From positions 16,560 through 54,893 of the IMG/VR virus record IMGVR_UViG_3300030389_003005: a stretch of 38,334 nucleotides of DNA. The stretch is one strand, 5' to 3'. The first letter of the stretch is position 1; each line of letters opens with the position of its first letter. A model generated the notes under the pieces. It saw only the letters and a program-made list of their open reading frames with translations, had not been told where the DNA came from and did no database searches. Below are positions 1-38,334 of this stretch, one piece after another. The translations under genes and the position numbers were made by a program. The stretch is from a virus.

Positions 1-303
1 ACTAATATTTTGGATACAGAACATTCTGAAATACCTCAAGAACATAAGTGTGCGCATATATTGGCTCTTAATAACGGGAATTATGCTGGTCAGCCTAACA
101 ATCGTTGCCTTTGGCACGTTAATAGTTATACTACTGACAACAGTTGGCCTGACTATAAAGTCCAAACTACTTACTGGGATGCAGAAGATACAAAATTAGT
201 AACAGAAGATTCTGATAATATGTTTTATGATATGCAAGAAAAGGATCAAGCAGAAGATTTAAGTTTTGAAAATAATGGTAAAAAAAATGAAGCTGACACG
301 TAA
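1..303 (+). CDS. unknown phage protein, 3' part only
   Basis: The reading frame is open from the first base and runs to a stop at 301-303, so the start lies upstream of the window; the TTG at position 10 is probably internal. The visible 100 residues contain an Asn/Trp/Tyr-rich stretch (ALNNGNYAG, CLWHVNSY, YWDAEDTKL) followed by an acidic, low-complexity tail. I do not recognise a family and see no catalytic motif. The 3' end overlaps the start of the endolysin gene by about 17 bases in another frame. Given what follows, it is the end of a virion- or packaging-module gene. Confidence 0.7.
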   Translation, partial: TNILDTEHSEIPQEHKCAHILALNNGNYAGQPNNRCLWHVNSYTTDNSWPDYKVQTTYWDAEDTKLVTEDSDNMFYDMQEKDQAEDLSFENNGKKNEADT

Positions 304-763
304 TTTTTCTTTAGCCGAGTTAATTAAATCAGACACAGCCATTAGGCGTGGGATTGATAATAATCCTAATGCTGATCAGATAGAAAAATTAAAATTATTA
401 TGTGAAAACATTTTGCAGCCAGTACGTGACCATTTTGGAAGAGTTTCTGTGACAAGTTGCTATCGTAGTCCAGAACTTTGTGTTGCCATAGGTTCGAGTT
501 TGACCAGCCAGCATTCACGTGCAGAGGCTGTTGATTTTGAATGTTTAGGCGTTGATAATGCGGAGGTCTTTGATTGGATTAAATCAAACTTAGATTGGGA
601 TCAAATGATCTTAGAATTCTATACACCTGGAGAACCTAATAGTGGATGGGTGCATTGCAGTTGGGTAGCAGATAATCCAAGAAAACAATTATTGCGGGCA
701 TACAGAGAAGATGGTAAGGTAAAATATAAACCAATAATTGGTAATGCAACAGATTTAACATGA
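287..763 (+). CDS. M15-family peptidase, probable endolysin
   Basis: A 158-residue D,D/L,D-type peptidoglycan peptidase (peptidase M15A-like) that would cut stem-peptide cross-links at lysis. It opens with the typical MKLTRNFSLAELIKS segment. The zinc ligands appear intact: His76 and Asp83 in SQHSRAEAVDF, and His123 in WVHCS, with Glu110 as candidate catalytic base. The usual Gly of the HxxGxAxD motif is Ala79 here, a mild deviation. ATG 287 is chosen because it gives the family's usual N-terminus; an in-frame ATG at 275 and a TTG at 266 are alternatives, and none has a strong ribosome site. No signal peptide is visible, so it would need the holin (candidate at 24081). It shares ATGA with the next gene. 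Confidence 0.85.
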   Translation: MKLTRNFSLAELIKSDTAIRRGIDNNPNADQIEKLKLLCENILQPVRDHFGRVSVTSCYRSPELCVAIGSSLTSQHSRAEAVDFECLGVDNAEVFDWIKSNLDWDQMILEFYTPGEPNSGWVHCSWVADNPRKQLLRAYREDGKVKYKPIIGNATDLT

Positions 764-1038
764 AAGATCCAAAAGTAGGTACAGGAAAAAAACCAAAAGG
801 CTCAGATCGAAGATTATACACTGATGAAAATCCGAGAGATACAGTCAGGATTAAGTTTAAAACAGATGCTGATGCAAGAGCTACAGCAGCAAAAGTAAAA
901 AAAGTTAACAAACCTTTTGCAAGAAAAATACAAATTTTGACTGTAATGGAACAGAGAGCTAAAGTTATGGGCAAAAGGGGAGTTGTAAACATTGCAAAAA
1001 AAGCCAAAGAATCCTTACGCAAAAGCCGTAAGGTCTAG
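760..1038 (+). CDS. small basic conserved phage protein
   Basis: A 92-residue, strongly Lys/Arg-rich protein. Its start codon overlaps the endolysin stop (ATGA), so it is probably translationally coupled. The central part (DENPRDTVRIKFKT, then alternating Ala/Lys) looks like one helix-rich unit; there are no Cys/His clusters or membrane segments. The style (basic, about 90 aa, near lysis and connector genes) is common in marine phage genomes, but I cannot name a function. Nucleic-acid binding is possible from charge alone. A 128-codon frame on the opposite strand across this gene is its shadow. Confidence 0.75.
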   Translation: MKDPKVGTGKKPKGSDRRLYTDENPRDTVRIKFKTDADARATAAKVKKVNKPFARKIQILTVMEQRAKVMGKRGVVNIAKKAKESLRKSRKV

Positions 1039-1135
1039 AACATTTCAATCAAAAGTGGTAGACTCTAAGAAGTTGTACAACCGGAAAAAGGATAAGTTAT
1101 ACACTTACAAAGCCCGGGCTATAAAGGAGGATTAA
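992..1135 (+). CDS. tiny basic protein, 47 aa, TTG start
   Basis: A 47-codon gene missed by length filters. It begins at TTG 992, nine bases after GGGGAG (977-982); an in-frame stop at 986-988 means no earlier start exists. It overlaps the 3' end of the preceding gene in another frame, and its TAA shares its last A with the next ATG (TAATG at 1133-1137). The product (KNPYAKAVRSRTFQSKVV, then KKLYNRKKDKLYTYKARAIKED) is very basic and resembles a type of short protein I associate with marine phages, with a FxxKVVxxKKxYxRKK pattern. It is probably nucleic-acid-associated, but the function is unknown. Confidence 0.65.
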   Translation: MQKKPKNPYAKAVRSRTFQSKVVDSKKLYNRKKDKLYTYKARAIKED

Positions 1136-1419
1136 TGGCAAAACAAGGACCATGTTGGGATGGATACGTGCAGAAGGGCATGAAGAAAAAAGGTAATAAG
1201 ATGGTGCCTAATTGTGTTCCTGCAGGTAAAAAAATTATAAAAGCTGCTATGGGTAGAGCCGCTTTTTCAGAAACAACTTCTAAAGCTCCTGGTACTAAAA
1301 TGATTCAAGAGCCTTATATAGGTTCGTATATGAAATCAGAATTAGCTGGTAAAAAAGTTAACAATCAATCCCTAGTAAATTACTATGGACCACTATTAAA
1401 AGGATTTAAAAATGGCTGA
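1135..1419 (+). CDS. small conserved phage protein with PCWxGY motif
   Basis: A 94-residue protein with an excellent ribosome site (AGGAGG at 1125-1130). The N-terminus carries the pattern GPCWDGYVQKGMKKKGNKMVPNCVP, two cysteines framing a basic loop, which recurs as a short motif in many phage and giant-virus proteins of unknown role. The remainder is basic and probably disordered. The two Cys could bind metal or form a disulfide, but nothing here proves it. It overlaps the next gene by 8 bases. Confidence 0.75.
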   Translation: MAKQGPCWDGYVQKGMKKKGNKMVPNCVPAGKKIIKAAMGRAAFSETTSKAPGTKMIQEPYIGSYMKSELAGKKVNNQSLVNYYGPLLKGFKNG

Positions 1420-1726
1420 GAGAAAAAAACCTGGTTTGATGGATCTTATAGATAGATTCGGCAAAGATCGTATTATTAGAGCTTTAAGACAAAGAAAATT
1501 TAGCAACAGAAAAAAAGCTGAAGAAAGAAAAACAGGACAAAAAAATTTTGGTTTTAACGCTGGTGGTGGAGCAGATATGGGAGCAAAGAAAAAAAAGAAA
1601 AAAAGTAAAGGACCTAAGGGATATGTCATGGGTGAAAGTTACGGAAATAGAGCAAAGATGGATTATGAACCTAGTGAAAGATTTAATAAAGGTGGATTAG
1701 CAGATTATTATAAGGATATAATTTAA
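1412..1726 (+). CDS. basic, lysine-rich small protein
   Basis: A 104-residue protein with a helical basic N-terminus (DLIDRFGKDRIIRALRQRKF), a poly-Lys tract near residues 59-66 and a Gly-rich middle. The last residues (ERFNKGGLADYYKDII) repeat a FNKGG-type motif also present in the large protein at 16460 (FNEGG), which may mark virion-associated proteins in this phage. The start overlaps the upstream gene and the TAA shares a base with the next ATG. Function unknown. Confidence 0.7.
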   Translation: MAERKKPGLMDLIDRFGKDRIIRALRQRKFSNRKKAEERKTGQKNFGFNAGGGADMGAKKKKKKSKGPKGYVMGESYGNRAKMDYEPSERFNKGGLADYYKDII

Positions 1727-2421
1727 TGGCAACATCAGGTACAACATCGTTTAACTTAAACATTGATGATATTATTCAAGAAGGATATCAAAGATGTGGT
1801 GTAAGAACAAACTCAGGGTATGATTTAAAATCAGCTAGAACTAGTTTAAATTTATTATTTGCAGAGTGGGGCAATAGAGGTGTTCATTTATGGAAAGTAG
1901 AATTAAATGAAAAATCATTAGTGTCGGGACAAGCTGCATATACTGTAAACGAGGATGTAAGTGATGTATTAGAAGCTTTTATTTCATCAAGTCTTACAGC
2001 ATCAGATAGTTCTTCAACGCAAGATGTTTCTTTAACTAAAATTGATAGATCTGCTTACGCTGCTTTACCTAACAAATTTTCTACAGGAACACCTGCACAA
2101 TATTATGTAGATAGACAAAAAAGACCTATTATAAATTTATACCAAACACCAGATTTAAATACTTATACTGCATTGAAGTATTATGTTATAAAAAGAATTG
2201 AAGATGCAGGTTCATATACTAATGATGCAGATGTAGCTTATCGATTTTTACCATGTATGGCTGCTGGTTTAGGATATTATTTATCAATGAAAATAAATCC
2301 ACAATTAGTTCAACAAAATAAAATTATTTACGAAGATGAATTAAAAAGAGCTCTAGACGAAGATGGTCAAAGAACCTCTGTTTATATTAGTCCACAATCG
2401 TTTTATCCTTCAGGAGTTTAA
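1726..2421 (+). CDS. head-completion / tail accessory protein (P22 gp4-like)
   Basis: A 231-residue protein starting IDDIIQEGYQRCGVRTNSGYDLKSARTSLNLLF followed by WGNRGVHLWKVE, the N-terminal pattern of P22 gp4-like tail accessory factors, which assemble below the portal and close the DNA channel. It has no signal peptide or catalytic motif, as expected for a structural adaptor. It is the first clear virion protein in the window and is followed by a second adaptor-type protein at 2870. Assignment rests on sequence pattern and position; it could be another connector family with the same role. Confidence 0.7.
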   Translation: MATSGTTSFNLNIDDIIQEGYQRCGVRTNSGYDLKSARTSLNLLFAEWGNRGVHLWKVELNEKSLVSGQAAYTVNEDVSDVLEAFISSSLTASDSSSTQDVSLTKIDRSAYAALPNKFSTGTPAQYYVDRQKRPIINLYQTPDLNTYTALKYYVIKRIEDAGSYTNDADVAYRFLPCMAAGLGYYLSMKINPQLVQQNKIIYEDELKRALDEDGQRTSVYISPQSFYPSGV

Positions 2422-2423
2422 TT

Positions 2424-2870
2424 ATGGCAACGTACGCAACAGGTAAAAGATCAAAAGCAATATCTGATAGATCGGGTATGGAATATCCATACGAAGAGAT
2501 GGTAAAAGAATGGAATGGTTCTTTAGTGCATTACACAGAATTTGAACCAAAGCATCCACAAATAAGACGAAGACGTACAACAGCTGATGCAATAGCACTT
2601 AGAAATCCAAGAGTAATGAAGTTTCAACAACCTTCACAACAATTTTTAAGAGATGGTGATGGCACTACTTCAGATAGTGGTGGAGCTTCAGTAGCTGTAG
2701 CAGACTTAAGTTTACCTGGTCAATTCGCTTTTAGAACACAAGAATTTCCTGTGATTAGAGATGGTGAAACTATAATTATGCAAAGTATGATTCCAGAAGA
2801 TCCAAGTATTCAAAATATTAGACGACAAGCAAGAGTTTTAGTTGGTTTAGTGGAGGTTAATATCACATAA
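2424..2870 (+). CDS. conserved virion-module protein
   Basis: A 148-residue protein preceded by CAGGAG eight bases from the ATG. The N-terminus (GKRSKAISDRSGMEYPYEEMVKEWNGSLVHYTEFEPKHPQ) looks like a recurring module found between the two connector genes of many marine podoviruses; in homologues as I recall them it includes metal-binding Cys, which are absent here. The C-terminus is β-rich (IRDGETIIMQ...RVLVGLVEV). Probably a connector-associated structural protein; no enzymatic motif seen. Confidence 0.65.
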   Translation: MATYATGKRSKAISDRSGMEYPYEEMVKEWNGSLVHYTEFEPKHPQIRRRRTTADAIALRNPRVMKFQQPSQQFLRDGDGTTSDSGGASVAVADLSLPGQFAFRTQEFPVIRDGETIIMQSMIPEDPSIQNIRRQARVLVGLVEVNIT

Positions 2871-3529
2871 TGTCAATAACACATTCAGATTTTTTAACAC
2901 AAGTTAGAGATTATACAGAGGTTGGTAGTTCTGTTTTGACTGATTCTATTATTCAAAATTTTATAAGACATGTTGAGTTAGACGTTGCAGGTAAAGTTGA
3001 TTATGATGATTTGAGAAAATATGCCACTTCTAATTTCACCGCTGGAAATAGGGCTGTGTCGATACCTGCTGATTCATTGGTCTTAAGATCTGTTCAACGA
3101 ATTGGTTCTGGAGGTGAAAGAAATTTCTTAGAAAAAAGAGATATTAGTTTTATCTCTGAATTTAATAGCACTGGCAAACAAGGCACGCCTAAGTATTTTG
3201 CTAACTATGATGATTTTAATATATTAGTGGCCCCAACACCTGCTGTAGCAGATACAATACAGATAAATTATATTAAAGATCCACCACAATTTACATCGAC
3301 AAATAACACTTTCTTATCTACATATCAGGAATCCATGTTATTACATGGTGTTCTTACAGAAGCTTATAGCTTTTTAAAAGGACCCGACAATCTATACAAC
3401 CTCTACAAAGGGAAGTATAATGAAGAATTACAAAATTTTGCCCTACAACAAATGGGTAGAAGAAGACGTGCGGAGTATGATGATGGTGTTATGAGAATAA
3501 AAATACCATCGCCTTCTCCAAACAATTAA
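2870..3529 (+). CDS. head-tail adaptor protein (SU10/gp11-like)
   Basis: A 219-residue protein with the adaptor pattern: a helical start (FLTQVRDYTEVGSSVLTDSIIQNFIRHVELDVAG), a central β-region with the SIPADSLVLRSVQRI segment, then a helical C-terminus (YQESMLLHGVLTEAYSFLKG, YKGKYNEEL). This is how phage tail-tube/adaptor proteins that dock under the portal look. TAATG overlap with the upstream gene suggests coupling; GGAGG lies about 12 bases upstream. A role as the ring connecting portal and nozzle (compare the protein at 11100) is inferred. Confidence 0.7.
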   Translation: MSITHSDFLTQVRDYTEVGSSVLTDSIIQNFIRHVELDVAGKVDYDDLRKYATSNFTAGNRAVSIPADSLVLRSVQRIGSGGERNFLEKRDISFISEFNSTGKQGTPKYFANYDDFNILVAPTPAVADTIQINYIKDPPQFTSTNNTFLSTYQESMLLHGVLTEAYSFLKGPDNLYNLYKGKYNEELQNFALQQMGRRRRAEYDDGVMRIKIPSPSPNN

Positions 3530-3546
3530 TTTAAAAGGAGGCCATT

Positions 3547-3999
3547 ATGGCAATAACAACAAACGCAATATGCAATTCATTTAAAAAAGAATTGCTAGAA
3601 GGAGCTCATAAATTTCAAGCAGCTCCAAACGGAAGCACATATAAACTTGCAATGTTTACTAACTCTGCAAGTTTAGGTAAATCAACTGTAGGATACTCTA
3701 CGTCAAATGAAGTTTCATCACCATCAGGATATTCTGCTGGCGGTAAAGCACTTGTTAACGTAGGAACATCTTTAGCAACTAATACAGCTATTACAGATTT
3801 TGCTGATCTTTCATTTGTCGGAGTGACTCTGACTGCTAGAGGAGCATTAATTTATAATACAACTACAAGCGGAGGTTCAAACACAACTGACGCTGTAGCA
3901 GTGTTAGATTTTGGCGGAGACAAAACTGCAACTTCAGGAACTTTTACAATTCAGTTCCCTGCATTTACTACATCCGCTGCGATTTTAAGAATAGCGTAA
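3547..3999 (+). CDS. conserved phage structural protein, ~150 aa
   Basis: A 150-residue protein preceded by a strong site (AAAAGGAGG) that suggests high expression. It begins AICNSFKKELLEGAHKF and contains TNEVSSPSGYSAGGKALVNV, DFADLSFVGVTLTARGALIYN and AVLDFGGDKTATSGTFTIQFP. This Gly/Thr-rich β-strand pattern belongs to a widespread family of short phage structural proteins, which I associate with tail, baseplate or appendage genes. No catalytic residues are visible. It starts the appendage block. Confidence 0.7.
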   Translation: MAITTNAICNSFKKELLEGAHKFQAAPNGSTYKLAMFTNSASLGKSTVGYSTSNEVSSPSGYSAGGKALVNVGTSLATNTAITDFADLSFVGVTLTARGALIYNTTTSGGSNTTDAVAVLDFGGDKTATSGTFTIQFPAFTTSAAILRIA

Positions 4000-4016
4000 T
4001 TTAAGGTCCTGAAGCT

Positions 4017-6269
4017 ATGGCAGACGTAAATTTTACAGTCACAGTAGCTTCAGGAAACCTATATGGGGGAGGGACTGGTAATGTCTATTATTTAGATGGT
4101 GCTAGAAATTCCTCTGGTCCAGGCACTATAACTTGGCAACCAGGAAAAAGTTATAGATTTGAACAAAGTGATTCTACTAATGATGGACATCCTTTAATTT
4201 TTTCATCAACGACCGCACAAGCAAATTATTTAACATCTGATGTTACTTATTATTTAGATGGTGCTACTACTTACGCTAACTATATTAATACAACAAATTT
4301 TAACGCTGCTACAACTAGATATGTTGAGGTAACTCCTACATCAGCAACAAGTTTTTATTATTTATGTTACGTTCATGGAATTGGAATGGGCGGTCTCATG
4401 GATCGAAAGACGCAATTAACTTACACAGTTACTGTAGCCACAGGCGATCTTTATCTTGGTGGAGGTGCTCAAGGTAACGTTTATTATTTAGATGGAGTTA
4501 GAGATATTGATTTAACTTGGGTTAAAAGTGGTGCTTTACGTTTTGATCAGTCTGCTTCAACTAATAATAATCATCCATTATTTTTTGCTACGCAAACATC
4601 TAACCCTCAATCTAACGTTTACAGCACAGGAGTAACTTATTTTTTAGATGGTGCAGTTTCGCAATCAACTTACACAAATACAACTAATTTTAATGCTGCT
4701 ACTGTTAGATATGTAGAAGTAGCTCCAGCTAGTGATGATACTTTTTATTATGCTTGTTGGGTACATGGAATTGGTATGGGTGGTGAGATTGACATTACTC
4801 AACAAACTTACGGAGCTTTATCGTGGGGCGTTGGTAACTATGGAGCACAAAATAACCAAACCATTATCGTATCAGGTATATCTGCCAGTTCTTCATTAGG
4901 CACTCAAACAATAGAATTAAATACTATTGAGCCTGCAACAGGTCAATCAGCAACACTTTCAGTTGGTGATTCATCAGTAGATCTTTTAAATAATGGTTGG
5001 GGTGCCAACACTTGGGGATTCAGTGAGTGGGGACAAATAGGTAATCTTGTTACAGGATCAGCTTTGGCTTCTAGTATTGGTGCTGCTGTTGCATCTATTG
5101 ATGTTGCAGTAACCACAACAGGACAGTCATTATCTACTTCTATAGGTGGTAATGTAATTTCTATAAATCAAACAATTGCAGTTACAGGTCAATCTTTAAC
5201 TAGTGCTATCGGTATATTAGATCCAACTCCTATTATTGTTGGATCGTCTATGACAACTTCAATTGGTAATGTCACTGCTGAAGGTGTTATAGAAGTTGGT
5301 TGGGGCGGTGATGCTTGGGGTTTAAATCAATGGGGCCAACTTAATGCTCCTACAGAGGCAGTAACAACTGCAGGATTATTACAAACTACTGCAGCAGCAG
5401 TAGCTTCAATTACGGCTAATGCAGATGTATCTGTAACTGGATCAGTAGCTACTATTGCACAAGGTGAAGATATTTCTGGAACATCACACACTGAAATAGT
5501 AACAACTGCAGGTTTACTGCAGATGTTCTCTGAATCAAGTGTGGTTGATATTGGTGTTCCTGCTACAGGTATTTCAGCATCAATGTCTGCAGGACAAGCT
5601 ACTATTGATGATACATTTTTAATTGGTGCAGGATGGGGTAGAGACACTTTTGGTAATTTAGGATGGGGTGTTAATTACTCTGCTATAAACTCAGCAGGAC
5701 TATCTTTAACATCATCAATAGGTAATGAATCACAAGTAGCCAATGCAAATGTTGCAGTAACAGGACAAGCACTTACATCAAGTTTCGGAACTTTCTCAAT
5801 TAAAGTAGATCAAGATATTTCAATTGTTGTATCTGAACACACATTAACCACTGCAGTAACTTCGGTTGCATTAGATCAAAATACTTTAGAAATTCTCACT
5901 GGTCAGTCTATGACCTTATCTTTAGGTGATGAGGCATCTGGATTATTCTTAGATGTTCCTGTAACTGGATCTGCCTTAACATCAGCTATAGGAAGCACAT
6001 CATTAGTACAAACAACAACTGAAGCTGTTACGGGTCAAGCTTTAGCTTCAAGTGTTGGTACTATTACTGAATTACCTCAATTATTAGTAGGAGTTACAGG
6101 GGTGGCTATGACTATGTCATTAGGATCTGAGGGTACAGTAGCCAATGCTATTGTTGTTCCAACAGGCCTGTCCTTGACAAGCTCTGTGGGCAGCCCTAAT
6201 ATAACGCCATGGCAAGAGGTTGATCTTGGTGTCAATAATACTTGGACTACAGTTGATTTGGCTGCTTAA
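4017..6269 (+). CDS. repetitive fibre-like protein with two cupredoxin-like domains
   Basis: A 750-residue appendage protein. Residues about 1-127 and 132-257 are tandem copies of a cupredoxin-like β-domain, each with a complete candidate type-1 copper set: His58, Cys117, His120, Met124 in copy 1 and His186, Cys247, His250, Met254 in copy 2 (CYVHGIGMGG and CWVHGIGMGG). The rest is a long array of short repeats of the form VTGQxLTSSIG, interrupted by Trp/Gly-rich blocks such as GWGANTWGFSEWGQ. There is no signal peptide. It lies just before two further tail-fibre genes, so a tail or capsid fibre role is likely. Copper binding is inferred from residues only; the domains may simply be an adhesive β-fold. 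Confidence 0.7.
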   Translation: MADVNFTVTVASGNLYGGGTGNVYYLDGARNSSGPGTITWQPGKSYRFEQSDSTNDGHPLIFSSTTAQANYLTSDVTYYLDGATTYANYINTTNFNAATTRYVEVTPTSATSFYYLCYVHGIGMGGLMDRKTQLTYTVTVATGDLYLGGGAQGNVYYLDGVRDIDLTWVKSGALRFDQSASTNNNHPLFFATQTSNPQSNVYSTGVTYFLDGAVSQSTYTNTTNFNAATVRYVEVAPASDDTFYYACWVHGIGMGGEIDITQQTYGALSWGVGNYGAQNNQTIIVSGISASSSLGTQTIELNTIEPATGQSATLSVGDSSVDLLNNGWGANTWGFSEWGQIGNLVTGSALASSIGAAVASIDVAVTTTGQSLSTSIGGNVISINQTIAVTGQSLTSAIGILDPTPIIVGSSMTTSIGNVTAEGVIEVGWGGDAWGLNQWGQLNAPTEAVTTAGLLQTTAAAVASITANADVSVTGSVATIAQGEDISGTSHTEIVTTAGLLQMFSESSVVDIGVPATGISASMSAGQATIDDTFLIGAGWGRDTFGNLGWGVNYSAINSAGLSLTSSIGNESQVANANVAVTGQALTSSFGTFSIKVDQDISIVVSEHTLTTAVTSVALDQNTLEILTGQSMTLSLGDEASGLFLDVPVTGSALTSAIGSTSLVQTTTEAVTGQALASSVGTITELPQLLVGVTGVAMTMSLGSEGTVANAIVVPTGLSLTSSVGSPNITPWQEVDLGVNNTWTTVDLAA
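4809..6210 (+). repeat. degenerate coding repeats in the fibre gene
   Basis: The 3' two thirds of the 750-aa gene encode a dozen or more imperfect copies of a short unit around VTGQ(S/A)LTS(S/A)(I/F)G spaced roughly 20-35 residues apart. Four Trp/Gly blocks punctuate them near 4811 (YGALSWGVGNYG), 4996 (GWGANTWG), 5300 (GWGGDAWG) and 5632 (GWGRDTFG). Such arrays are prone to expansion and contraction by recombination. Confidence 0.7.
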
Positions 6270-6281
6270 TAAATGTATAAT
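6253..6281 (+). promoter_or_regulatory. sigma70-type promoter before fibre gene
   Basis: TTGATT (6253-6258), 17-base spacer, TATAAT (6276-6281). It sits over the end of the repetitive fibre gene and 23 bases before the ATG at 6305, which has its own TAGGAG site. A perfect -10 and the same TTGAT -35 core recur at 16395 and 35538. Confidence 0.6.
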
Positions 6282-6304
6282 ATAGATAATTAGGAGAATT
6301 TTTT

Positions 6305-7000
6305 ATGTCAAGTTATTCAAGTGATTTAAAAATTGAATTGATGGTTACTGGCCAAAATGCCGGTACATGGGGTGACAAAACAAACACGAATTTAAATTTA
6401 GTTCAACAAGCAATTGCAGGTTATGAAGCTATTGATGTAGCATCATCTGATGTGGCACTTGTCATGACTGATGGAACAATTTCCAATGCAAGAAATGCTA
6501 CACTAAAACTTACAGGAACTTTAGCTGCAAATAGAACAGTAACTATTCCAAATAGTATTGAAAAAGTTTACAATGTTGTAGATGGAACTGATCATGCAGG
6601 ATACACTTTAACTTTTAAAACTGCATCTGGAACAGGTGTTCTTTTATGTGAGGGTAATTGCTATGTATTATATGCTGATGGAACAAATGTTGAAAAGGCA
6701 AATGAATACAGAAAATGGAGAACAATTACTGCATCAGAAACTATTCAAGCAGGTGCAAAATTATTTGTAGATACAACAGGTGGAGCTGTAACTGCTACAC
6801 TTCCTGCATCACCAGCAGTTGGTGATGAGGTTCACTTTATAGATTCAAGATTTAACTTTGATAGCAATGCGTTGACTGTAGGAAGAAATAGTTCTAAAAT
6901 TGCTAATGCGTCTTCAGACTTAGTTGTTAATACTGAAGGTGCAGGTTTTGGACTAGTTTACTCTGGCTCAAACGTTGGCTGGACTTATATGGAGAAATAA
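6305..7000 (+). CDS. tail fibre protein
   Basis: A 231-residue protein whose N-terminus (YSSDLKIELMVTGQNAGTWG followed by DKTNTNLNLVQQAI) is a well-known start of marine phage tail-fibre/receptor-binding proteins. It continues with β-rich segments (ATLKLTGTLAANRTVTIP, a FIDSRFNFDSNALTV segment) and ends with GSNVGWTYMEK, a typical fibre shaft/tip ending. TAGGAG lies upstream of the ATG. It follows a promoter-like sequence at 6253 and is paired with the collar protein next to it, so it probably contributes to host recognition. Confidence 0.75.
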   Translation: MSSYSSDLKIELMVTGQNAGTWGDKTNTNLNLVQQAIAGYEAIDVASSDVALVMTDGTISNARNATLKLTGTLAANRTVTIPNSIEKVYNVVDGTDHAGYTLTFKTASGTGVLLCEGNCYVLYADGTNVEKANEYRKWRTITASETIQAGAKLFVDTTGGAVTATLPASPAVGDEVHFIDSRFNFDSNALTVGRNSSKIANASSDLVVNTEGAGFGLVYSGSNVGWTYMEK

Positions 7001-7001
7001 T

Positions 7002-7556
7002 ATGTCAAATTATGAAGCAACTAGATATGATTTTACAGGAGCAAACCTTACAGGTATTGAAGGTATACCAACAGCTACTATTGTGCCGTGGTCATCTTCA
7101 TCTGTACCCTCAGGTTTTTTAGAGTGTGATGGATCAGCAGTATCAAGATCTACTTACTCAGCATTATTTGCAATTATAGGAACAACTTATGGAACTGGAG
7201 ATGGTGCATCCACTTTTAATGTACCTAATCTAGCTGACAACGTTGCTGTAGGAAAATCTAATAATAAAGCTCTAGCATCAACAGGTGGTGCAAACACTGT
7301 GACATCAACTGGAAACGTTGGAGGATCTACTGGAGCTCACACATTAACAACTGGTGAATTACCCTCACATACACACCCACAAGGAAACGCAGGGGGAGGT
7401 GGAGGAAACAGGGATGGTTATGCACCTAACCCAGCTGCTACGGGTTCTTCTGGTAGTGGTAGTTCACACTCACATAACATGAGTGCAACTTTTACAGGAG
7501 ATGCAACATCAGTGTTGCAACCATATTTGACAGTGATATATATTATTAAAACTTAG
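7002..7556 (+). CDS. phage tail-collar domain protein
   Basis: A 184-residue protein with a classical tail-collar domain at about residues 22-85 (IVPWSSSSVPSGFLECDG, then SRSTYSALFAIIGTTYG and GDGASTFNVPNL). The C-terminal half is Gly/Ser/His-rich (ELPSHTHPQG, SSHSHNMS) and ends QPYLTVIYIIKT, the usual end of these proteins; the His-rich loops resemble metal-coordinating fibre tips. The ATG at 7002 is preferred over an upstream in-frame start because GGAG lies about eight bases upstream and it follows the previous stop directly. Likely part of the tail appendage that contacts the host. Confidence 0.85.
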   Translation: MSNYEATRYDFTGANLTGIEGIPTATIVPWSSSSVPSGFLECDGSAVSRSTYSALFAIIGTTYGTGDGASTFNVPNLADNVAVGKSNNKALASTGGANTVTSTGNVGGSTGAHTLTTGELPSHTHPQGNAGGGGGNRDGYAPNPAATGSSGSGSSHSHNMSATFTGDATSVLQPYLTVIYIIKT

Positions 7557-7564
7557 GAGAAATT

Positions 7565-7939
7565 ATGCCAAATAAAAGTAAGTGGACAGTAATATTTGAT
7601 GATAAAAAAATTCTTAATCAAAGTGTAACAAACGAGGATGGATGGGCAACAGCCTACGAAATTGATGATGATGCCTTTTGGAATGATCCTAAATGGCAAG
7701 ATATAAATGCTATTCAATATATTGATGATGATAACGATCACAACGACTGCGTAGAAATGGTTCCAGGCACATTTGGTAGAAACAAAACTTATGCTGAATC
7801 AGGCTTAGGAGATTTTAGAGAACAATTTATTACAAAATGGGATGCAGCTCATCTGGCAAGATTACAACAAGATTGGGATAATGACGATAGAGATGAGTCT
7901 GAAAAAGGTGCAAGACCAACTTCTTACGTATCTCCTTAA
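7565..7939 (+). CDS. acidic protein of unknown function in fibre block
   Basis: A 124-residue, Asp/Trp-rich acidic protein with a good ribosome site (AGGAGAAATT before ATG). It has DDD/DDND runs and no hydrophobic segment. Position directly after fibre genes would suit a fibre-assembly chaperone or a small appendage subunit, but I recognise no family. Its stop overlaps the stop of the convergent oxygenase gene (shared TTAA at 7936-7939), and no terminator separates the two transcripts. Confidence 0.65.
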   Translation: MPNKSKWTVIFDDKKILNQSVTNEDGWATAYEIDDDAFWNDPKWQDINAIQYIDDDNDHNDCVEMVPGTFGRNKTYAESGLGDFREQFITKWDAAHLARLQQDWDNDDRDESEKGARPTSYVSP

Positions 7940-8793
7940 TCAAGATTAATTAAATACTTAAAAGTTAAAACCATTCTTAGATCAGCAAGATCTCTTCGGA
8001 CATCTCTTGCACAATGTTTAATACTTCCATTAAATACTACAACTCTACCTGGTTTGGGTATAACACTTTTTAAAATGTCCTGATTATTTGCATCATAGAA
8101 AACAGTTTCTCCAGCATTATCTAATACCCAATGATTATTTAAATAATACATTAATGTAATTCCACCTGCAGTTTGTTCTGAATAATCAGTGTGAGATTCA
8201 TGAATCGTCCCATATGGATTAGCACTAGCATACACTCTTTCTAATTTTAACAAATCAAACATATGAAGTTCTTTTAATATTGTTTCTGTTTTATTTTTCA
8301 GTAGTTTTTCAATCTTATGATTAAATTTTAAATCATAATTAAATTTTCTCCATTTGTTTAGATTGACACCAGAGCCTAAAAATCCCCACGACACTACATC
8401 TCTAAAGTAAAAATAAATAGAATCTATATCATATTTATCCATATGATTATCAAAGGTTAAAATCATATCATGGTCTAAAGCATTAGCTAACGATATAATT
8501 CTAGTATTTTTATTTTGATATCTATTTTGATTAAATTCAAAAACTAATTGCTCTGCCTCGATACCAATTAAATCTTTAATAACGGATCGCTCAGTTTCAA
8601 TCTTATGTGTGAAAAATTCATTGCCATAAATAGAATGTAATAATCCTGCAAAACAAATATCCTCTTTGCACTTCCATTTTCTTAATTGGTCATACACATT
8701 TATTAAATGTTGAAATAAGGATTTGTTATGATGAGATATTTGCTGAGTTTTTTTTGAAATTAAATAGTTGATAGATTTTACATATTTATTCAT
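7936..8793 (-). CDS. 2OG-Fe(II) oxygenase fused to N-terminal HD-like domain
   Basis: A 285-residue two-domain protein. Residues about 20-115 look like an HD-like module of the DUF6817 kind (FQHLINVYDQLRKW, then CFAGLLHSIYGNEFF, later ALDHD). Residues about 175-285 are a 2-oxoglutarate/Fe(II) oxygenase: His201 and Asp203 in HESHTDYSE, distal His260 in GSIKHCARD, and Arg273 for the 2-oxoglutarate carboxylate. ATG 8793 is chosen over a TTG at 8808 because it overlaps the upstream stop as ATGA. It is the last gene of a four-oxygenase minus-strand operon. It probably hydroxylates a protein or small molecule; the substrate is unknown. Confidence 0.8.
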   Translation of the reverse strand: MNKYVKSINYLISKKTQQISHHNKSLFQHLINVYDQLRKWKCKEDICFAGLLHSIYGNEFFTHKIETERSVIKDLIGIEAEQLVFEFNQNRYQNKNTRIISLANALDHDMILTFDNHMDKYDIDSIYFYFRDVVSWGFLGSGVNLNKWRKFNYDLKFNHKIEKLLKNKTETILKELHMFDLLKLERVYASANPYGTIHESHTDYSEQTAGGITLMYYLNNHWVLDNAGETVFYDANNQDILKSVIPKPGRVVVFNGSIKHCARDVRRDLADLRMVLTFKYLINLD

Positions 8794-9386
8794 CTTAATA
8801 CTAACCAAGATGTTAAAATATATTTTTCACCTTTTAATGGTGGATTGCCTCTGTGTACATAAGGAAACGCTGCAGGCCACATTATAATTCTACCTGATTT
8901 TGGTTCAACTCTTTTTGAAAAATGTAAAAACTCAGTTTCTCCTCCTTCTTCAACATCGTTTAAATATATGGCAAACACTAAAGCTCTTTTTTCATTTTCA
9001 TAACCTTTAGAGTGTTCGATATGCCAAACGTGATAGCCTTCACCTGGTAAAGTTTTTTGTATTTTAATATCTGTGAAGTGAAATGTTTTTTCATCATATG
9101 CCGTGCATATTCCTGTCTTTTTATTATAATAATCAAAAGCAGTTCTTACATTATATATCAAACCTCTACAGGCATCCCACCAAAAATTTAAATTACCAGG
9201 ATTACAAAAAAGCTGTTCATCATTTTTATCGTTTACACTTGATTGTTCAAAATCAAATCTATTTAAGGTTTGATTGAATGTTTTTGATTTTTCAAAGAGA
9301 TCAATCGCTTTATCACACTCTGACTTAGGTAAGTAATTATCAAAAACAGCTATAAAATTATCTATATTATTTATTCTCTTGTCCAT
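8790..9386 (-). CDS. prolyl-4-hydroxylase-like 2OG-Fe(II) oxygenase, HxE variant
   Basis: A 198-residue oxygenase. Visible hallmarks: YHVWHIEHS with His122 and Glu124 as iron ligands (Glu in place of the usual Asp), YLNDVEEGGETEFLHF, RIIMWPAAFPYVHRGNPP with distal His178, and GEKYILTSWL where Lys188 takes the place of the 2-oxoglutarate-binding basic residue. This matches a P4H-like subfamily frequent in marine phages, in which HxE occurs, so activity is plausible. It overlaps the downstream gene (ATGA) and, by 20 bases, the upstream one. Targets could be prolyl or other residues in virion or host proteins. Confidence 0.85.
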   Translation of the reverse strand: MDKRINNIDNFIAVFDNYLPKSECDKAIDLFEKSKTFNQTLNRFDFEQSSVNDKNDEQLFCNPGNLNFWWDACRGLIYNVRTAFDYYNKKTGICTAYDEKTFHFTDIKIQKTLPGEGYHVWHIEHSKGYENEKRALVFAIYLNDVEEGGETEFLHFSKRVEPKSGRIIMWPAAFPYVHRGNPPLKGEKYILTSWLVLR

Positions 9387-9960
9387 TTATATATTCTAAA
9401 TCCTCATCTGAAAATTTTTTAAATTGTTCTTTTGTATACTGATCATTAGCGTGGTGAGTAAAGGGACCATGCTTATCAACATAGTGAATAAAAACTTGTG
9501 CTAGGCCATCACCTGTATATTTGTTTTTTCTCCCATGCTCATCTTCTACACCTAAATATAATAAGGCATCTCCAGTTTCAATCTCAACATCATTACCCTC
9601 TATAACTAAAGGCCAATCATCAGTTTTATAAATACATGCTGTAACAGAAATCTCACAAGCCGGTCTATCTTTATGCATTTCTAGAGAAGATCCAAAACCA
9701 TACCATCTCCAAAAAGTGTAAGTCTCTAAAAGTTCTAAACCAGTTTCTTTTTCTAATAATTCTTTTTTAAGTTTAGACATAGATGACATGAGTTTGTCAT
9801 TGTAAAAAGATAAGGCAAAACATGGTTCTCCCTTATGAGATTTAAAAGCAGCAGGATCTTGTAAAACAATTTTACAATAACTTTGTAATACGTTTAATTC
9901 TTCTTTTGTAAAAAAGTTTTTTACTATTTTGTATCTAAAATTTTTTCTTATGTTAGCCAT
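9367..9960 (-). CDS. 2OG-Fe(II) oxygenase, third of island
   Basis: A 197-residue protein with His96 and Asp98 in SSLEMHKDRPACEISVTACI, a second half with GDALLYLGVEDEHGRKNKY providing distal His142 followed by Arg144, and AQVFIHYVD near the end of the fold. The WRWYGFGSSL lead-in is typical of marine viral oxygenases. Sequence is clearly different from its two downstream neighbours, so the island is not a simple recent tandem duplication. It overlaps both neighbouring oxygenase genes. Substrate unknown. Confidence 0.8.
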   Translation of the reverse strand: MANIRKNFRYKIVKNFFTKEELNVLQSYCKIVLQDPAAFKSHKGEPCFALSFYNDKLMSSMSKLKKELLEKETGLELLETYTFWRWYGFGSSLEMHKDRPACEISVTACIYKTDDWPLVIEGNDVEIETGDALLYLGVEDEHGRKNKYTGDGLAQVFIHYVDKHGPFTHHANDQYTKEQFKKFSDEDLEYINGQENK

Positions 9961-10502
9961 GCTACTATACTATATCGTGTTCCTTTAGTTATTGGTTCTA
10001 TCATATGTGGGTATAAAAAATTAGATGGAAAAAAACAAATACTGCCTTTTTTTAAAGGAACTCGCTTCATTTCTTTGTTTAAGTATTGATAAGCAAAAAC
10101 AAGATCTCCACCTTCATAATCATCGTTTAAATTAATAATTACACTTAACGATCTTGGTGTGCCATGAAATTCATCAGTGTGATAAAGATACTTTCCCCCT
10201 GTATTATATTTTAGTAAATCAATTTGATTTATTTGTGCTGCTTCTAGTCTTGGAAATTTTATCCTGTATGTAGAATAAAAATGAAAAATTTCGTCATATA
10301 TTTTTTTAAAGTATATTTGTTCAGATATTGTTTTTTTTGTTAGAGAGTGTCCAGAAACTTCTCTGTAATCTGTATCGCCAGCTTTTGTTGCTAATGATTT
10401 TTTACAAACGTGATTTATATATTCTACGCATCTTTCACAAAAAATGGGATCAACTATATTGTTATAAACTACTATTGCGTCTTCAATTTTTTCTGTAATC
10501 AT
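9948..10502 (-). CDS. 2OG-Fe(II) oxygenase (P4H-like), first gene of minus operon
   Basis: A 184-residue oxygenase with the cleanest motif set in the island: His108 and Asp110 in KYLYHTDEFHGTPRSLSVII, the strand NLNDDYEGGDLVFA, GSICFFPSNFLYPHMIEP with distal His166, and Arg176 in GTRYSIVAWL. This is the prolyl-4-hydroxylase-like double-stranded β-helix pattern. It is the promoter-proximal gene of the minus-strand operon and lies head to head, 41 bases away, with a fifth oxygenase on the plus strand. Confidence 0.88.
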   Translation of the reverse strand: MITEKIEDAIVVYNNIVDPIFCERCVEYINHVCKKSLATKAGDTDYREVSGHSLTKKTISEQIYFKKIYDEIFHFYSTYRIKFPRLEAAQINQIDLLKYNTGGKYLYHTDEFHGTPRSLSVIINLNDDYEGGDLVFAYQYLNKEMKRVPLKKGSICFFPSNFLYPHMIEPITKGTRYSIVAWLT

Positions 10503-10543
10503 CCGTATACTTCTTATATTATTTACTATATAAAATCAAACAA
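10503..10543. promoter_or_regulatory. divergent promoter region between two oxygenases
   Basis: A 41-base A/T-rich spacer separates the divergent starts. Minus strand: TTGATT (10539-10534) and TATAAG (10518-10513) with a short 15-base spacer, ending 10 bases before the ATG. Plus strand: TATAAA at 10529-10534 with no recognisable -35. Both are weak matches and overlap, so the two directions might compete. Confidence 0.35.
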
Positions 10544-11077
10544 ATGAAATTGGTTTACTGCATTCCGGATAAAATATGGTGGATACATGATTTTTTACCA
10601 ACTGATGTTTACAAGGGTATTCACAACGCAATAATTAAACAAAGAAAAGAAATTAATTTGAAGTCAGCAGAGGGGGCTTGGGATCCTAATTTAATTAGAC
10701 ACTTAAATGCACCTTCTAGAGTAGAAGTAAATCAATATCCACCTTTTGAAATATTGAAAAACAAAGTCAAAGATAATCAATTTTTTAAATTACCTTTTGT
10801 AGAAAAAATGACAACTACGATACATTATATGAAAAATAAATCTGGCATAAATTGGCATAGTGATGTGTCTTGGAAATATGGTGCTACATACTATTTAAAT
10901 CATAGATGGAATATTCATTGGGGCGGTGAATTTATGTTTGCAGATAAGGCAGCACATGGGTTTCTACCGATCACCGGCAACTCATTAGTGATAGTAAAAT
11001 CACCCTTTGATCATAAAGTTAATCCTGTATTAAGTCCCATAATGCCTAGAATATCTGTGCAAATGTTTATGAAGTGA
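10544..11077 (+). CDS. 2OG-Fe(II) oxygenase, plus-strand member of island
   Basis: A 177-residue oxygenase. Iron ligands are His105 and Asp107 in GINWHSDVSWKYGATYYLN and distal His157 in SPFDHKVNPV; Arg169 in PRISVQMF would bind 2-oxoglutarate. The middle IHWGGEFMFAD matches the GG(E/D)xxF strand of the family. It is the only island oxygenase in the same direction as the late virion genes, directly upstream of the nozzle-like gene at 11100. The start has no Shine-Dalgarno-like sequence. Confidence 0.85.
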   Translation: MKLVYCIPDKIWWIHDFLPTDVYKGIHNAIIKQRKEINLKSAEGAWDPNLIRHLNAPSRVEVNQYPPFEILKNKVKDNQFFKLPFVEKMTTTIHYMKNKSGINWHSDVSWKYGATYYLNHRWNIHWGGEFMFADKAAHGFLPITGNSLVIVKSPFDHKVNPVLSPIMPRISVQMFMK

Positions 11078-11094
11078 AATAAATATGTTATAAT
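11066..11094 (+). promoter_or_regulatory. extended -10 promoter before nozzle gene
   Basis: TGT followed by TATAAT (11089-11094) is a perfect extended -10; the -35 position (11066-11071, TTTATG) is weak, as extended -10 promoters allow. The predicted transcription start would fall at about the ATG at 11100, giving a leaderless mRNA, consistent with the absence of a ribosome site there. Confidence 0.5.
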
Positions 11095-11099
11095 TCTGC

Positions 11100-13250
11100 A
11101 TGCCTTTAACAAACGTACTAATAAGACCTGGATTTAACAAACAAGTTACTGACGTAGGAGCAGAGGGTCAGTGGGTTGATGGAGATAATGTTAGATTTAG
11201 ATATGGTCTACCAGAAAAAATTGGCGGTTGGGAACAACTAACAGCCGATAGTCTTGTTGGAGCTGTGCGAGCGCAACACGTTTATGCGGATTTAGATGGC
11301 AATATATACGCTGCTTTAGGCACAACTAGAGCTTTACTAATTTATTATGGTGATAACTTTTATGACATTACACCATTATCGGCAGCCATCACTGGAGCGA
11401 CTTTTACTACTGTTAATACATCACCGACAGTTACAGTGAACAAAGCTTTACACGGATTAGAAATAGGAGACTTATTTACATTTACATCTGTAACTCCTCC
11501 AACAGGTGCTGGATATAGTGCTGCTGATTTTACCACTAATACTTTTCAAGTTGTTACTGTGCCAAATATAGATTCTTTTACAATCACAATGGCATCTAAC
11601 TCTGGCACGAGTGTGTCTGCAAGTGGTGCAGCAACCATTAATCCTTACGAGAAAGTAGGACCATTATCTTCTACAGGAGGATATGGATGGGGCACATCTA
11701 CTTATGGCGGAGCATCTGGTGTCACTAATACTTTAAATGGTTCGTTAAATGATGACACTGCGGGCACAGGAGGATCAGGCACTAGTATTACTTTAACATC
11801 AACAGCTGGATTCCCAACAAGTGGAGTGATTGAAGTGGGTGCTGAGTTTATTTCCTACACAGGGATATCATCAAATGATTTGACTGGCATAACTAGAGAT
11901 GTTGCAGGCACTAGATCAGCTCACTCTTCTGGAGCATCAGTAGAATATTATACAGCTTGGGGTCAAAGATCTCTAACAAGTAATGTAATACTTGATCCTG
12001 CTAGTTGGTCTTTAGATAATTTTGGACAAATACTTATTGCAACTGCAAAAAATGGTAAAACGTTTTCATGGAATCCTATAGCCTCTACATCTGCAGCTTT
12101 AGAAACAAGAGCAACTGCTATAACAAATGCACCTACTAGTTCTGTTCTATCTGTTGTATCTGAAAGAGATAGACATTTAATAATATTAGGTACTGAAACA
12201 ACGATCGGTTCTGTTTTAACACAAGATAAAATGTTCGTTAGATTTTCTGATCAAGAAAATTTAACTGATTACACACCAACTTCTATTAACACTGCTGGCA
12301 CGTTAAGATTAGATTCAGGAACAAAAATAATAGGTGCTGCTAAAGGTAAAGATTATATTTTAATTTTAACAGATACATCTGCTTATATAATGCAGTTTGT
12401 AGGACCACCTTTTACTTTTTCTTTAAGACAAGTAGGATCTAACTGCGGGGCTATAGGTCAAAATAGTATTAAATATATTAATGGTGCTGTTTATTGGATG
12501 GGTCAATCAGGTGGTTTTTTTGTATTTGATGGAACAGTAAAAAGCCTGCCTTGCTTAGTAGAAGATTTTGTATTTACGGATAAGGGAGATAATTTAGGAA
12601 TAGATTATGAAAACGGAGAGTTAGTTAACGCAGGTTTAAATAATCTTTATTCAGAGATAAGTTGGTTTTATCCTAAGAAAGGATCTACTGAACCTGATAG
12701 AGTAGTGACTTATAATTATGATGAAAATACTTGGACGACAGGCACGTTAGCAAGAACCTCTTGGCAAGACGCTACACTATTTGAAGTGCCTTACGCTACT
12801 GAGTATAATACATCGGGTACACCAACGTTTCCTGTAATTCAAGGTGTTACTGATGTTAATGGATCAACACTATACTATGCACATGAAATAGGTAATAACC
12901 AAGTAGATAATTTAGGTAATAAAACAGCTATACCTGCATTCATACAATCTGGATCTTTTGATTTAGATACAGAGGGAAATGGTCAATTTTTTATGTCCAT
13001 GAGAAGATTTGTGCCAGACTTTAAATTAATATCAGGCAACGCTAAAATCACAATAAATCTAAAAGACTTTCCAACGGACACCGCAACATCATCTCCGTTA
13101 GGGCCTTTTACAATTACTAGTTCGACTGATAAAGTAGATACTAGAGCGAGAACAAGATTTGCAAGTTTAAAAGTAGAGAACACTTCAACTGATGAAAGTT
13201 GGAGATATGGAACGTTTAGAGCGGACATACAACCAGATGGACAAAGATAA
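11100..13250 (+). CDS. tail nozzle / stabilisation protein (gp10 / gp12-like)
   Basis: A 716-residue late structural protein. The N-terminus (LIRPGFNKQVTDVGAEGQWV, then DGDNVRFRYGLPEKIGGWEQL) is the hallmark of the podoviral tail nozzle family (P22 gp10 / T7 gp12-like), which forms the distal tube through which DNA exits. Repeated β-segments with SGGFFVFDGTVKSLP and VVTYNYDENTWTTGTL look like propeller blades. An inserted β-domain at about residues 100-165 (HGLEIGDLFTF) and a Gly-rich segment (GGYGWGTSTYGG) are present. The gene is followed by closely coupled small virion genes. Confidence 0.75.
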   Translation: MPLTNVLIRPGFNKQVTDVGAEGQWVDGDNVRFRYGLPEKIGGWEQLTADSLVGAVRAQHVYADLDGNIYAALGTTRALLIYYGDNFYDITPLSAAITGATFTTVNTSPTVTVNKALHGLEIGDLFTFTSVTPPTGAGYSAADFTTNTFQVVTVPNIDSFTITMASNSGTSVSASGAATINPYEKVGPLSSTGGYGWGTSTYGGASGVTNTLNGSLNDDTAGTGGSGTSITLTSTAGFPTSGVIEVGAEFISYTGISSNDLTGITRDVAGTRSAHSSGASVEYYTAWGQRSLTSNVILDPASWSLDNFGQILIATAKNGKTFSWNPIASTSAALETRATAITNAPTSSVLSVVSERDRHLIILGTETTIGSVLTQDKMFVRFSDQENLTDYTPTSINTAGTLRLDSGTKIIGAAKGKDYILILTDTSAYIMQFVGPPFTFSLRQVGSNCGAIGQNSIKYINGAVYWMGQSGGFFVFDGTVKSLPCLVEDFVFTDKGDNLGIDYENGELVNAGLNNLYSEISWFYPKKGSTEPDRVVTYNYDENTWTTGTLARTSWQDATLFEVPYATEYNTSGTPTFPVIQGVTDVNGSTLYYAHEIGNNQVDNLGNKTAIPAFIQSGSFDLDTEGNGQFFMSMRRFVPDFKLISGNAKITINLKDFPTDTATSSPLGPFTITSSTDKVDTRARTRFASLKVENTSTDESWRYGTFRADIQPDGQR

Positions 13251-13774
13251 TGGACCCGATAGAAGCACAAATATTAGCACAAATAGAAAACCTACAAGCA
13301 CAAAAAAATTTTGAGGCTTATCAACCATCTATGGGTACAGGTATATCACCCATGGCGAATCAAATGAATTTAGCTCCACAGGAAAGAGAAGTAGGATTAG
13401 GAGAAATAGTTAAAGGTGCAGCAGGAAATGTAGTTAGAAATAAAATTATGGAAGCCGCTGCAAAAAAAATGGGCATAGAGCAGTTAGGCCTTGCAGGACA
13501 AATACCTGCAATTGGAGGTTTAATACAAGCTTACGCTCCTCCTGTTTTAGGTTTTACAGGTTTAGCTGCTATAAAAAATAAAATAGCAAGCAGAGGTTTA
13601 CGAGATGCAATAAGTAGAGAATCAAGAAGAGATTTACAAAATAGAATAGATCAGGGTGAGTTTGGATCAAACGTACCTACATCACAAGATGAAGCTCGAG
13701 GATCAAGTGGTGGAGGGGGTGCTGGTAATTATGGAATGCCAGGTAGAGCTGCAACAAGTTATGAGGATTTATAA
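13250..13774 (+). CDS. small virion-module protein, Gly/Ala-rich
   Basis: A 174-residue protein starting at an ATG that overlaps the upstream stop. Residues about 60-120 form an amphipathic to hydrophobic stretch (GAAGNVVRNKIMEAAAKKMG, then GLIQAYAPPVLGFTGLAAI) flanked by charged segments, with a Gly/Ser-rich C-terminus. This resembles small membrane-interacting proteins of podoviral ejection modules, but I recognise no family. The TAA shares a base with the next ATG. Confidence 0.65.
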   Translation: MDPIEAQILAQIENLQAQKNFEAYQPSMGTGISPMANQMNLAPQEREVGLGEIVKGAAGNVVRNKIMEAAAKKMGIEQLGLAGQIPAIGGLIQAYAPPVLGFTGLAAIKNKIASRGLRDAISRESRRDLQNRIDQGEFGSNVPTSQDEARGSSGGGGAGNYGMPGRAATSYEDL

Positions 13775-13938
13775 TGGCTAAAATAAATATTTTTGTTCCT
13801 GAACCAAAAGAACAATATGAACCTACTAATCAAAGACAGATTATTGAAGCAATTGATACATTAAAAAATCAATTAAATTTTTCTTTTCAATTTGATATTA
13901 AAGAAGAGCAAGATACTTTTAACTGGTTTATATCATGA
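13774..13938 (+). CDS. 54-aa conserved small protein
   Basis: A 54-codon gene too short for the usual cutoff. It has GAGG seven bases upstream, TAATG overlap with the preceding stop and ATGA overlap with the following start. The product reads MAKINIFVPEPKEQYEPTNQ followed by a helical segment (IIEAIDTLKNQLNFSF) and an acidic end. The same kind of short protein next to nozzle/tail genes is, in my recollection, common in marine podoviruses. It is probably a small structural or assembly factor; function unknown. Confidence 0.75.
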   Translation: MAKINIFVPEPKEQYEPTNQRQIIEAIDTLKNQLNFSFQFDIKEEQDTFNWFIS

Positions 13939-14276
13939 CAATACAATACAAAAATCAAGGAATTGATCTTACAACTACAGGGGTGACGAGTGTTCTTACT
14001 TGTCCTTCTGATGCAACGATTCTTGTAAAACAAATACAAATCAACAATGGTTCTGGTAGTGGTGTAAACTTAAGTGTGCAAGTTACAGACACCTCTGCAA
14101 CTGCAACGTTTAGAATATTTAATGAATCAGTATCAGGCACGACAACAAAAGATATTATAAATTATACTTTAGTTCTTGAGGCAGGTGATATTTTAAAAAT
14201 GACAGCAGGGACTGCAAATGAGATACAAGGTATAGTATCATACGCTTTGTTAGATAGATCACAACAAAATGGCTAA
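13935..14276 (+). CDS. small β-rich virion protein
   Basis: A 113-residue protein coupled to the preceding gene by ATGA. It is almost entirely alternating hydrophobic/Thr-Ser strands (TTGVTSVLTCPSDATILVKQ, GVNLSVQVTDTSATATFRIF, LVLEAGDILKMTAGTANEI), as in jelly-roll decoration or tail proteins. One Cys only and no catalytic motif. Likely a structural subunit; whether head or tail cannot be told. Confidence 0.65.
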   Translation: MTIQYKNQGIDLTTTGVTSVLTCPSDATILVKQIQINNGSGSGVNLSVQVTDTSATATFRIFNESVSGTTTKDIINYTLVLEAGDILKMTAGTANEIQGIVSYALLDRSQQNG

Positions 14277-14397
14277 AAGAAAATTTGTTAACTTTGTACC
14301 AAGACCAAAACCTAGGAAGAGGCCTGGTCGTCACAAAAAAAGGCTTAACAAAAACGAAAAAAGATCGTATAAGAAATACAACAAACAAGGAAGATAA
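14269..14397 (+). CDS. 42-aa highly basic protein
   Basis: A 42-codon gene overlapping the 3' end of the previous gene by 8 bases. The product (MAKRKFVNFVPRPKPRKRPG, then RHKKRLNKNEKRSYKKYNKQGR) is nearly half Lys/Arg, with a proline-rich front and a helical basic end. Proteins of this exact style sit in the same spot in other marine phages as I recall them. DNA or RNA binding, or packaging inside the head, are plausible from charge alone. Confidence 0.7.
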   Translation: MAKRKFVNFVPRPKPRKRPGRHKKRLNKNEKRSYKKYNKQGR

Positions 14398-14399
14398 AT

Positions 14400-14600
14400 A
14401 TGAGTGAAGACTTACCAAGAATACCAGCAGAAGCTAAGGAAGTCATCAAGCACAAAAAGACAGGACAGGTTTACGAATCTAAGGCTGCTTTTGATGCAGA
14501 TGTAGCAGATCCAAATACTGATACAACTGCTGATGATTTCTCACAACACGTAGAGATTACTGTTGCAAAACTTACTCTGTTTGGTAGCACTAAAAAATAA
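14400..14600 (+). CDS. 66-aa conserved small protein
   Basis: A 66-residue protein with AAGGA nine bases upstream of ATG 14400. It has a recognisable short motif, KHKKTGQVYESKAAFDADVADPNTDTTADDFSQHVEITVAKLTLFG, in which a β-hairpin (HKKTGQVYES) precedes an acidic linker and a closing strand (ITVAKLTLFG). The motif recurs in small marine phage proteins of unknown role. Its stop overlaps the ATG of the glycosyltransferase (TAATG), so the two are probably co-translated. Confidence 0.7.
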   Translation: MSEDLPRIPAEAKEVIKHKKTGQVYESKAAFDADVADPNTDTTADDFSQHVEITVAKLTLFGSTKK

Positions 14601-15541
14601 TGCAACCACGAGGCGGAACTGAATTACAACTAGAGATGTTGTATAAGAATTGTGATAATTCTTTACTAGATCAAGTGCAGATATGCACATCGATACCAGG
14701 TAAAATACCTTTGCATCCAGATAAGTTAAATATACTTTGGCAAAAAAATTCTTACGATCAACCAAATTTGTTTGATTTTTTTAACAATCCAAAAAAACAT
14801 GCAGAATATGATTGGTATGTTTTTAATTCACATTGGAATTATGAAAAGTTTAGGCATTATTTTAGAATACCTACTGAGAGAAGCATGGTAATTAAAAATG
14901 GATGTTATCATTTTCCGCAAAGAAAAATTTATAAAAAAGGTGATCCAATAAAGTTATTATATCATTCTACACCATGGAGAGGATTGAGCGTGCTTTTAGG
15001 TGCGATGCAGTATGTTAAAACACCTAACGTCACATTAGATGTTTATTCAAGCACTAAAATATATGGTGAAGAGTTTCATAAGGAAAATGAACATTTATAT
15101 AAACCACTTTTTGACCAGGCAGAATATTTAAAAAACGTTAATTATATTGGCTACAAACCTCATGAATATATATTAGAACGAATAACAGATTATCAAATGT
15201 GGACACATCCTAGTGTTTTTGAAGAAACGTTTGGTATCGGTGCTTTAGAAGCAATGAGCTCAGGGTTATATTTAATTACGACTAATTTTGGTGCCTTGTT
15301 TGAAACTTGCTCTGAGTGGCCTATCTATGTTAATTATACAAATAATTTACAAGCTCTTGCAGAGAGATTTGCTCACGCTATAGATATGGCATGTGCCAGT
15401 CTTCATGAAGATTATGTGCAACAACATATTGAAGAGCAACAAAAGTTTGCTAAAAGATTTTATTCTTGGGATAAAAAAGGAAAAGAGTGGGAGACATTTT
15501 TGAAAGGAGCTCTAGATGAACGACAATCCACAAGGCTATGA
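14600..15541 (+). CDS. glycosyltransferase, GT-B fold (GT4-like)
   Basis: A 313-residue glycosyltransferase. It opens with the Gly loop of the N-terminal domain (PRGGTELQLEML). The donor-binding domain shows LLYHSTPWRGLSVLLGAMQY and the diagnostic HPSVFEETFGIGALEAMSSG followed by ITTNFGALFET, which positions the E-x7-E motif that binds the nucleotide-sugar. The first β-strand is short, but phage homologues as I know them also start here. It overlaps the next glycosyltransferase by 26 bases. It may glycosylate virion proteins, hydroxylated residues made by the oxygenases, or host surface glycans; the acceptor is unknown. Confidence 0.85.
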   Translation: MQPRGGTELQLEMLYKNCDNSLLDQVQICTSIPGKIPLHPDKLNILWQKNSYDQPNLFDFFNNPKKHAEYDWYVFNSHWNYEKFRHYFRIPTERSMVIKNGCYHFPQRKIYKKGDPIKLLYHSTPWRGLSVLLGAMQYVKTPNVTLDVYSSTKIYGEEFHKENEHLYKPLFDQAEYLKNVNYIGYKPHEYILERITDYQMWTHPSVFEETFGIGALEAMSSGLYLITTNFGALFETCSEWPIYVNYTNNLQALAERFAHAIDMACASLHEDYVQQHIEEQQKFAKRFYSWDKKGKEWETFLKGALDERQSTRL

Positions 15542-16412
15542 CCATGATGAGGTAAGAAAGCCAATTTGGAAAAATAAACCAAGTGAAGAACATAAAATAT
15601 ATGCTAACGAAGATACGTATCAAACTATTAAAGAGATTAATAATAAAACAGAAGATAAAGGCGACATACATTTATTTATAGGAACACCCTGTCACTCAGA
15701 AGTTTCCATGCACTATGTAAATGCTATAATTAGTTTAACTAAAGCCTGTCATAAAAGAAATATACCTATTGAGTTCTCATTAATTAAATCATCGTTAGTC
15801 ACGCAGGGACGTAATTTATGTGTATCTGCTTTTCTTGATTCACCAGCTACTCATTTAATGTTTATTGATTCTGATATATTTTTATATCCTACAACCATAT
15901 TTAAAATGATTAAGGCTGACAAAGATGTGATCTCTGTGCCATATCCATTAAAAGCTTTTTTATGGGATAAATCTTTAACACAAGTCAAGGATGGTAGTGT
16001 AAAGACTGCAGAACAATTAGCTCAAGCTGGCAATACTTATCCAATGAGAGTGCCAGACAAAAAAGATATACAACTAAACAATGGGGTTATAGAGGTAACT
16101 CATAGTCCAACAGGAGCGATGTTAATTAAAAGATCTGTGTTTGAAAAGATGATTAAAGCATACCCACAAAAAGAGATAAAGCAAAGCACAGTGATAAATA
16201 GTAAATTAGTTTTAAAAAAGAATATGTGGAACTTTTTTGATACTATTCATGACCCTATAGATAAGACTTATTTGGGTGAGGATTTTGGCTTTTGTAGGCT
16301 TTGGAAAGACATAGGCGGTAAATGTCATGCCTATATATTAGATGAAATAACCCATGTTGGCGAACATCAGTATACAGGTAAATTTGCTGATGAGTTGATC
16401 ACAATCAAGTAA
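15516..16412 (+). CDS. glycosyltransferase, GT-A fold (GT2-like)
   Basis: A 298-residue protein with AGGAG seven bases before ATG 15516. After an acidic 50-residue lead, the GT-A core appears: HLFIGTPCHSEVSMHYVNAI, VTQGRNLCVSAFLDS and the metal-binding DSD at residues 118-120 in HLMFIDSDIFLYPTTIF. A later GEDFGFCRLWKDIGGKCHAYI segment matches the catalytic-base/acceptor region (ED) of GT2 enzymes. It overlaps the GT-B gene, so both are made together and may act in sequence on one acceptor. Confidence 0.82.
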   Translation: MNDNPQGYDHDEVRKPIWKNKPSEEHKIYANEDTYQTIKEINNKTEDKGDIHLFIGTPCHSEVSMHYVNAIISLTKACHKRNIPIEFSLIKSSLVTQGRNLCVSAFLDSPATHLMFIDSDIFLYPTTIFKMIKADKDVISVPYPLKAFLWDKSLTQVKDGSVKTAEQLAQAGNTYPMRVPDKKDIQLNNGVIEVTHSPTGAMLIKRSVFEKMIKAYPQKEIKQSTVINSKLVLKKNMWNFFDTIHDPIDKTYLGEDFGFCRLWKDIGGKCHAYILDEITHVGEHQYTGKFADELITIK

Positions 16413-16423
16413 AATGCTATTAT
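16395..16423 (+). promoter_or_regulatory. sigma70-type promoter before ejection genes
   Basis: TTGATC (16395-16400), 17-base spacer, TATTAT (16418-16423) preceded by TGC (extended -10). It lies over the 3' end of the GT-A gene, 36 bases before ATG 16460. Same TTGAT core and spacing as the element at 6253. Likely drives the internal-virion operon. Confidence 0.55.
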
Positions 16424-16459
16424 CTCATACTTAGATCTAAAAGGAGAATATATTTAAAT

Positions 16460-17458
16460 ATGGCAATTCAAGCTTTAATACCTTACGCATTAGCTGCCTA
16501 TGGAGGTTATCGAGGATACAAAGATTCAAAGGATCAGGGAATAACCGGTATCAATAGATTATTAAATACAGCAATAGGTGCATACGGGGGTTATAGTTTA
16601 GGAACCACTGGGTTAAATGCTTTTGCAAGTCCTGAAACACTAGCAAAGTTTCGAGCAAGTCAACCTGCATTTTTACAATCTAGATTTTTTCCGCAAGTCA
16701 AAGGGGCGGCTCCTGTAATAGATTCTAGGACGATGTCAGCAGTGCCTGGAGGTGGAGATCCAAAAATGTTTGCACCAACAGGGACATCTAATGAAAGAGG
16801 TATAACAGATATTTTATTAAGAGATAAAGAGGGTGAATATGATCCTGTAAAAATAGCTGCACTAGCAGGTGGTATTCCATTCTTGGCAGGTGCATTTGAT
16901 CAAGCTCCCGTAGATATTTATTCACCAGGTTACAACGTGAGTTATCTTGAACTTGCAAAACAGAGAGGTAATTTCAAATACATAGACCCGGACACCGGAC
17001 AAGAAAAAGAATATCAATCAATGTATAAACCAGAAGAACAAGGTTTAGGTGACAGAAGAATAGGTGCATATTCAATGCCTGTACAAAGATTAAAAGTAGG
17101 TGGTATAGCTGCTGTAAATAAATTTAATGAGGGTGGTGTAAACTATCTTCCATCAAAAATGACTCACGATGAAAACGATTCTACTAATTATGTTAGAGCG
17201 TCAGGATATGTTGAAGACGGAGCAGGAGTTGGTGATAAGGACGAGGATACAATGTTAGCTCAATTAGCAGACGGAGAGTTTGTAACAAGAGCAGATGGAG
17301 TATTAGGGGCTGGAATCATAGCTGGAGCTAATCCAAATAGCATGAAGGACATGAGAGAAAAAGGTGCCCAATACTTCTATGAACAACAAAGAAGATACAA
17401 ACGTGTCTTTGATTTATTAAAGGAAGCAAATGGGAACAGTAAACAAAAAGAAAATTAA
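16460..17458 (+). CDS. conserved virion protein, ejection module
   Basis: A 332-residue protein. It starts with a Gly/Ala/Tyr-rich hydrophobic segment (IPYALAAYGGYRGYKDS, later GAYGGYSLGTTGL). The C-terminal part carries a strongly conserved-looking block: VRASGYVEDGAGVGDKDEDT, then MLAQLADGEFVTRADGVLG and AQYFYEQQRRYKRVFDLL. I associate that block with structural proteins encoded next to internal-virion genes in marine podoviruses; no enzymatic role is evident. Preceded by a promoter-like sequence and AAAAGGAG, although the gap to the ATG (about 13 bases) is long. Overlaps the next gene by 29 bases. Confidence 0.7.
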   Translation: MAIQALIPYALAAYGGYRGYKDSKDQGITGINRLLNTAIGAYGGYSLGTTGLNAFASPETLAKFRASQPAFLQSRFFPQVKGAAPVIDSRTMSAVPGGGDPKMFAPTGTSNERGITDILLRDKEGEYDPVKIAALAGGIPFLAGAFDQAPVDIYSPGYNVSYLELAKQRGNFKYIDPDTGQEKEYQSMYKPEEQGLGDRRIGAYSMPVQRLKVGGIAAVNKFNEGGVNYLPSKMTHDENDSTNYVRASGYVEDGAGVGDKDEDTMLAQLADGEFVTRADGVLGAGIIAGANPNSMKDMREKGAQYFYEQQRRYKRVFDLLKEANGNSKQKEN

Positions 17459-17891
17459 ACCACTAGTAAGTGTATTACCTATTGAGCCGAAGGATGTAGA
17501 TAGATTTTGGCCTTTAATGGAGTTCATGGTTACAGAAGCATTAACCTTTTCTGGTAAATACGCAGATGCTGAATGGGTCTTTAGAGAATTAAAAAAAGAC
17601 GTAATGCAGTGTTGGATTATGTTTGGCTCTGATGAATCAGAAGAAAATAAAGTATTTGGTGTTTGCATTGGTAGAATTGCATCACTACCAAATTATTCAC
17701 AATATGAAATAATTATATGCACAGGTAAAAGAAGAGAGCTGTGGGAAACTAATTTAGTGAATGAGATCACAAATTTTGCAAAACATAATGATTGTAAAAG
17801 ATTAAGTATAATGGCAAGACCCGGTTGGGAAAGAGTATCAAAACAATGGGGTTGGAAAAAGAAACACGTACAACTAGAGAAATGGATATAA
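17430..17891 (+). CDS. GNAT-like protein (T7 gp13-like?) in ejection module
   Basis: A 153-residue protein with AAGGA six bases before its ATG. The pattern fits a small acetyltransferase-like fold: an N-terminal LPIEPKDVDRFWPLMEFM helix, central strands (KVFGVCIGRIASL, SQYEIIICTG), a helix (NLVNEITNFAKHNDCKRLSIMA) and the closing GWERVSKQWGWKKKHVQLEKWI, similar to the last strands of GNAT proteins. The acetyl-CoA R/QxxGxG/A loop is not obvious, so it may have only a structural role, like the gp13-type internal virion protein its position suggests. Confidence 0.55.
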   Translation: MGTVNKKKIKPLVSVLPIEPKDVDRFWPLMEFMVTEALTFSGKYADAEWVFRELKKDVMQCWIMFGSDESEENKVFGVCIGRIASLPNYSQYEIIICTGKRRELWETNLVNEITNFAKHNDCKRLSIMARPGWERVSKQWGWKKKHVQLEKWI

Positions 17892-17892
17892 T

Positions 17893-18738
17893 ATGAGTTT
17901 TTTTGGAGGAGGAAGACCAACAGCACCTACTACACCATCGACAACAACATCGATTGTAAGAGAAGCACCTGGTATTGAAGAACGTAAAATAGAGTTGATG
18001 GATATTGCTAGACAGATAGCAGATCAACCTATTGACTTACCTGCTTTACAAGTAGCTCAATTATCAGATTTAGAAAAACAAGGTATCACTGCTGCTGGAA
18101 CAACAGGAGTTGGCTCAGGTGCAGTGCAAGAAGGGATTGCTACAATCAAAGGTGCTGCAGCAGGACCAAACATTCAACAATTTTTAAATCCTTATCAATC
18201 GTTTGTTACTGATGAAATTGCAAGACAAGGTCAGATGATGCAAAATCAATTAGGTGCACGAGCTATCGGAGCAGGTGCATTTGGTGGCGGCAGAGAAGGT
18301 GTTCAACAAGCAGAGCTTCAAGGTAGAACATTAAGTAATATTGGAAGATCATTAGCACAAGGATTTCAAACTGCTTTGGGCGGAGCGCAAAGGCAACAAC
18401 AAATTGGTTTACTAGCAGGACAACAATTAGGTGCTTTAGGTGCTCAACAACAACGTATGTCACAAGCTGATTTACAACAATTAATGGCAGCAGGTGGATT
18501 ACAAAGACAATTAGCTCAAGCAACTTTAGATGCACAAAGACAAACAGAATTACAACAACTATATGAACCTTACCAAAGAGCTGAATTCTTAGCTAACTTA
18601 TACGCTCAAGGACCTAAAACACAATCTGGTGTTACTATGGGAACTACTCCATCAACAAGTCCGTTTGCACAAGCAGTTGGTACAGGTATAGGAGCATTTG
18701 CAGCTTATCAAGGTGCTAAACAAAACACTACAACATAG
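17893..18738 (+). CDS. Gln/Ala-rich internal virion / DNA-ejection protein
   Basis: A 281-residue protein dominated by Gln, Ala and Gly with long helical predictions (QQRMSQADLQQLMAAGGLQR, QTELQQLYEPYQRAEFLANLY) and Gly-rich ends. Small, Gln/Ala-rich helical proteins just upstream of giant internal-virion proteins are the gp14-like ejection components of podoviruses, which insert in the outer membrane during infection. The assignment is by composition and order; direct homology cannot be shown here. Confidence 0.6.
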   Translation: MSFFGGGRPTAPTTPSTTTSIVREAPGIEERKIELMDIARQIADQPIDLPALQVAQLSDLEKQGITAAGTTGVGSGAVQEGIATIKGAAAGPNIQQFLNPYQSFVTDEIARQGQMMQNQLGARAIGAGAFGGGREGVQQAELQGRTLSNIGRSLAQGFQTALGGAQRQQQIGLLAGQQLGALGAQQQRMSQADLQQLMAAGGLQRQLAQATLDAQRQTELQQLYEPYQRAEFLANLYAQGPKTQSGVTMGTTPSTSPFAQAVGTGIGAFAAYQGAKQNTTT

Positions 18739-18746
18739 GAGATTAA

Positions 18747-20966
18747 ATGAATAAAGTTTTAAATAGACCTATGTTTAGAAAAGAGGCATTAAGAAGAGGT
18801 CACTTAAAACCTATTAAAGCACAAAGTGGTGACTTTATTGGACCTAGACGTTTTTTTCCACCAGTTCCAGTCGGAGCACCGACAACAAATGTTTCAGGAA
18901 CTGTACAAAGAAATTTTCCCGTTTCAATGGAAGTTCAAAAACCTAGTATGTTTAAAAGAATGATTCAATCTCCTATTGCTAGAGGATTAGGATCTATGGT
19001 TAGCTTACCCGGTTATGTTGGGTTTGAAGCTACGGGACAAGTAGCTAACGCTTTGGGTATGCAAGATTCACCATATAAACTACCATTACAAGCAGCTGGT
19101 GCTTTTGCTGCAACTAGAGCACCTGGTGCTGCTGCGCTTATGGGATTAGGTGCAGGACCACAAATAGCTATAACAGGTGCAGGTCTTGCAACTTATTATG
19201 CATATTTAAAAGCTAAAGAACAACAAGCAAGAATAGCGGCAATGTCTCCTAAAGAAAGAAAAGAATTTTATGCAAATCAAAGAGCAAAAGCGGTAGAGGG
19301 AGAAGGCAGTCTAGACATGTTTGACGATTCATTTTTCAAAGATTTTGAAGAAAGTAAAAAGGCTACTGCTTTAGCAAAAAAAGAAACTGCTGATGCAGCG
19401 TCATCACTTACTCAATCGCCATCAGCGAAACCAGGCTCAGGTCGTGTAAGTTTAGGTAAAGATAATTTAATTAAAAAAGAAAACGAACAAAAAGTTGGAG
19501 ATAAAGATTTTGTCGACATAAATAAAGTTGTTGAAAACGAAAAGAAAAAAATGTTTGACCAAAAAACTGATGGACCCGATCCATTAGCAGTCGCACCCGT
19601 CCCACCACCGGATAAAGAAGAACCAAAATTGAGTAATCAGAATGTTGATAATAAGGGTGAAACAACTCCAATTACAGGCGCAGGAAATGTTAATGGTAAA
19701 AGTTATTCATCTGATGTGATTAAAAGAGGTAAAATGATTGCCAAAGAATTGTTAGAGGGTAGACAATCTCAAGCAGGATTAGTGTTTTTGGCAAATTTAG
19801 CTAGTGGTTTATTATCAGGTAAAACAAGTCAAGGTGGTATTGCTGGAGCTATGGATGTTTTAGGACAAGCGTTAGGTCCTGCAGCTAATAATTATTCTAT
19901 AATGAAGCTTAAAGAAAATGAAATTGAAAATCAAATTATGGGACAAGCATTAGATATTGCTTTGGCAGAATATAAACTTGCAAACACAAACCAAATTACT
20001 AAAGGACAATTAGGAAGAGTTCAATTTTTAGGGCCAGGTGGTAAAGTAAGAAATTTTCAAGGTGGTATAAACGAAAATGGAATTCCATATTTATTAGTGG
20101 GAGGCCGACAAGTTGCTGCATCTGATATTTCAGGAGATGAATTAGTAGAGTTGTTTGGTGATCCAACCTTAAAAGATTTTCAATATAGTTCTGCAATAGT
20201 AAAAGATAAAATATCTGATGATGAAGCTAAAGCACATAGATTATTATTACAAAATATTAAATCTAAAAACATTGTTTTTGATGTCAAAGGTATAATTAAA
20301 GCAACCGGTGCTGCAGGTACAAAAGGTAATCTACAAATTGCTTTAACTAAATTGAACTCACTATTAAATGACTTTGGTTTAGGTAGCACTGAAGATGCCA
20401 TACAAAGACTAAGTTCTAATGAAGAAGATTTTTTTAGAAGTCTTGAACTTAGTTATCAATCTAATGAAATAACAAAAGATCAATACAAAATGTTAAAAAA
20501 AGGCTTTAAGAAAGGGAACATACAAAAAACTATTGAGAAGGCAGCTAAGGAAAATTATAAAATAGTTGATAAAGAAACTGGTCAATTAAGAGAGCCTACT
20601 ACTAACGAATTATTCGAATTAGTTAATGCACAAACTACCTTAGCGTACGCACTTGCCAACTCATTTAAAGATACAGATAGATTGACACAAAAAGACGTAA
20701 CAGCTGCTATGTCAGTCATTAATATTTTACCTGCATTTGGTGGTGCTGAAACAGCAATAGCTTCTTTGAATGCTTTAGAAAAAGATTTAGATAGAAGTAT
20801 CGAATCAACAATTAATAGATTAGAGAGATCTTATTATACTCAGTCTGATGTCATGAATGGTTTCTTAAGTTTATTAAAAGGCGGAGCAGGATTTGGTAAA
20901 ACAGATACTTCAAAAGTAGTTTCTGAAGAAGAAAGAATGGATATTTTACAAGGGATACAATTCTAA
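18747..20966 (+). CDS. large internal virion protein (739 aa)
   Basis: A 739-residue protein with TAGGAG upstream of its ATG. Residues about 70-155 are rich in Ala/Gly and hydrophobic (VSLPGYVGFEATGQVANALG, AAGAFAATRAPGAAALMGLG), followed by a charged, disordered region to about 320, then helical repeats (GLVFLANLASGLLSGKTSQG). No lysozyme or transglycosylase motif was found. Size, amphipathic composition and position before an even larger protein point to an ejected core protein of the gp15/gp16 type. Confidence 0.65.
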   Translation: MNKVLNRPMFRKEALRRGHLKPIKAQSGDFIGPRRFFPPVPVGAPTTNVSGTVQRNFPVSMEVQKPSMFKRMIQSPIARGLGSMVSLPGYVGFEATGQVANALGMQDSPYKLPLQAAGAFAATRAPGAAALMGLGAGPQIAITGAGLATYYAYLKAKEQQARIAAMSPKERKEFYANQRAKAVEGEGSLDMFDDSFFKDFEESKKATALAKKETADAASSLTQSPSAKPGSGRVSLGKDNLIKKENEQKVGDKDFVDINKVVENEKKKMFDQKTDGPDPLAVAPVPPPDKEEPKLSNQNVDNKGETTPITGAGNVNGKSYSSDVIKRGKMIAKELLEGRQSQAGLVFLANLASGLLSGKTSQGGIAGAMDVLGQALGPAANNYSIMKLKENEIENQIMGQALDIALAEYKLANTNQITKGQLGRVQFLGPGGKVRNFQGGINENGIPYLLVGGRQVAASDISGDELVELFGDPTLKDFQYSSAIVKDKISDDEAKAHRLLLQNIKSKNIVFDVKGIIKATGAAGTKGNLQIALTKLNSLLNDFGLGSTEDAIQRLSSNEEDFFRSLELSYQSNEITKDQYKMLKKGFKKGNIQKTIEKAAKENYKIVDKETGQLREPTTNELFELVNAQTTLAYALANSFKDTDRLTQKDVTAAMSVINILPAFGGAETAIASLNALEKDLDRSIESTINRLERSYYTQSDVMNGFLSLLKGGAGFGKTDTSKVVSEEERMDILQGIQF

Positions 20967-23900
20967 TGGCAACAATAGCAGATATACAAAAACGATTAGA
21001 TAATCGAACGTTAGATCCATTTACTTTAACTCCTGAAGAGAGAAACGCAATAGACTCAGCTATTGATGATGGTATTTTAAAAGGCCCAAAAACAATGGAA
21101 TTGATGGAGATAAGAAGAGGTGTAGCAGAAGATATTGCTCAAGAAAAAAGATTTCAAGAAAACCCCATACAAGAAGCTTTAGATGAAAAGGGTTCATTTT
21201 TAAAAGGGAGACCAGGAGCTGTGCTTGCAGGTGATTTAACCGGTGTTGCTGTTGGATATAAACTTATGTCAGGCAGATTATTTGGCGCAGCAAAAAATGG
21301 AAATTTGTGGACTAGAGGCCCATTAACAATCGGAAAACAAATGGATAAGGTTGGTAATGTATTAGCTAGAGGTCCTGGACCTTTAAAATTATTTGGTGGT
21401 GCATTAAAACTTGTTGGTAAAACAGCAGACTTACCTGAAAGAGTTGTAAGAAGTCCGTTAGGTCAAGCAGAAATTGTTTCAACACTTACAGGTGCGGTAG
21501 GAGCTGCTGCAGGTTCAATTACTTATGATGGTATGAATAAAGCTGCAGGTAAGACTATTGCAGGCGCATTAGTGCAAGGACTTGCTGATTTAAGTGACCA
21601 AGAAATTAAAACAAATATGACTTACAATGCTGCAAATGAGTTCAAAGATTCGTTAATTTATGGTGGAGCTGCATCAGCTTTTACACCTTTCTTAACAGGT
21701 GTATTAGGAAAAGTAGGTAGAAAAATTTTACCTACAAAAAAAGGCCCTGATATGGATAACATGTTAGAATATATTAGAGAGAATGATTTACCAGCTCCAT
21801 TTATTTCACACTTAGATCAAAACAAAGGCGCAGGGAGATTAGCAGCCAACTTTTTTAAAACTGCTGGTGTATTTCCAGGTATTGCCTCTATGGGTGAATC
21901 AGCAATTAGTAAAGCTGAGATAGCAGGTGCAAATTTATATTTAAATCAATTTTTAAATTATGCTCCTCTATTAAAGGTATCTGCTATGAGCAGTGCTATT
22001 TATAATCAAGTAGCTAAAACATACAACGAAAGAATAGCATTGATAGGGTCTAGTTATGCAAAATTGCATGCTGATGTAGCTGCTGCGGGTAATCCTAAAC
22101 TAATAAGTTTAGAAAGAACAAAGAAAGAAGCATTAGAATTCATTAAAAACTATAAAGACACTTATATAGATCTAACAGGGGCTTACAATGTAGATTTTAA
22201 AAACATCGCTAAAGTTTTACAAAATCAAGGTGATTCAATGTATCTATATTATAATTATCTTGATGCTATTGGTGATGTTGTTTCCCCATCTGAGTATTTA
22301 GGTTTAAGACAAATGTTAAATAAAGCCTTACAACAAACAGATTTTCAAACAATTCAACGAAGCACTTACGGATTAATTAATGCACTAGAAGATGATTGGA
22401 TGACTTTTGGAGCTAATATAACAAAAGGTAATCTTTTAAGAGACGAGTCAATTAAAAAAACCTTTGATGAGTTTGTAGAAAAACAAGGTAAAGAAGCAGG
22501 AGAAACTTACATTAAAACATTAATAGACTCAGGTAAAAAAATTAATGATGATTTAATAGTCGCTAATCAAATTTTTAACAAAACAATTAACAGATATACA
22601 AACCCAGCGATTATAAGACAACTACAACAATTTGATAAAACTCTTTTCACTAACAAAGGAACATTTGGAATTGTAGGCAGAGAAGCGTTACCAAGAGACA
22701 AATTATTTGATAAAATTGAACAGAATGTTTTTCAACACGGAACAGAAGAATCCATACAACAATTTAAATATTTGTTAGGAGCAGGTCCCAAACTTGTTGG
22801 AGATGGTTTAAAAGATGCGGGCCTTAAAGCTAATGGCGAGGCTGTTTTTAATGCAGCAAGAGCTAGATATCTATGGAATAATATGTTGGAAGCTTTTGAA
22901 TCAAAACAGATAGCAGGTGATATTTATAGACAAATAGATCAAAGTGCTGATGTAAAAATTGGTAGACAATATACTACTGAGTTTTTAGAAATGTTACAAA
23001 AACAAGGTGGTCAAGCGTTAGAAGATGCAAGAGGATTTACTATTAAAGATGTTGAAACTGGTAATGGTATTTACAATATTCAAGAGTTAAGACTTAATGG
23101 AGACCAAGTAGCACAATTTAGTATTAAAAAATTTTTAGATAATTTAGGTTATTCTGGAAAAGCTACTGACGCAACAGCTCAAAAGTTAAAAGCTATTTTT
23201 GGTGATAAAAAACATTTTGATAATTTTATGAATTTTACAAGATACATGGATTCCATATCTCAAGTGAAAATATCTGACCCGTCTACTTTTCTAATGAGAA
23301 GGTTTCAACTTGGTGCATTAGGAGCTGTAGCGGGAGGATATTTGATAGGTAGTGGTAACGAAGCAGGCTTACTTGCGCCATTAGTATTTTTATTACTTGG
23401 AAGAAAATTTGGTCAAATACTTGGAGATCCTGTGGCTGCAAGATATTTAAATGATGCTTTAGGTGTAGATGAAAAAATAAAACTTATGAAAGGACAAAAG
23501 ATTGGTGCAGGAGTGGCACCTGTTCTTCCCGGTTTACCTGAGAAAAAATTTAGAGCAGGTCCTGGTCAACTTCAAAAAGTCGGAGTAAAACAAAGAGATG
23601 CATTTGCTAGATTATTTAATTATTTAAATGAGCAAGATAGAGATGTCCCTAGAGTAGATGCAAATGATATTAAACCAGCTGAAATTACAGATAGAATATT
23701 AAAAATGTCATTAAAAATTCCTAAACCAATTTACGATGACAACACAATACCAAAAGAAACTACAGAAACAATGTTCGCTGGAGATTTAACTAAAAGCTCA
23801 GGTAATGTTGATGAGGATAATGATATGGTCACTTATTTAGATACTGCCATAAATAACGTTGCAGAGAATGCTGTGGATATGGATTTAAGAGATCAAGAGG

Positions 23901-24088
23901 CAGATGCAAGAGCAGAACAAGAAGGGACACCAATCACTGATGATTTACAATTACAAGCAGCAGGAACGGGTGCACAAAACATACAACAGAACACCGGACA
24001 AGTAACTTCAGCACAAGTTGAAAGTGTATTTCCAAGAGATGAAACTTTGATAGCTGCAGCAAGAAGAAGGGAAAAACCAAGTGTCTAA
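20966..24088 (+). CDS. large internal virion / ejection protein (1040 aa)
   Basis: The largest gene in the window, coupled to the preceding one by TAATG. It has membrane-active-looking Ala/Gly segments near residues 77-100 (AVLAGDLTGVAVGYKLMSG) and 170-205, a long helical, charged middle, and a second hydrophobic stretch around 780-815 (LGALGAVAGGYLIGSG, LLAPLVFLLLGRKFGQ). The C-terminus is acidic and Gln-rich. I see no peptidase, transglycosylase or RNA-polymerase motif. Best read as the major ejection-core protein that extends the DNA conduit across the envelope. Confidence 0.65.
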   Translation: MATIADIQKRLDNRTLDPFTLTPEERNAIDSAIDDGILKGPKTMELMEIRRGVAEDIAQEKRFQENPIQEALDEKGSFLKGRPGAVLAGDLTGVAVGYKLMSGRLFGAAKNGNLWTRGPLTIGKQMDKVGNVLARGPGPLKLFGGALKLVGKTADLPERVVRSPLGQAEIVSTLTGAVGAAAGSITYDGMNKAAGKTIAGALVQGLADLSDQEIKTNMTYNAANEFKDSLIYGGAASAFTPFLTGVLGKVGRKILPTKKGPDMDNMLEYIRENDLPAPFISHLDQNKGAGRLAANFFKTAGVFPGIASMGESAISKAEIAGANLYLNQFLNYAPLLKVSAMSSAIYNQVAKTYNERIALIGSSYAKLHADVAAAGNPKLISLERTKKEALEFIKNYKDTYIDLTGAYNVDFKNIAKVLQNQGDSMYLYYNYLDAIGDVVSPSEYLGLRQMLNKALQQTDFQTIQRSTYGLINALEDDWMTFGANITKGNLLRDESIKKTFDEFVEKQGKEAGETYIKTLIDSGKKINDDLIVANQIFNKTINRYTNPAIIRQLQQFDKTLFTNKGTFGIVGREALPRDKLFDKIEQNVFQHGTEESIQQFKYLLGAGPKLVGDGLKDAGLKANGEAVFNAARARYLWNNMLEAFESKQIAGDIYRQIDQSADVKIGRQYTTEFLEMLQKQGGQALEDARGFTIKDVETGNGIYNIQELRLNGDQVAQFSIKKFLDNLGYSGKATDATAQKLKAIFGDKKHFDNFMNFTRYMDSISQVKISDPSTFLMRRFQLGALGAVAGGYLIGSGNEAGLLAPLVFLLLGRKFGQILGDPVAARYLNDALGVDEKIKLMKGQKIGAGVAPVLPGLPEKKFRAGPGQLQKVGVKQRDAFARLFNYLNEQDRDVPRVDANDIKPAEITDRILKMSLKIPKPIYDDNTIPKETTETMFAGDLTKSSGNVDEDNDMVTYLDTAINNVAENAVDMDLRDQEADARAEQEGTPITDDLQLQAAGTGAQNIQQNTGQVTSAQVESVFPRDETLIAAARRREKPSV

Positions 24089-24275
24089 TAAAGCTTTAGA
24101 AAAAATAGAATCGCATGAAAAACTTTGCAGAATTATGCAAAAGCAAACTCAAGCTGACATTAAAGAATTAAGAAATGATATAAACAGAATAGAAAAAATT
24201 TTATTGACTTCAGCAGGTGTATTAATTACAGGTATGGCTAGTGTTATAATAGTATTAATTACAAAACTCTGGTGA
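24081..24275 (+). CDS. holin-like small membrane protein
   Basis: A 64-residue protein beginning at GTG 24081. Residues 1-40 form a charged, coiled-coil-like helix (KIESHEKLCRIMQKQTQADI, KELRNDINRIEKIL) and residues 41-62 a single transmembrane helix (LTSAGVLITGMASVIIVLIT), ending KLW. This layout is that of XhlA-type/holin-like peptides, so it is the best candidate to release the endolysin. It could alternatively be a spanin-like or unrelated membrane protein. It overlaps the gene before by 8 bases and the gene after by 4. Confidence 0.6.
   Translation: MSNKALEKIESHEKLCRIMQKQTQADIKELRNDINRIEKILLTSAGVLITGMASVIIVLITKLW
24242..24250 (+). promoter_or_regulatory. extended -10 element before exonuclease
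   Basis: TGT then TATAAT (24245-24250), identical to the extended -10 at 11086-11094. It lies in the end of the holin-like gene, 22 bases before the GTG at 24272, at the border between late and replication modules. No good -35 at the right distance (24222-24227 is TTAATT). Confidence 0.35.
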
Positions 24276-24946
24276 AACTAGTCATAAATAAAAAATATCC
24301 GTACAAACATTATAATAGATTTTCTGATACTACAGGCAGAAAATATCTAGTGGATAATGTAAAAGTTCCTAGCGTTACTGCCATTTTAAGTGCAACTAAA
24401 GATATGCGCCAACTTAATAACTGGCGTAGAAGAGTAGGAGAAAAAGAGGCAGATCGCATTATGAACCAAGCCTCAACGATTGGAACTGAAATGCATCAAG
24501 TATTAGAATATTATTTAAGTGGTGGTGGTTATTACAATGATATGGAAGAAGGCGCAAAACCAAGAATGATGGCAAAAACCATTTTGGACAATATTAAAAT
24601 AGATGAAGTTTGGGGCAATGAAATAAGTCTTGAATATCAAAATAAATTTGCTGGAACTTGTGATATGACAGCCGTAGTCTATGGTAAGCCTAGTATAGTT
24701 GATTGGAAGCAAGCAAATAGGCCAAAAAAGGAAGAATGGGTAGATGACTATAAACATCAGTTGGGTGCCTATTATTTAGCCCATACTGCCAATTACGGGC
24801 CCATAGAGCAGGGTGTAGTTAGTATTTGTACCCGAGACCTCAGATATCAAGAATTTCGTCTCTCAGAGGCTGATTTGAAGGAATACGCAGATAAATTTTT
24901 AAATAGGTTAGAGCAATTTAATAAGCTACAACAACCAGTCTCTTAA
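24272..24946 (+). CDS. PD-(D/E)XK exonuclease, RecB/Cas4 type
   Basis: A 224-residue nuclease starting at GTG 24272 (GTGA overlap). All motifs of the RecB/Cas4-like group are visible: GTEMHQ (71-76, the GxxxH helix), Asp131 in AGTCDMTAV, Asp144 and Lys146 in SIVDWKQANR, and the QxxxY signature Gln163 to Tyr167 in HQLGAYYLA. It would degrade host DNA to recycle nucleotides or process phage ends for recombination. It opens the replication module; its 3' end overlaps the convergent helicase gene by 21 bases. Confidence 0.87.
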   Translation: MKLVINKKYPYKHYNRFSDTTGRKYLVDNVKVPSVTAILSATKDMRQLNNWRRRVGEKEADRIMNQASTIGTEMHQVLEYYLSGGGYYNDMEEGAKPRMMAKTILDNIKIDEVWGNEISLEYQNKFAGTCDMTAVVYGKPSIVDWKQANRPKKEEWVDDYKHQLGAYYLAHTANYGPIEQGVVSICTRDLRYQEFRLSEADLKEYADKFLNRLEQFNKLQQPVS

Positions 24947-26353
24947 ATCTTCTTCACCTAATGTTTTGGCAGCTAAATGACCTTTTGTTACCAAAGATTT
25001 CATAATAGCCTCATCAAGGGTGTCTTTTGCAACTATATCAATATATGTTACGGAATTTTTCTGTCCCATTCTGTGAGCTCTATCCTCAGATTGTTTTCTT
25101 ACCTCAAGATTATAATTATTAGAAAAATAAATTACATTAGTACAAGCAGTGAGTGTCAAACCGAAACCGCCTGTTGTGGGGTTTCCTACTAAAAATCTTG
25201 TCTTAGGATCTGTTTGAATACGCTCTACAGCTCTCTTTCTTTCTTCTACATTCACTTCTCCATAGATAGATACGACAGAATCTTTGCCATATTTTTTGCT
25301 TATAAAATCTATGATTTCTTTAATGTTGTAGATATAATTAGCCCAAATAATACATTTACCATCAGCTTCCTCTAAAATATCATTCAAAGCAGTTATTTTT
25401 TGTGAGTGTAATGTTAATATCTCCCCTTCATCACTTTTTGTAAAACCATTACAAACCTGGTGTAGTTTAATAATTTCTGTTAATTTATTAGAAAATGATA
25501 TAGTGCTATCTTCAACTATCGCTAATGCAGAGATTCGTAGGCGATCATATATTTTTTTGCTCTCACCTTCGAGTTCAATGTATCTTTTCTGACGAATCTT
25601 TGGCTTCAAGTCTAAACATTGGTCTTTTCGTATTCTAGTAGAAAATTGTTGTAATTTAGATTCTAACTCATCTAATCTTTTATAGTATTTAGGAACACTT
25701 ATGTATCTTCCTGAACCTACAGGTATGTCAGACATCTCTGCATATCTATTTCTAAAAGCCAGATAACTTGTAAAGCCTAAAAGTTGTGGACTTAAAAATT
25801 GACATTGTGTATACAAATCCAATGGAGATTTTGTTATTGGCGATCCTGTTAGGATACGCCTTATATTTGACAATGATCGTAATCCTAAAATGTTTTTTGT
25901 TCTTTTTGCTGATCGGTTTTTTATTGTGGTTGATTCATCCAGTGCTACAAAATTTCTGGTATTGGTAATTAAATAATCTTTACAAGCATTAAAACCTCTT
26001 AAAGTTGACAAGGCTTCTACGTTTATTAGAAAGATTCTAAGGTACTCAAATTTATTAAGAGAATCGTACTCTTTTGGTTTACTTATATTCCATTTATAAA
26101 TTTTATATTGTATTTCTTTAGGTAAATGTGTTTTAATTTCTGATTCCCAAACAGTATAAACAGATTTAGGAGCTATAACTAATACAGATTGTATATTTTT
26201 TTTTAAATAAAGATAAGCTAAATTATCAATAGTGACTTTTGTTTTACCAGTTCCCATCTCCATAAAGTATGCCCATTGTGTTTTTTCAGCAGAATCATTT
26301 AAAGCATTTCTTTGATGTTCGTAGGGTTTAGTTTTGTACGGATATTTCCACAT
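24926..26353 (-). CDS. SNF2-like DEAD/H-box helicase, minus strand
   Basis: A 475-residue superfamily 2 helicase. Motif I is MEMGTGKTK (Lys37), motif II is LDES (139-141, the SNF2/DES-type variant of DEAH) followed by TTIKN, motif III LTGSPI (168-173), and the C-terminal half contains GFGLTLTACTNVIYFSNNYN and SEDRAHRMGQK with the motif VI arginines. This is the compact SNF2 type found in many marine phages, probably remodelling or translocating on DNA during replication. It is transcribed against its neighbours, converging on the exonuclease and diverging from the gene at 26423. Confidence 0.9.
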   Translation of the reverse strand: MWKYPYKTKPYEHQRNALNDSAEKTQWAYFMEMGTGKTKVTIDNLAYLYLKKNIQSVLVIAPKSVYTVWESEIKTHLPKEIQYKIYKWNISKPKEYDSLNKFEYLRIFLINVEALSTLRGFNACKDYLITNTRNFVALDESTTIKNRSAKRTKNILGLRSLSNIRRILTGSPITKSPLDLYTQCQFLSPQLLGFTSYLAFRNRYAEMSDIPVGSGRYISVPKYYKRLDELESKLQQFSTRIRKDQCLDLKPKIRQKRYIELEGESKKIYDRLRISALAIVEDSTISFSNKLTEIIKLHQVCNGFTKSDEGEILTLHSQKITALNDILEEADGKCIIWANYIYNIKEIIDFISKKYGKDSVVSIYGEVNVEERKRAVERIQTDPKTRFLVGNPTTGGFGLTLTACTNVIYFSNNYNLEVRKQSEDRAHRMGQKNSVTYIDIVAKDTLDEAIMKSLVTKGHLAAKTLGEEDLRDWLL

Positions 26354-26422
26354 CGGATAATTAAATATATTTTATTGTTGCAAAGTTCAAGAACTTATTT
26401 TAAGAGACCTTAGGAGGAAAAT
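26354..26422. promoter_or_regulatory. divergent promoter region, helicase / replication genes
   Basis: Sixty-nine bases between divergent starts. Minus strand: TTGAAC, 17-base spacer, TATTTA, ending shortly before the helicase ATG, which has no ribosome site. Plus strand: TTGTTG, 17 bases, TTTTAA is a weak match, followed by the strong TAGGAGG before ATG 26423. Promoters in both directions are expected from the layout, but the matches are modest. Confidence 0.4.
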
Positions 26423-26965
26423 ATGGATATAGAAAAAATGTCATCCATTGACATTAGTCAAGATAATGTAAAATCTATCACTGACAAATGTCACCAACTA
26501 CAAGAACTCCAACAGCAATACAAAGACATCGAGGAACAACTTTCAAAAACTAAAAACAAAGTTAGAGATTTGGAAGAACGTATCATTCCAGAGATGATGC
26601 AAGAAGCAGGTGTGTCGAAAATTAAATTAAAAGACGGCACTGAAGTAGAAGTTAAACCTTTCTATGCTGCTAAGATTCCTGAGTCTAGGGTTGAAGAGGC
26701 CTTCGGTTGGTTGAGAGGCAATGGCTTTGAGGACTTAATTAAGAACACAGTCACTGCTAATTTCAATCGAGGTCAAGACAATCAAGTGTCGGAGCTTATT
26801 AAAGTTTGCGAAGAACATGGTTTTGCTTATTCTAAAAAAGAAAAGGTTGAGCCAATGACTTTAAAAGCTTTTGTAAGAGAACAAGTTGAAGGCGGTAAGA
26901 AATTACCTTTTGACTTGTTTGGCGTTTATATTGCTAACAAAACAAAAATAACAAATAACAAATAA
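26423..26965 (+). CDS. conserved replication-module protein with coiled coil
   Basis: A 180-residue protein with TAGGAGG before its ATG. Residues about 22-60 form a coiled coil (CHQLQELQQQYKDIEEQLSK). The following β-part (AGVSKIKLKDGTEVEVKPFY) and AFGWLRGNGFEDLIKNTVTA belong to a phage family of unknown function usually next to a putative ssDNA-binding protein, as here. It may be a recombination or replication accessory factor; no catalytic motif is visible. Confidence 0.65.
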   Translation: MDIEKMSSIDISQDNVKSITDKCHQLQELQQQYKDIEEQLSKTKNKVRDLEERIIPEMMQEAGVSKIKLKDGTEVEVKPFYAAKIPESRVEEAFGWLRGNGFEDLIKNTVTANFNRGQDNQVSELIKVCEEHGFAYSKKEKVEPMTLKAFVREQVEGGKKLPFDLFGVYIANKTKITNNK

Positions 26966-26975
26966 AGGAGAAAAC

Positions 26976-27767
26976 GTGAAACCTAAAAACGGACAATCGA
27001 ACGAAGTTGCGATTAAAAAAGAAGCCGGTGCAGTAACAGCAATTAATATTGAACAATTTGCTGATACAGGTTTTGATAATGTAGACTCAAAAAGTCTTGC
27101 ATTACCATTCCTTAAAGTGCTTGGTCAACTTTCACCACAAGTTACTCAGGGTGATAGTAATTTCATTCCAGAAGCTAGAGCTGGTATGATTTACAACACA
27201 GTCACTGATGAACTTTATGATGGAGCAAAAGGGATCAATGTAATTCCATGCTTTTATAAATTAGAGTACATCGAATGGAGAGACAGAGATAAAGGAGCAG
27301 TAGCACCTGTCAATGTTTATCCAAGTGATTCAGATATCATGAGTAAAACCACTCGTGGCGATGATGGTAAAGATAGGCTTGAGAATGGTAATTACATTGA
27401 AGAGACAGCCTCTCATTACGTAATGGTGGTTGAGTCTAATAAGACTTCAACTGCTTTAATCACAATGAAATCCACTCAAAGAAAAAAATCTAAAAAGTGG
27501 AATTCAATGATGATGTCATTGAGGCAAAAAAAGAGAGATGGCAAAGGTTTTTTTAAACCTGCTCCATTTACTCAACTTTACTCTATGAGCACGGTCTTAG
27601 AGAAAAATAATCTTGGATCTTGGTTTGGGTGGGAGATATCTCACGTTGGGCCAGTTGAAAGTGAAGAGATCATGAAAACAGCTTTTGAATTTTATGAAAG
27701 TTGTAAAAAAGGATCTGTCCGTGTTAATCATGGAAAAGAAGAACAGGTAGCTAAAACACCATTCTAA
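26976..27767 (+). CDS. putative ssDNA-binding replication protein
   Basis: A 263-residue protein starting at GTG 26976, with AAAGGAG well placed. The core pattern (LALPFLKVLGQLSPQV, EARAGMIYNTVTDELYDGAK, INVIPCFYKLEYIEWRDRDK) is a common phage family between coiled-coil protein and primase. A strand-rich body followed by a charged tail ending AKTPF resembles phage single-stranded DNA-binding proteins, whose last residues often recruit partners, though the tail is not strongly acidic. Function is inferred from position; it could also be a recombination protein. Confidence 0.55.
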   Translation: MKPKNGQSNEVAIKKEAGAVTAINIEQFADTGFDNVDSKSLALPFLKVLGQLSPQVTQGDSNFIPEARAGMIYNTVTDELYDGAKGINVIPCFYKLEYIEWRDRDKGAVAPVNVYPSDSDIMSKTTRGDDGKDRLENGNYIEETASHYVMVVESNKTSTALITMKSTQRKKSKKWNSMMMSLRQKKRDGKGFFKPAPFTQLYSMSTVLEKNNLGSWFGWEISHVGPVESEEIMKTAFEFYESCKKGSVRVNHGKEEQVAKTPF

Positions 27768-27770
27768 TTT

Positions 27771-29342
27771 ATGGATCTACTTGACAAAACCCTGGAGGAG
27801 TTTGTATTACTCTTCCAGGGCTCAACTACATATTTTGGTGTATCCAAACCCACGGGTAAGAAAAACTCTAAAGGTAAGGCAGAATTCAAACATTGGCTTG
27901 AACCTTCTCCAATGACTATTGATCATTGGAAGCAACATTTAACAGGAGAAGCTTATTATGGGTCTGTCCCTATCAGAGATGATAATACATGCAGTTGGGG
28001 GGTCATCGATGTTGATCGTTATAATATACAGCATAAGGAAATTATATCGATTATACGTAAAAGAAAATACCCGCTCATACCATTCAGATCAAAGTCCAAC
28101 GGACTCCATTTAATTTTATTTATTGATGGTGTAGTTCCTGCATCATTAATGCGTAAAAAATTAATAGAGATTGCATCAGATCTTGGTATCAATGACACCA
28201 CTACAGATATTTTTCCTGCACAAGATGAAGTTGATTTGAGTCCCGACAAGTGGGATGAAAAAAGAAAGGGCAATTTTGTAAATCTGCCATATCAAAAAGC
28301 ACACATGACTACAAGAGTTGCAATGGATGATGATTGCAACGCAGTTAAATTAGATGAATTATTTAAGTTTGTAAAAAAATATAGACAAACTCCTGCAGCT
28401 TTTAAAAAAATAAAAATTTTTCAAGATGATGAAACCAAAGACTATCCACCATGTGTGGTAAATTTTATGAAAAATAAAGTTAAAAAAGGTGAGGGTCGTA
28501 ATGATGCTATGTTTAACGTAGCTGTACTGGCAAAAAAAATTAATCCTGATCCAGTTATGTATCAAGATTGGACCAGAGATATGATGAGTAAAGTTTGTGA
28601 GGAGAGGTTACATCCAAAAGAATTAGAAAATATATTTAGAGGAGTAGAAAATAAAGAGTATGCTTATAAATGTAAAACATCAATAGCTAGAATGCATTGT
28701 GTATCAAGTGAATGTATTAAACGTAAATTAGGTATTGGTGCTAATGAAGCTTTACCAGAAGTTGGTAAATTATTAAAAGTTAATTCATATCCAGAACCTT
28801 ATTGGATTTTACCAATACAAGGTAAATCAATTAGATTATCAACGAAACAATTATATCAACAACAGCTGTTAGGAGAGCAATTATTAAATTTTGATATTGT
28901 ATGGAGACCTTTAAAACCAACAAAAAGAGATCCAGATCCTTACAGAGATTGGTTAGATGAGTTAATATCTAACAAACAAGATATGGAGGGTTACGATGAA
29001 CATGAAGAAAGGGAGGATATTTTTAATTCTAGGATGTCTAGATTTTTAGAGGACGTTGAAGACACCACAGAATTTGACCAAATAGATTCTGGTAATATAT
29101 GGAAAGACCAATATGAGATGAGATTTAAATTAGAAACCTTTAGATCTTTTATGAAAAAAATGGGGTATAATTGGAATGAAAAAGAATGCACAAAATTTTT
29201 AGAAACTGGTGGAGCGCAACCTAAAAAAAAGTTTCAGAATATTAGCAGTAGGCATTGGGTTGTAAGTCTACCAAAACAAACAGAGCATAAAAATAAAGAT
29301 GTTAAATTTATTAAACCGAAAGCTGCGTGGGAAGACAATTAA
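27771..29342 (+). CDS. archaeo-eukaryotic-type (AEP) primase
   Basis: A 523-residue primase. The catalytic DxD is Asp80-Val-Asp82 in WGVIDVDRY, the conserved SxxxxH strand is SKSNGLHLILF (Ser109, His113), and GNFVNLPY (167-174) is the typical closing motif of TOTE/bacteriophage-type AEP domains. A helical region (residues about 230-330) with several Cys follows, then a C-terminal acidic domain. It would make primers for the family A polymerase at 32391. The helicase gene downstream overlaps its 3' end by 44 bases. A strong RNA hairpin lies in codons 7-17. Confidence 0.83.
   Translation: MDLLDKTLEEFVLLFQGSTTYFGVSKPTGKKNSKGKAEFKHWLEPSPMTIDHWKQHLTGEAYYGSVPIRDDNTCSWGVIDVDRYNIQHKEIISIIRKRKYPLIPFRSKSNGLHLILFIDGVVPASLMRKKLIEIASDLGINDTTTDIFPAQDEVDLSPDKWDEKRKGNFVNLPYQKAHMTTRVAMDDDCNAVKLDELFKFVKKYRQTPAAFKKIKIFQDDETKDYPPCVVNFMKNKVKKGEGRNDAMFNVAVLAKKINPDPVMYQDWTRDMMSKVCEERLHPKELENIFRGVENKEYAYKCKTSIARMHCVSSECIKRKLGIGANEALPEVGKLLKVNSYPEPYWILPIQGKSIRLSTKQLYQQQLLGEQLLNFDIVWRPLKPTKRDPDPYRDWLDELISNKQDMEGYDEHEEREDIFNSRMSRFLEDVEDTTEFDQIDSGNIWKDQYEMRFKLETFRSFMKKMGYNWNEKECTKFLETGGAQPKKKFQNISSRHWVVSLPKQTEHKNKDVKFIKPKAAWEDN
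27790..27820 (+). promoter_or_regulatory. 11-bp stem-loop at start of primase gene
   Basis: CCCTGGAGGAG (27790-27800) and CTCTTCCAGGG (27810-27820) pair over 11 positions with one G-U wobble, around a 9-base A/T-rich loop. It lies 20 bases into the coding region, is not followed by a T-run, and overlaps a perfect TTGACA at 27781-27786. Translation control, an mRNA processing site or a replication signal are possible. Confidence 0.5.
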
Positions 29343-30912
29343 AATATTTGGTCCTCCAGGCACAGGTAAAACCGAAAACTTATTAAAACGTGTGGAACGT
29401 TATTTAAAAAAAGGTTACTCTCCAGATGAAATATGTTACGTGTCCTTTACCAACAAAGCTGTGAACGAGTGTGTAGCAAGAGTTAGAAAAAGATTTAAAG
29501 AATATGATGAGGATGACTTTAAGTATTTTAGAACATTACATTCTTTGGCTAGGCAACAATTTGCAGAGATACCAGTATTAGATCCTAAAGCAGATATGCT
29601 GATGTTTCATACGCAATATGGAACGATTAAAATTAATTTCAAAGAAGGTCATGATGATCAAAAAGTATATAACAATTGGTCTCTACAAATATATGACAGG
29701 GCAAGAAATATGAAAGTTGATCCTGTGTGGCTTTATAAACAACAATCTAGAAAGGCTGTAAGACTGCAGCAGTTTAAATCTATAATCAATGGGTATGAAG
29801 AATTTAAAACAATGGAATTAGAAAACGGACAACGAACACCAGACAGATTAGATTTTACCGACATGGTCGAAAGATACATAACTGATGGTTTGGTAATACC
29901 ATTTAAAGTTTTAATGGTAGATGAAGCACAGGATCTTACTCCTTTACAATGGGATATGGTTGTGAAGATAGCTAAATTTGTAGATAGAGTTTACATAGCT
30001 GGAGATGATGATCAAGCCATATACGAGTGGAATGGTGCAGATGTAAATTTGTTTCAAACCTTTCCTGGTCGTGCCTTAGTTTTAAAAAAATCTGTCAGAT
30101 TAAATAAAGATATACACTTTTTTTCTAAATGTTTATTGCATGGTATGGGTGATAACCGAGTGCCAAAAGAATTTTATTCAAATGGTCAAGATGGTTCTAT
30201 TTATAGATGGACAGGATTAAAAAAAGTTCCTTGGGATTTAGAAGGTAATTGGATGGTCCTTGCAAGAATAAATGATGTTAAGAAGGAGCTGCAGCAGGAA
30301 GCTAGAAATTTATCTTTGTATTATCAAGACGTGAAAGGTAATAAATCTTTTGACCCTAATCAATTCTTAGCAATCCAATATTGGGAAAAAATATGCGAAG
30401 GTGGATCTATCTCTAGAGAAGAAGCCTGCACCATGTACGAATATCTATTAAACATAGACCACGGCTACCGGTCAGCGGATAGTAAAAAGTGGAGCTTTGC
30501 ACACCCTAATCAAGTATTTACATTTGATGAATTGCATTTAAGGTGTGGAATGCGTGATGAAAAAGGAGTTTGGAATCAAGTGTTCAAAAGAAAATTTAAA
30601 GATAAAGATAAAATGTATTTTGAAAAATTGATGAAAGAGGGTGTTGATTTAAATCAACCACCAAAAATTACAATAGATACCATACATCAAGTAAAAGGTG
30701 GTGAAGCTGATAACGTTGTTTTAGCTAGTAAATGTAATTTTCCATCTCATTTTGACAAAAAAAATTTACAAGAAAAAGTAAAAGAACTTAGAGTTTGGTA
30801 CACAGGGGCTACTAGATCTAAACAAACTCTACATCTGTTGGGGACTTACCATCAATATAACTTTCCGTTAGGCAAATATTTTAAAACTTACGAGGCTAAT
30901 TATGCAAGATAA
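29299..30912 (+). CDS. UvrD/Rep-like superfamily 1 helicase
   Basis: A 537-residue 3'-5' type helicase. Motif I is FGPPGTGKTENL (Lys24), motif Ia VSFTNKAVNE, motif II VDEAQDLTPLQWD (207-219), motif III AGDDDQAIYEWNGAD (234-248), motif V TIHQVKGGEADNVVL and motif VI WYTGATRSKQTLHLL. All ATPase motifs look intact. The start at ATG 29299 lies inside the primase gene; no later Met precedes the Walker loop, so the 44-base overlap is probably real. It would unwind the template for the polymerase. Confidence 0.88.
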   Translation: MLNLLNRKLRGKTIKIFGPPGTGKTENLLKRVERYLKKGYSPDEICYVSFTNKAVNECVARVRKRFKEYDEDDFKYFRTLHSLARQQFAEIPVLDPKADMLMFHTQYGTIKINFKEGHDDQKVYNNWSLQIYDRARNMKVDPVWLYKQQSRKAVRLQQFKSIINGYEEFKTMELENGQRTPDRLDFTDMVERYITDGLVIPFKVLMVDEAQDLTPLQWDMVVKIAKFVDRVYIAGDDDQAIYEWNGADVNLFQTFPGRALVLKKSVRLNKDIHFFSKCLLHGMGDNRVPKEFYSNGQDGSIYRWTGLKKVPWDLEGNWMVLARINDVKKELQQEARNLSLYYQDVKGNKSFDPNQFLAIQYWEKICEGGSISREEACTMYEYLLNIDHGYRSADSKKWSFAHPNQVFTFDELHLRCGMRDEKGVWNQVFKRKFKDKDKMYFEKLMKEGVDLNQPPKITIDTIHQVKGGEADNVVLASKCNFPSHFDKKNLQEKVKELRVWYTGATRSKQTLHLLGTYHQYNFPLGKYFKTYEANYAR

Positions 30913-31708
30913 ACCTGCATTAAAAATTTTATCTTTAGGAGCTGGTGTACAGAGCTCCACTATGGCTTTAATGGCAGATGCGGGAGAGTTTGGTGAGAAA
31001 CCTGATGCAGCTGTGTTTGCTGATACGGGTTGGGAACCTGCACCTGTAATAAAGCACTTAGAATATTTAAAAAGTGTAATTAGTTATCCTATACACATTG
31101 TTAAAAAAGGTAATATTCAAGATGATATTTTAAAAGCTCTGTCTCCAAGTGGAAATCAATTTGCATCAGCACCATTTTACACATTAAATGAACAAGGTAA
31201 AAAGGGCATGGGTCGTAGACAATGTACAAGAGAATATAAAATAACTCCGATTGCGAAAAAAATTAGAGAGATATTTGGTTTAAAACCCAGGCAAAGATTT
31301 CCTAAAGATAAACATGTTGAAGTGTGGGTTGGAATATCGACTGATGAAGTTATGAGAATGAAGCCTTCAAGATTTTGGTGGCAAAAAAACAGGTGGCCTT
31401 TGATAGAAAAGAAAATGTCCAGGCAAGATTGTTTAAAATGGTACGAGGGTAAAGGTTATAAGATACCAGTTAAATCTGCATGTATAGGCTGCCCTTTTCA
31501 TGATGATAATTTTTGGATTGATATGAAAAAGAATAGACCAGAAGAATTTGCAAGTGCTGTAGAATTTGATAAAAAGATGAGAATGCATAATCCAAAAGTG
31601 AAAAACTTTGTACATAGAGCTTGCGTGCCATTAGACGAAGTAAAATTCAAAGGTGATGATCAAATAGATTTGTTTAATCAAGAGTGCGAAGGAATGTGTG
31701 GTGTTTGA
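30902..31708 (+). CDS. PP-loop ATPase / PAPS-reductase-like protein
   Basis: A 268-residue adenine nucleotide α-hydrolase-type protein. The PP-loop is SLGAGVQSST (11-20), followed by FADTGWEPAPV. Cysteines Cys108 (RRQCTREYK), Cys194 and Cys197 (CIGCPFH), and Cys262/Cys266 at the end could hold an iron-sulfur cluster, as in PAPS reductases and tRNA/DNA thiolation enzymes. Phage copies of this family are common, usually annotated as PAPS reductase, but their substrate is not known to me. It overlaps the helicase by 11 bases and shares TGATG with the next gene. A role in nucleic-acid modification is as likely as sulfur assimilation. Confidence 0.75.
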   Translation: MQDKPALKILSLGAGVQSSTMALMADAGEFGEKPDAAVFADTGWEPAPVIKHLEYLKSVISYPIHIVKKGNIQDDILKALSPSGNQFASAPFYTLNEQGKKGMGRRQCTREYKITPIAKKIREIFGLKPRQRFPKDKHVEVWVGISTDEVMRMKPSRFWWQKNRWPLIEKKMSRQDCLKWYEGKGYKIPVKSACIGCPFHDDNFWIDMKKNRPEEFASAVEFDKKMRMHNPKVKNFVHRACVPLDEVKFKGDDQIDLFNQECEGMCGV

Positions 31709-31950
31709 TGACTGATAAAGATATGTTTGATGACGCTTTTCCACAAGATAAACAAATTGGAGGATCTCATTATAAACATTTTCACATACAACCTTATGAG
31801 TTTATTTCTAAAAATGAATTATCGTTTTTTCAAGGGAATGTTATTAAGTACGTTTGTAGGTATCGTTTTAAAAATGGTATTGAAGATTTAGAAAAGATAA
31901 AACATTATTGTGATTTAGAAATTAAAAAAATAAAGGATACTAAGAAATGA
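31708..31950 (+). CDS. DUF3310-family protein
   Basis: An 80-residue protein with the DUF3310 signature: GGSHYKHFHIQPYEFISKN, FFQGNVIKYVCRYRF and GIEDLEKIKHYCDLEI. ATG 31708 is chosen over an upstream in-frame start because it overlaps the preceding stop (TGATG) and gives the family's usual N-terminus. The family is widespread in phages, often called a nucleotide kinase-like protein by context, but its activity is unproven. Confidence 0.85.
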   Translation: MTDKDMFDDAFPQDKQIGGSHYKHFHIQPYEFISKNELSFFQGNVIKYVCRYRFKNGIEDLEKIKHYCDLEIKKIKDTKK

Positions 31951-32180
31951 CAGAATTTACTTCTGGGTTATGGAATATAATAAAAAATAATAAAGGATCT
32001 CTACTTAGAACTATTATTTATACTATAGGGCATTTTGCTATAGCCATAATTTGTTTAATGCTGATAGCAGATGTTTCTTTTTGGATTGCATTAACAGATG
32101 CAATAGTTGAGCCTTTAGCAAACTCTGTATGGTATTTTATTTTAGACAAATGGTGGGCAAGTCGTGTTAGGAGATGGTAA
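31947..32180 (+). CDS. DUF2061-like membrane protein
   Basis: A 77-residue protein with two hydrophobic segments, about 23-45 (IIYTIGHFAIAIICLMLIAD) and 46-66 (SFWIALTDAIVEPLANSVWY), closing LDKWWASRVRRW. This matches the DUF2061 two-helix pattern. Short membrane proteins of this type appear in several marine phage replication regions; role unknown. It overlaps both neighbours by a few bases. Confidence 0.65.
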   Translation: MTEFTSGLWNIIKNNKGSLLRTIIYTIGHFAIAIICLMLIADVSFWIALTDAIVEPLANSVWYFILDKWWASRVRRW

Positions 32181-32305
32181 AGTTAATATTTATAGTTGGT
32201 ATTGTTATGACCCTGACAGGGTGTGCAAAAGATTTAGATATAAATCCATATACAACAGCTTTTCGATTAATAAATCAATTATCAAGTAATCAAGGAGCAC
32301 AATGA
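32174..32305 (+). CDS. 43-aa lipoprotein
   Basis: A 43-codon gene overlapping the end of the DUF2061 gene. The product has a perfect short lipoprotein signal: Lys3, a hydrophobic run and the lipobox LTGC with Cys17, leaving a mature peptide of only 27 residues (CAKDLDINPYTTAFRLINQL...). It would be exported and lipid-anchored. Its size recalls Rz1-like outer-membrane spanins, but it lacks a proline-rich part. TAGGAG lies directly against the ATG, so coupling from the upstream gene is likely. Its stop overlaps the next start (ATGA). Confidence 0.65.
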   Translation: MVKLIFIVGIVMTLTGCAKDLDINPYTTAFRLINQLSSNQGAQ

Positions 32306-32394
32306 CAATCAGTTACGCATTAGGCATGCTTGCAACAGGTCTTGTTGCAATTTTTATTGCAGCAGTTATAACTTATCTCATAATTAATAGATGA
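32302..32394 (+). CDS. 30-aa single-pass membrane peptide
   Basis: A 30-codon gene with AAGGAG five bases before its ATG and ATGA overlaps on both sides (lipoprotein stop, polymerase start). Nearly the whole product is one transmembrane helix (LGMLATGLVAIFIAAVITYL) ending INR. The well-placed ribosome site and perfect coupling argue that it is real. Together with the lipoprotein it could form a small envelope-active pair, possibly in lysis or superinfection exclusion; neither is shown. Confidence 0.62.
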   Translation: MTISYALGMLATGLVAIFIAAVITYLIINR

Positions 32395-34259
32395 CTCATC
32401 AATTAAATTTTATTTACAATGACTCTGATTGGGTTTGTCCGAGTGAGTATCCAGATTTAAGACATGCAAAAGAGATTGCAATTGATCTAGAAACAAAAGA
32501 TCCAAACATAAAAACAAAAGGTGCAGGTTGGGCTACGTTTGATGGACATATTGTTGGCTTTGCAGTGGCTGCTTTTGATCAACAATGGTATTTTCCAATA
32601 CATCATGATGCAGGAGGCAATATGGATGAGGGAATAACAGTAGCTTGGATGCAAGAAGTTTTAAAAACACCAGCAACTAAAATTTTTCACAATGCAAGTT
32701 ATGATGTTGGTTGGCTCAAAGTAAATGGCTTTCAGATTAATGGTCCTATTGTAGACACAATGATAGCTGCAGCTCTCATAAATGAGAACAGATTTAGTTT
32801 TAGTTTAAATGCGTGTGCAAAAGATTATTTGGGTGAAATAAAAAATGAAACATTTTTAAACGAAAAAGCAAAAGAATGGGGTATTGATCCCAAAGCTGAT
32901 CTCTGGAAACTTCCTGCAGGTTATGTTGGGTTTTACGCTGAACAAGATGCTGGATTAGCATTAAGATTATGGCAACACTTTAAAACAGAAATATCTAAAC
33001 AAAGTTTAAATGATGTATGGGAGATGGAAATGGAGCTATTACCCATATTAATTGACACTAGAATGAGAGGAATAAGGGTTGACGAAGCACAGGCAGCTAG
33101 GTTAAAAAAAGAGTTCAAACAAAAAGAGTCTGAGGTTTTATCAAGTATAAAATCTCAGACCACGCTTGACGTAGACATTTGGGCAGCGAGATCAGTAGCA
33201 CAAGTTTTTGATAGGATTGGAGTTGAGTACCCACGAACACCGAAAAGTGACGAGCCAAGTTTTACCCAAAACTGGCTAGTGAATTGTAGTAACCCGATAG
33301 CGCAACTAATAAGACAAGCAAGAGAAATAAATAAATTCCATTCAACATTCATCGACTCCATTCAAAGATATGTACACAAAGGTAGAATACATTCAGAAAT
33401 AAATCAACTAAGATCTGATCAAGGAGGCACTGTCTCTGGAAGACTTTCGTATTCTAATCCTAATCTTCAACAGATTCCTGCACGAAATAAAGAATATGGT
33501 GATAAAATAAGAAGTTTATTTTTACCTGAAGAGGGGAGACAATGGGGAAGTTTTGATTATAGCCAACAGGAGCCTAGATTAGTTGCTCACTATGCTGCAG
33601 CTGTAGATAATAATTTTACAGGTGCTGATGAATTTATAGAGGCTTATAAGAATGAGGCTGCAGACTTTCATCAAATAGTTGCAGATATGGCAGGCATCAG
33701 TAGGACTAACGCAAAAACTATAAACCTTGGTTTATTTTATGGTATGGGCAAAGCAAAGTTAGCAAAAGAACTTGGAATATCAAAAGACGCTGCAGATAAT
33801 CTTTTAAATAAATATCATTCAAGAGTTCCATTTGTAAAAAAATTAGCTGAAGCTGTCACTGGCTCTGCCTCTAAATATGGTTTTATTCGCACAATAAAGG
33901 GTCGTAAATGCAGATTTGACATGTGGGAGCCTGCTACCTTCGGAATGAACAAAGCAATGCAGTACGAGGAGGCTAAAGCTATTTATGGTAATAACATTAG
34001 AAGGGCTTTCACTTACAAAGCACTTAATAGACTTATTCAAGGATCAGCAGCGGATCAAACTAAACAAGCCATGATTAATTGTTATAAAGCAGGATATATG
34101 CCATTATTACAAATTCATGATGAATTATGCTTTTCTATAAATGAAGAAAATGATATTAAAGGTGTTAAGGAGGTAATGGAAAATGCTATCGAAAATCTTA
34201 AAGTCCCTTTTAAAGTTGATGTTGCCATCGGTAAAAGTTGGGGCGAAGCGAAAGAATAA
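32391..34259 (+). CDS. polA: family A DNA polymerase with proofreading domain
   Basis: A 622-residue replicative polymerase. The 3'-5' exonuclease sites are intact: Asp32/Glu34 (IDLETK), Asn101/Asp105 (FHNASYDVGW) and Tyr182/Asp186 (YAEQDAG). Polymerase motif A is DYSQQEPR (Asp389), motif B is RTNAKTINLGLFYG (Arg438, Lys442) and motif C is HDE (576-578). The motif B position equivalent to E. coli 762 is Leu446. The usual SQIELR of motif A reads SQQEPR. No 5' nuclease domain is present. Start overlaps the upstream micro-gene; no own ribosome site. Confidence 0.95.
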   Translation: MTHQLNFIYNDSDWVCPSEYPDLRHAKEIAIDLETKDPNIKTKGAGWATFDGHIVGFAVAAFDQQWYFPIHHDAGGNMDEGITVAWMQEVLKTPATKIFHNASYDVGWLKVNGFQINGPIVDTMIAAALINENRFSFSLNACAKDYLGEIKNETFLNEKAKEWGIDPKADLWKLPAGYVGFYAEQDAGLALRLWQHFKTEISKQSLNDVWEMEMELLPILIDTRMRGIRVDEAQAARLKKEFKQKESEVLSSIKSQTTLDVDIWAARSVAQVFDRIGVEYPRTPKSDEPSFTQNWLVNCSNPIAQLIRQAREINKFHSTFIDSIQRYVHKGRIHSEINQLRSDQGGTVSGRLSYSNPNLQQIPARNKEYGDKIRSLFLPEEGRQWGSFDYSQQEPRLVAHYAAAVDNNFTGADEFIEAYKNEAADFHQIVADMAGISRTNAKTINLGLFYGMGKAKLAKELGISKDAADNLLNKYHSRVPFVKKLAEAVTGSASKYGFIRTIKGRKCRFDMWEPATFGMNKAMQYEEAKAIYGNNIRRAFTYKALNRLIQGSAADQTKQAMINCYKAGYMPLLQIHDELCFSINEENDIKGVKEVMENAIENLKVPFKVDVAIGKSWGEAKE

Positions 34260-34335
34260 AAAAAATATAGAGGGTTATTACTTTGATGGTAAAAAATCAA
34301 AGACTCTTTATAAGAAAAAAATAATTTTTTTCTAA
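34219..34335 (+). CDS. possible 38-aa basic protein
   Basis: A 38-codon frame in a different phase from the polymerase, overlapping its last 41 bases and ending in a TAA that shares its final A with the ATG of the methyltransferase-like gene (TAATG at 34333-34337). The product is basic, with GYYFDGKKSKTLYKKK. The overlap arrangement matches that of other small genes here, but there is no ribosome site, so it may be spurious. Confidence 0.4.
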   Translation: MLPSVKVGAKRKNKKNIEGYYFDGKKSKTLYKKKIIFF

Positions 34336-34823
34336 TGAAGCCTAAAAGTATCGATAAATCAAAAAAATCTAATCTTACTTTTTCTGCAGTTAAGATGAAG
34401 TATCTTAGAACACCAGATGATATTTGGTCAGATCTAATAAAAGAATTTAATTTTACAGTAGATTGCTGCGCATCTGATCAAAATCATTTGTTACCAAAGT
34501 ATTATACAAAAGAGAACAGCTGTCTTGATAAAGATTGGTCCGGAGAAATTGCTTACATACATCCCTTGTTTGATATGAAGATACCTAAGTTTGTAGAAAA
34601 AGCTTACCACACGAAAAACTTTACTGGTGTCTTTTTATTACCTGCTGCAACACATACAAAATATTTTCATGATTACATTTACAAAAATCCAAATTGTGAG
34701 ATAAGATTTTTAAAAAAACCTGTAAGAGGATTTCATTTTGGTCATGATGATGGCACAAAAGATAACCCATTTAAATTAGGATATATCAAACCTCTAATGA
34801 TTGTAGTGTTTAGGAATCCTTAG
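34335..34823 (+). CDS. Dam-like DNA N6-adenine methyltransferase, degenerate catalytic motif
   Basis: A 162-residue protein of the phage Dam (N6-adenine methyltransferase) family: YLRTPDDIWSDLIKEFNFTV, DCCASDQNHLLPKYYTKENS, DKDWSGEIAYIHPLFDMKIP, KFVEKAYHTKNFTGVFLLPA and IRFLKKPVRGFHFGHDD follow the family order and length. The catalytic NPP(Y/F) motif reads His76-Pro-Leu-Phe79 here, so Asn and the second Pro are both lost. It may be inactive, bind DNA only, or have changed chemistry. It overlaps the minus-strand gene at 34810 by 14 bases. Confidence 0.75.
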   Translation: MKPKSIDKSKKSNLTFSAVKMKYLRTPDDIWSDLIKEFNFTVDCCASDQNHLLPKYYTKENSCLDKDWSGEIAYIHPLFDMKIPKFVEKAYHTKNFTGVFLLPAATHTKYFHDYIYKNPNCEIRFLKKPVRGFHFGHDDGTKDNPFKLGYIKPLMIVVFRNP

Positions 34824-34950
34824 ATTCTTTTTTCTCTAACTCCTCAATCTCTTCAAAGGTAAGATCTTTTAACTTAGGATCATAAACATAAAATTTAAGT
34901 TTATACCCTCTTTCTTTTAACTCTTTTATTCGTTGTGGTGTCCAGTACAT
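34810..34950 (-). CDS. 46-aa charged helical protein
   Basis: A 46-codon minus-strand gene with AGGAG seven bases before its ATG and an extended -10 element about 28 bases upstream. The product reads MYWTPQRIKELKERGYKLKF, then YVYDPKLKDLTFEEIEELEKKESKDS: a basic amphipathic helix followed by an acidic one. It looks like the short regulatory or anti-host proteins that fill phage accessory regions; I recognise no family. Confidence 0.7.
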   Translation of the reverse strand: MYWTPQRIKELKERGYKLKFYVYDPKLKDLTFEEIEELEKKESKDS

Positions 34951-35129
34951 TTTGCTCTCCTATTTTTTTTATTCTTAATTATACCACGAGCAATTTTTGA
35001 CTTTTTTATTTTATTGAATAGTAGACGACCTCCTGTTGCAGGGGTTCTATTCTAGATGCGACACTGAATGCTTTTCGGAAAATTTAGAGCGCACGAGTCT
35101 TAGGAATAAAATTAGTTTTTTTTAAAAGC
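34951..35129. other. non-coding region with structured, GC-richer core
   Basis: About 180 bases without a supported gene. 34951-34990 is the promoter and leader of the 46-aa minus gene. The remainder (about 35015-35105) is visibly richer in G+C than its surroundings. It contains an imperfect nested hairpin: GAATAG (35015-35020) pairs with CTATTC (35046-35051), enclosing CTCCTG / CAGGGG. A smaller TTTTC/GAAAA hairpin lies near 35074-35085. No T-run follows either hairpin, so neither is a standard terminator. Candidate small RNA, processing site or DNA signal. Confidence 0.35.
34978..34986 (-). promoter_or_regulatory. extended -10 promoter of 46-aa gene
   Basis: Reading the minus strand, TGG is followed by TATAAT (34983-34978), a perfect extended -10, about 28 bases before the ATG at 34950, with AGGAG in between. 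No clear -35 is visible. Confidence 0.5.
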
Positions 35130-35318
35130 TTAACTTGCTTCTTTTAAAAGATCAGTTTTAGCTATATCAATGTCATATTCATTGATTTTGATCTTTACAT
35201 CTTTTATTTTAATGTCGAGCCACTTCATGTCTGGTGTAACATTACCCTGCTTTAATGCCTGAGATGCCCACTTGGACTCCAACTGAAGTTTCTTCGCCAC
35301 TAGTTCTTGTAGAGACAT
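35130..35318 (-). CDS. 62-aa helical protein
   Basis: A 62-residue minus-strand protein, SLQELVAKKLQLESKWASQA then DMKWLDIKIKDVKIKINEYD, almost all charged helix; possibly a coiled coil or small DNA-binding protein. ATG 35318 is preceded by GAGG at about 13 bases. Its first 77 bases overlap the end of the upstream gene in another frame, which is long for this genome. Function unknown. Confidence 0.6.
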   Translation of the reverse strand: MSLQELVAKKLQLESKWASQALKQGNVTPDMKWLDIKIKDVKIKINEYDIDIAKTDLLKEAS

Positions 35319-35508
35319 TTCTGTCTACCTCCTCAAAAGTTAAAAACAAGAAGTTGGGATCTTCGAAACCAGCTCCTGGTTTTTCTGTTACATCCCCTGA
35401 GTCAACTTTCTTTACTAAATACTCAAGAGCGGCTTTATCGTTCTCTGCTCCAAGTATCTCATCAATATATATATTTTTATATTTTACTTGGATGCGATAT
35501 AGCTTCAT
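35242..35508 (-). CDS. 88-aa conserved accessory protein
   Basis: An 88-residue minus-strand protein. The N-terminal two thirds form a small α/β unit (MKLYRIQVKYKNIYIDEILG, AENDKAALEYLVKKVDSGDV, DPNFLFLTFEEVDRNVSTRT) of a type I have the impression is common in marine phages; the tail is Gly/Ser-rich. The predicted -10 ends five bases before the ATG, so the mRNA may be leaderless. Its last 77 bases are shared out of frame with the 62-aa gene. Confidence 0.65.
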   Translation of the reverse strand: MKLYRIQVKYKNIYIDEILGAENDKAALEYLVKKVDSGDVTEKPGAGFEDPNFLFLTFEEVDRNVSTRTSGEETSVGVQVGISGIKAG

Positions 35509-35513
35509 GTATT

Positions 35514-35543
35514 ATTATATAACAAAAAGGGCTATAAAATCAA
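35514..35543 (-). promoter_or_regulatory. promoter embedded in upstream terminator
   Basis: Minus strand: TTGATT (35543-35538), 18-base spacer, TATAAT (35519-35514), then five bases to ATG 35508. The -35 lies within the hairpin of the terminator at 35524-35547. Same TTGAT core as the promoters at 6253 and 16395. Confidence 0.55.
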
Positions 35544-35547
35544 GCCC
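35524..35547 (-). terminator. rho-independent terminator of secreted-protein gene
   Basis: Minus strand: GGGCT, 9-base loop, AGCCC, then TTTTT (35528-35524). The stem overlaps the stop codon of the gene that ends at 35532, and its loop region carries the -35 of the next promoter. Confidence 0.6.
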
Positions 35548-35816
35548 GTGTTCGTTTTGGGTTTTGGGAGTGGTATTATTTCTTTTGGCACTTCTACAGC
35601 TCTGCAGTCAAAACGTATGATTATTTGACTATTTTCAACATATTCTCTATTCATATCCTCTAATTTTTCAAGATTTTTAAAGGTGTCATGTGCTATTTGA
35701 TATCCTGTTTCAACGCATTGTGCATGACTAGTAAATTCATAACCTGTTACAGCTGATGACGGACACTGGCCACTAAGCATACTGCACATGTAAATTATTA
35801 ATAAATATTTAGTCAT
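35532..35816 (-). CDS. small secreted Cys-containing protein
   Basis: A 94-residue minus-strand protein with a signal-like N-terminus (MTKYLLIIYMCSMLSGQCPS), four cysteines (11, 18, 34, 71) and a helical middle (CVETGYQIAHDTFKNLEKLE), ending in a Pro-rich tail. Short exported proteins with this pattern occur repeatedly in marine phages; a periplasmic or envelope role, for example superinfection exclusion, is conceivable but unproven. Its gene has its own terminator. It diverges from the plus-strand gene at 35914. Confidence 0.65.
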   Translation of the reverse strand: MTKYLLIIYMCSMLSGQCPSSAVTGYEFTSHAQCVETGYQIAHDTFKNLEKLEDMNREYVENSQIIIRFDCRAVEVPKEIIPLPKPKTNTGLIL

Positions 35817-35846
35817 TTTCCTATATTATCCCATAGTATTTTTTTC

Positions 35847-35874
35847 TTGCATATCCCATGAAAATGTTTATATG
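35847..35874 (+). promoter_or_regulatory. promoter before plus-strand accessory operon
   Basis: TTGCAT (35847-35852), 16-base spacer, TATATG (35869-35874), 40 bases before ATG 35914, which has AGAGG six bases upstream. This is the 97-base gap between divergent operons. Confidence 0.4.
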
Positions 35875-35913
35875 TAAATCATGTTTTTTAAATTAACTAA
35901 CAAAGAGGATATC

Positions 35914-36246
35914 ATGAAAACAGAAAAAGAGATAGCTGAGACAGATAGGCATAAGGAAACAAATGATTTTCTTAAATCTATGACAGCTGCTGAAAAGTTA
36001 AGCGAGGCTTTAGTTTTAAAACCTGAGTGGGAAGTAAAACCAAAAAGCGTAGTGATGACTCATATCTTTTCAGTTGAATTTAATGAGTCAACAAAAAAAC
36101 TTACATTAATTGTAAATGGTGAAGTTTACAAAACTTTAAGATGTGAGGATATATTAAATGGAAAAATTAAATTTCATAATGGTCTCAATGAGATTATCAG
36201 TAAATTTAATTTGTGGAGGTTTGATGAGCCGAAACCTAAAAATTAA
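35914..36246 (+). CDS. unknown accessory protein, 110 aa
   Basis: A 110-residue protein. ATG 35914 is preferred over an in-frame ATG at 35881 because AAAGAGG stands six bases before it and the promoter-like sequence overlaps the region just upstream of the earlier start. A charged helical N-terminus is followed by a β-unit (MTHIFSVEFNESTKKLTLIV, NGEVYKTLRCEDILNG). No family recognised. It overlaps the next gene by 23 bases. Confidence 0.65.
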   Translation: MKTEKEIAETDRHKETNDFLKSMTAAEKLSEALVLKPEWEVKPKSVVMTHIFSVEFNESTKKLTLIVNGEVYKTLRCEDILNGKIKFHNGLNEIISKFNLWRFDEPKPKN

Positions 36247-36499
36247 TTCTAAGTCAGAAGAGTTTGTCAACTTTGTAAAAAGAGTTGATCAAATATTATC
36301 TGGCACAGAAACCACAACTGCTACAGGTCAACCAATAGAATATGGTGATGATCATTTTCAAGACAGAATGAAAAGATTACAACAAACTCATTTTGCTTTT
36401 GAAGATGGACCTGTGTATCCGTTGAGTATAGATGCGTCCTGTGCATTAGTATGGGACGAAATAAAAGCTAAACAAGATGAGCAAGACAATGGTTTATGA
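36224..36499 (+). CDS. unknown accessory protein, 91 aa
   Basis: A 91-residue protein. ATG 36224 is chosen because GGAGG lies six bases upstream; an upstream in-frame start would add 22 residues with no ribosome site. It has a charged N-terminus (NSKSEEFVNFVKRVDQIL) and an acidic C-terminal part (ALVWDEIKAKQDEQ). No domain recognised. It is one of a run of overlapping small genes leading to the ParB-like gene. Confidence 0.65.
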   Translation: MSRNLKINSKSEEFVNFVKRVDQILSGTETTTATGQPIEYGDDHFQDRMKRLQQTHFAFEDGPVYPLSIDASCALVWDEIKAKQDEQDNGL

Positions 36500-36593
36500 T
36501 TTTTTTAAAATATTGTTTTTGCTATGTCTATTAACATTTCCAAAAATAACTGCATTAGCATTTGGTGGACTTGTTTATTCAATATTGTTCTAA
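36489..36593 (+). CDS. 34-aa single-pass membrane peptide
   Basis: A 34-codon gene overlapping the previous stop by 11 bases. The product is mostly hydrophobic (FFKILFLLCLLTFPKITALA, then FGGLVYSILF) with a helix-breaking Pro in the middle. It fills the only gap before the ParB-like gene. Ribosome site is weak, so coupling is assumed. Similar short hydrophobic peptides occur in other phages, but I cannot assign a role. Confidence 0.5.
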   Translation: MVYDFFKILFLLCLLTFPKITALAFGGLVYSILF

Positions 36594-36609
36594 CAAAGGA
36601 GGAAAAGAT

Positions 36610-37392
36610 ATGAACAATGCAATTAAAAATAAATTCTTTGAGACAACAGATTACTCAAAGTTTAAAAAAGCTAGAGGTAATAGACCTGTAGATGATGCAC
36701 ATGTAAAGCAATTAAAAAGATTGATTGCTGAAAAAGATCTTTATGATCCAATACGTGTAAATAAAAACATGGAAGTAATTGATGGCCAGCACACTTTACA
36801 AGCTAGAAAGGAACTAGACTTGAAGGTGCCTTATATCATTATGAATTCTGAAGATCCACTTGATGTTGCAAGACTTAATACGGGTCGAAAGAATTGGTCT
36901 ATGGAAGCATACTTAAACCATCATTGTGCAAGAGGTAAGTTTGATTACAAAGTTTGTAAACAAAAAATGAATCAATATGGTGTTAATGTTGCTGAAGCAA
37001 TAGTGCTGCTACTTAAACAATGCTCACTATGGAATCGTATTTCAACAGATTTTAAGACTGGTGAATTTAAAATTCCTGCAGGTGGTATTGAAAATTGTGA
37101 TCGTATCGGAGGTGCCTTGAATACTTTGAAAAAGTATTTTTTAGGTATGGACGATAGTAAGAGAAGACTAAAAAGATCTATGGTCATGGCTTACATCATA
37201 GCTGATAAATGCCCAGACTTTGATCTAAAAAGGTTTAGAGATGCTTGTAAAACTAAGTCATCTTGGTTCCTATCGGGTACAAGCACTAGAGATTACATCA
37301 TGATTATTGAGAAAATCTACAATAGTGGCAGAAGTAAAAAGAAAATAAAACTTCTTGATTTCTTCGACTCTAAAGAATATCAAGAGCATTAG
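36610..37392 (+). CDS. ParB/sulfiredoxin-like nuclease-fold protein
   Basis: A 260-residue protein with an excellent site (AAAGGAGG) before ATG 36610; an in-frame start at 36562 is disfavoured. The N-terminal third is a ParB-like domain: NRPVDDAHVKQLKRLIAEKD, DPIRVNKNMEVIDGQHTLQA with the G-Q-H motif at 59-61. The remainder is helical and contains KTKSSWFLSGTSTRDYIMII. Such phage proteins may act as DNA-binding regulators or nucleases; segregation is unlikely without a ParA partner. Function is inferred by fold only. Confidence 0.78.
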   Translation: MNNAIKNKFFETTDYSKFKKARGNRPVDDAHVKQLKRLIAEKDLYDPIRVNKNMEVIDGQHTLQARKELDLKVPYIIMNSEDPLDVARLNTGRKNWSMEAYLNHHCARGKFDYKVCKQKMNQYGVNVAEAIVLLLKQCSLWNRISTDFKTGEFKIPAGGIENCDRIGGALNTLKKYFLGMDDSKRRLKRSMVMAYIIADKCPDFDLKRFRDACKTKSSWFLSGTSTRDYIMIIEKIYNSGRSKKKIKLLDFFDSKEYQEH

Positions 37393-37401
37393 GAGAATAA
37401 C

Positions 37402-37617
37402 ATGAACATCGACAAATGGAAATCTTGTGCAGTTGATATTGAATCATACACAATAATTAGAGCAATGGGAAAGGCAGGCTTTAGGAGACCTGGATCTATG
37501 ATTGCAAAATTAGTTGATGATGAAGTGAGAAAGATAGCTAAGAAAGAGGGTAAAAGCTATCAAAAGATGAAAGAGAATTTACTTTTAGAAGGCAACAAAC
37601 TTCTAAATGGTAAGTAG
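37402..37617 (+). CDS. possible ribbon-helix-helix DNA-binding protein
   Basis: A 71-residue basic protein with TAGGAG upstream. KWKSCAVDIESYTIIRAMGK (strand then helix) and GSMIAKLVDDEVRKIAKKEG (second helix) follow the Arc/CopG ribbon-helix-helix layout. It is co-transcribed with the ParB-like gene and followed by a terminator, so it may be an early regulator. The fold is a guess from pattern. Confidence 0.5.
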   Translation: MNIDKWKSCAVDIESYTIIRAMGKAGFRRPGSMIAKLVDDEVRKIAKKEGKSYQKMKENLLLEGNKLLNGK

Positions 37618-37693
37618 AACTGCAGGTTGGATGGTTAACCTTGAACCTGAGTTTGAAAGGGGGTCGGGAGACTGGCCCCTTTTTTATTTATGA
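37607..37693 (+). CDS. 28-codon frame spanning the terminator (leader peptide?)
   Basis: An open frame starts at ATG 37607, inside the end of the previous gene, reads through the whole terminator hairpin (coding RGSGDWPLF) and stops at TGA 37691-37693, sharing ATGA with the oxygenase start. Either chance or a coupling/attenuation device. No strong ribosome site. Confidence 0.3.
   Translation: MVSRTAGWMVNLEPEFERGSGDWPLFYL
37656..37685 (+). terminator. rho-independent terminator
   Basis: AAAGGGG (37656-37662) pairs with CCCCTTT, with an inner GTC/GAC pairing, followed by six T (37680-37685). It ends the accessory operon five bases before the next gene's start. Confidence 0.75.
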
Positions 37694-38262
37694 TTACATT
37701 ACAAGATACAAAATTATTTATTAGAAATTATGCAGATCATGCTGCATTGAATAAAAAATTAAAAAAAGAGATATTAAAAGTAAGAGCAAAAGAACCAGAA
37801 GGCCTGCCAGGGTCAAATGCCAATTGTTGGAGAAGTGTCCACAAGTACAGCTGCGAAGAAGAGCTGCTTAAACCTATAAATTTAATACTTGAAGAATATC
37901 AAACTTATTATTTAAAAAGACCAAATACACCAGCGAAGATAATTTATTGGTCGAATATCAATGATTTTGGTGGTGGTAATTTATTTCACACGCATTATCG
38001 AGCAGATGCAGATTTATCTGGTGTTTATTACGTGCAGGGTAAAGACACTGGATCGATTAAATTTGCTACGCATGAACAAATGTACTTTATGATTCCACCA
38101 CACATGCCTTATTCTAAAATGATAGCGCATGAGCCAAACGATGGGGATATTTTGTTATTTCCTTCTTATTTACTGCATGAGGTAACTATTAACACAAGTG
38201 ATAAAAAACGAATCACTATAGGTTTTAATATAAAATTAGACTTGCAAGACAGGCCAAAATAA
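37690..38262 (+). CDS. 2OG-Fe(II) oxygenase, TIGR02466-like
   Basis: A 190-residue oxygenase of a different subfamily from the island at 7936-11077. The pattern NLFHTHYRADADLSGVYYVQ (His100, His102), then GDILLFPSYLLHEVTINTSD (distal His163) and KKRITIGFNI (Arg174) is that of the putative 2OG-Fe(II) oxygenases called TIGR02466. The ATG comes five bases after the T-run of a terminator and has no ribosome site, so expression probably depends on read-through or on coupling to the 28-codon frame. Substrate unknown. Confidence 0.8.
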   Translation: MITLQDTKLFIRNYADHAALNKKLKKEILKVRAKEPEGLPGSNANCWRSVHKYSCEEELLKPINLILEEYQTYYLKRPNTPAKIIYWSNINDFGGGNLFHTHYRADADLSGVYYVQGKDTGSIKFATHEQMYFMIPPHMPYSKMIAHEPNDGDILLFPSYLLHEVTINTSDKKRITIGFNIKLDLQDRPK

Positions 38263-38334
38263 GTATTAATTAAGAACGTATTTCCTTAGCCTAAATGAAA
38301 AGGTGGGGCTTTAAACACCTTATTTTCATATAAC
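38263..38334. other. gene-free end with hairpin
   Basis: The last 72 bases hold no supported gene. TGAAAA (38296-38301) pairs with TTTTCA (38323-38328), and inside it AAGGTG (38300-38305) with CACCTT (38316-38321), a hairpin just after the oxygenase gene. It may be a weak bidirectional terminator; no long T-run is present. Confidence 0.35.

Follow-up and report, generated by a model that had tools for sequence, protein, structure and literature searches.

Five predicted 2OG-Fe(II) oxygenase genes in a hot spot beside the tail genes of a HTVC023P-type pelagiphage

The oxygenase island

The DNA analysed here (the window) is a stretch of 38,334 nucleotides, positions 16,560 to 54,893 of the IMG/VR virus record IMGVR_UViG_3300030389_003005. 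Its interval 7936-11077 is filled by five intact open reading frames of the 2OG-Fe(II) oxygenase type, four overlapping minus-strand genes and a single plus-strand gene, in the arrangement described by an earlier sequence-only reading of the same DNA. Similarity to HTVC023P and HTVC027P at the DNA and protein levels assigns the record carrying this island to a HTVC023P-type pelagiphage; the host of pelagiphages, SAR11, is the commonest bacterium of the ocean. The features discussed below are, in window coordinates:

6975..7556, plus strand: tail collar-domain protein (PF07484, 4.6e-22), a candidate substrate
7565..7939, plus strand: orf124, a small protein encoded downstream of the collar gene; the two define the tail type tracked by ox2
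7936..8808, minus strand: ox1, 290 aa, with a TTG start or an in-frame ATG at 8793; last gene of the minus operon
8790..9386, minus strand: ox2, 198 aa, prolyl-4-hydroxylase-like (PF13640, 1.8e-11)
9367..9960, minus strand: ox3, 197 aa, phrog_2954 'ferrochelatase'; partner of ox4
9948..10502, minus strand: ox4, 184 aa, prolyl-hydroxylase-like (PF13640, 1.6e-15); first gene of the minus operon
10503..10543, no strand: AT-rich divergent spacer of 41 bases between the starts of ox4 and ox5
10544..11077, plus strand: ox5, 177 aa (PF13640, 1.3e-7), ending 22 bases before the nozzle gene
11100..13250, plus strand: nozzle-like virion structural protein (phrog_3287, 5e-87), downstream border of the hot spot

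Glycosyltransferase genes come after the nozzle gene in the window. In a scan of the spacer region, promoter-like sites were no commoner than expected by chance (19, against 24 in shuffled sequence).

PF13640 is matched above the cut-off by ox2, ox4, ox5 and the C-terminal part of ox1 (1.5e-8), and in the whole 54.9-kb record all four places where it matches fall inside the island. The HxD/E...H iron triad, already noticed from the letters, is found in all five proteins and is invariant or nearly so within each family (3 to 93 distinct relatives). An Arg or Lys for 2-oxoglutarate (2OG), located about 9-13 residues past the last His, had been attributed to most of them, and is present in all except ox3: ox1 carries H206-x-D208..H265..R278, ox4 H108-x-D110..H166..R176, ox5 H105-x-D107..H157..R169 (invariant in 34 sequences), and ox2 the HxE-type version H122-x-E124..H178..K188 (invariant in 56). 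The dN/dS ratios of the island genes, well below 1 (about 0.1-0.4), show purifying selection. That the five genes encode 2OG-Fe(II) oxygenases, as a predicted class, is near certain.

The nearest solved structures to the ox2 profile are prolyl 4-hydroxylases (bacterial P4H, 2e-10), and those to the ox4 profile are prolyl 3-hydroxylase 1 (P3H1, 1e-9), PHD2 (5e-9) and also PKHD, whereas ox5 matches solved prolyl hydroxylases weakly (0.02). Protein prolyl hydroxylases, including bacterial P4H, PHD2/EGLN1, prolyl 3-hydroxylase 1 and PiuC-type PKHD, therefore resemble ox2 and ox4 in fold and triad and match their sequences best, and they share with ox3 the fold. They differ from the HxE-bearing ox2, and from ox3, which is without the canonical 2OG-binding Arg. 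The five proteins had been thought to share little sequence with each other; this holds for most pairs, whose kinship by profile comparison is weak or undetectable, but not for ox2 and ox4, whose relationship is clear (34% over 79 aa; 99.4% in profile comparison).

The ox4-ox3 pair and the 'ferrochelatase' label

The gene ox3 has no match in a Pfam search, and its profile finds only chance matches among PDB sequences (thymidylate synthases, E > 0.3). Its predicted model (pLDDT 96.1) has a 2OG-oxygenase fold rather than that of a chelatase, and structure comparison places it with 2OG oxygenases at Z 15-16.7, all of the matches listed being 2OG-type oxygenases. The triad H96-x-D98..H142, together with R144, is invariant in 93 sequences, and R85 is invariant or nearly so; the usual position holds neither Arg nor Lys. 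Since profile comparisons of ox3 with ox4 and with ox5 gave no significant match, their kinship rests on the fold. The Pfam ferrochelatase profile matches none of 54 ox3 members at E up to 1. Because an invariant HxD...H accompanies the 2OG-oxygenase fold of this confident model, the label 'ferrochelatase', in use in recent pelagiphage papers, looks wrong. In a scan with a single peptide pattern, the sole genome match that might have pointed to a bacterial source of ox3 was a phage contig binned with Maricaulis.

In the window, ox4 and ox3 overlap by 13 bases, an overlap that recurs in most paired loci. The gene ox4 lies immediately upstream of ox3 in 75 of the 89 cases away from contig edges, and in 69 of 75 in a second locus set almost wholly different from the first. 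The distance matrices of both genes correlate strongly with each other (r 0.87), compared with 0.23 and 0.07 against the nozzle gene, and in cyanophage ACG-2014f the two are fused into one 362-aa protein. The ox4-ox3 pair is thus inherited as a unit.

A hot spot upstream of the nozzle gene

Among 18 related records, 39 of the 48 PF13640 matches lie no more than 5 kb ahead of the nozzle gene, in a region making up 11% of the bases. This region is a hot spot, with a clustering far beyond chance in the relatives. In most relatives, a plus-strand ox4-ox3 or ox5 lies right in front of the nozzle gene. The gene ox5 adjoins the nozzle gene in 28 loci, with a gap of exactly 22 bases in 19 of them, and it probably belongs to the late operon. 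The other four genes are antisense to late genes in the window, an orientation that gives no indication of late expression.

The sequence-only reading had seen in the five genes a dedicated system rather than isolated acquisitions. The second half of this view is borne out: relatives have 2OG genes at this tail site too, the ox4-ox3 pair travels as a unit and, within the HTVC023P-type group, the genes are neither scattered singly at random places nor broken in their triads. As for the first half, a conserved operon of five genes was rejected, given that among the intact intervals listed the exact set occurs only in the window and in a contig 98-99% identical to it (L005). What recurs is a core of ox4, ox3, ox2 and ox5, with a swappable fifth gene.

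In the window this fifth gene is ox1, a fusion in which an N-terminal DUF6817 domain (aa 16-92, PF20680, 1.5e-20) precedes a 2OG-Fe(II) oxygenase domain spanning roughly aa 150-290. It is an accessory, swappable cassette, one of many exchangeable extras. Its structure model, built on a seven-row alignment (pLDDT 56), supports no claim. The phrog_274 label would make ox1 a T4 endonuclease V; the PHROG match covers the 2OG domain, and the only Pfam profiles matching the protein are DUF6817, 2OG and, weakly, HD, with no Endonuclease V profile among them.

In relatives, the hot spot also takes NodU-type carbamoyltransferase, TylF-type methyltransferase, JmjC-like cupin and glycosyltransferase genes. 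This company would suit a tailoring of surface glycans or lipids, of the host or of the virion, in which oxygenases, acting together with glycosyltransferases, a carbamoyltransferase and a sugar-type methyltransferase, would alter receptors or prevent superinfection. The glycosyltransferase genes beyond the nozzle gene of the window and the carbamoyltransferase adjoining cyanophage islands speak for it as well. However, neither the island of the window nor most relatives have such partners, and ox2 and ox4 resemble protein hydroxylases, for which reasons we hold this explanation to be unlikely.

The link between ox2 and the tail type

The gene ox2 is present in 34 of 39 intervals with the collar gene and orf124, as opposed to 2 of 41 other intervals. 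Of 8 independent switches of tail type, about 7 were accompanied by the matching change in ox2 and none by the opposite one (p about 0.016), and ox2 is kept even when located on the other strand and at least two genes away from orf124 (L041, L042, L192, L204, L247). Thus, ox2 follows the collar/orf124 tail type. This is the one independent line of support for virion proteins as the substrate, which had been among the targets first proposed and is plausible.

The same association bears on the proposal that these are auxiliary metabolic genes, acting on host small molecules or on the 2-oxoglutarate/iron balance of SAR11, as put forward for cyanophages and pelagiphages. Cyanophage 2OG enzymes have been proposed to tune 2OG levels and nitrogen signalling (PMC3037559), host genes for iron transport and central metabolism are raised by HTVC027P infection (PMC12753301), and the gene content of the island is very variable. 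Nevertheless, the island's location goes with tail genes rather than metabolic genes, ox2 tracks the tail type, the nearest solved relatives of ox2 and ox4 have protein substrates, and the heme link falls away because the 'ferrochelatase' partner has a 2OG-oxygenase fold. A metabolic role would consequently seem improbable.

Comparison with known systems

Clusters of 2OG genes in HTVC023P-type pelagiphages were already reported in 2022 by Wittmers et al. (PMC9599517), whose relevant passages describe eight non-orthologous 2OG genes near one another and a 2OG gene adjoining each 'ferrochelatase'. The phage group is the same, and ox3 is likewise flanked by ox4 and ox2. Contrary to the nearby, non-adjacent 2OG genes of those passages, the window has five contiguous ones; the partner taken there for a true ferrochelatase has here a predicted 2OG-oxygenase fold; and the pairing, the site and the tail-type link, measured here, are not named there as a fixed unit or a tail association. 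What is new with respect to those passages is the island variant, the corrected part list and the pairing.

HTVC027P has at the same place a three-gene minus-strand island (gp72-gp74) that includes ox2 and in which ox3 was looked for and not found; the main text of PMC12753301, in the passages concerned, names gp73 and gives no temporal class for it. In HTVC023P, 2OG genes and ox3 lie by the tail genes (gp65-gp67, gp71) on the plus strand, unlike the four minus-strand genes of the window. Neither phage showed ox5 or the DUF6817 fusion.

The T4-like cyanophages, which belong to another phage family and infect another host, also have runs of different 2OG genes with ox3 (S-RIM50, ACG-2014g, S-SM1, Syn9, S-SSM5), and S-SCSM1 has 24 2OG-type genes (PMC9602691). 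In these islands a 2OG gene often lies directly upstream of ox3, and same-family islands adjoin tail fibre genes in S-RIM50, ACG-2014g and S-CAM1. Other positions are common, and DUF6817 is a separate gene, adjoining a 2OG gene in S-RIM50 and ACG-2014g. Elsewhere, ox3 alone or the ox4-ox3 fusion is found among replication or nucleotide genes (ACG-2014f, P-SSM7, S-CAM22, S-P4).

Such neighbourhoods raise the question of nucleic-acid modification, repair or counter-defence through AlkB- or TET-like chemistry. An earlier proposal of this kind concerned Syn9 2OG genes adjoining repair genes (PMC2984593), three cyanophages have a lone ox3 next to clamp-loader genes and a DNA methylase gene, and related PHROG families are named DNA endonuclease. 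Against it, none of the five island proteins matches AlkB- or TET/JBP-type Pfam families, PF13532 is matched by 1 of the 54 ox3 members and at 0.078 only, the 'endonuclease V' match of ox1 falls on its 2OG domain, and the site is by tail genes. We consider this role very unlikely.

Proposed role of the island

The reading that we prefer, tentatively and at not quite an even chance, is that the island encodes predicted peptidyl-hydroxylase-like enzymes tailoring tail or receptor-binding proteins, the tail being the target that we infer. The island is one filling of a tail-gene 2OG hot spot in HTVC023P-type pelagiphages. Its stable part consists of ox2, ox5 and the ox4-ox3 unit, whose overlapping genes would yield both proteins at once and whose products probably act in concert, perhaps as a complex. 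With Fe(II), O2 and 2-oxoglutarate, these enzymes would hydroxylate amino acids in the tail-tip proteins that the phage itself encodes, at a late stage of infection, with ox2 acting on the collar/orf124 tail type, and the benefit would lie in tail stability or receptor range.

Several points count against this proposal: ox3 has no Arg/Lys for 2OG at the usual place, a substrate cannot be read off from sequence similarity to prolyl hydroxylases, ox3 or the ox4-ox3 fusion lies among replication or nucleotide genes in some cyanophages, and the association of ox2 with the tail may have arisen because adjacent genes hitch-hiked together in a single recombination. A literature search for hydroxyproline in phage tail fibres found no papers. 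A more specific version, which we find rather doubtful, would be an adhesin-tailoring module: a two-subunit ox4-ox3 oxygenase, of which one subunit, long misidentified as a ferrochelatase, would have a non-canonical site for the co-substrate, would work alongside exchangeable hydroxylases that suit the type of tail tip and yield post-translationally modified receptor-binding proteins in marine phages.

Implications

The paired enzyme core is kept at the tail-gene spot in relatives, and therefore the phage may complete its own tail proteins by chemical modification. The 2OG and 'ferrochelatase' genes of these phages already serve, in PMC9599517 and PMC11561400, as arguments for seasonality and for the manipulation of host iron and heme. 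Should the 'ferrochelatase' instead be a paired 2OG oxygenase, those arguments would need rereading, and the function of the 2OG enzymes of marine phages would become the specific question of whether virions carry hydroxylated tail proteins.

Island organization

The virus record comprises 54,893 bases, of which the window represents positions 16560-54893, and its kin include the pelagiphages HTVC023P and HTVC027P. The five genes which the sequence-only reading described as distinct 2OG-Fe(II) oxygenases among virion genes are all intact and located as follows:

7936-8808, minus, ox1, last in transcription order
8790-9386, minus, ox2
9367-9960, minus, ox3
9948-10502, minus, ox4
10544-11077, plus, ox5, 22 bases ahead of the nozzle gene

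Transcription of the minus-strand genes runs ox4, ox3, ox2, ox1, successive genes sharing 13, 20 and 19 bases. The GC content of the island is 27-32%, as against 36-41% in the surrounding tail genes. The only other long minus-strand gene encodes a SNF2-type helicase (24926-26353). The nozzle gene is followed, at 14600-16412, by a glycosyltransferase gene (PF00534, 5e-12) and one that is Anp1-like; in HTVC023P and HTVC027P, a glycosyltransferase likewise comes after it.

A Pfam search placed PF13640 above the cut-off in ox1, ox2, ox4 and ox5, and a DUF6817 domain at the N-terminus of ox1. The iron triads ascribed to these genes were borne out, being invariant or nearly so within each family: H122/E124/H178/K188 in ox2 (56 sequences), H108/D110/H166/R176 in ox4 (85), H105/D107/H157/R169 in ox5 (34), and H206/D208/H265/R278 in ox1, the last from few sequences. 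Against relatives at 50-84% identity, the ox genes have dN of 0.10-0.48 and dS of at least 0.84.

Reassignment of the 'ferrochelatase' ox3

PHROG places ox3 in families 2954 and 3531, each of which carries the name ferrochelatase, and the Pfam search of the protein gave no match. With its predicted structure (pLDDT 96.1, from 54 aligned sequences) as query, Foldseek matched 494 chains with E no higher than 0.001, of which the 50 listed are 2OG-Fe(II) oxygenases and relatives (PiuC, PHD2, P4H, ABH8, SnoN); a second structure aligner matched it to 3bvc (Z 16.7, 153 residues). The ferrochelatase identity is rejected, with none of 54 family members matching the Pfam ferrochelatase and the model having the 2OG-Fe(II) oxygenase fold. 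H96-x-D98...H142 and R144 are invariant among 93 distinct sequences. Ox3 lacks the usual 2OG-binding Arg/Lys downstream of the last His, and so may or may not use 2OG itself.

A similar naming problem affects phrog_274, phrog_2297 and phrog_19810, named DNA endonuclease (V), which proteins here, including that of ox1, match through the 2OG-oxygenase domain; cyanophage 'denV' annotations of such proteins look wrong.

The ox4-ox3 pair

Of 89 non-edge cases, 75 have ox4 directly ahead of ox3 on the same strand; in a second locus set, fetched by the ox3 profile and sharing a few records with the first, the figure is 69 of 75. The pair is found on either strand, nearly always with the 13-base overlap; the window's ox3 start codon straddles the codon of a Trp that is invariant near the ox4 end. 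Distance matrices of both proteins correlate with each other (r 0.87) and do not track that of the nozzle gene (0.23 and 0.07; partial Mantel 0 of 999). In cyanophages, a 2OG gene lies directly upstream of the ox3 relative in S-RIM50 and ACG-2014g (matched by the ox4 profile) and in S-SSM5 and P-RSM4 (by annotation), while ACG-2014f encodes a fused 362-aa protein with the ox3 part N-terminal. Adjacency, co-inheritance, recurrence and fusion are taken as evidence for ox4 and ox3 acting as a functional, perhaps physical, pair. One locus filed under a Maricaulis genome (L191, NZMJ01000157.1) holds ox4, ox3 and a phage nozzle gene, and is a pelagiphage contig binned with the bacterium.

A hot spot before the nozzle gene

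Within 18 related records, 39 of 48 PF13640 places fall in the 5 kb upstream of a nozzle gene, stretches amounting to 11% of the bases; the binomial value of 1e-28 is overstated, since matches were taken as independent, but the effect is nonetheless plain. The expectation of one co-located set in relatives stood only in part: 57 intact tail/collar-to-nozzle intervals carry 1 to 6 genes of the ox families at this site, whereas the full five-set turned up among the intact intervals listed in just the window and L005, a relative's locus 98-99% identical to it. Ox5 is immediately ahead of the nozzle gene in 28 loci, and ox1 and further extra genes are swappable. Relatives' intervals also contain PF13759 and DUF6445 genes, as well as:

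L154 3846-5279, carbamoyltransferase (NodU-type)
L159 4991-5632, TylF-type methyltransferase
L082 57-551, JmjC-like cupin
L163 5959-6762, DUF6065

Two ox3 genes occur in the record behind locus L157 (G005, 83,261 bases), as do two nozzle genes, which share 68% and 73% identity with that of the window; the record is presumably two phages joined, or a chimera.

Ox2 follows tail type: 34 of the 39 intervals that have both collar and orf124 also carry ox2, as do 2 of the 41 that lack this combination. Tail type switches at least 9 times on the nozzle-protein tree, and in 8 independent pairs ox2 changed in the same direction about 7 times and never in the opposite one (median p 0.016); by the same test, ox3 and ox5 showed no such following. 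The main caveat is hitch-hiking of neighbouring genes, against which ox2 is retained on the other strand, some genes off, in five relatives' loci (L041, L042, L192, L204, L247).

Relation to known systems

Wittmers et al. (2022, PMC9599517) report for this phage group eight non-orthologous 2OG genes close together and one or two 'ferrochelatases', always adjoining a 2OG gene. A later time series (2024, PMC11561400) built upon these two families, PHROGs 61 and 2954, and a single cyanophage has 24 2OG genes (PMC9602691). Clustered phage 2OG genes are thus of a kind already known. Five points are apparently new with respect to the literature covered: ox3 is reassigned, its pairing with ox4 is measured, the site is defined, ox2 is linked to tail type, and a DUF6817 fusion is described.

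Possible function

By sequence profile, ox4 is closest to prolyl 3-hydroxylase 1, PKHD enzymes and PHD2, and ox2 to prolyl 4-hydroxylases, all of them enzymes known mostly as protein hydroxylases. Counting against a role in the tail, P-SSM7, S-CAM22 and S-P4 (L274, L275, L278) carry a lone ox3 relative flanked by a DNA methylase gene and by gp62, which encodes the clamp loader, and the fused gene of ACG-2014f is near ribonucleotide reductase genes. A metabolic use of the oxygenases seems unlikely, as does, to the same degree, the tailoring of surface glycans or lipids, and nucleic-acid chemistry is less likely still. In S-CAM1 (L188 2522-5300), two 2OG genes flank a gene annotated as 'tail assembly chaperone', immediately downstream of a short tail fibre gene. 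Given the profile kin of ox4 and ox2, the placement beside tail genes and the association of ox2 with tail type, we tentatively prefer, as first choice, that these predicted enzymes would hydroxylate the phage's own tail-tip proteins.
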